The notes under the pieces were generated by a model, which was not told where the DNA came from, ran no database searches, and was given only the letters and a program-made list of their open reading frames with translations. A stretch of 35,558 nucleotides of DNA from Verrucomicrobiota bacterium (GTDB lineage Bacteria > Verrucomicrobiota > Verrucomicrobiia > Limisphaerales > SIBE01). This document shows, one piece after another, positions 1 to 35,558 of the stretch (position 1 is its first letter; each line of letters starts with the position of its first letter). Both the position numbers and the translations under genes were made by a program. Where the stretch lies: positions 1 to 35,558 of the forward strand of contig JACPRI010000197.1 of NCBI GenBank assembly GCA_016190065.1, written 5' to 3'.

Positions 1-1
1 C

Positions 2-235
2 ATGCCGGCGGCGTACGCGCGCACGGCCACGCAAGCCCTGACCAACGTGACTTACCGCTACATCGAATTGCTGGCCGACTGCGGATTGGAGGAAGCCTGC
101 GAGAAGCAACCGGCGTTAGCGAACGGCATCAATGTCATGCTGGGCCAACTGACTTACCGCACGGTCGCAGAAGCGCACGGGCTGCCGTGGTCGCAATTGT
201 CACAGCGCTGTGCCCGCCAGCCACGGTTCGCCTGA
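2..235 (+). CDS. ald: Alanine dehydrogenase, C-terminal fragment (5' end outside window)
   Basis: This is the last ~77 residues of a gene that begins before the window; the ATG at position 2 is internal. The stretch reading MPAAYARTATQALTNVT matches the conserved C-terminal segment of alanine dehydrogenases (usually NMPGAVPRTSTxALTNVT). It is followed by a helix, a leucine/alanine-rich stretch, and ANGINVMLGQLTYRTVAEAHGL, the family's usual end. The enzyme interconverts L-alanine and pyruvate with NAD(H) in the cytosol. The protein runs about 14 residues past the usual end (PWSQLSQRCARQPRFA). Its 3' end overlaps that of the convergent ldhA by 36 bp. The family call is fairly firm; nothing can be said about start or regulation. 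Confidence 0.8.
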   Translation: MPAAYARTATQALTNVTYRYIELLADCGLEEACEKQPALANGINVMLGQLTYRTVAEAHGLPWSQLSQRCARQPRFA

Positions 236-1192
236 TTCGAGCTTCAAGATATTCGTCGCCGTAACCCGCGCGATTTCGCTCATCGCCTCGTGGGTGAAAA
301 AGGCCTGATGTGCGGTCACCAATGCGTTGGGAAAACTGAGGAGCCTGGGGAGCAGATCGTCCAGCAACACCTGATCCGAGAGGTCCTCAAAGAAAATGCC
401 TTCCTCCTCCTCATACACGTCGAGCGCAATGCCTCCAACCGTGCCGCGCTTCAACGCCGCGATCAACGCCCGGGTGTCGATCAATTTGCCCCGGCTGGTG
501 TTGAGGATGATGACACCGCGCTTCATGCGGACAAAGGCCTCCGCGTTCAACAGGTGGTGCGTCTCCGCCAGCAGCGGGAGATGGAGCGAAATGATATCGC
601 TTTGCGCCAGCAAGGCGTCCCAATCCAGGTAACCGACGCCATGTTGCGCGGCCCAGTCGCGCGAGGGAACCGGGTCGTAGGCGACCACGTTGGCGCCAAA
701 GCCGCGGAAGATTTGCGCGGTGATGCGGCCGATCTTGCCCGTGCCAACCACACCGACGGTTTTGCCATGGATTTCAAAACCGATGAGCGAATGGAGCGCG
801 AAGTTGTGCTCCCGAACTCGATTGTAGGCGCGGTGGACCTTTCGGCTGAGCGCCAGCAGCAAGCAGACGGTGTGCTCCGCCACGGCGTGGGGCGAGTAAG
901 CTGGCACCCGCACCACGGGCAGATTGAGAGCGCGAGCGGCGCTCAGATCCACATTGTTGTGCCCGGCACATCGCAACGCCAGCAAACGGACGCCCAGTTT
1001 GGAAAGCGTGGTCAAACACGGCCGGTCGGCCACGTCCTGCACAAAAACACAGACCGCTTGCGCGCCTTTGGCCGCGACCGCAGTTTCGGCGCTCAATCGA
1101 AATTCGTGAAAGCGCCACTTGATGCGATCGGTAGCGGCGGTCAAATACTGCCGGTCGTAGGGCTTCGTGTCGTAAACCGCGGTCTCAAACAT
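200..1192 (-). CDS. ldhA: D-lactate dehydrogenase (NAD-dependent 2-hydroxyacid dehydrogenase)
   Basis: Reduces pyruvate to D-lactate with NADH in the cytosol, a fermentative redox outlet. The 330-residue product matches E. coli LdhA (329 aa) along its whole length, starting MFETAVYDTKPYDRQYL. Visible features are the Rossmann glycine motif GTGKIG at 150-155, the substrate loop LRCAGHNNVDL near 73-83, and the catalytic triad of D-2-hydroxyacid dehydrogenases: R234 (NTSRGKLID), E263 (DVYEEEE) and H295 (TAHQAF). The ATG at 1192 was chosen because it gives the family's exact N-terminus; an in-frame TTG at 1243 would add 17 unconserved residues. No Shine-Dalgarno precedes this ATG, although GGAGGAG lies about 70 nt upstream. 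The gene is divergent from nadE and convergent with the ald fragment. Confidence 0.93.
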   Translation of the reverse strand: MFETAVYDTKPYDRQYLTAATDRIKWRFHEFRLSAETAVAAKGAQAVCVFVQDVADRPCLTTLSKLGVRLLALRCAGHNNVDLSAARALNLPVVRVPAYSPHAVAEHTVCLLLALSRKVHRAYNRVREHNFALHSLIGFEIHGKTVGVVGTGKIGRITAQIFRGFGANVVAYDPVPSRDWAAQHGVGYLDWDALLAQSDIISLHLPLLAETHHLLNAEAFVRMKRGVIILNTSRGKLIDTRALIAALKRGTVGGIALDVYEEEEGIFFEDLSDQVLLDDLLPRLLSFPNALVTAHQAFFTHEAMSEIARVTATNILKLESGEPWLAGTAL

Positions 1193-1320
1193 AGTGCTGG
1201 ACAAGCGAATTGGCTCGACGGTCGAACCACCAACGAATAACAAACATTCACAATTTCAGCCTCCTCCGCTAGATTAAGCGGGGTGTTGATGGGAACGCCC
1301 GTAGCCGAGAACGCATCATA

Positions 1321-3378
1321 ATGCAACAACCATTCGACTCGCTCTACACGCACGGCTTTATCCGTGCGGCGGTCTGCATCCCGGCCGTGCGCGTGGCGGA
1401 CCCAGGGTTCAACCTCGAACGCACGCTGCAACTGGCGCGGGCGGCGTCGGAGGCCCAGGCCGCGCTCGCCTTGTTTCCAGAGCTTGGCCTTTCCGCCTAT
1501 TCCAACGAAGATCTGTTTCAACAGGACGCTTTGTTGGAGGCGACGAAGGACGCCATCCTCTCCCTGGTGAAGGCGAGCGAGACGCTCACTTCCCTGATCA
1601 TCGTGGGCGCGCCGCTTCGATTCGACGCCAAGCTCTTCAACTGCGCCGTGGTGGTTTACCGAGGCAGCCTGCTGGGATTCGTGCCCAAGTCTTACCTGCC
1701 GAATTACCGAGAGTTCTACGAGAAACGGCAGTTTGCCTCCGCCCGCGAGGCGATCGGGCCGGAGGTGCTTTTTCAGGGAAAGAAGTTTCCTTTTGGAAAC
1801 GATCTCATTTTCGAGGCGACAAACGTGGAGGGCTTCAAGCTGCACGTCGAGCTTTGTGAAGACGTGTGGACGCCGATTCCGCCCAGCACGTACGCAGCGC
1901 TGGCCGGCGCAACCGTGCTGGCGAATCTCTCCGCGAGCAACATCACCATCGGGAAGGCGGAATATCGCCGGAGCCTCTGCGCGTCGCAATCGGCCAGGTG
2001 CATTGCGGCCTACTTGTACTCGGCCGCCGGCCCGGGCGAATCCACCACCGATCTCGCCTGGGACGGCCACGCGCTCATCTGCGAGAACAACGAAGTGCTC
2101 GCCGAATCCCAGCGTTTTTCGGACAAAGAGCAAATGGTCACTGCGGATATCGACCTGGAGCGGCTGATGCAGGAGCGCATGCGGACTTCGAGCTTTAGCG
2201 ATTCCATCCACGACTGCCGGGAACGGCTCCGAGAGATGCGGCGAATTCCATTCTCGTTCGACGTGCCGAACGGAAAAGCGGAATTAAACCGAACCATTGC
2301 GCGGTTCCCTTATGTCCCGAGCGACCCGCGTATGCGCGACCAGCGCTGCTACGAAGCGTACAACATCCAGGTCCATAGCCTGGTCAAGCGTCTCTCGAGC
2401 ACCGGATTGAAACGCGTGGTGATCGGCGTGTCGGGTGGCTTGGATTCAACCCAGGCGCTCATCGTCGCGGCGAAAACCACAGATCGGCTGGGATGGCCAC
2501 GAGAGAATATCCTGGCCTACACGATGCCCGGGTTGGCGACGAGCGATCTCACGCTGAAGAACGCGCGCCGGCTTATGGGCGCGCTCAAGGTCAAGGCCGG
2601 CGAAATCGACATCAAACCCGCGTGCCTGCAAATGTTCGGAGACATTGGCCATCCGTACGCGGAAGGCAAACCGGTCTATGACGTGACGTTCGAAAACGTG
2701 CAAGCGGGCGAACGCACGTCCCACTTGTTCCGCCTGGCGAATCTTCACAACGCGATGGTGCTGGGCACGGGCGATTTGAGCGAATTGGCGCTGGGCTGGA
2801 TGACCTACGGCGTGGGGGATCACATGTCGCATTACAACGTGAACGTTTCCGTTCCGAAGACGTTGATTCAGCACCTCATCCGCTGGGTGATCTCCGCCGG
2901 ACAGTTCGACGCCGAGACGCACGCGGTCCTGCAGTCGATTCTCGAAACCGAGATTTCCCCCGAACTTGTTCCACACCGCGGGGGCGATTCCAGCAAACCC
3001 GCACAGAAAACTGCCGAAACGATCGGCCCGTACGAATTGCAGGACTTCAATCTTTACTACATTTCCCGGTTCGGATTTCGTCCGAGCAAGGTGGCGTTCC
3101 TGGGCCATCACGCCTGGTGTGACAAAGCCCGCGGCGCGTGGCCGGACTTGCTGCCGGCGGAGAAACGGCACGAATATGATCTGCCCACGATCAAACGGTG
3201 GCTCGAAGTATTCCTCCACCGATTTTTCCAGATCAGCCAGTTCAAGCGCTCCGCCCTTCCCAATGGCCCCAAAGTCGGCTCCGGCGGCTCACTCTCCCCG
3301 CGTGGCGATTGGCGGGCTCCGAGCGACTCGGAATCAAGAGTCTGGCTGCAAGAACTCCGAGACAACGTCCCCGATTGA
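1321..3378 (+). CDS. nadE: Glutamine-dependent NAD(+) synthetase
   Basis: Catalyses the last step of NAD biosynthesis, amidating deamido-NAD with ATP and ammonia released from glutamine. At 685 aa it has the length of the two-domain bacterial enzyme (about 680 aa, as in Mycobacterium). The N-terminal nitrilase-type glutaminase has its catalytic triad at E54 ([10 protein letters not shown]), K123 ([14 protein letters not shown]) and C179 (ELCEDVW). The C-terminal synthetase domain has the ATP pyrophosphatase loop SGGLDS at 371-376, then a conserved [16 protein letters not shown] stretch. The start at 1321 agrees with the family N-terminus ([11 protein letters not shown]). The next gene, a sensor kinase, starts only 4 bp after this stop, so the two are probably co-transcribed. 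The upstream gap to ldhA (128 bp) must hold divergent promoters; none could be assigned. Confidence 0.96.
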
Positions 3379-3382
3379 GACT

Positions 3383-4681
3383 GTGTCCACGCTGCCTTTC
3401 GCCCTCATAACGCAGCCGATCAAGCTGCTTCTGATTGACGACAGCTTGGAAGTCCGGAAATTCCTGGCGCCTATCCTGCGAAAGCAAGGTTACGAGGTCG
3501 AGGAGGCGTCGGCAGGCATGGACGGTTTAGAGCTGGCTCGAGAGAAAAAACCGGACCTGGTGTTGCTGGGTGTGGCGCTACCGGATATTAACGGATTGGT
3601 CATCTGCAAGGAGATCAAGACCGATCCGGCGCTGAATGGAGTTTTTGTCGTGCTGATCTCGGGCGAAGCCGTCTCGTGGGAGGACCGGGCGGCGGGACTC
3701 GCCGTAGGCGCAGACGAGTGTTTGGCCAAGCCGATTGAGCCGCAGGAACTGCTGTCCTGGGTTCAAGCTATGGTGCGGGTGCAGCAAGCTGAAAAATTCC
3801 TCCGCACGAGCGAGCAGCGATTTCGGGCGATGGTGGAACATTCTCGTGATGCCATCGCGGTCCTCGACGCTGAAGGCAGCTTCTCCTACACCAGCCCATC
3901 GACCCGCCGCATCCTCGGCTACGCGGAGGAAGAATTGATCGGGCGCAATGCGTTCGATCTGATCCATCCCGAAGATCGATCCTCCACGATGGACCTGTTT
4001 CGACGCCTGCTGGCGAAGCCGCGTGCGAGTGAATCCGCCCAGTTCCGCTACTTTCACAAAGACGGCCTCTGCCGGTGGCTCGAAGGGACGGGCACGAATT
4101 TGCTGTCTGACCTTGCGGTGCGCGGCATCGTCGTTAATTACCGCGATATCGATGAACGGGTGCGGGCTGAGCGCGCGTTGCAAACCTTGTCGTCGAGGCT
4201 GATCGAGGCGCAGGAAATGGAACGGCGGCATCTGGCGCGGGAAATTCATGACGAGATCGGGCAAGTGTTGATCGCTTTGGAGTTGAATCTGCAATCGCTG
4301 GGCCAGGCGCATTCTGCTGCCGCGCGCGCTCCGCAAGTGGAAGAGAGCGTGGCGCTCGTCGAGCGGCTGATCGAGCAGGTCCACGATATCGCTCTCGATC
4401 TGCGCCCGCCGATGCTGGATGACTTGGGACTCGTGCCGGCGTTGCGTTGGAACACGAACCATCAGGCCAGACGCGCGAACCTGCGCGCCGTCTTTAGGGC
4501 CGATTCATGGCCTGGACGGCTGGATTCCGCGATGGAGACGGCGTGCTACCGCGTGGGCCAGGAAGCCGTCACCAACGTGGTTCGCCATGCGCGCGCCGGC
4601 GAGATTGTCGTCGGCCTTACTACCGGAGAGGAAATGCCTCGCCCAATGGCGGCGGTCGAATTGAACTTGGGTCACTCATGA
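3383..4681 (+). CDS. REC-PAS-HisKA_3 sensor kinase, truncated in the ATPase domain and lacking the receiver Asp
   Basis: A cytosolic sensor kinase related to the NarX/DegS class, 432 aa from a GTG start 4 bp after nadE. Residues 13-130 are a receiver domain with the acidic pair (IDDS, D19-D20) and the conserved lysine K116 (LAKP), but the phospho-acceptor Asp is Gly at 63 (VLLGVALPD). Residues 142-265 form a PAS domain. Residues 271-340 form the HisKA_3 dimerisation domain with H289 (REIHDEIGQ). The ATPase domain has only its N-box (EAVTNVVRHA, N398); about 30 residues later the frame stops, with no DxGxG box or ATP lid. Its TGA overlaps the ATG of the next regulator (ATGA). No membrane segment is visible. 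The start is uncertain because the open frame continues back into nadE. Autokinase activity is doubtful. Confidence 0.85.
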   Translation: MSTLPFALITQPIKLLLIDDSLEVRKFLAPILRKQGYEVEEASAGMDGLELAREKKPDLVLLGVALPDINGLVICKEIKTDPALNGVFVVLISGEAVSWEDRAAGLAVGADECLAKPIEPQELLSWVQAMVRVQQAEKFLRTSEQRFRAMVEHSRDAIAVLDAEGSFSYTSPSTRRILGYAEEELIGRNAFDLIHPEDRSSTMDLFRRLLAKPRASESAQFRYFHKDGLCRWLEGTGTNLLSDLAVRGIVVNYRDIDERVRAERALQTLSSRLIEAQEMERRHLAREIHDEIGQVLIALELNLQSLGQAHSAAARAPQVEESVALVERLIEQVHDIALDLRPPMLDDLGLVPALRWNTNHQARRANLRAVFRADSWPGRLDSAMETACYRVGQEAVTNVVRHARAGEIVVGLTTGEEMPRPMAAVELNLGHS

Positions 4682-5358
4682 ACCCGATTCGCATCCTTCT
4701 CGCAGACGACCACACGCTCGTGCGAGCCGGCATCCGCTCCCTGTTGGAGAGAATGCCGGATGTGAGCGTCATCGCCGAAGCCGCTAACGGACGAGAAGTT
4801 CTTGCGCTGGTCCAATCAGCCCATCCTAACATCGTGCTCATGGACATCGGGATGCCCTTCATGAATGGCCTGGAAGCAACCACGCGGGTTTTGGGCGAAT
4901 TTCCGGACGTGCGTGTGATCATTCTCTCGATGCACATGAATGAGGAGTACGTATTGCAAGCCATGCGGGCGGGGGCGTCCGGATATCTGCTCAAAAAGGC
5001 CGCGACGGCCGAGCTGGAGACCGCGATTCGTGCGGTGGCCCGAGGGGCGACGTATTTGAGCCCTGCGTTCACCAAGCGGGTCGCCGAACAGCTCCTCGAG
5101 AAAGGTTCCGATCTGAAATTTCCTCTGGAATATCTCACCCCGCGCCAGCGCGAAATTCTGCAGTTAATTGCCGAAGGCAGGAACACCAAAGAAATTGCCG
5201 CGGTGACCCGCTTAAGCGCGAAGACCGTCGAATTTCATCGGGCGCAACTGATGGACCGCCTCGATATCCATGACGTTCCGGGGTTGGTCCGATACGCATT
5301 CGGGCGGGTATCCTGCCCCTGGAAACGCCCGATCCTGGATAGCCTGCCTTCGACTTGA
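4678..5358 (+). CDS. NarL/FixJ-family response regulator, canonical
   Basis: A 226-residue DNA-binding response regulator. The receiver domain (1-120) keeps all key residues: acidic pair D10-D11 (LLADDH), phospho-acceptor D56 (IVLMDIGMP), S84 (IILSMH) and K106 (YLLKK). The C-terminal LuxR-type helix-turn-helix (about 151-215) reads LTPRQREILQLIAEGRNTKEIAA through KTVEFHRAQLMDRL. The ATG overlaps the stop of the preceding kinase, so the two are translationally coupled and presumably cognate. The normal donor would be the HisKA_3 kinase, but that kinase appears to lack a working ATPase domain, so phosphate may come from elsewhere. The HTH is very similar to that of the paralogue at 5518-6189, suggesting shared DNA targets. 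A longer frame from 4507 is an out-of-frame shadow of the kinase. Confidence 0.93.
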   Translation: MNPIRILLADDHTLVRAGIRSLLERMPDVSVIAEAANGREVLALVQSAHPNIVLMDIGMPFMNGLEATTRVLGEFPDVRVIILSMHMNEEYVLQAMRAGASGYLLKKAATAELETAIRAVARGATYLSPAFTKRVAEQLLEKGSDLKFPLEYLTPRQREILQLIAEGRNTKEIAAVTRLSAKTVEFHRAQLMDRLDIHDVPGLVRYAFGRVSCPWKRPILDSLPST

Positions 5359-5517
5359 GCAGGCATAGGGGAGGGACGAATCCTGAACTGGGGTCCTTCC
5401 CTACCCAGGAATTGCCTAGGTAGCGGTTTATCCAATTCTACACTAAGGTTTCCGCCATCGGATAGGAGCGGGCGAGACTAATTCAAGACGAGTTTCGCGC
5501 AACACATTTAGAGTTTT
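5359..5517 (+). other. Intergenic region between the two regulators
   Basis: No gene is apparent. It contains an imperfect hairpin (GGGAGGGAC at 5369-5377 against GTCCTTCCC at 5393-5401, 8 of 9 pairs) without a T tract, so it is at best a weak terminator. Next comes the 23-bp palindrome described separately, then about 90 bp of AT-richer sequence leading to the TTG-started regulator at 5518. The promoter of that regulator probably lies here, but no convincing -35/-10 pair could be assigned. Confidence 0.4.
5401..5423. promoter_or_regulatory. Palindrome upstream of pseudo-regulator, candidate operator
   Basis: The 23-bp sequence has arms CTACCCAGG (5401-5409) and CCTAGGTAG (5415-5423), complementary at 8 of 9 positions around a 5-nt centre. 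Its core, CCAGGAATTGCCTAG (5405-5419), matches 13 of 15 positions of the perfect palindrome at 6191-6205. The spacing and symmetry suit a dimeric LuxR/NarL-type HTH protein, and two such proteins are encoded alongside. The operator role is inferred. Confidence 0.5.
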
Positions 5518-6189
5518 TTGACGCATTTGAAATACCCTGAGCAGCCGAAGGAGAGGATTCGGGTTTTGGTCGCGGACGAGAACACCTTGATTCGCGCCGG
5601 AATTTGCAGCCTCCTGGAGAAACTCCCGAACGTCGAACTGGTCGGTGAAACCGAGGCCGGGGCCAAACTTTTGCCCGCGATCAAGAAGAAACGTCCGGAC
5701 GTGCTCTTGATCGAGGTCGGGAGTATAGGCCTGGGTGGGTTGGGATTGATCTCACAGGTGGCCCGGCAGCATGCGGAGGTGAGCGTGATCGTTCTTTCCT
5801 CCTTGGCGACGGAGGAGTTTTTGGTTCAATGTTTGAAGGCAGGTGCGGTTGGATATTTGCTGAAGCGGTCTGAGATCCGCGAACTGGATTTGGCCATCCG
5901 CGCGGCCGCTCAAGGAAGCAAGTATCTTTGCGACGCGATGGCGGGCCGGTTTAAGGACAGCGTCACGGACTATTCAGGGGAAAGCGCTTTCGAGCGGCTC
6001 ACCACAAGGCAACGCCAGATCTTGAAGCTGATCGCCGAGGGGCGGAACACCAAAGAGATCGCGCTGCTCATGAAATTGAGCCCGAAAACCGTTGCCTTCC
6101 ACCGCGTCCAGCTCATGCAACGCTTGAATATCGACAACGTGCCCGGGCTGGTTCGTTACGCGATTCGCGTCGGACTGGTCGCGGCCTGA
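5518..6189 (+). CDS. NarL/FixJ-family regulator with Asp-to-Glu pseudo-receiver
   Basis: A 223-residue paralogue of the preceding regulator. The receiver fold is intact (IRVLVADEN, LVGETEAGAKLL, SVIVLSSL, GYLLKR with K116). However, the residue aligning with D56 of the neighbour is E66 (DVLLIEVG), and the acidic pair is D-E instead of D-D. Glu at this site can mimic phosphorylation in other regulators, so a constitutively active or phosphorylation-independent protein is plausible; that is inference. The HTH (about 158-215: LTTRQRQILKLIAEGRNTKEIA, KTVAFHRVQLMQRL, NVPGLVRYA) is nearly the same as the neighbour's. No ATG is available: the start is TTG at 5518, or TTG at 5527. Palindromes with the same core lie before and after the gene. 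Confidence 0.87.
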   Translation: MTHLKYPEQPKERIRVLVADENTLIRAGICSLLEKLPNVELVGETEAGAKLLPAIKKKRPDVLLIEVGSIGLGGLGLISQVARQHAEVSVIVLSSLATEEFLVQCLKAGAVGYLLKRSEIRELDLAIRAAAQGSKYLCDAMAGRFKDSVTDYSGESAFERLTTRQRQILKLIAEGRNTKEIALLMKLSPKTVAFHRVQLMQRLNIDNVPGLVRYAIRVGLVAA

Positions 6190-6206
6190 CCTAGGAATTT
6201 CCTAGT
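6190..6206. promoter_or_regulatory. Perfect palindrome downstream of pseudo-regulator
   Basis: The core CTAGGAATTTCCTAG (6191-6205) is a perfect inverted repeat with 7-nt arms around a single T, beginning 2 nt after the TGA at 6187-6189. It shares 13 of 15 positions with the core of the palindrome at 5401-5423. It lacks a GC-rich stem and T tract, so it is not a typical terminator. A protein-binding site for the adjacent LuxR-type regulators is the simpler reading. Confidence 0.5.
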
Positions 6207-6505
6207 GGCCAGCAGGAATGCTTCACGGCAGAATAAAGTTGTCAGGTTTCGCTGGGGTGGCTGAAGGTCCAGCGATCAGGTTGAGTGCAAGCATGGCAAA
6301 AGATGGAAATCTTCGCGGACAGCTTCGCACGAGAGAGTTTTGACCTGGTGTGTCGCGCAGGCAAAGAAAAACGGTTCGACACGGATGCACCAGGGGTGGT
6401 AAAAGCTCATTGATGATTTGATTCGGGTGACAGCACGTTTCTTCAGCAGGGTTCTCCACCCTCACCTCCTTGGCGTCTGTTGCCCGAATCTTGTTTTTTT
6501 TCAGG
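6207..6505. other. Region with no confident gene
   Basis: About 300 bp between two convergent genes. A minus-strand frame (GTG at 6459 to a stop at 6223, 78 codons) is preceded by a strong AGGAGG 5 nt before the GTG, but its product (Cys-rich start, no recognisable domain) looks non-coding. A run of eight T on the plus strand lies near 6494-6501; on the minus strand it is an A tract, so it does not form a terminator for the pseudopilin gene. Confidence 0.4.
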
Positions 6506-7387
6506 TCAGAAGGTTCTCTCAGAGGTCCGCCCGCCGCGATAGCTAATCCAGCGAATATCCGCGTCACCGCTCTTTGAGGGAGCATCAACAGCGGTGGTCA
6601 ACTTCACTTTTTGCGCTCGAGGTTGCTTGAGCGACCCGACCCATTTGTGGATCTCTGAATGACCGTCGGCGAACGCGAATCCAGAAGCGCCATTGTGGTA
6701 GGTGGCCGGCTGATCGATCCAACTGCTCACGCGCGGGTTGAAGAACCCCGCGTCATTGATGCTGTCCGGGTGTTCGTCCAGATAGACCCACGTCTCAGAC
6801 GGACCGGGGAACACGAATTCCGACGTTTTTCGAATGTGTTTGTAAATGGATTCCCACGGCCCGGTTTCGGCATTGCCATCTCCAATCCCGATGTTGCCGG
6901 AAATGCTCCTCACACGCTGCGTCCAACCTCTGTTCCGCTGTGAAGGACTCAAATAAATGTCAGACGGACATTTGAAAATGTTTTTAGTGTTCCCGAAGTA
7001 CTTCGCGAGCTTTGAATACTTCTCATCGATGAGGTAGAGCAGGTTGGTGTTATCCGAGGAGGTGTCCCAGGTCAGCCAGCCGATCACCCAGGGCGCATTC
7101 CTTGGATCATTCGCGAAAGAAGGGGTGCTTCCGCCATGAAAGCTCATGACAATTCGATCCTCGTTGTCTCCATTATACATTTGCCAGGCGAGCATGAGCT
7201 GTTTGGTGTTGTTCATGCACATGATGCCCTGGGCCTTGGTTTTGGCTTTGGCCAGCGCAGGGAGAAGCATGCCGGCGAGAATCGCAATGATGGCGATGAC
7301 GACCAGGAGTTCGATGAGCGTGAATCCTGCGCGGTGTGGAAGGAATCGTTGGGGTGCAGGTCGGATGGGTAAGGACAGTTTGTTCAT
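6506..7387 (-). CDS. Pseudopilin-type protein with N-terminal methylation motif (paralogue 1)
   Basis: A 293-residue exported protein of the verrucomicrobial/planctomycetal 'prepilin-type N-terminal cleavage/methylation domain' family. After a basic leader it has the type IV pilin motif ([21 protein letters not shown], residues 21-41), with Gly at -1 and Glu at +5 of the predicted cleavage site. The C-terminal part carries the family's DEHPDSIND and [21 protein letters not shown] segments. The ATG at 7387 was chosen over a GTG at 7426 because it gives a short leader. Proteins like this are assembled or secreted by type II/IV pilus-like machinery, none of which is in the window, and their function is unknown. 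Two paralogues lie at 11451-12323 and 25275-26087. The HEAT-repeat gene ends 76 bp upstream in the same direction. Confidence 0.88.
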
Positions 7388-7463
7388 GATTGGTTGTCGA
7401 GATTGGGTTCCAATTTCGGAGGGCACCTCAAATGCGAGTGGTTGAAGGGTGTTGCCTCGCGCC

Positions 7464-7892
7464 TCAAGGCTTCACGCCAGTGGTCACATTGGGAGGAGCT
7501 TGAAGGTCTTTAGCCGTCGGATCGATAGCGCGCAAGGTATTCAAGGCCTGTTGAACGACCGCCGGATCGCGATCGTTCATCAGTTCCTTTACCGCAGGAA
7601 TCGCCGCTTTGGCGCCTTCCCCGATCTCATAGAGCGCGTAAGCAGCCAGCCGGCGAACTTCTGCATCCTGGTCCTTCAAGATCGGGATAAGGTCGGACAC
7701 GGCGGATGCCGCCTTCGGCCCCGCCTTGGCGAGTTCAATACAGGCATTAATCCGAGTGTCTTTGTCCGGGCTTTTCAAGCCGGCGGTTTGCGCTGAGACA
7801 TTGACCGTTTCCTTTTTGGCGCAGGCCGATCCAAGGCTCGCGATAAAAACGGTGAAAACCATCAGAAAAACTGCGAAGTGGGGCTTGTTCAT
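7464..7892 (-). CDS. Small exported HEAT-repeat protein
   Basis: A 142-residue protein. The N-terminus is a signal sequence ([27 protein letters not shown]); the Cys after GSA could be lipidated, though the lipobox is poor because -3 is Gly. The rest is about three HEAT-like helical repeats ([40 protein letters not shown], then [28 protein letters not shown]). Such repeats usually mediate protein binding at the cell envelope; no partner can be named. The ATG at 7892 was chosen because it starts the signal peptide; an upstream ATG at 7928 would add 12 residues. It lies 104 bp downstream of the CRTAC1 gene on the same strand and may be co-transcribed with it. Confidence 0.8.
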
Positions 7893-7996
7893 GCGCGGAA
7901 CTCTAGGAGCCGTTCTTCCAGCCATCAAGTCAAAATCCAGCCTCGACCTTTCCTACGGTGGGCTAATCGAATCCCGGTTTCCGTGAACAATGATCG

Positions 7997-9847
7997 CTAC
8001 TTTTGTCCTGCGCCCTCGAACAGATCGTAATGTCGTCCGGCCTCAAAAGGTCCAAACGATTCCTCGCTACCGTAAGGCCAGCGCACGATCACGCGCTCCA
8101 CCGCGCGGGCCGCGCCAAGACCAACGTGGACCCGCGGGTCATGGCTCGAGCAGTAGCTTTGGTTTGGCTGAACGTGGCGCCAGAACGTTTGGCCTCCCGC
8201 CTCGACTCGAAGGTTAGCGTTGATGGCCCAAGCGGCCTTGCGGTTCAACACTCGAAACGTGATCCAGTTTCCGTGCTTGGGCGCGACGTTTCTGAGCAAG
8301 TGGAGCGGGCCATCGCGGTTGATCACGACAATGTCGAGGTCGCCGTCGTTGTCCAGATCGCCGAACGCCATGCCCCGGCTTGTGGCGACCAAGGGCTGGG
8401 CGGTTCCGCCCGTCGGCAGGACTTCCTTAAACTCACTGTTCCCAAGCCCGCGAAGCAGCGTGTTCGGCTCAGCGTAGGGATCTTTGGGATCGAACGAACG
8501 CTGGCCGTATTTGACGCGGCCATTCGCAATGTAAACGTCCCATTGTCCGTCATGATCGAAATCCGCGAAGCCAACGCCGAAGCCAGTGTATGGAAAGCTC
8601 GCCGCGGCGGGTCCTTTGGGGCCCTGCGTGTCGGTGAAATAACCCTTTCGGTTCATGAAGACACCGTTGCCTTCTCCGATCAGGTGCGTCACATACAAAT
8701 CAAGCCATCCATCCCGATCGAGATCGACCGCGGCCACACCCATTCCGGCCCTCGGCGTGCCATAGGCGTTCACCGCGCAACCGCGAATCATGGCCTTGTC
8801 CGCGAACGTTCCGTTTCCTTGATTGATCCAAAGCTGGTTGGCCATCGCGTCGTTCGCAATGAATACGTCGAGGCGTCCGTCGCCATCAAAGTCAGCACAG
8901 ACAACGCCGAGGCCATTGCCGTAGGCCTCGGCCAACCCGGCTGACCGCGTGACATTCTCGAATGTGCCATCCCCTTTGTTGCGATAGAGCGTGTCCATGG
9001 CTGCAGCCTTGTAGTTCATGGGCGAACAATAATCCCGCAGCCCGCCCTGCGAGTAACATTCAAGTTCCTTGTCCGGCGACCAATCAACGTAGTTCGCGAC
9101 CACGAGATCCAGATGGCCATCGCCGTCATAATCGAAAAACGCGGCGCTCGTGCCCCAGGATTCGTCACCCACACCGGCTTCACGGGTCACATCTGTAAAA
9201 GTTTCGTCGCCATTATTTCGGAAAAGGATATTCCGGCCAACGTTGGTGACGTAGAGATCGATATCTCCGTCGCCATCGTAATCTGCGCAGGCGCATCCCA
9301 TGCCATACTCCCCGTGGCCGGCGACGCCAGCGCGAGCCGTCACGTCTTCAAATTTCCACTGGCCGAGATTTCGGTAGAGTTTATGGCCGGGACGGTTGGT
9401 CGCGGACGGATTCAATGAGCCGGAGTTCGCGCAAAAGAGGTCCAGGAGACCGTCTCCGTTGTAGTCAAGCAAACCGACTCCGCCTCCCATCATCTCCGGC
9501 AGCCAAAACCGTCCGAATGTGCCGGACGAATGTCTGAAATTCACGTTGGACTCAGCGGCGACCTCCTCGAACCAGGGCTCGGGCTTAAGCGCGGTTGCGT
9601 CCCAAGAGAGATCGGAAACGGGCGCGGGGGGCGCCTTCGAACAGCTCGTGGCGAGAGCGCAAAGCAGGAGAAACGTCGAAACGGAAACATTCCACACCGG
9701 AGCGCGGCCTTCAGGCCGCTTCGACGTTCGACCCCAGAGCGAGCCCGGAAGCAGCCTGAAGGCTGCGCTCCATCTCAGTTGCACGGCGTCAGGAGTTCTG
9801 AGGCTTCGGTGGCTTTTCACTCCCGAAAACCAGCGCGCGATGCGCAT
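7997..9847 (-). CDS. CRTAC1-family protein: FG-GAP/VCBS repeats plus ASPIC/UnbV domain
   Basis: A secreted beta-propeller-type protein of about 616 aa. Seven calcium-loop repeats are visible, including DYNGDGLLDLF, DYDGDGDIDLY, DYDGDGHLDLV, DFDGDGRLDVF, DLDRDGWLDLY, DFDHDGQWDVY and DLDNDGDLDIV. The C-terminus is an ASPIC/UnbV domain (NANLRVEAGGQTFWR, then VHVGLGAARAVERVIVRWPYG). These proteins are thought to act outside the cell as binding or adhesive scaffolds; the ligand is unknown. The start is uncertain. ATG 9847 and GTG 9859 both place a REP-like repeat inside the N-terminus, whereas GTG 9697 lies just past the repeat and directly precedes the hydrophobic signal segment (STFLLLCALATSC). 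If translation starts there, the repeat is intergenic. The upstream TPR gene ends at 9856, so the pair is coupled or nearly so. Confidence 0.88.
   Translation of the reverse strand: MRIARWFSGVKSHRSLRTPDAVQLRWSAAFRLLPGSLWGRTSKRPEGRAPVWNVSVSTFLLLCALATSCSKAPPAPVSDLSWDATALKPEPWFEEVAAESNVNFRHSSGTFGRFWLPEMMGGGVGLLDYNGDGLLDLFCANSGSLNPSATNRPGHKLYRNLGQWKFEDVTARAGVAGHGEYGMGCACADYDGDGDIDLYVTNVGRNILFRNNGDETFTDVTREAGVGDESWGTSAAFFDYDGDGHLDLVVANYVDWSPDKELECYSQGGLRDYCSPMNYKAAAMDTLYRNKGDGTFENVTRSAGLAEAYGNGLGVVCADFDGDGRLDVFIANDAMANQLWINQGNGTFADKAMIRGCAVNAYGTPRAGMGVAAVDLDRDGWLDLYVTHLIGEGNGVFMNRKGYFTDTQGPKGPAAASFPYTGFGVGFADFDHDGQWDVYIANGRVKYGQRSFDPKDPYAEPNTLLRGLGNSEFKEVLPTGGTAQPLVATSRGMAFGDLDNDGDLDIVVINRDGPLHLLRNVAPKHGNWITFRVLNRKAAWAINANLRVEAGGQTFWRHVQPNQSYCSSHDPRVHVGLGAARAVERVIVRWPYGSEESFGPFEAGRHYDLFEGAGQK
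9699..9771. repeat. REP-like inverted doublet with GGAG heads
   Basis: Two 21-nt units face each other: GGAGCGCGGCCTTCAGGCCGC at 9699-9719 (shown here less its last base would be 20; arms GCGGCCT/AGGCCGC) and its inverted partner at 9751-9771 (arms GCAGCCT/AGGCTGC). Each unit is a GGAG tetranucleotide followed by a 7-bp stem with a 2-nt loop. The units differ at two positions that compensate within each stem. GTAG/GGAG-headed hairpins in inverted pairs are the hallmark of REP/BIME elements mobilised by RAYT (TnpA_REP) proteins. No RAYT gene is in the window. Confidence 0.8.
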
Positions 9848-9855
9848 GTCGCCCT

Positions 9856-11358
9856 TCACGGTTTCCGAAGTTGCTTTAGGCGGCGTTCGAGCAAAACCAG
9901 ACTGGGTTCGGACGGAGAGAGTCTCCGAATCATTTGAGTTGCCGTGTCCGCCTCGGCAGCGTCTGCCTTCTCGATCGCCAATTCAGCCAGTCGCAGGTGC
10001 GCCTTCAACAGCGTGCGGTTGAGTTGAATGGCCTTCTTGTAGTGATCCCGCGCTTCATCCGGCCGATCCAAATTCCGCCATTTCACGTCGCCTAATTCGA
10101 CCTGGATTTCCGCATTCTTGGGATCGCATCCAAACGCGGCCTCCAGCGCGGCGACGGCGTCGTGATCTCGCTCCATAGCGAGTAAGGCGTTAGCCTTGGC
10201 CACGTGGGCTTGAGCCGTGGTTGGCGCCAACTCAACGGCCCGTTCCGCATGAACCAAGGCTTCCTGATTCGCTCCCAGCAACTGGCTCGTAAACGAGAGC
10301 GTGATGTGCGCGGGCAAATAGCGAGCATCGCTCTGCAAAAGTTTGAGGAGCAGCGGACGGGCTTTCTGAGGTTGACCGGAGCGGTTATGCGCAATCGCAA
10401 GATTGTTCAGGATCATATTGTTCGTCGGGTGAAACATCAGGGCTTCCTCAAGAATCCTCACCGACCGTTGCGGTTGCCCAGCCTGAGCTGCTTCGTCAGC
10501 CATGACCAGTTGATCCTGGAGCAACTTCATGTGCTCGGGAGCTCTTTCGGACCAGGCGTCCGGCATCGGGTATGAGACGGCGTTTACGCCCAGACTCAGC
10601 TCGATCTCGGCTTCCTGGGTTCGGCCAGATTCCCGCAAAGCCATCCCGAGCAGGTGGTGCGCTCGGGCCGCGCTCCAATCCAATCGCACGGCCTTTTCGA
10701 GCCAGGACACGGCTTCGTTGAATTTGCCCCTGCGCAACTGCACATCGCCCAATCCCGCGTAACCTCGCCATTCCTTCGGCGCCAACTCCACCAGGCGTTG
10801 AAAAGCCCTTTCGGCTTGGTCCAGATCTCCTGCTTTCAAGAAGGCATCGCCCAGACGATAATAGCCCTGAGCGAAGTTGGGGAACCGTCTGGTTACTTCG
10901 CGGAAAACGTTCAAGGCCTGACCCGGCTCACCCAATTCCTGATTTGAAATGCCCACGTACAAGTGAGCCAGCGGTTCATTTGGATTGAGATGGACAACGT
11001 TGGAGAACGCGAGGCGCGCCTCCAGCCAAAGCGAGTTCGCGGCATAGACAATTCCGAGCGTCGCCTGGCGATCCCAATCCCGAGGCGCCCCGCGGACCCA
11101 CTTCAATGTTTCTGAAACGTAGGCGCGCACATGAGGGTCCAACTTGGCCAATTCCTGCGGGAAGGGCGGCTGAGGCGCGTGCAAAGTCCGCTTGGAAACG
11201 ATCACCGCGAGCAATCCGGCTGCGATCCCACAGATGCAAATGGCCAGGAGCCTTCCGCGTGCGAGTTTCTGCCGGACCGCGGCCGTCGTGCTTTGAGTAG
11301 GTTCAGCCGCATTTGCTTGCGGCCCGTGTGATTTGGTCCGTTGCGGCTTAATCCTCAC
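9856..11358 (-). CDS. Membrane-anchored tetratricopeptide-repeat protein
   Basis: A protein of about 500 aa with one N-terminal transmembrane segment (around residues 37-55, LLAICICGIAAGLLAVIVS) followed by roughly ten TPR units. Examples are PLAHLYVGISNQELGEPGQALNVF, FAQGYYRLGDAFLKAGDLDQAERAF, WRGYAGLGDVQLRRGKFNEAVSWL and AEIQVELGDVKWRNLDRPDEARDHY. TPRs are protein-protein interaction scaffolds, here probably facing the periplasm. Its stop is within a few bases of the CRTAC1 start, and a TPR protein beside a CRTAC1 protein recurs in this bacterial group, so the two probably work together. The GTG at 11358 is preferred because the alternative TTG at 11388 lies inside a strong terminator hairpin. 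The start remains uncertain, with no clear ribosome-binding site. Confidence 0.85.
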   Translation of the reverse strand: MRIKPQRTKSHGPQANAAEPTQSTTAAVRQKLARGRLLAICICGIAAGLLAVIVSKRTLHAPQPPFPQELAKLDPHVRAYVSETLKWVRGAPRDWDRQATLGIVYAANSLWLEARLAFSNVVHLNPNEPLAHLYVGISNQELGEPGQALNVFREVTRRFPNFAQGYYRLGDAFLKAGDLDQAERAFQRLVELAPKEWRGYAGLGDVQLRRGKFNEAVSWLEKAVRLDWSAARAHHLLGMALRESGRTQEAEIELSLGVNAVSYPMPDAWSERAPEHMKLLQDQLVMADEAAQAGQPQRSVRILEEALMFHPTNNMILNNLAIAHNRSGQPQKARPLLLKLLQSDARYLPAHITLSFTSQLLGANQEALVHAERAVELAPTTAQAHVAKANALLAMERDHDAVAALEAAFGCDPKNAEIQVELGDVKWRNLDRPDEARDHYKKAIQLNRTLLKAHLRLAELAIEKADAAEADTATQMIRRLSPSEPSLVLLERRLKQLRKP

Positions 11359-11387
11359 AACGTCGGCTGAAGGGCAAAGCAAAAACA

Positions 11388-11417
11388 AAAATGGTTCGCG
11401 CGGGCGCGAACCATTTT
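11388..11417 (-). terminator. Strong rho-independent terminator
   Basis: Perfect 14-bp arms AAAATGGTTCGCGC (11388-11401) and GCGCGAACCATTTT (11404-11417) enclose a 2-nt loop. Read on the minus strand, the GC-rich stem ends in a T run. It lies 34 bp after the stop of the minus-strand pseudopilin gene at 11451. The flanking A and T tracts make it potentially bidirectional. It separates this gene from the TPR/CRTAC1 unit. Confidence 0.85.
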
Positions 11418-11450
11418 CCTGAATTCAACAAGATGATGACCGTGCTCGCA

Positions 11451-12323
11451 CTAAAAGCGAGTTGGGTTGACCATTTTCGAAGAGGTTCTCTCCTGCATCC
11501 AATCGACGTCTTTGTTGTTGGGCGATGAAACTCCCAACGGAATCGTCTGACCTTTGCGAAGTCTTGGGGCGGTCCGAATATCGACCCATTTCTTGATCTC
11601 AGCATGGCCATCAGCGAAGGAGAAGCCCGCAGCCATGTTGTGATAACTGGCAGGGTAGTCCACGATTCGATGGGCCGACGCTCTTAACGGATCATACGAA
11701 TCCATGTCCACGGCAAACCAGCCGTCGTTAATGCTGTCCTCGCGCTCATCCACGAAGACCCAGGTTTTGGACGGCGCCGGCGTAGCGATCTGGCTGTATT
11801 TCCTGAACTGCCAGTAGCCACCGGAGAATGGACCACCACGGTCGCCCAGGTAGGCATTCATCGAAACCGAACGGACGCGCGGCGCGCCCGTTAGACCTCG
11901 GCTGAGACTGTTATCCGCGGGGCATCGATAGACATCCGTCGAACCACTGTACGCTCCCAGTTGTGAATATCGGAGGTAGTTCAGATTCGTGTTATGGCTG
12001 GTTCCCGAAAGGTCCAGCCAGCCGACGCACCAGGTGCGATTCGTATTGGCTCCGTTCTGCGCTTCGCCTCCGTCCAGGTTGCCGGTGAGTTTATCGCTGT
12101 TGTCATCCGCGTACAGAATCCACGCGAGGCCCAACTGCTTGTTGTTATTCATGCACTTGATGCCTTGGGCCTTGGCTTTGGCTTTGGACAGAGCGGGCAG
12201 CAGCATTCCCGCAAGAATGGCGATGATCGCGATGACGACGAGCAATTCGATCAACGTGAAGGCGCGGCGATTGGCTCGGAAAAGCGCCAAGCCAAGGCGG
12301 GTTCTCAGGTTGAAGTTCTTCAT
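11451..12323 (-). CDS. Pseudopilin-type protein with N-terminal methylation motif (paralogue 2)
   Basis: A 290-residue paralogue of the genes at 6506 and 25275. The pilin motif is [21 protein letters not shown], with Ala rather than Gly at the -1 cleavage position and Glu at +5. The conserved family blocks follow: [29 protein letters not shown], a CPADNS segment, [14 protein letters not shown], and [20 protein letters not shown]. The ATG at 12323 gives a leader of about 20 residues; the longer open frame to 12434 adds unconserved sequence. The gene ends in a strong terminator (11388-11417) and is probably monocistronic. Function is unknown beyond likely export by a pilus or type II-like system. 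Confidence 0.88.
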
Positions 12324-12547
12324 AATTTCTTCAATGCGTTGTTGGTGTTGAGGAGACGGGGCCGAATCGTAGTTGCGAACGCAATCTGCGTCAACCTTTC
12401 GTTTCCGGATTTCCGGGTTTCGGACACTCTGCACGAAGCGGCGGCATTTGAGAACTGTGCGTTTGACGGCACAGCCTCGGCCTTAACCATTCGCTTCCAA
12501 ACAAGAGAACGCATCTCGGCGAAGCCACAGCCGAAGTCGCCAAAACG

Positions 12548-13165
12548 TTACAAGGTTAAATCGGCCTCCGTTTTCTCCGTTTTCTCCTGTTCGAACTGAA
12601 TTGTGGCTCGGAGTGTCGGCAATGGCGCGCCAATCTGGATTCCGTGTTTGAGACAATACGCCGCGTTCTCGATGTAGTGCTCGGCCCAGGATCGAAGCGC
12701 GGCTCTTTCTTTTTCGCCGAGAGTTCGGACGACTTTGGCCGGTGAGCCCAGCACGAGCGAGCCTGAGGGCACTTGAGTTCCCTGCGTCACGAGGGCGTTT
12801 GCTCCGACGATGGATTGTTCTCCGATCACGGCGCCGTCCAGAATCGTCGCCCCCATGCCGATCAGGCATTCATCGCCGACCGTGCAGGCGTGGACAATGG
12901 CCGAGTGGCCCACGGTGACATAATTGCCTATGAGACACGGCAAATCCTCGGACAGATGGACTACGGAGTTATCTTGGACGTTCGAATGGTGGCCAACCTC
13001 AATCCGGTTGATGTCGCCCCGGAGAACGGCGTTGTACCAAACGCTCGTATGATCGCCTAAAGTGACATCTCCGAGAACGACAGCCGTGCGAGCGATATAC
13101 ACTCCGGCGCCCAAGGTTGGTTTCTTGCGGAGGAAGGAATCCAAGAGGCGGGCGATGTCCGACAT
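12548..13165 (-). CDS. Gamma-carbonic-anhydrase-type hexapeptide-repeat protein (YrdA/PaaY-like)
   Basis: A 205-residue left-handed beta-helix protein. It begins LDSFLRKKPTLGAGVYIARTAVVLGDVTLGDHTSVWYNAVLRGD, typical of the gamma-CA/YrdA/PaaY family. The metal-ligand histidines are visible in NSVVHLSED and in GHSAIVHACTVGDECLIGMGATI. These trimeric cytosolic proteins bind Zn or Fe; some hydrate CO2, others act on CoA thioesters or have no known activity, so the reaction is not assigned. The C-terminal tail (after about 185; QEKTEKTEADLTL) is longer and more charged than usual. The ATG at 13165 matches the family start. Upstream lies a long palindrome (13242-13295) that separates it from the next minus-strand gene. 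Confidence 0.9.
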   Translation of the reverse strand: MSDIARLLDSFLRKKPTLGAGVYIARTAVVLGDVTLGDHTSVWYNAVLRGDINRIEVGHHSNVQDNSVVHLSEDLPCLIGNYVTVGHSAIVHACTVGDECLIGMGATILDGAVIGEQSIVGANALVTQGTQVPSGSLVLGSPAKVVRTLGEKERAALRSWAEHYIENAAYCLKHGIQIGAPLPTLRATIQFEQEKTEKTEADLTL

Positions 13166-13241
13166 GCCGCTCGTTTAACCAAAAGTTTTGGGGCGAAGCA
13201 AACAGCAAACCTTTTCGGCTTTCGGTGACGCTGAGCGGTAA

Positions 13242-13295
13242 CGATTCAGCTTTGGCAGGGCTGCGCGGCCGCGCAGCCCTGCCTCGATTGAATCG
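13242..13295. repeat. 54-bp symmetric inverted repeat with perfect 30-bp core
   Basis: The core 13254-13283 is a perfect palindrome (left arm GGCAGGGCTGCGCGG, right arm its exact complement, no loop). Outer arms CGATTCA (13242-13248) and TGAATCG (13289-13295) share the same centre and are separated from the core by 5 nt on each side. It sits 7 bp after the stop of the gene at 13303-13689. It could extrude a cruciform or act as a transcription stop, but there is no T tract. A dispersed palindromic element is the other reading. Confidence 0.75.
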
Positions 13296-13302
13296 AACCG
13301 GC

Positions 13303-13689
13303 TTAGCGGCAGTGCCGAAACACTGGCGGACCGTGGTGATGGTGGCGTCCGAAGCCGAAACTGAAACTCACCACAGGCCGAGGAGCGACGTACACCGGCA
13401 CTGGCCGGACATAGACTACGGGCGGCTGCACGAGCACGGGTTGCGAATAAACCACGGCCAGCGCGGGCTGGACAACCACCGGCGGGGGAGCTTGCACAAC
13501 GGGAACCGCGTAATACGTCGGTGCGTGATACACGGGAACCGGCTCGAAAGATTTGGCGATGAAGGCGCCTGCGACCAGTCCTGTCAAAACCTTGCCGGCC
13601 GTAGCCCATTCCTTGTCACCAGCGGAGGCCGACGGTGCGCTCATTCCGAGGACCGCCAAACTTGTCAGCGTTGCAACTAGAGTTTTCAT
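13303..13689 (-). CDS. Small secreted Pro/Val/Tyr-rich protein with His-rich tail
   Basis: A 128-residue protein not matched to a named family. It has a clear signal peptide (MKTLVATLTSLAVLGMSAPSASAG, cleavage after ASA) and a short helix (ATAGKVLTGLVAGAFIAKSF). A long low-complexity stretch of Pro, Val, Tyr and Gln (VQAPPPVVVQPALAVV and similar) follows. The end carries four consecutive His (SFGFGRHHHHG). The composition suggests an extended extracellular or outer-surface protein, possibly metal-binding through the His cluster; that is inference. AAAGG 8 nt before the ATG at 13689 supports the start. It is divergent from the MBL-fold hydrolase gene, with 89 bp between the starts, and is followed by the long palindrome at 13242-13295. 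Confidence 0.75.
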   Translation of the reverse strand: MKTLVATLTSLAVLGMSAPSASAGDKEWATAGKVLTGLVAGAFIAKSFEPVPVYHAPTYYAVPVVQAPPPVVVQPALAVVYSQPVLVQPPVVYVRPVPVYVAPRPVVSFSFGFGRHHHHGPPVFRHCR

Positions 13690-13778
13690 ATTCTTGCCTT
13701 TCTCAAATCTGTACCTATGGACTGAGGAATTTGTTTTTTATTCATTGGCCGTGTGCTACGCTCCACAAGGCGATCCGC

Positions 13779-14708
13779 ATGACAAGCTTGCACTCGAACA
13801 AAGGAAGCTCCCGGCGCCGGCATTTGCCTCGGTCGTTCAAGGACCTCACCCCGAGCCAGCATTTCAATCCCCGCACCTTCTTTCGCGAAATGGTTTGGAA
13901 GGCCCTCTTAACGCGACGGATCGGCCAGCACAAAAAACCGACCTTTCCCAAATTGAGCCCGGGGGAAGTCGCGCTGACCTGGATCGGACACGCCTCTTTC
14001 CTCGCGCAGTTCAGCGACCTGAACGTGTTGATCGATCCGAACTTTGCCAATTGGCTCTTCCTGCTGAAGCGGATCAAGCGGGCGGGGTTGAAGATCAAAG
14101 ACCTGCCTCCGATCGACCTGGTCCTGCTGACTCACGCGCACTTCGATCATTTTCACAAGCCGACACTTCGCCGGTTGCCCGCGCCGAAGATCGGAGTCAT
14201 GCCCTGGGGCGTTGGGGATCTCGCGCATGGTCTCGGCTTCGACCGGATCATCGAGTTGCAATGGTGGGAAAGCTTTTCGCACGGGGACTGGAAAGTGACT
14301 TTGACCCCGAGCAAACACTGGGGAGCGCGCGTGCTTCGGGACGAACATCGCGGCTATGGCGGTTTCGTTCTCGAACACCACGGACGCCTGATTTTTCACG
14401 CGGGCGACAGCGCCTATTTCGATGGCTTCAAAGAAATCGGCAAACGTTTCTCCCCGGAAATCGCGCTGCTGCCGATCGGGGCGTATTATCCCGAATCGTT
14501 TCGCCGCGTTCACATGGGGCCGGACGAGGCGATTCGAGTTTTTCGCGACTTGCAGGCGCGCTGGCTCGTGCCCATGCACTACGGTTCCTTCCGACTCTCG
14601 TTCGAGGAACTGGACGATCCCCCGCGCTGGCTGAGCGAGCTTTGCCAGAGGAACGGACTGAGTCATCACTTGAGAATTCTGGAGGAGGGTGTTCCGCAGG
14701 TCTTCTGA
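13779..14708 (+). CDS. MBL-fold metallo-hydrolase (UlaG/NAPE-PLD-like)
   Basis: A 309-residue metallo-beta-lactamase-fold hydrolase. The signature HxHxDH is at 119-124 (LLTHAHFDHFHKPTL), preceded by WIGHASFLAQFSDLNVLIDP (68-87), the entry strand typical of the UlaG and N-acyl-phosphatidylethanolamine phospholipase D branch. Later metal ligands are H/D in LIFHAGDSAYFDGF and H in WLVPMHYGSF. The segment MPWGVGDLAHGLGF followed by ELQWWESFSHGDWKVTLTPSKHWGAR is typical of the NAPE-PLD-like group, so a phosphodiester or lipid substrate is possible but unproven. The ATG at 13779 is preceded by AAGG at about 9 nt; the open frame extends upstream to 13635 without conserved sequence. No signal peptide is visible, so it is probably cytosolic. 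Confidence 0.9.
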   Translation: MTSLHSNKGSSRRRHLPRSFKDLTPSQHFNPRTFFREMVWKALLTRRIGQHKKPTFPKLSPGEVALTWIGHASFLAQFSDLNVLIDPNFANWLFLLKRIKRAGLKIKDLPPIDLVLLTHAHFDHFHKPTLRRLPAPKIGVMPWGVGDLAHGLGFDRIIELQWWESFSHGDWKVTLTPSKHWGARVLRDEHRGYGGFVLEHHGRLIFHAGDSAYFDGFKEIGKRFSPEIALLPIGAYYPESFRRVHMGPDEAIRVFRDLQARWLVPMHYGSFRLSFEELDDPPRWLSELCQRNGLSHHLRILEEGVPQVF

Positions 14709-14742
14709 GATTGGAGTGGTGGAGTGGTGGGATTCCGTTGTC

Positions 14743-15702
14743 TCAGAGGCTGAGGTGGCCGAGGGCCAATAATCCGTAAAACGTGTACTCGCAGTCCAAC
14801 ACCTCATCGGCCCAACTGCCGTGAAACCCGCCTTCATTCGTCCACAGGCTATCGACAAAATCCAGGCAGCGCTCCTTAACCGCGCTGCAATCGACCTGCA
14901 ATCCGGCGAGCGCGTGCAAGGCGGTCGCAGTCGAAAGCAAATCCGGCATCGGCGCGTTGGGCATCGCCAGAAAACCGCCCTGGGAATGACAGCGGGCAAG
15001 CAGCCAGTCTCCGACCGCGGGGTTCACGGGTTGGCTGAGATTGCGGAGCAACGTGGCGGCCGCGGCCGTCGCGTTGGTCGAGCCGACTGCGGACTTCGGA
15101 GTGCGGAGTGCCGAGCGCGGAGGAAGTTCGTTTGCCCAAGCCTTATCGTCCGTCTCCAGCAGTTTCAAGGATTGCACCAAGCGGAGCGGTTCGGGCAATT
15201 CTGCTTTCAAATCCTGGTACGCGCCCAGCGCAAGAAAACCGCCGTAGGCGGTTCCGCACTCTGCGCCCGTCACCGGCTTGTAGCCGCCGTCCTGGCTGCG
15301 AAACTTTTCCAGGCACCGCAGGATTTCACGGTCGGTGCGAACCAATTCTGCCGAGCGCTGATTCGTGCTCCCAACCGCAGCCCGCGCTCGCGCCAGGCAG
15401 CACACATGGACAAAATCCAGAGCTTCACCACACCCGAATCCAGCAAGATACCTTGCGGCCTGCGCGATCCGTTCGGCCGAATCTCCACTTGGAACTTGGA
15501 ACTTGGAGCTTGGAACCTCTAACGCCAATAGCCCGTCGAGGCCGAACACTGTGTAATAAAGATCGCTCTGGCCCGTGCGATCCTTGAATCCGCCGTCGGG
15601 ATTCTGCTGGCGCAGCAGGAAGTCACGGACAAGTTCGGCGGATTCACCGAGGAGCTTTGGCGCCAGGCGGGCGACTTGAAGCATTTCCAACCGCAGGCTC
15701 AT
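14743..15702 (-). CDS. Prenyltransferase/squalene-cyclase-like alpha/alpha-toroid protein, atypical active site
   Basis: A 319-residue protein with at least four repeats of the prenyltransferase-beta/terpene-cyclase type: QQNPDGGFKDRTGQSDLYYTVFGL, RSQDGGYKPV...TAYGGFLALGAY, CHSQGGFLAMPN...LLSTATALHALAGL, and WTNEGGFHGSW...EYTFYGLLALGHL. Length is near that of Rab geranylgeranyltransferase beta (~330). Aligning by eye, the Zn ligands of that enzyme (Asp, Cys, His) are Asp, Leu and Tyr here, and no DxDD cyclase motif is present, so neither activity is supported. The frame contains two 7-bp tandem arrays (15090-15117 and 15489-15516) translated as ALRTPKSA and VPSSKFQVPS, which look like insertions in loops. 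The prenyl-synthase fusion lies 0.7 kb upstream on the same strand, beyond a toxin-antitoxin pair. Confidence 0.78.
   Translation of the reverse strand: MSLRLEMLQVARLAPKLLGESAELVRDFLLRQQNPDGGFKDRTGQSDLYYTVFGLDGLLALEVPSSKFQVPSGDSAERIAQAARYLAGFGCGEALDFVHVCCLARARAAVGSTNQRSAELVRTDREILRCLEKFRSQDGGYKPVTGAECGTAYGGFLALGAYQDLKAELPEPLRLVQSLKLLETDDKAWANELPPRSALRTPKSAVGSTNATAAAATLLRNLSQPVNPAVGDWLLARCHSQGGFLAMPNAPMPDLLSTATALHALAGLQVDCSAVKERCLDFVDSLWTNEGGFHGSWADEVLDCEYTFYGLLALGHLSL
15090..15117. repeat. Heptamer tandem array inside the toroid gene
   Basis: Four consecutive 7-bp units: CGGACTT, CGGAGTG, CGGAGTG, CCGAGCG. The array lies in a poorly conserved loop of the toroid protein. A related 4-unit array occurs in the same gene at 15489-15516, and another at 26394-26421, so the unit length of 7 recurs at unrelated loci with different sequence. 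Confidence 0.7.
15489..15516. repeat. Heptamer tandem array inside the toroid gene
   Basis: Four consecutive units: TTGGAAC, TTGGAAC, TTGGAGC, TTGGAAC. On the coding (minus) strand they are translated as part of VPSSKFQVPSG, which interrupts the otherwise regular toroid repeat. Each unit gained or lost would shift the frame, so copy number could switch the gene. Confidence 0.75.
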
Positions 15703-15734
15703 GCTGTGGGGATCGAGGCAAGCGGATTGCCCCG

Positions 15735-16127
15735 CTAGGCCGAACGTTGCGAATGTTTGCGCAGGAAAACGGCAAACTCGTCTTTGTTGGATTCACCGGT
15801 CGTCAAACAAATCATCGCTCCGTACAAAGCATCCGGTCCAATTATGATCGTTACTCCATTCAACTTGAGAAACGTCAGTGCAGCTTGCAAAGCTGTCCGC
15901 TTGTTCCCGTCGTTGAAAGGATGATTCTTTGCCAGATGAAAGGCGTACGCGGCGGCGATATCAAGAAGGTCAGCGTCGGATCGGTAGAGATAGGTATTCT
16001 GTGGTTGTGCTAATGCGGATTCCAGCAGGCCCGAATCTCCTAATCCCATGTCGCCCCCAAACAATTCGATCTGGCGATGATGAAGCGCCAAAACTTCCTC
16101 CTTGGATAGAAACAACGGCTCGCGCAC
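15735..16127 (-). CDS. doc: Death-on-curing (Doc) family Fic-domain toxin
   Basis: A 130-residue toxin. The core motif HPFNDGNKR (69-77) is the Fic/Doc active site, and the short length and N-terminal FLSKEEVLALHHRQIELFGGD...GLGDSGLLESAL are typical of Doc proteins. Doc of phage P1 phosphorylates EF-Tu and stops translation; this homologue has DGN rather than P1 Doc's DAN, so either phosphorylation or AMP transfer could occur. The GTG at 16127 lies 5 bp after the stop of the small upstream gene, its likely antitoxin. A second upstream in-frame start is not evident. The pair sits between the toroid and prenyl-synthase genes and appears unrelated to them. Confidence 0.9.
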   Translation of the reverse strand: MREPLFLSKEEVLALHHRQIELFGGDMGLGDSGLLESALAQPQNTYLYRSDADLLDIAAAYAFHLAKNHPFNDGNKRTALQAALTFLKLNGVTIIIGPDALYGAMICLTTGESNKDEFAVFLRKHSQRSA

Positions 16128-16132
16128 GAACC

Positions 16133-16336
16133 TTACTGAGCTAGACGGCGAAAAACCTCTTCGTATTGTTGCAGCACCTCCTCGCCGGCAACTCGGACCT
16201 GCTCCGCGGAAGCATAACGGATTTCTTTTGAACCCTCAGGTGCTGGCCCGTCCAGTTGACGCACGAAATCCACCACCTGCGCCTTCTCCTCCGGCGGCAA
16301 GGCTTTGATCTGTTCGATGACCTCAAGAGCACTCAT
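16133..16336 (-). CDS. Putative antitoxin of the Doc module
   Basis: A 67-residue protein: a helical N-terminus (MSALEVIEQIKALPPEEKAQ, VVDFVRQL) and an acidic C-terminus (EEVLQQYEEVFRRLAQ). The first half resembles small DUF2281-type antitoxin N-termini; the tail resembles the C-terminal helix by which antitoxins wrap their toxin. The call rests mainly on position, since its stop is 5 bp before the Doc start on the same strand, which is the usual antitoxin-toxin order. The ATG at 16336 was chosen because the frame upstream (to 16447) is Arg-rich and not protein-like. It probably represses its own promoter, as such antitoxins do, but no operator was identified. Confidence 0.72.
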   Translation of the reverse strand: MSALEVIEQIKALPPEEKAQVVDFVRQLDGPAPEGSKEIRYASAEQVRVAGEEVLQQYEEVFRRLAQ

Positions 16337-16380
16337 GCGGCAAATATAGCCGATGCTTCCACGCGGGCAAGGCGGCCGGT

Positions 16381-18186
16381 TTAGGAAACCGCGATGGCTG
16401 CGGCGCTGCGTTCGGCCGCGTTTTTCTGCTCGAACTCCTTGCACCACCCTTTGATTTCGGTGTCGTTGAAAATCTTCCCGATGACGCGGCGGAGCAATCC
16501 TTTGAGGCTGGCGTTTTCTAGATCGCGCAAGGAGCGGATGGCCTCCTCCTTGTACGTTTCGAGCAAGGTTCTCGCCCGCTCATCGGCTTTCAACTCTGCA
16601 TAAAGGGCCTCGATCTGCCCCACGTCCACACCCGCCTTCGGCGCGCGGCGCCAGAGCGAATCCAGCACTTGCTTCTTTTCGCCGGAGGCGCGCTCGTGAG
16701 CCACGCCGAGCAGCAGGCTCGGACGCATAGCGGCAATGTCGTTGGTCTCGCCTTTCACACCGAGATCGCTCAGGTCATCGCGGATTTGGTAAGCGATGCC
16801 GAGCGCCTCGCTGTAGGCTCGCAGCGTGTTCTCAAGGTCCTCGTAGCCGCCGTCAACCGGCGGAGCGTGATTTCCACCTGCGCGGTTTCCTTCGGCATAA
16901 AGGGCGCCCATCTTCAGCGCAACTTCGAAGGCCGGCGCAGTCTTCTTCCGGAAAATATCGAGCACTTGCAGCGACGTCATCGGCCCGGGTTTCCGCGCCC
17001 AGCACAATTCCGCGCCTTGTCCCCGGCAAAGCTGGCGCTGGCCTTCGGAAGCCACCCGCAGCATTTCGGCCTTCTGCTCGGCCGAAGCCCGGCACGATGC
17101 AATCAGCCGGTAACCTTCCCCGATAAGCAAATCGCCCACGTTGAGCGCGACGGCGATTCCGTGCTCCTCGTGCAAAGTCTTTTCGCCGTAACGCAGCGCG
17201 TCGTTGTCTTCGATGTCATCGTGGATGAGCGAAGCCTTGTGAAAACATTCGACGGCGACGGCGACCTTGCGGATGTCCTCCGGTAAGGAGGCGCCCGGTG
17301 TGTTGCGAAGCGCCTGGAATGCCGCCACCGCCAAGAAGGGCCGCCACCGTTTTCCGGCGCGCATGAGCCATTCACGCGCGATCTTCTCCGTCTCGCCTTC
17401 CCCGGCGCCCATGATGAGATCGAGCGAGGCCGGCGTGAACCAGAAATCGACTTCATCCCGCAATGCGCTCAGATCCAGCCGGCGGGTCTTGTCCTCGCTG
17501 CTCAAATGGATGTAATCCCAAACCCAGTCGAGATCGACCGTGGTGTCGATGCAATCGTCCTGGAGCAGCGGCACCGCCACCCCGGGAATCGCCGCCGCTT
17601 CCATATAAGGAAAGGCGCGCTCCAAGACACTCAAACAACTGACCCCGACAATCGCTTCGATTTTGCCGGTTTGGATCAGAGACATCACGATGGCGGAGCC
17701 TTCGGCCACCAGCACGGCATAGCCGAGTTTCTCGGCCTCGGCCTGCAAGTCCTGGATCGTGCACAATCCGCATTGCTTGCACAGCAAACCGAATTCATCG
17801 AACGGCGCCGGGCATTTGCTTTCGACGCGGAGGCATTTGGGCAGCAGCAACAGCCGCCGCTCGAAGGGGACCTGGGCGAGTGTCTCGCGCCAGATTTCAT
17901 TGTTGATCAGCACGCCGATATAATCTCGGTAAATCGGATCGCACTGCAGCATCTCGACCACGCGATCGGCGTGGACTTTCAGTTCCTCCAGCGGCAGCGG
18001 CGGCACAGGATTATGTTCGGCAACGTAATGGCGGATCGATTGGAGGATTCGCGTCCGCTCGAACGGCGTTTGGGGAACGTTCTTCTTCGGCGGGCGGAAC
18101 CGTTGCTGGACGACGTGCCGGGGAATGGCGAAGGAGTTGAGGCTGCCGGCGGGCTTCAGGGCGATTGGCTGGGTGACAGAACTCAT
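16381..18186 (-). CDS. DUF116-polyprenyl synthetase fusion protein
   Basis: A 601-residue two-part protein. Residues ~30-235 match the DUF116 pattern: LLLPKCLR with C118 and C125, then CKQCGLC (C136, C139, C142), AEGSAIV (161-167), GVSC (C184) and C212, suggesting a metal or Fe-S site. Residues ~255-590 form an all-trans polyprenyl diphosphate synthase with GKRWRP (278-283), the first aspartate-rich motif IHDDIED (321-327) and the second RDDLSD (469-474). These motifs bind Mg-diphosphate and allow chain elongation of isopentenyl units, so the synthase half looks active. A typical stand-alone synthase is about 300-340 aa, so the extra N-terminal half is not normal. The ATG at 18186 is the first Met of the conserved frame. 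Product chain length cannot be read by eye. Confidence 0.87.
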   Translation of the reverse strand: MSSVTQPIALKPAGSLNSFAIPRHVVQQRFRPPKKNVPQTPFERTRILQSIRHYVAEHNPVPPLPLEELKVHADRVVEMLQCDPIYRDYIGVLINNEIWRETLAQVPFERRLLLLPKCLRVESKCPAPFDEFGLLCKQCGLCTIQDLQAEAEKLGYAVLVAEGSAIVMSLIQTGKIEAIVGVSCLSVLERAFPYMEAAAIPGVAVPLLQDDCIDTTVDLDWVWDYIHLSSEDKTRRLDLSALRDEVDFWFTPASLDLIMGAGEGETEKIAREWLMRAGKRWRPFLAVAAFQALRNTPGASLPEDIRKVAVAVECFHKASLIHDDIEDNDALRYGEKTLHEEHGIAVALNVGDLLIGEGYRLIASCRASAEQKAEMLRVASEGQRQLCRGQGAELCWARKPGPMTSLQVLDIFRKKTAPAFEVALKMGALYAEGNRAGGNHAPPVDGGYEDLENTLRAYSEALGIAYQIRDDLSDLGVKGETNDIAAMRPSLLLGVAHERASGEKKQVLDSLWRRAPKAGVDVGQIEALYAELKADERARTLLETYKEEAIRSLRDLENASLKGLLRRVIGKIFNDTEIKGWCKEFEQKNAAERSAAAIAVS

Positions 18187-18402
18187 GGTTGCGTTCTTTT
18201 CAGGTCGTTTCCGTTTGAACTGCCAGTCATGGAGATGAGTATCGCCGAGTCCGCCGAAATGAGCCAGCCTTCTTTGTCAAATCCTGGGCAAGATCAGTTT
18301 CGGCCATCCTGGCTTACGACGCGAGAGCCGCCGGTTCGGTTACTGGGAAAATGCCGAAGCAAATGTAGTGCTTGGGATCGAAGCCACTCTTCTGGCCTGC
18401 AC

Positions 18403-19530
18403 TCAGATCGATTCCAAAAGCTTCTTCCAGGTCTGCCTATGAGCGGGTTGAGTGCTCCAAGTATTAAGGTGTTCTCCAACCTTGCACAGGAATGCAGCTC
18501 GTATTCTTTCCCCTCCGAGCGCCAAAACGCTCCGGGCTAACTCAAAAAAGTCAAAGACGTACAGATTCTGTCCACTGGCGAAGGCTGTCTGGACGCGATC
18601 TTTGAGTGCCGCCTCGTCTTCGGCTTTGATTGCCGGGGCCGTGAAAAAGATGTCTTTGATTTCACGTTGGCGAGATTTTCTGAGGGTTCCTTCGACATCC
18701 GCCAGTGTCAGGGTGCGATCCTTCACTTCGACCGCAAGAATAACTTTGCCTTCGCGGTCCAGGCATTCCAAGTCGGCGGCTTGTCCAATGGCCTCGTCGC
18801 TGGCATTAATGCGAGCTCGATTCACAGCCGAATAAAGTCCGAAATGGACGCCGATAGCATCGAACAAGGCGCCGCACAGCACCAATGCTCGATCACCCCC
18901 AGATCTTTCCTGCAAAAAATCTTCGGCTAACCTTAGCGCCCGTTCGAGGCTGATTCGCGGAGGCAGCGGATAGACAAATCGCAGCGATTGCTGTCTTCGA
19001 AACATCTCCAGCAGCACCTGTTGGAATACGGACGTCGTGAAGGCAACGTCCTTCTTCGTTTCGACTTGTTCGAGAATGTCAACGAGCACATTCCAACCGG
19101 GAATATCTTTCTTGCTGGCATCGTCTCGCGACATGCGCGGAATCCGCATAGGATTTCCGACATAAGGATCATCCGATCGGCCCAAAATGCCCTCCTCTCG
19201 CTGATTAAACGGAGCAACGACTTTGTTGGCGAGACTGCGCGCGTCCCAGCCCGTCAAGTCGCTTGGGTCACTTTTCTGCTTCTGCAAACGGAGGCAATCG
19301 CATGACGGATTCGCTAGTTTACCGAGCAGTTGCACCGGCAAACAGAACCGATAGGTGACTTGTTTGTGGTTCACACATGCCTGAATCGCTGCGGCCAGTG
19401 TTGGATCATTAACAAAACTCAAGTCAGGTTGTGTTGAAGCTGCGGCGATAACAGTCTGCCAATGATCTCCAAGGATTTGTGCCGCCCTGAGATGATCTGG
19501 CGATGCACTGGGACTACTTCTTTTTGGCAT
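18403..19530 (-). CDS. SacI-family type II restriction endonuclease
   Basis: A 375-residue protein recognised as the SacI-type restriction endonuclease family (SacI cuts GAGCTC) from the block PFNQREEGILGRSDDPYVGNPMR (108-129) and its C-terminal catalytic core. That core has a PD-(D/E)xK-like nuclease motif: AADLECLD (D253, E255), then VILAVEVKDR (E268, K270). The start ATG at 19530 lies inside the end of the methyltransferase gene (17-bp overlap, same strand), the tight coupling expected of a restriction-modification pair; a longer frame to 19626 would overlap by 113 bp. Recognition of GAGCTC itself is inferred from family membership and could differ. The next 216 bp upstream of the prenyl-synthase gene appear empty. 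Confidence 0.78.
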   Translation of the reverse strand: MPKRSSPSASPDHLRAAQILGDHWQTVIAAASTQPDLSFVNDPTLAAAIQACVNHKQVTYRFCLPVQLLGKLANPSCDCLRLQKQKSDPSDLTGWDARSLANKVVAPFNQREEGILGRSDDPYVGNPMRIPRMSRDDASKKDIPGWNVLVDILEQVETKKDVAFTTSVFQQVLLEMFRRQQSLRFVYPLPPRISLERALRLAEDFLQERSGGDRALVLCGALFDAIGVHFGLYSAVNRARINASDEAIGQAADLECLDREGKVILAVEVKDRTLTLADVEGTLRKSRQREIKDIFFTAPAIKAEDEAALKDRVQTAFASGQNLYVFDFFELARSVLALGGERIRAAFLCKVGEHLNTWSTQPAHRQTWKKLLESI

Positions 19531-20422
19531 GTTTACGAGCGCGGTAAGAAGCGGGTTCTTCGAGTAAATACAGCGAGGCTTCCGAGTGCTCAGCGGCTGA
19601 CGCGTCTCGCGACTTATCCGAGTCATTGTCCGGATCGTAATTCAGCCACACCGACTCCATTCGTTCCCCTTTGGACGAATTGCAGAGCCTCTTGTCGGCA
19701 TCGACGCGCCGCCAGCCGCGGTAAAGTCGATTCATGATCGGACAATCGTAGCCTGAAACGGCCACCGCACCGCGCGCTGCACGCAGCGTTTCTGCGAGCT
19801 CTGCGTGTTCCCGATCCGTCATCTCGAATCCGTAGGCTTTGGCGTCTCCACGGGCTTCGTGCGGATAAGGAGGATCGCAGTAGAAAAGCGTCTTCGGCGA
19901 ATCGTATCGCTGGATGAGCTCTGTGGCCGGAGCGTTTTCAATCTGAACTCGCTGAAACCGCTGCACGATTTCAGGAAGACCTTCTACACTGCCCAGCCAG
20001 CGCGAGACGGCTCCCGCCATGCCTGCTCGCGAAGTCAATACGCAGTGCGCCCACCGGCCTTCGGAACTCGTCTGCGCCAGTCCTGTCCGGGTTTGACGCG
20101 CGCGAACGAAGAAGCGGCGGGCGCGTTCCAACGGAGCCAATCCGGGTTCGGGAGTGCAGGCTTTGACCAATTCTTCTCTTGAAAATGGGGTAAGGCTGAT
20201 CTGCTGGATCAGTTCCTCACCTTGATCCCGCAAACACTTGAAAAAGTTCACGACCTCCGAATCCAAATCATTATAGGTTTCGACTGGGGCAGGAATGCGG
20301 TTGATCAGCACCGCCGCCGAGCCGCCGAATGGTTCGCAAAAGTGAGCAAAGCGGGTTGGAAGCAATGGAAGGATAAAATCAAGATGCGAAAACTTTCCGC
20401 CGTAATACCCAAAGGCGATCAT
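19514..20422 (-). CDS. D12-class N6-adenine DNA methyltransferase
   Basis: A 302-residue DNA adenine methylase of the D12 (Dam-like, alpha) class. The motifs appear in order: FGYYGGK (4-10), the SAM-binding EPFGGSAAVL (30-39), YNDLD (50-54), and the catalytic DPPY at 183-186 (LFYCDPPYPHE). It transfers a methyl group from S-adenosylmethionine to adenine N6 and presumably protects the site cut by the overlapping SacI-like endonuclease. GGAG about 5 nt before the ATG at 20422 supports the start. The open frame upstream to 20665 carries no conserved sequence. If the endonuclease cuts GAGCTC, the methylated base would be the adenine of that site; this is inferred. Confidence 0.9.
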   Translation of the reverse strand: MIAFGYYGGKFSHLDFILPLLPTRFAHFCEPFGGSAAVLINRIPAPVETYNDLDSEVVNFFKCLRDQGEELIQQISLTPFSREELVKACTPEPGLAPLERARRFFVRARQTRTGLAQTSSEGRWAHCVLTSRAGMAGAVSRWLGSVEGLPEIVQRFQRVQIENAPATELIQRYDSPKTLFYCDPPYPHEARGDAKAYGFEMTDREHAELAETLRAARGAVAVSGYDCPIMNRLYRGWRRVDADKRLCNSSKGERMESVWLNYDPDNDSDKSRDASAAEHSEASLYLLEEPASYRARKHAKKK

Positions 20423-20661
20423 CTTGCTCCGCCGCTGGCTCGCGCGGGCTACGAGGCGTCGGTTGTTAAAATGAGCAGTCGCTGTCAATCTGGTGCCGTC
20501 GCTCTCGTTCCTTCGGGTCGCGTCGCGTTGGGTGCCAGGGGCCGCCTTCATTTCGTTGAGACTCGGGTAGCGGGCGGAGCTTGTCAAATGCAAGCGCGCT
20601 TCCTTCTTGTCGATGTCGCATCCCTCATCCTCGCAGCGAACGAGCACTGCGTCGGAGCCGC

Positions 20662-22155
20662 TCAAAGTTTTTCCTTCCTGCGGAATTTGGCTGCTGCGGG
20701 CGCGGCTCGATGAAGCTGCTTTCGCAACTCCCGAATCACCTCCGCGTGAGCTGCGTCCTGGGCGAGGTTCTTCAATTCCTCCGGGTCGCGCTCGTGGTCG
20801 TAAAGCTCCAGGCCGCTATCACCGCCATTCCATTCCGTGTAGCGCCAGCGTTCGGTCCGGATGGAGTAGCCCATCAGATTGACCTTGGTCGGCTCAGGAA
20901 TGCCGTTGGTCACCGGTCGCTCCACTTGTCGGGCAACCTGCGTGATGGCCGGCTTGCTCCAGGTGGCTTTGGTATTCTGAAGCAGAGGGCGAAGGCTTTT
21001 GCCATCGAGCTTGGCGGGCGCACGCACGCCGCAAAGGTCGGCCAAAGTCGCGTGCAAATCCACCAGCTCCACTGGCCGCGGACAGACTTGGCCAGCGCAC
21101 TTCCCGTCCGGCATTGCGATGATCAGCGGCACCCGCGCAGCATTCTCGAAAATCGACATCTTCTGCCAGTAGCCGTGCTCGTAAAGGTGATAGCCGTGGT
21201 CGCTGAAGAAAACGACAATCGTGCTCCGAGCCAGGCCAAGGCGGTCCAAAGCGTCGAGGACTCGGCCCACCTGCGCGTCCATGAAACTCGTCGAGGCATG
21301 GTAAGCCTGGATGGCCAGGCGGCGCTGCTCGTCCGTCATCCGATCCTCCACGGGCTTGAACGGCAACGCAGGCTTCGGGATCGTGCTCCGGTAACCGGCG
21401 GGCACCGCTGGCAGGTTGATGCCGTCGGGTGGATAAAGATCAAACCACTTCTTCGGCGCGACGTACGGCGTGTGCGGACGATAAAACCCAACGGCCAGGA
21501 AAAAGGGCCGGTTTTGTTTCCGAAGTTTTTCCAGCATGGCCACCGCATGAGTCGCGCCTTCGCCGTCGGTTTGATCGGTGTCTTGTCCTTCTGCTGCCAG
21601 CCAGCTCAGAGTGGCGCCGAATCGGCCGGGACCGGTGGCGTTGGGTTGAATGGAAATAATTTTATCCTCATCATCCCGATCGCGGCCCCGGGGGTTGAAG
21701 CGGTAATGCCAGCTTTGGAAATCATCGTAGCTGTCCGTGCCAATGTGCGCCGGCACGCCGTAATGATAGAGCTTGCCGATGCGGGCAACATAATAGCCCG
21801 CGCGCATGAAAGTCTGGCCGAGCGTTTGGACGCGCGGCGAAGTTTCCCGCAAGTGGGTGGCGTTTTCGTAAATCCGGATCGTGTCCGGCCGCAAGCCCGT
21901 CAGGAACGACGCGCGCGATGGATTGCAGAGTGGGAATTGGCAATACGCCCGGTCGAACCGCACCCCGCGCGCTGCCAACCGGTCGATGTTCGGCGATTTC
22001 ACGACCGGATCACCGTAGCACCCCAGCCGCGGCGCAAGATCGTCGGACACGATGAAGAGGACGTTGGGTTTTGCGGCGGAGGCGGTCGCCTGGACAAACA
22101 AGGTGGAAATGGCGACGAAAACCGCCGTACCGTGGGTTTTGAGCGGCGCATTCAT
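20662..22155 (-). CDS. Secreted sulfatase, iduronate-2-sulfatase-like
   Basis: A 497-residue exported sulfatase that hydrolyses sulfate esters, probably on sulfated polysaccharide. The signal peptide is MNAPLKTHGTAVFVAISTLF...ASA. The metal site begins NVLFIVSDDLAPRLGCYG (D38, D39). The formylglycine motif is CNPSR at 77-81 (FPLCNPSRASFLTGLRPDT), the Cys type that needs a formylglycine-generating enzyme, none being in the window. RIGKLYHYG, FYRPHTPYVAP and FFSDHGYHLYEHGYWQK supply the other ligands expected of the family. The closest remembered relatives are bacterial iduronate-2-sulfatase-type enzymes (S1 family). ATG 22155 starts the signal peptide; a longer frame to 22260 runs through a dispersed repeat and is not used. 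Confidence 0.92.
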   Translation of the reverse strand: MNAPLKTHGTAVFVAISTLFVQATASAAKPNVLFIVSDDLAPRLGCYGDPVVKSPNIDRLAARGVRFDRAYCQFPLCNPSRASFLTGLRPDTIRIYENATHLRETSPRVQTLGQTFMRAGYYVARIGKLYHYGVPAHIGTDSYDDFQSWHYRFNPRGRDRDDEDKIISIQPNATGPGRFGATLSWLAAEGQDTDQTDGEGATHAVAMLEKLRKQNRPFFLAVGFYRPHTPYVAPKKWFDLYPPDGINLPAVPAGYRSTIPKPALPFKPVEDRMTDEQRRLAIQAYHASTSFMDAQVGRVLDALDRLGLARSTIVVFFSDHGYHLYEHGYWQKMSIFENAARVPLIIAMPDGKCAGQVCPRPVELVDLHATLADLCGVRAPAKLDGKSLRPLLQNTKATWSKPAITQVARQVERPVTNGIPEPTKVNLMGYSIRTERWRYTEWNGGDSGLELYDHERDPEELKNLAQDAAHAEVIRELRKQLHRAAPAAAKFRRKEKL

Positions 22156-22234
22156 GAAGTGTTGGCTTCTTGTCGCAAACCAGACGGAACTTGGCGAGTC
22201 CTTCTTTGCCCGTGAATGGGAAACGCCAACCGTG

Positions 22235-22259
22235 GTAGCAGCCGAGGTAACGAGGCTCA
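22235..22259. repeat. Solo GTAG-headed REP-like unit
   Basis: This 25-nt unit (GTAGCAGCCGAGGTAACGAG then GCTCA) is identical at 24 of 25 positions to the left unit of the inverted doublet at 25074-25148. It lies 80 bp upstream of the sulfatase start. No inverted partner is visible nearby, so it is a single copy. Confidence 0.75.
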
Positions 22260-22409
22260 ATTCTTCTCAACAAACAAAGTCTGGTCGGGCTTTGATTGAA
22301 TTCCCAGGTCTCTTGGCACACTCCCGGGCAAGTGAACTCACGGATAAAGTGCCCAATCTGCGGGTCTTCGTTCGCTTCGTTCTCTTCTGTTCAAAGCTTG
22401 CAACGCCAA

Positions 22410-23066
22410 TCACGCCAGATCGAGAACGGCTTGCACCAGCTTGTTGATGCCGGCTTCGGCTTCCGTGATGCGCTGGGCCAGCATGTACGCGGGCGTCGTG
22501 ACGATTTTCAAGCGGCGGTCCACGACCGCGTTGAAAACATTGCAGGAAACATGCTTGCCGCCAGCCGGCTCGAGCGCCTTGGCGGTGGCTGTGTCGGTGC
22601 CGATGGTGAATTCCACTTTCTCCGGCCCAAACAATTTCGCCGCAATCGCCGGGGCAATGCACACAAAGCCGAGCGGTTTGCCGGCGCGATGCGCCGCTTG
22701 GCAGACGCGGGCGACCTCGGCGTTCACCTCAAATTTCTCGCCGGCCAACGCGAAGGTGCAAAGGTTCTTCGCCGCGCCGTAGCCGCCGGGGAGGATGAGC
22801 GCGTCCACCTCATCGAGATTGAGCTGGCTCAGCGGGACAATGTTGCCCCGGGCGATGCGCGCCGATTCGGCCAGCACGTTGCGCGTCTCACCCGGCACCA
22901 CTTTTTGGGCGAGATGATCGATGACATGATGCTGCGGCGCGTCCGGCGCCGTGCACGTGATTCGGGCATTGGCGCGGTCCAGCGCCAGCAGCACCAGCAC
23001 GGATTCATGAACCTCGGAACCATCGAACACTCCGCAGCCCGACAGGATGACAGCGACTCGTTTCAT
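22410..23066 (-). CDS. elbB: ElbB-type glyoxalase, DJ-1/PfpI superfamily
   Basis: A 218-residue cytosolic protein, almost the exact length of E. coli ElbB (217). It begins MKRVAVILSGCGVFDGSEVHESV and carries PGGYGAAKNLCTFA (93-106) and the nucleophile-elbow Cys C136 in KPLGFVCIAPA. ElbB proteins are glyoxalase-like members of the DJ-1/PfpI class and were linked genetically to isoprenoid synthesis; the physiological substrate is not settled. The name is interesting given the prenyl synthase 4 kb away, but the distance and intervening genes argue against direct linkage. The ATG at 23066 matches the family start; the frame upstream to 23156 is not conserved. It is transcribed divergently from the gamma-glutamyltransferase gene. 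Confidence 0.93.
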   Translation of the reverse strand: MKRVAVILSGCGVFDGSEVHESVLVLLALDRANARITCTAPDAPQHHVIDHLAQKVVPGETRNVLAESARIARGNIVPLSQLNLDEVDALILPGGYGAAKNLCTFALAGEKFEVNAEVARVCQAAHRAGKPLGFVCIAPAIAAKLFGPEKVEFTIGTDTATAKALEPAGGKHVSCNVFNAVVDRRLKIVTTPAYMLAQRITEAEAGINKLVQAVLDLA

Positions 23067-23407
23067 GAATCCAGGATAAAGATGAGGCGTCAGCGTCGCA
23101 AGCGTTTGAATCCGCACAAGGGAATGAACGCGGCTGGGAGGAATGTGCGCTCGCAACCGAGTTTGGAAAACCCGCTAAGTAATTCGGGAAAATCCAGCCG
23201 ACGGAAGTTGGCTTCAGATCGATTGAGGGATGCCTCCTGCTATCCCCGCACCTTCCACCTTGCATCAGTCGAGTTGGCACGCGCTGGTGAATTTGGCCTG
23301 GCCCCAATGCACGGCGCCCGGTCCGTAGAGTCGATACTCCACGTCACGGCCGGTAGATTCCCCGGATTCGATCTTTCTTGCCGGTCGGCCGTCGGATAGA
23401 AAGCGCC
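23067..23407. other. Divergent intergenic region, no gene seen
   Basis: About 340 bp separate the divergent elbB and gamma-glutamyltransferase starts. Open frames here have no conserved features. Promoters for both genes should lie here, but no convincing box pair could be assigned, and no repeat of the families found elsewhere in the window was seen. Confidence 0.4.
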
Positions 23408-25054
23408 ATGCCTCTGAAGAAATGGAGCCGGCGCCGGATGCTCCGCGTGAGCGCCGGAGCGATCTTCTCCAACGCGCTGCTCCCGCAGCTCCACGCGGCA
23501 GACGCTGGCCTGAAATCGCAGGGCAAAAAGGGCGCGGTCATCGGCGAGCCGACTGCGGAGAATGTGGGCCTGGAGATTCTGGCCGCGGGCGGCAACGCCG
23601 TCGATGCCGCCGTGGGCGCAGCCTTGGCCGCCTCGGTCGCTTCGCCTCACAACTGCGGGCCGGGCGGCTATGGCGGGCACATGGTCATCGCTCTGGCGAA
23701 ATCAAAGCGCGTCATGGCCATAGACTTCAATTCCGCCGCGCCACAACTCGCGCGCGAAAACATGTTCGGCGATGCGAACGGCGGCATTCGTTCGAACGAA
23801 TGGAAACACGGCTGGCTCGCGGCGGGTGTGCCCGGGACACTCGCGGGAATGCAGTTGGCTTTGGATCGCTACGGCACGAGACCGTTTCGTGACGCGGTGG
23901 CGCCGGCGATTCGGCTCGCCCGCGACGGCTTTGTCATCGGGCCAGGCTTGGCCGCGGCGTTGCGCGGATCGGAGAAGCACTTGCTGACGGATCCAGCCTC
24001 GGCGCGATTGATTCAAAAGGACGGCCGGCTCTTGCGCGAAGGTGAGATGTTCCGCAATCCGGACCTCGCCACGATGCTGGAGGATCTGGCCAAACGCAAT
24101 TCGGTCGAATCGTTTTATCGCGGCGAAATCGCGCGCCGGATCGCGGCGGAATTCGAGAAGCACGACGGATTGCTCAGGTTGGAAGACCTGGTCAATTACC
24201 GCGCCCGAGAAGTGACGCCTCTGAAGCTCGAATGGGGCCGCTTTCAGATTTGGACCGCGCCTTTGACCGCCGGCGGCATGACCGTGCTGGAAGCGCTTTC
24301 GATTTTGAAAGCGCTCGATTGGCGGCGAATTGCGGACGCCTCTCAGAAAACGCACGCCCGACTCGAAGCGTTGCGTGTGGCGTGGCAGGACCGGCTCCGT
24401 TTACTCGGCGATCCCGAACGCGCCGCTGTTCCTGTTGAACGATTGCTTTCGAGGAATTATGCGAACAAATGGAGCCGTGAAATCCGGGCTGCCATCCGGA
24501 GCCGAATACCTGTCTCTCTGAGCTCTGAGCCGCGAGCACAAGATGGAACCGTGCACTTAAGCAGCGTGGACCGTCAGGGAAACATGGTCGCCTTGACACT
24601 CACGCACGGCGAAGGCTTTGGCGCGCGCGTCACGGTCGATGGTCTTGGCCTTACGCTTGGCCATGGCATGTCCCGATTCGAACCGAGGCCCGGTCATCCG
24701 AATTCTCCGGGCCCCGGCAAACGTCCGTTGCACAACATGTGTCCGACGGTGGTCTGGCGCGACGGAAAGCCTGTCCTGGCCCTGGGCGGCGCGGGCGGAA
24801 GAAGGATTCCAAACGCGATCTTCGACGTGCTGACGCGATATATCATCCTCGGGGAAACGATGGAGGATGCGATCAAAGCGCCGCGGTTGCACTGCGAAGG
24901 CGGGCTGAACGTGCAAGTGGAACGAGCCTGGCCACAGGCTGAAATCGATTCCTTGCGGTCAATCGGGTATCAGGTGCAAACAGGCGGCAGCGCGAGAGTC
25001 AGCGCCGTGTCGTTTGATCCTCGCGCACGAGAATGTGGAGCGGCGGTCCGCTGA
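23408..25054 (+). CDS. ggt: Gamma-glutamyltransferase-family protein with Tat-like signal
   Basis: A 548-residue N-terminal-nucleophile hydrolase precursor. The N-terminus WSRRRMLRVSAGAIF...LHA looks like a Tat signal (twin Arg), so the enzyme is probably periplasmic. GGNAVDAAVGAALAASVASPHNCGPGGYGGHMV (61-93) is the family's conserved large-subunit block. The self-cleavage/nucleophile Thr is T381 in DGTVHLSSVD, giving a small subunit of about 168 residues. The lid-loop region that holds the substrate-binding Asp in E. coli GGT (NNQMDDF) reads LGLTLGHGMSRFEP here, so the gamma-glutamyl carboxylate/amine contacts are probably different and the true substrate may not be glutathione. The ATG at 23408 was chosen for the Tat signal; an extension to 23378 adds 10 residues. 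Confidence 0.88.
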   Translation: MPLKKWSRRRMLRVSAGAIFSNALLPQLHAADAGLKSQGKKGAVIGEPTAENVGLEILAAGGNAVDAAVGAALAASVASPHNCGPGGYGGHMVIALAKSKRVMAIDFNSAAPQLARENMFGDANGGIRSNEWKHGWLAAGVPGTLAGMQLALDRYGTRPFRDAVAPAIRLARDGFVIGPGLAAALRGSEKHLLTDPASARLIQKDGRLLREGEMFRNPDLATMLEDLAKRNSVESFYRGEIARRIAAEFEKHDGLLRLEDLVNYRAREVTPLKLEWGRFQIWTAPLTAGGMTVLEALSILKALDWRRIADASQKTHARLEALRVAWQDRLRLLGDPERAAVPVERLLSRNYANKWSREIRAAIRSRIPVSLSSEPRAQDGTVHLSSVDRQGNMVALTLTHGEGFGARVTVDGLGLTLGHGMSRFEPRPGHPNSPGPGKRPLHNMCPTVVWRDGKPVLALGGAGGRRIPNAIFDVLTRYIILGETMEDAIKAPRLHCEGGLNVQVERAWPQAEIDSLRSIGYQVQTGGSARVSAVSFDPRARECGAAVR

Positions 25055-25073
25055 GCGCGTGTTCGAAAGATCG

Positions 25074-25148
25074 GTAGCTGCCGAGGTAACGAGGCTCAAA
25101 TCTCCTCAGTAGCCTGGAACAAGTGAGCCTCCTCGCGTCGGCGGTTAC
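25074..25148. repeat. GTAG-headed REP-like inverted doublet
   Basis: The left unit 25074-25098 (GTAGCTGCCGAGGTAACGAG then GCTCA) faces a right unit at 25124-25148 whose complement starts GTAACCGCCGACGCGAGGAG then GCTCA. They match at 19 of 25 positions around a 25-nt spacer. The left unit is nearly identical to the solo copy at 22235-22259. It lies 20 bp after the gamma-glutamyltransferase stop, a usual extragenic position for REP elements. Confidence 0.7.
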
Positions 25149-25274
25149 TTACGATTTTTCAAATACGCTCTCAGCTCAACGTATTCGCCGATTTAACGAT
25201 TTAACCTTGTAACGCTTTTAACGAACTTCGCTTGCGGCTGCTCCTGCATACTGCATCCATCCGCAATTTGAGGA

Positions 25275-26087
25275 TCACTCCTTTGTCAGGCTGGTCGTGC
25301 GCTCGCTCAGCCAGATCATGTCTTTGTTATTAGCTGAGGCGACGTTGAGCGCCAGTTGATTGTTGTTCTTGACCGGAGGCCGGGTGCGCGGGTCGGACCA
25401 TTTGCGGATTTCCGCGTGGCCATCCATGAAACTGATGCCGCCCGCGCCATTGTGGTAGCTCGCGGGAAAATCAATGATCCGCGCCGCCGCCGCGCTTTCC
25501 ACCATCTGATTCGCAAATCCGCCGGCGTTGATGCTGTCGGGGTGCTCGTCCACCAGACAGTACACTTGCGAAGGCGACGGCTTGGTGATCTCGGCCAGCT
25601 TTTTGAAGACTTTGTATTTCGGCGCAGGCAGCCACGAACCCTGGCAATTGAACGCCTGGCTCATCCCCATGCTCCGAACGCGGGACATTTTCTTCCCGCC
25701 CATCATGACCCAGCTCTTGTCGGCGGGGCAGAGATAGACCGTCGGCGACGAGATGTAGGGCGCGAACAAGGACCATTTCGGGTCGATCAAGTATTGAATG
25801 TTGGTGTTGACCTGATTGTTCGGCGAGAAATCCAGCCAGCCATAAACCCAGGCGGGATTGTTGTCGTCGCCGGCCGGCGCAATTTTATCGTTGTTGTCCT
25901 CGGGATACATCAAGCCGCCCAACTGAATTTGTTTGAGATTGCTCATGCAGGAAATGCCTTGCGCTTTGGTCTTGGACTTCGAGAGCGCGGGCAACAACAT
26001 GCCCGCCAGGATGGCGATGATGGCAATGACAACGAGCAGTTCGATCAAGGTGAAGGCGTGGGTTTTGGGTTTCATAACAGTTTTCAT
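25275..26087 (-). CDS. Pseudopilin-type protein with N-terminal methylation motif (paralogue 3)
   Basis: A 270-residue paralogue of the genes at 6506 and 11451. The leader is short (about 11 residues) before [19 protein letters not shown], with Ala at -1 and Glu at +5. The family blocks are present: [39 protein letters not shown], and [20 protein letters not shown]. The ATG at 26087 is preceded by an overlapping GTG (26090), and an internal ATG lies at 26075. No ribosome-binding site is obvious. It is divergent from the ThuA/heme protein gene. Its role is unknown; like its paralogues it stands alone without pilus assembly genes. Confidence 0.88.
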
Positions 26088-26360
26088 CACAATCAGTCTG
26101 ACAGCCGGAGGCGCTATTGACCGTTAATTTAGGCACTCGCCTTGTGAAGTCAACTGGGCTGTGGGCTGTAGAGTTCTTCCGTGGTCGAGACGCCTGGGGT
26201 GCTGATTTGCGCCCACTCTCGTTTTCGTGCCTTCTTCTTATTTCCAAGTCCGGCGGAAGAGTGCTAAAAGGTTCCTCACCTATGACGAAAGATTTCTTCG
26301 ACCGAACCGTCTCCTCCTTCACCGCTTCCTTGTCCCCGCGGCTTGACAAAGTGAAGTCAA

Positions 26361-26421
26361 TTCAACATCGAACTTCGAACCGGGAGTTCGAGGTTGAATG
26401 TTCGATGTTCGACGTTCGACG
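26361..26421. repeat. Heptamer tandem repeats around the ThuA/heme gene start
   Basis: Units TTGAATG, TTCGATG, TTCGACG and TTCGACG follow one another at 26394-26421. Just upstream, TTCAACATCGAACTTCGAAC (26361-26380) is made of the complementary sort of unit, so the two blocks can pair around a short centre. The preferred start codon, ATG 26405, lies inside the second heptamer unit. Confidence 0.75.
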
Positions 26422-29400
26422 TTCCCCGGCCCCGCGTTCAAATTCCCTTGGCATTCTCTTCACCGGACTGGCCTGGCTTGTCGCTCTTTTCGCCAATCCC
26501 GCGCCCTCGTTTGCTCAGGCCGATCCGCCCCTCCGCGTCTTCATCCGTGCCGGCGTGAAAACGCACGGTCCCGGCCAGCACGATCATCCGCGCTTCCTCG
26601 TGGATTGGACGAAGCTCCTCGCCGAGCGCGGCTGCAAAGCGGATGGCACAATGAATTTCCCGACGGCTACGCAACTCGACGCTACGGACGTGCTGATCAT
26701 CTTTGCGGCGGACGGCATGAAAATCGTGGGCGAGGAACGCGCGCGCTTCGAGAATTTCCTCCGGCGCGGCGGCGGCTTCGTCGTCCTCCACGACGGCGTG
26801 GTCAGCGGCGATCAACACGAGTGGGCCAAGAGAGTGCAAGGCGGCGCGTGGCGCTGGGATGGCGACACGAAGACCAAATGGTTCGAAGGCGACGTCGGCG
26901 AATATTTTGTCGATACGACGCATCCGATCACGCGCGGCGCGGCGAACTTCGATTGGAAAGACGAGATCTACTTCGACCTGGACATGGCGCCGGACGCGCA
27001 CGTGCTGGCCACTTCGTTCCAGAGCGTGTTCGTGATCGCGCCGCAAATCTGGACCTACGAGAAAACCTGGGACGGCGGCAGCAAACCGTATCGCGCCTTT
27101 GTCTCGCTTCCCGGCCATGAATACGTTTCGTTCAACACGCCGCACTACCGCGCGATTCTCCTGCGCGGCATCGCCTGGGCCGGCGGCCGCAAGAACGTCG
27201 ATGAGTTCTGCAAATCGGAGGAACTTGCGTCGCTGAGGTATCCCGCCGGCGGCCCAACCGCTCCGGAGAAAGCGGCGGCGAAACTGAACGTGCATCCCGA
27301 ATTCGCCATCAACCTCGTCGCCTCCGAGCCGCTGGTGGAAAAAATCATTTCGCTCGATTGGGACCCGCAAGGGCGCCTTTGGGTGGCCGAGACACCTGAG
27401 TATCCGAATGCCCGCACAATCAACCGCAATGATCTCCCGATTAATCCGCAGCGTTCCCTGCACCCGGAAAGCTTCCAAGGCCAGAAAGAAAACCGTCCCG
27501 CGCACGACCGCATTTCGTGGCTCGAAGACACGGACGCCGACGGGCGCATGGACAAAAAGCATGTTTTCGCCGACTTCGAGCACGGCGTGCCGGGCGGGCT
27601 TGAACTGGTCACTTCACTTGTGCTCCACAAAGACGGCGTCATCGTCGCCCAGGCGCCGGACATACTTTGGATTCGCGACACGAACAGTGACGGCACGGCG
27701 GACAAGGTCGAAGTGCTCTATACCGGCTTTGGCACGGGTGACACGCACGCGGTCATCAATAATTTCCGCTGGGGCCTCGACGGCTGGGTGTATAGCGCGA
27801 TCGGCTACAGCGCGGGAAATCCGCGATCCGGAGATGGCTCGAAGAACTTTGGCCGCGTTACGGCAGGGATCATTCGGTTCAAGCCGGACGGCTCGGCGCT
27901 CGAACAGGTCGCATCGGGATCGTGCAACACCTGGGGCTTCGACTTCGCGCCGGATGGCGAAGCGTTCTACACGACGGCAACGTGCGGGGAGCATTTCCTG
28001 CACATCGTGATGCCGGAAAAAGTTCTGGCCCGCGGCAACATTGGCGGCATCCGGGCGTCGGCGGTGTTGCCGGATCACCAGAAGGTTTTTCCTGGAGTCC
28101 ATCACACCCGCCCGCCTTACATCCAGATCGATTGGGTCGGTATGTTCACGGCGTCGGCCGGTTCGTGCGTTTACAATGGCGGGGCGTGGCCCGAGCGGTT
28201 CAACGGTTCGCACTTCAGCTCCGAGCCTACCGTCAATCTCGTCCACCTTGATTTTCTGAAACCGAAGGACGCGACTTTCGTGGCGAGCAAAGAGTCCGGG
28301 CGCGAGGAGTCGGAGTTCATCGCGGGCACGGACCTCTGGTTTCGCCCGATCCACACGCGCGTCGGGCCGGACGGCGCGCTTTATGTCGTCGATTTTTACA
28401 ACCAGGCCGCGATCCACAACGACACGCGCGGCCCCCGGCACGGCGCGCACAACGCCGCCACCCGCCCGGACCGGGACCATCACTTCGCCCGCATCTGGCG
28501 CGTGCAGCACAAAGAGGCGAAGAAGCTTGGCGATTCACGCTTTCTCCAGGCCGAGGCATTAGTTGCGAATCTGACCCACGCGAATGGTTGGGTGCGCGAG
28601 ACCAGCGCCCGGCTCTTGCGCGAGAAGGGCGCCGGTGCTGCCGCAGTGCCGTTGGCGTTGATGGTGAAGGCAGGCAACGTTGACGCCGCCGCGAGGGTGG
28701 CCGCGCTTCACACGGCGAATTATCTCGGTCTGGCCGACGACGCCACTTTGATCGGTGCGGCCAATGACAAACACCCGATCGTCCGCAAGAACGCCTTGCG
28801 CATCCTGGCTGACCGCGACGGCAATTCAGGAACGGACAAGCTCAGCGCCATCAAATCGCACTTGAACGATGCGGATGCGCGCGTGCGAATTCAGGCGCTC
28901 ATGGCGCTGGGAACGTTCGAGCCGTCCGCAGAGATTGCTCAAGCAGTTCTTGACGCCTGGCCCTCTTTGGAGGACGGCTGGCTGCAATCTGCGGCCATCG
29001 GCGTGGCTGCGAAAGATCCGCTCTTGTTTGCGGAAGCGGCCCTGGCGGCCAATCGCGCCGCGGCGCACGAGAGCTTCGTGCGTCACGTGGTGCGCCAGAT
29101 CGGACTGAGAGGCGATGCGACCCAAGCCGCAAAGCTGATCGCGCTGCTCGCCAAGGCGCCAGCCAGTTCGGACGGCCCCAAACAAATCGCGCTCGAAAGC
29201 CTCGCGGCAAATCTGAAAGCGGATGCCGCGCCGGATTGGAGCGCCGATTTGCAGACCGCGTTCCAATCGCTCCTGGCCTCGCCAACGCCGGAAGTTTCCG
29301 GTGCAGCGTTGCCGCTGATTGGGCGTTGGGACAAGGCCGGCGCGATGGGGGCGGATCTCAAGCCGTTCGTCGCTCGCCTGGCGGCCAAACTTTCCGACGC

Positions 29401-30871
29401 TTCGCTTTCGGACGAGGCGCGCGGGCAGGTTGCCATCAACCTGCTCGGAGTGCGGCAGATGGACCCTTCCATCGTGGCCACCGTCGCTGGAATGCTTGGA
29501 TCGTCGATTTCCGCGGCGACGCAACGACGTTTGGCGGAAGCGCTCGGCGCGGCCAGCGATGCGGCGACGGGCCGTTCGTTGATCGGCGCATCCACGAAAG
29601 TCTCCGGCGAATTGCGGGAGGCTGTCCTGGCGGAGTTGTTGAAACGCGCGGAGTGGACCCGCGCCCTGGTTCAGGCGCTGGCGGACGGACAGATTCCCAT
29701 CCGGGCGTTCGGCCCTTCGGACACGCATCGCTTGCGCACGCATCCGGACAAAGCCATCGCGAAATTCGCGAACGAGACAATCGACGCCTTGCGCGGGCCG
29801 GAGCAAAAGGAAAAAGAAGCGCTCATCGCGAAGTTCAAGCCCGAAGTGGACAAGCCGGGGAATCTGGAGAACGGCCGCAAGGTTTTCGCGCTGAATTGCG
29901 CCGGCTGCCACGTCTTCAAGAATGAAGGCCGCGATCTTGCGCCGAACCTCACGGGCATGGGCGCGCACGGCGCTTCCGAATTGCTCGTTCACCTCCTCGA
30001 TCCGAATCGGCTGGTCGAACCCAATTTTGTCAGCTTCAGCATCGAGACCCGGGACGAGCTGGCCTATGACGGCGTCATCGCCCGCGAGAACCAGCGCGAG
30101 TTGGTCCTGCGCAACGCCAGCGGCGATTACACACTGCAACAACGCGACATCAAAAGCCGGCGTTCGACCAATCTGTCGCTCATGCCGGAGGGTTTCGAGA
30201 CGCTCGGCGCGGAAGGCTTGCGCGATTTGCTGGCCTACATTTGCAGCGGGGACGAGAAATATCGCTTTATCGATCTGCGCCCGGCGTGCACCGCGGACAG
30301 CGGCAAGGGCATTTACGCGAACCGCGAGAGCTGGCGCGAGTCGCTGCGTTTCCGGAAGTTTGGGGTCGTCAAAGCTGGCGAAGTCCCCTTTGAAATCGTG
30401 GCGCCGGCCAAGACGCTGAACGGAAATAATCTGGTCGTGCTCAAGGGCCGAAATGGCATTACGCGCGAATACCCGCAACGCGTCGAGGTCGGCAACCTGA
30501 ATCTGAAGGCCTCACGTCTGCATTTCCTGGGCGGCGTGGGGGGCTGGGCCTGGCCGTATGGCGGCGCCGAAACAAAAGGAATGCCTGTCGCAAAAATCAC
30601 CGTGACGCACGCGGACGGCCAGAGCGAATCGTGGACGCTCGCGAACGGCGTCCACGTTGTCGATTACATCAATAGCACCCACGAGTGCCCCGAATCGAAG
30701 CAAGTGCCCGATCTGCTCACCGGCGGGCAGGTTCGCACCTTCAGCCGCGAGATCAAAAACCCGGCCCCGATTCAGAAGATCGCGTTGGAGAGCTTCAACA
30801 ATGCGGTCGCGCCGACGTTCGTCGCGATCACGGCGGAGATTCCAGAGGGACTCGCTCACGCGAAGCGCTAG
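26405..30871 (+). CDS. Giant PVC-type protein: ThuA, propeller dehydrogenase, HEAT repeats, cytochrome c
   Basis: About 1488 residues from ATG 26405. A signal peptide (SLGILFTGLAWLVALFANPAPSFAQ) leads into a ThuA-like domain (about 45-270, RVFIRAGVKTHGPGQHDHPRFLVDW). Residues ~295-700 are the PVC 'membrane-bound dehydrogenase' propeller (FAINLVASEPLVEKIISLDWDPQGRLWVAETPEYPN). Residues ~710-1110 are HEAT repeats. A single cytochrome c site CAGCH follows at 1165-1169 with an LAPNLTGMG loop. The last ~200 residues are a beta-rich carbohydrate-binding-like tail. Such proteins are common in Planctomycetes and Verrucomicrobia and are thought to oxidise sugars or polyols at the envelope with electrons leaving through heme; substrate and cofactor are not known. 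An upstream ATG at 26282 is possible but would put the hydrophobic segment 50 residues in. The next gene starts 41 bp downstream. Confidence 0.92.
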   Translation: MFDVRRSPAPRSNSLGILFTGLAWLVALFANPAPSFAQADPPLRVFIRAGVKTHGPGQHDHPRFLVDWTKLLAERGCKADGTMNFPTATQLDATDVLIIFAADGMKIVGEERARFENFLRRGGGFVVLHDGVVSGDQHEWAKRVQGGAWRWDGDTKTKWFEGDVGEYFVDTTHPITRGAANFDWKDEIYFDLDMAPDAHVLATSFQSVFVIAPQIWTYEKTWDGGSKPYRAFVSLPGHEYVSFNTPHYRAILLRGIAWAGGRKNVDEFCKSEELASLRYPAGGPTAPEKAAAKLNVHPEFAINLVASEPLVEKIISLDWDPQGRLWVAETPEYPNARTINRNDLPINPQRSLHPESFQGQKENRPAHDRISWLEDTDADGRMDKKHVFADFEHGVPGGLELVTSLVLHKDGVIVAQAPDILWIRDTNSDGTADKVEVLYTGFGTGDTHAVINNFRWGLDGWVYSAIGYSAGNPRSGDGSKNFGRVTAGIIRFKPDGSALEQVASGSCNTWGFDFAPDGEAFYTTATCGEHFLHIVMPEKVLARGNIGGIRASAVLPDHQKVFPGVHHTRPPYIQIDWVGMFTASAGSCVYNGGAWPERFNGSHFSSEPTVNLVHLDFLKPKDATFVASKESGREESEFIAGTDLWFRPIHTRVGPDGALYVVDFYNQAAIHNDTRGPRHGAHNAATRPDRDHHFARIWRVQHKEAKKLGDSRFLQAEALVANLTHANGWVRETSARLLREKGAGAAAVPLALMVKAGNVDAAARVAALHTANYLGLADDATLIGAANDKHPIVRKNALRILADRDGNSGTDKLSAIKSHLNDADARVRIQALMALGTFEPSAEIAQAVLDAWPSLEDGWLQSAAIGVAAKDPLLFAEAALAANRAAAHESFVRHVVRQIGLRGDATQAAKLIALLAKAPASSDGPKQIALESLAANLKADAAPDWSADLQTAFQSLLASPTPEVSGAALPLIGRWDKAGAMGADLKPFVARLAAKLSDASLSDEARGQVAINLLGVRQMDPSIVATVAGMLGSSISAATQRRLAEALGAASDAATGRSLIGASTKVSGELREAVLAELLKRAEWTRALVQALADGQIPIRAFGPSDTHRLRTHPDKAIAKFANETIDALRGPEQKEKEALIAKFKPEVDKPGNLENGRKVFALNCAGCHVFKNEGRDLAPNLTGMGAHGASELLVHLLDPNRLVEPNFVSFSIETRDELAYDGVIARENQRELVLRNASGDYTLQQRDIKSRRSTNLSLMPEGFETLGAEGLRDLLAYICSGDEKYRFIDLRPACTADSGKGIYANRESWRESLRFRKFGVVKAGEVPFEIVAPAKTLNGNNLVVLKGRNGITREYPQRVEVGNLNLKASRLHFLGGVGGWAWPYGGAETKGMPVAKITVTHADGQSESWTLANGVHVVDYINSTHECPESKQVPDLLTGGQVRTFSREIKNPAPIQKIALESFNNAVAPTFVAITAEIPEGLAHAKR

Positions 30872-30912
30872 ATGGACTCGGATTCGGCTGCGGCTTTGCC
30901 ACACTCTGATCT

Positions 30913-32199
30913 ATGAGACACGCGCCTATCGACTCACAACTCTTCAAAACCAACCGTCAATGCCTCAAGAAGCTCATGCTTCCCAACTCGCTGGCGATCG
31001 TGAATGCCAACGACGTCCTTCCGACCAACGCCGACGGCACTCTGCGCCTCTGTCCGAATTCCGATCTCTTTTACCTGACCGGCGTCGAACAGGAGGAGAG
31101 CATGCTTCTCCTTTGCCCCGACGCGGACGACGAGAAGCAGCGCGAGATTCTTTTTATCCGGGAGACGAACGAACTTCTGGCGACCTGGGAAGGCCACAAG
31201 CTCACCCAAGAGGAAGCGCGCAAAGTCTCCGGCATCGACCGCGTTCACTGGCTTTCGGAATTTCGTCCGCTGTTCCACCGTCTCATGTGCGAATCCGAGC
31301 ACGTCTATCTGAACTCGAACGAACACAAGCGCGCCGTGGTGGAAGCCGAGACTCGTGAAGCGCGTTTTGTGGCCGACATGAGGCGACGCTATCCGCTGCA
31401 CGATTACCAGCGGCTCGCCCGGCTGATGCACCGGCTGCGGATCGTCAAGTCCGACGCCGAGGTCGGAATCATCCGGAAGGCGTGCGCGCTCACCGAAGCG
31501 GGATTCCGTCGCGTCCTTCGATTCGTAAAGCCCGGCGTGAACGAGATGGAGATTGAAGCGGAATTCGCGCACGAATTCATGCGGCGCGGCGGCGGCTTCG
31601 CCTACATCCCGATCATTGCTTCCGGGGCGAACGCCTGCGTGTTGCACTACCTTCAGAACGACCAGCCGTGCCGGAATGGTGATCTGTTGTTGCTCGACGT
31701 CGCGGCGAGTTACGCGAACTACAACTCGGATCTCACGCGCACGATCCCGGTCCGCGGCCGATTCACGCGCCGGCAGAAGCAAGTCTATGAAGCGGTGCTG
31801 CGCGTTTTTCGCCAGTCCATTCAAGGCCTTGTTCCGGGCAAAAAACCGAAGGACTGGCAAAAAGAAGCCGAACAGATGATCGAGAAGGAGCTGGTCGATC
31901 TCGGCTTGTTGACGCCGCGGGAAATCAAGCGCCAGAACCCGGACAAACCGGCCTTCAAAAAATACTTCATGCACGGCCTCGGCCATCCGATCGGGCTGGA
32001 CGTTCACGACGTCGGCTTGACCACCGAGCGGATCCAGCCGGGCTGGGTGATGACCGTGGAACCGGCCATTTACATCAAGGAGGAAGGCTTTGCCGTTCGC
32101 CTGGAGAACGACGTTCTCGTGACCGAAAAAGGCAATGTGGATTTGATGGCCGGCATTCCGATCGAAGTTGATGAAATCGAAGGCATCATGAAGCCGTGA
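30913..32199 (+). CDS. pepP: Xaa-Pro aminopeptidase (aminopeptidase P)
   Basis: A 428-residue cytosolic metallopeptidase that releases the N-terminal residue from peptides with proline in second position. The N-terminal domain carries the family's CPNSDLFYLTGVEQEESMLLL. The C-terminal pita-bread domain shows the dinuclear Mn/Fe ligands: Asp in LLLLDVAASYANYNSDLTRTIPV (both Asp), His in GLGHPIGLDVHD, Glu in VMTVEPAIYI, and Glu in VRLENDVLV. The frame is complete, with ATG at 30913. It begins 41 bp after the giant heme protein on the same strand and may be read from that transcript, though the functions seem unrelated. Length is near the usual ~440 aa. Confidence 0.95.
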   Translation: MRHAPIDSQLFKTNRQCLKKLMLPNSLAIVNANDVLPTNADGTLRLCPNSDLFYLTGVEQEESMLLLCPDADDEKQREILFIRETNELLATWEGHKLTQEEARKVSGIDRVHWLSEFRPLFHRLMCESEHVYLNSNEHKRAVVEAETREARFVADMRRRYPLHDYQRLARLMHRLRIVKSDAEVGIIRKACALTEAGFRRVLRFVKPGVNEMEIEAEFAHEFMRRGGGFAYIPIIASGANACVLHYLQNDQPCRNGDLLLLDVAASYANYNSDLTRTIPVRGRFTRRQKQVYEAVLRVFRQSIQGLVPGKKPKDWQKEAEQMIEKELVDLGLLTPREIKRQNPDKPAFKKYFMHGLGHPIGLDVHDVGLTTERIQPGWVMTVEPAIYIKEEGFAVRLENDVLVTEKGNVDLMAGIPIEVDEIEGIMKP

Positions 32200-32260
32200 A
32201 CAAACAGGATGATTGAGGATGATTGACGTTTGTGGACTAACGGGACTAACCTTCGCTTGA

Positions 32261-32494
32261 ATGAAAACGGTCAATGTCCACGAAGCGAAGACCAACTTCT
32301 CGAGCTTGCTCGCGCGAGTGGAGGACAAGAACGAAGCCATTGTCATTTGCCGAAACGGCGAACCTGTGGCTGATCTCGTGCCTCACAAGCCGCCGAACCG
32401 GTCGAAACCGCATCCCGCGCTCAGTAAAATCACGCTCAGCTATGATCCTACGGAGACGCTCGCTGCTGATGAATGGCCCAAGGCGAAGCGATGA
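32261..32494 (+). CDS. Phd/YefM-type antitoxin
   Basis: A 77-residue antitoxin. MKTVNVHEAKTNFSSLLARV followed by ICRNGEPVADLVPHK is the Phd/YefM DNA-binding fold; the acidic C-terminus (YDPTETLAADEWPK) would bind and neutralise the toxin. The stop overlaps the toxin ATG (ATGA), so the two are translationally coupled. It should repress its own promoter; the 60 bp upstream hold two short direct repeats (GGATGATTGA twice near 32210-32227 and GGACTAAC twice near 32234-32250), which could be operator sites but may be chance. Confidence 0.93.
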   Translation: MKTVNVHEAKTNFSSLLARVEDKNEAIVICRNGEPVADLVPHKPPNRSKPHPALSKITLSYDPTETLAADEWPKAKR

Positions 32495-32868
32495 TTCTGG
32501 ATACGTGCGCGCTTCTGTGGCTCGCGTCTGGCAGCAAAAAGCTGAGCCGCGCCGCCCTCAAACAAATCAACGAAACGCCTGCGGTTTACGTCTCCGCCAT
32601 CAGCGGCTTCGAAGTCGCGATTAAGGTCGCGCGCGGCAAGCTGAAACTGCCGCTATCCCCACAGGAATGGTTCGACAAAATCGTCGATCACCACGGCATC
32701 TCCATATTGCCGATTGAACTCCATGTTGGCATTGCCGCCGCCCAACTCCCGCCCATTCACGACGACCCCTGCGATCGTTTCATCATCGCGACGGCGAAGG
32801 AGAACGATCTGACCGTGGTAACGACGGATGATCGATTCGAATCATACGGCGTCACCGTGCTCAGTTAA
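32491..32868 (+). CDS. vapC: PIN-domain toxin, VapC family
   Basis: A 125-residue PIN-domain RNase toxin. The four acidic catalytic positions are visible: D4 (MILDTCALLWL), E41 (SGFEVAIK), D95 (DPCDRFIIATA) and D113/D114 (TTDDRF). VapC toxins cut specific tRNA or rRNA sites; the target is not predictable here. ATG 32491 overlaps the antitoxin stop and begins exactly at the first beta strand, so the longer frame from 32473 is not used. The module pairs a Phd-type antitoxin with a PIN toxin, an exchange of partners often seen in type II systems. Confidence 0.94.
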   Translation: MILDTCALLWLASGSKKLSRAALKQINETPAVYVSAISGFEVAIKVARGKLKLPLSPQEWFDKIVDHHGISILPIELHVGIAAAQLPPIHDDPCDRFIIATAKENDLTVVTTDDRFESYGVTVLS

Positions 32869-33111
32869 TTGGCAGAATGCAGTCCCTGACTCGCGATACC
32901 CCGATAAAACCACTCGCTCCAACCGCCGCCATCCTTCCCGTTGCCCGCCTATCGGTTCTTCTTGAATGCTCCATCAAGATTGGTCGCCGGGGAAACGACG
33001 AGATGCCACGAACCCAACCCGCGAAGAGTGAGCGCGGTTGAGCTGGAGAAGCTCTCAAAATTGTTTGTCCAAAAGTCGTGGTTGGCCGGAAGTATTGTAC
33101 AGCCGAAACGA

Positions 33112-33669
33112 ATGTTACTCGATCCAAAGCGCCGGTCCGAGGATCCAGCCGATGCGCAGCAGCGGTTTCTGTCGCTGTTCCTGCGGAGCGAGCGGGAGAT
33201 TTTTCGTTACGTGGCCGCGCTGCTGCCGAACGTGACGGATGCGGAAGACATCGTTCAGCAGACGGCGATTGCGCTTTGGGAGAAGTTCGACGCCTACGAT
33301 CCAAACCAGCCGTTCACGCCGTGGGCCTGCCGGTTCGCATTGAACAAGACCAAACAATGGATCGAACGACGGCAGCGCTGGCAGGCGCTGCTCGAAGGCG
33401 GACTGGCCGAAGAATTGGCGCGGCGCCGCGAGGAGTTGCGGCCGGAGATGGAAGCACGACTGAGGCACCTGGAGGGTTGTCTGAATAAGTTACCCGATGA
33501 GCAACGTTCGCTTGTCGAGGGCTATTACTATCGGCGCGACAGTCTGGATAAGCTCGCAGAGAATTCGAGCCGAACCATTGCGGCCACTTACAAAATGCTT
33601 CAGCGCATTCGGCAGGCGCTGCAGGTCTGCATTGAGAACGCGGCTAAACCGGAAGGAGCTTCGTCGTGA
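33112..33669 (+). CDS. ECF-type RNA polymerase sigma factor
   Basis: A 185-residue sigma-70-family factor of the short ECF type. Region 2 includes FLRSEREIFRYVAALLPNVTDAEDIVQQTAIALWEKFDAYDPNQPFTPWACRFALNK, with the DAEDIVQ helix that contacts the core enzyme. Region 4 is LPDEQRSLVEGYYYRRDSLDKLAENSSRTIAATYKMLQRIRQAL. This belongs to the planctomycetal/verrucomicrobial group often followed by a FecR-type membrane protein, and that is the arrangement here: its TGA overlaps the GTG start of the FecR-LamG gene. It probably directs transcription of envelope or polymer-degradation genes in response to that partner. ATG 33112 is the first Met with conserved sequence; the open frame goes back to 32941. 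Confidence 0.92.
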   Translation: MLLDPKRRSEDPADAQQRFLSLFLRSEREIFRYVAALLPNVTDAEDIVQQTAIALWEKFDAYDPNQPFTPWACRFALNKTKQWIERRQRWQALLEGGLAEELARRREELRPEMEARLRHLEGCLNKLPDEQRSLVEGYYYRRDSLDKLAENSSRTIAATYKMLQRIRQALQVCIENAAKPEGASS

Positions 33670-35411
33670 AGATCGCGTTTCCTTCACCCGAATTCGACGA
33701 CGCAGTGGCGGCGATCTGTCACGGCACAACGTCCGACGAGCAGGCGCAAGCATTACACGGGCTGCTGCGCAGCGACGCCGCCGCGCGCGACGAATACATA
33801 ATACGCGTCGAACTCCATTCGCGACTGGCGTCGGAGCCGGACCTGTTCGTTTCAGCGGACGCCGACGAGCAGGCGCTAGCCCGTAGCGCAGGTTTCCAAC
33901 CTGCTGTATCGCAGATTTCCAATCTGCGGGCCTTGGAAAATTGCAGCGCCTCTGAATTGTCGGACGCTCTGCCGAATAGAATTAGTCGCTACAGCAGATT
34001 GAAAATCTGCGCTGCGGCGCTGCGGCGCGCGCGGATTCGAGAATCTCCTTGGATTCTGGCGCTGGCCGCGTGCGTTGTGCTGCTCGCAGGCGGATGGTGG
34101 GCGCTGCGATTCTCAAATTCGAGCGAGCGGAAGGGCGCGACCAGCAAGGCCGTGGCGATGCTCAACCGCGCTGTGGACGCTCAGTGGAATCTGCGCGATG
34201 AAACGCCGCGCTTGGGAGCGCCACTGGAGCCGGGTTCGGTGCGGCTCAATTCAGGTTTGGCGCAAATCGTTTTCTACAGCGGCGCACGCCTCGCGATCGA
34301 AGGGCCGACGGAACTTCAGATCATTTCTTCAAGCGAAGCTTCCTGTCGCAACGGAAGACTCATGGCCGAGGTTCCGGCGGAAGCGCGCGGTTTCCGCATG
34401 CGCACTCCGCAGATGAACGTGACGGATCTTGGCACGGCGCTCGGTCTCGAGGTGAAGGCGCGCCGGACAGAGCTGCACGTGTTCAAAGGCAGCGTGGAGT
34501 TCCAACCGACTGGCAGCACGACAAAACAGAATGTGAAGGAAGGCGCTGGGACGGTGATCGAAAGTTCGCGCGGACCGCAACTCATTGCCGCCAATCCGGC
34601 CGCGTTCGCGTCGTTGTTCGACCTGCAGGCGAAGTCATTGGTCGCCGAGGCGTTGCGATATGATCAGTGGCGTGCAGCCAGCCATCAACTCAACCAAGAC
34701 CCCTCTCTGCTTGTGCATTTCGATTTCGATCAGGCGGAGCCGGCAGGCTGGCGTTTGCACAACGCGAGCAGCCGAAGCGACATCGCGCCCCACGGAACCA
34801 TCGTGGGCTGCCGGTGGATCGAGGGCCGCTGGCCGGACAAGCAAGCGCTGGAGTTCCGCGGGGTGAGCGATCGCGTGCGCCTGAGTGTTTCCGGCGAATA
34901 CGAGTCCCTGACACTCGCGGCTTGGGTGCGCGTGCAGGGATTGGATCGCCAGTTCAATTCGCTGTTTATGTGCGACGGCTTCGAGGCGGGGACGCTGCAC
35001 TGGCTAATTCGCAAAGACGGTGTGTTGGGGCTCACCGCGATCGGCGCAGGTTCGGGTGATTACCAGATCGTGGCCAGTCCCTCCGTGCTCACGCTCGATC
35101 AATACGGGATGTGGGTGCATTTGGCCGTCGTGCTCGACGGAAATGCCAAGCGCGTGGTGCATTACGCCAACGGGCAAGCGTTGAAAGAGAAGACGCTGAA
35201 ATTGAACCGTCCCTTCCGCATCGGCGTGGCGGAGTTGGGCAATTGGAACGCCAGCGGATTTACTGACAACCATCCTTGGCTCATCCGAAATTTCAGCGGC
35301 GCGATGGACGAATTCTGTTTGTTCAGCCGGGCGCTGAACGCCGACGAAATTCGCGCGCTGTACTCTGCCGGCAAACCGCAATCTGATCCGCTCGCGCAAA
35401 ATCAGCACTGA
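33666..35411 (+). CDS. FecR-domain and LamG-domain membrane protein (putative sigma regulator)
   Basis: A 581-residue protein from a GTG that overlaps the sigma-factor stop (GTGA). Residues 1-60 are a short cytosolic helical part like an anti-sigma N-terminus. A transmembrane segment follows at about 130-149 (LALAACVVLLAGGWWALRF), then a FecR domain (about 183-280, with LAIEGPTEL and MNVTDLGTALGLEV). A LamG/concanavalin-type domain comes last (about 345-575, HFDFDQAEPAGWRLHN and MDEFCLFSRALNADEIRALYSAG). The architecture suggests a cell-surface sugar-sensing regulator that controls the sigma factor; this is inferred from gene order. Residues ~72-118 are the translation of a REP-like repeat (33883-34016), an in-frame insertion between the cytosolic part and the membrane segment. 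Confidence 0.9.
   Translation: MKIAFPSPEFDDAVAAICHGTTSDEQAQALHGLLRSDAAARDEYIIRVELHSRLASEPDLFVSADADEQALARSAGFQPAVSQISNLRALENCSASELSDALPNRISRYSRLKICAAALRRARIRESPWILALAACVVLLAGGWWALRFSNSSERKGATSKAVAMLNRAVDAQWNLRDETPRLGAPLEPGSVRLNSGLAQIVFYSGARLAIEGPTELQIISSSEASCRNGRLMAEVPAEARGFRMRTPQMNVTDLGTALGLEVKARRTELHVFKGSVEFQPTGSTTKQNVKEGAGTVIESSRGPQLIAANPAAFASLFDLQAKSLVAEALRYDQWRAASHQLNQDPSLLVHFDFDQAEPAGWRLHNASSRSDIAPHGTIVGCRWIEGRWPDKQALEFRGVSDRVRLSVSGEYESLTLAAWVRVQGLDRQFNSLFMCDGFEAGTLHWLIRKDGVLGLTAIGAGSGDYQIVASPSVLTLDQYGMWVHLAVVLDGNAKRVVHYANGQALKEKTLKLNRPFRIGVAELGNWNASGFTDNHPWLIRNFSGAMDEFCLFSRALNADEIRALYSAGKPQSDPLAQNQH
33883..34016. repeat. GTAG-headed REP-like triplet inserted in the FecR-LamG gene
   Basis: Three hairpins share 7-bp arms and 3-nt loops: GCAGGTTTCCAACCTGC (33888-33904), GCAGATTTCCAATCTGC (33911-33927) and GCAGATTGAAAATCTGC (33994-34010). 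The first is headed by GTAGC at 33883. The third is in the opposite orientation and is followed by GCTGC, the complement of GCAGC, so the outer units are an inverted pair. Arm differences (GG against GA) are matched on both sides, which keeps each stem paired. The element is translated in frame. Confidence 0.82.
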
Positions 35412-35446
35412 AAAACTCAAGCGATCGTTCAACACCTAAACCAACC

Positions 35447-35558
35447 ATGAAGACAAAACTCTCGATCCTTGCATTCGCTTCGATTCTGGGTGGCCAAGGG
35501 TTCGCGGCCGAAGACAAACCACCGGTCGATGATTGGAAGCCTGCGCCATCCAATCAAC
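35447..35558 (+). CDS. Exported protein, 5' end only (possible esterase)
   Basis: The first 37 codons of a gene cut by the window end. MKTKLSILAFASILGGQGFA followed by AEDKPP is a clear signal peptide with likely cleavage after FAA. The mature start VDDWKPAPSNQ resembles what I remember of secreted carbohydrate-esterase-like proteins of this phylum, but too little is visible for a firm call. It begins 35 bp after the FecR-LamG gene on the same strand and could be part of the sigma/FecR unit. Confidence 0.6.
   Translation, partial: MKTKLSILAFASILGGQGFAAEDKPPVDDWKPAPSNQ

Follow-up and report, generated by a model that had tools for sequence, protein, structure and literature searches.

A REPIN-like mobile element predicted to be read in frame within the linker of a FecR/LamG membrane protein in a Verrucomicrobiota bacterium

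We analyzed a 35,558-nucleotide stretch of DNA from a Verrucomicrobiota bacterium (hereafter the window; contig JACPRI010000197.1 of assembly GCA_016190065.1) and found a short palindromic element inside the reading frame of a membrane-anchored FecR/LamG protein whose gene adjoins a sigma factor gene. The element is very probably a non-autonomous mobile element of the REP type (REPIN), inserted into the cytosolic linker of this protein. The family to which it belongs behaves as a REPIN tied to one clade of REP-associated tyrosine transposases (RAYTs).

To describe the element we used a covariance model of 17 copies, 15 from the same genome, including the window copy, and two from other genomes. 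The window copy, itself one of the 17 rows, matches the model with 126.2 bits (E 1.1e-35) and 115.1 bits (E 3.0e-32) on the two strands, while the window contains no match to Rfam families at their gathering scores. In the family, the unit reads CGTAGC, hairpin 1, YGTATC, hairpin 2, spacer, hairpin 3, GATACR, hairpin 4 and GCTACG, over about 136 bp. Hairpins 1, 2 and 4 of the window element each form a perfect 7-bp stem with a 3-nt loop, their letters being GCAGGTT TCC AACCTGC, GCAGATT TCC AATCTGC and, in inverted orientation, GCAGATT GAA AATCTGC. A first-pass annotation of the window had described a triplet of hairpins of one family, one of them inverted, with matched arm changes, at 33883–34016. 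Those three hairpins are real and fully paired, and the matched changes recur as local arm covariation in the sets of 17 and 58 copies described below. The element has a fourth hairpin, however, which escaped that reading because it has decayed, and the roughly 130-bp region was placed one base short of the full unit. The predicted product of the element is 45 residues long, RSAGFQPAVSQISNLRALENCSASELSDALPNRISRYSRLKICAA (RSAGFQPAV...SRLKICAA). The features are listed in Table 1.

Table 1. Positions in the window of the host gene, its neighbor and the parts of the REPIN-like element.
Feature	Position	Strand	Basis
Host gene, 581-aa FecR / Laminin_G_3 membrane-anchored protein	33666..35411	+	FecR residues 198-278, Laminin_G_3 413-562; orthologues
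Upstream sigma factor gene, part of frame starting at 32941 or later	33112..33669	+	Sigma70_r2, E 7.2e-12
Membrane helix of host protein, residues 127-149	34044..34112	+	Hydrophobic stretch; helix in AlphaFold2 model
Whole REPIN-like element, 135 bp = 45 codons	33882..34016	+	End-to-end covariance-model match, both strands; nhmmer
Left tag CGTAGC = GTAG tag of REP	33882..33887	+	Kept in 17-row alignment and own copies
Hairpin 1, GCAGGTTTCCAACCTGC	33888..33904	+	7/7 pairs; family covariation
Second tag TGTATC	33905..33910	+	17-row alignment
Hairpin 2, GCAGATTTCCAATCTGC	33911..33927	+	7/7 pairs; family covariation
Variable spacer between the two inverted halves	33928..33970	+	17-row alignment
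Hairpin 3, decayed, 5/7 pairs	33971..33987	-	Alignment position matches hairpin of other copies
Inverted second tag GCTACA (family: GATACR)	33988..33993	-	17-row alignment
Hairpin 4, inverted, GCAGATTGAAAATCTGC	33994..34010	-	7/7 pairs
Right tag GCTGCG (family: GCTACG)	34011..34016	-	17-row alignment

The GTG start of the host gene overlaps the stop of the upstream gene for a sigma-70 region 2 protein. In the host protein, the element follows the N-terminal helical region and precedes the membrane helix, as had been proposed, though not exactly so: about 11 residues of the linker on its N-terminal side and about 9 on its C-terminal side do not derive from the element. An AlphaFold2 model, built from 14 sequences that included 13 of the 19 readable orthologues (L156 was omitted owing to a stop in the reference), places helices between residues 8 and 72 and a long helix at residues 127–149, coinciding with the hydrophobic segment. 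All residues from 53 to 127 have a pLDDT below 50. This hints that the linker holding the element may be disordered, a faint signal given the poor overall model (mean pLDDT 59.6) and an insert without aligned relatives.

Comparison with orthologues indicates that the linker was expanded in the window lineage. A scan of genome contigs returned 22 loci, distributed over Verrucomicrobia, Chthoniobacteraceae, Pedosphaera, Limisphaerales MAGs and one Planctomycetota. Twenty of them were aligned (L155 and L157 were dropped as partial or distant) and 19 were readable, L150 being dropped for its unreadable N-terminal frame. Measured from the DLF motif to the membrane segment, the linker spans 23–37 residues in all 19 readable orthologues versus 65 in the window protein, and 45 of these 65 residues are the element. 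None of the 19 carries the element in its linker, and a search of all 22 loci with the element model (nhmmer) found no copy anywhere. The exact empty site cannot be drawn, since linkers vary between orthologues and the closest orthologue of the host protein is about 70% identical. The earlier proposal that a mobile repeat had lengthened the linker with the frame unbroken is thus borne out by the linker lengths, by the dispersal of the family and by its tie to a RAYT clade; a linker conserved at this point in all orthologues, the outcome that would have spoken against it, was not found.

The predicted RNA fold of the element is strong (-60.1 kcal/mol, z -6.55), as is expected of any such palindrome, and the 421-nt region around the start codon and the element folds with a z of -3.21. 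The first-pass annotation had placed this potential mRNA structure just after the coupled start, a position that did not hold up: the element begins 216 nt (72 codons) past the GTG at 33666, and a direct effect on initiation is therefore not indicated. An effect of the element on the host gene through mRNA structure is possible from the folding predictions. We accordingly weighed whether the window copy has been put to use, its mRNA hairpins or the longer linker tuning the amount or response of the regulator. Both z values and the full pairing that persists in three of the four hairpins would agree with such a role. Against it, any element of the family would fold in this way, one hairpin has decayed, the element lies far past the start codon, and it is confined to the window lineage among the readable orthologues; we consider a role of this kind decidedly unlikely.

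Copies of the element are numerous in the genome of the window. The hairpin pattern GCAGRTTNNNAAYCTGC has 90 sites in this 5.56-Mb genome, and the same pattern read backwards has none, so the hairpins are not due to chance. The covariance model gives at least 150 matches on both strands (150 of 3303 candidates were scored), and after fetching their surroundings we counted at least 80 distinct copies; the genome search for such units that had been suggested with the first description therefore revealed a dispersed family. Beyond this genome, the element matches at E <= 1e-6 in 25 of the 40 genomes searched, its own included. The most frequent length is 136 bp (36 copies), and the length is divisible by three in 22 of 74 near-full-length copies. 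These 74 copies, left after setting aside six partial model matches among the 80, form the basis of the junction count and of the average number of open frames. The family displays the features of REPINs: a GTAG-type tag, CGTAGC, outside hairpins 1 and 4 that is conserved in the 17-row alignment and in the own-genome copies; inverted REPs with a spacer as the repeated unit, matched at full length on both strands; and high copy number with dispersal, for which 80 copies is a lower bound. The two tandem hairpins on each side, evident in the 17-row alignment, are a variation on the REPIN unit.

The pairing of the hairpins is maintained by covariation. Among the 17 copies, 97.7% of stem cells hold standard pairs, against 86.0% in shuffles, and double-sided arm changes number 51, against 13.9 in shuffles; when the partner is slid by one to three columns, pairing falls to 26–42%. 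We further compared local pairing with pairing across the whole element in 58 own-genome copies (22 of the 80 were left out as partial or outside 134–138 bp in length, and copies were not set to one polarity). Local arms pair in 94.8% of cells, counting Watson-Crick and G-U pairs, versus 76.7% for end-to-end pairing over the same columns, and at the variable stem positions covariation is local and does not extend across the element. Because local arms covary and the end-to-end arrangement does not, it is each tagged hairpin that is kept, as expected if a protein were reading the hairpins one by one. End-to-end pairing was rejected as a conserved structure on the same grounds, and the long end-to-end stem drawn by the energy model probably arises as a by-product. 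Hairpins 2 and 3, the inner pair, are almost always unlike each other, and at stem position 32 about 2 of the 58 copies show standard cross-element pairing; owing to this difference the element, though symmetric in layout, has a polarity.

We then searched for a transposase partner. The general Y1_Tnp family has two matches in the genome of the window, and the element lies beside neither of them, so these genes were rejected as the mobiliser. The genome G003, from the same family, has a Y1_Tnp gene bordered on each side by a copy of a longer stretch containing the element, and the TAA stop of this gene is provided by the tag variant CGTAAC. NCBIfam identifies this gene as REP_Tyr_transpos, a REP-associated tyrosine transposase (NF047646, 101 bits, cut-off 80), and the RAYT reference gene also matches PF01797 above the cut-off. 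H158-x-H160 and Y219, which we take to be the catalytic tyrosine, are conserved in the alignment in both flanked and unflanked RAYTs. The search covered the relatives and 293 genomes of the order, and flanks were scored at 54 loci, including the best 30 places order-wide. The element adjoins the gene in all 20 of the best RAYT matches, on both sides in 19 of them; the remaining one (L271), close to a contig edge, is flanked on one side. The other 34 RAYTs scored all lack element flanks. A tree was built from 42 of these loci (the other 12 of the 54 were left out as short or distant), and in it the flanked RAYTs occupy one side of a branch with support 99/98, and they have N-terminal residues in common that are absent from most others.

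The search recovered no flanked-clade RAYT from the genome of the window, a 68%-complete draft, where the best match has 47% identity over a part and is unflanked, nor from the congeners G001 and G002, which hold many copies of the element and whose best matches, at 55–57% identity, are likewise unflanked. The gene may have been lost, it may have been lost in assembly, or a more distant RAYT may be acting.

The element could also be an ordinary MITE moved by a DDE-type insertion-sequence transposase, the RAYT neighborhood being secondary. Its size of about 136 bp and its inverted symmetry are compatible with this, as is a larger repeat with inverted ends that carries it in G002. MITE movement is nevertheless very unlikely: a target-site duplication (4–9 identical bases at both junctions) is present in 0 of 74 own-genome copies, covariation preserves single tagged hairpins and not end-to-end pairing, and the element divides the RAYT clades perfectly. 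The larger repeat in G002 is about 250 bp long, with the inverted ends TTACTG...GACGACA and TGTCGTC...CAGTAA, and the element is nested within it at L122–L134. It seems to have multiplied the element in that genome. Identical copies in G002 were rejected as a sign of recent REPIN movement, since those fetched lie within this larger repeat. In the genome of the window, a subset of copies (L059, L073, L076, L079, L080, L086, L089, L092, L097 and L103) shares longer flanks, TTTAGCG..TCGGCCTTCGA before the element and CTAAACA.ATAC after it, or the reverse, and is probably another nested unit.

The draft state of the genome (472 contigs, 68% complete) raises the question of whether a repeat was wrongly joined into the host gene during assembly. 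Such an artefact is highly improbable: within a single contig, the host frame is unbroken to either side of the element, and both flanking parts align to orthologues. The length of the element is below that of a typical read pair, and it has hairpin variants of its own, the exact hairpin 1 occurring once in the genome. A further reading, in which the palindromes would belong to the gene family as a conserved protein linker or RNA switch unrelated to mobile DNA, would suit their in-frame length of 45 codons; it is contradicted by the 19 readable orthologues that lack them and by the 80 copies elsewhere in the genome, and was rejected as having almost no likelihood.

For the REPIN interpretation, we propose the following course of events. 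Two tandem GTAG-tagged hairpins, a spacer and both units again in inverted orientation would make up the REPIN. A RAYT of the flanked clade would cut and join single-stranded copies without target duplication and so spread them, and one copy would have inserted into the unstructured cytosolic linker of the FecR/LamG protein. This copy would have survived because its 135 bp amount to 45 codons with no stop in frame and because the linker is unstructured. The insert would now be read as 45 residues of flexible linker, and it is probably near neutral for the protein.

Few copies in this genome lie within recognizable genes, as judged without systematic gene calling, the window copy being intragenic. 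When ten own-genome copies with a spanning frame were examined with Pfam, seven of the frames had no match, and these seven were not counted as in-gene insertions. Judged by homologues, two own-genome copies are inside a gene: the window copy and that of L006, whose host is a membrane protein carrying a spermine/spermidine synthase domain. Eight of nine L006 homologues have a different, variable linker at this place; the ninth could not be aligned across the loop. In the congener G001 (L225, G001:C705), the element lies in a loop ahead of a membrane segment of a protein that, from reading its sequence, appears to be an apolipoprotein N-acyltransferase. The element is absent from the L225 homologues of G006 and, more distant, G038; in the homologue comparison for L006 and L225, L284 was not comparable over the loop. 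In the congener G002 (L291, G002:C240), the loop that holds the element in L225 contains another translated repeat (...PHPSSGHPLPLGGGEGRGEGE...), and an element copy at 649–787 of that locus is outside the aligned part of the frame. The window, L006 and L225 proteins read the element in the same frame, with the tag read as Arg-Ser.

Several further loci have open frames through or next to the element. At L061 (G000:C338, element at 1501–1636), imuB-like and dnaE2-like parts share a single open frame that runs for 1043 aa in the locus and is joined through the element and a second translated repeat (...PHPGPLPRGEG...). As the element lies between two gene-like parts of one frame, L061 was left undecided as an in-gene insertion. 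At L008 (G000:C11) and L063 (172–291, G000:C76), the element directly precedes an N-terminal methylation motif and its open frame includes the motif; the hosts are two near-identical prepilin-like proteins. L135 (G002) was left out, because its element falls towards the N-terminal end of a long frame and translation may start downstream.

Across the 74 copies, the element has on average 2.81 of six frames open, versus 1.40 (sd 0.12) in dinucleotide shuffles. Among the forward frames, two are frequently free of stops, and the third is open in none of 48 copies, because the tag holds TAG in that frame. This high readability may be a side effect of the hairpin sequence and not an adaptation. A bolder reading would be an order-wide, undescribed Verrucomicrobiota lineage of RAYTs and REPINs with two tandem REPs per end, kept readable in about half of the frames, whose in-frame copies membrane proteins would tolerate time and again, and perhaps exploit, as ready-made linkers; we regard this as speculative and rather unlikely.

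The element in the window represents a clean case of mobile DNA predicted to be read as protein sequence, in a linker where tolerance is testable. The split of 20/20 versus 0/34 makes the pairing between RAYT clade and REP design directly testable in vitro. For annotators, peptides such as RSADFQSAV..., VAQ..NLPYRRFAIG... and RYSRLQICAT in such bacteria are probably translated mobile DNA and not domains.

Among known systems, the closest comparisons are with five bodies of work. Like the REPINs with RAYTs described by Bertels and Rainey (2011, PMC3116915), the family consists of inverted REP units with a spacer, is dispersed and has a cognate RAYT adjoining; unlike those REPINs, described there with two REPs per unit and analyzed in extragenic space, its unit has four hairpins, and the window copy is intragenic. 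The transposases resemble the RAYT/TnpA-REP groups 2 and 3 of Corneloup et al. (2021, PMC8266576) in being Y1 transposase relatives with an HUH motif, and the group 3 REPs of that paper are similar to the short, perfect, GTAG-tagged palindromes seen here; RAYT biochemistry is reported there, whereas the clade described here is known from sequence alone, without group assignment. A search of titles and abstract beginnings, with most subscription papers outside its coverage, found no RAYT-REP pair of Pedosphaera or relatives. The enterobacterial RU repeats of Delihas (2007, PMC2759123) are likewise small mobile repeats (103–168 bp) with open frames; they occur at gene loci where the amino acid sequence has been preserved and are likened to MITEs in that paper, and their likeness to our element is one of description. 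The Rickettsia RPE elements, as portrayed in Di Nocera et al. (2013, PMC3733652), are also palindromic repeats in frame in protein genes. The window element shares their behavior in being a repeat that is predicted to be translated and is absent from the orthologous proteins (0/19 readable), and differs from them in sequence and phylum, the two being set side by side by description.

The nearest counterparts are the GTAG-tagged REPs, which Di Nocera et al. (PMC3733652) describe in many phyla, including many in the verrucomicrobium Opitutus terrae, as mostly intergenic, with some translated within ORFs. The same text suggests flexible linkers as harmless sites for REPs and names dnaE2 among the genes hit, and a dnaE2-like part stands beside the element at L061. 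Our family shares with these REPs the GTAG tag, the 7-bp stem, the 3-nt loop, the inverted dimers and the copies in ORFs, a likeness to the 24 families of that paper that is drawn from description and not from sequence. Since GTAG-tagged REPs in reading frames, including those of a verrucomicrobium, are thus already published there, the window element is another example of a known phenomenon. Unlike the REPs described in that paper, it has four hairpins per unit, with a tandem pair at each end, and this four-hairpin layout, together with the sharply defined transposase clade, is what is distinctive here.
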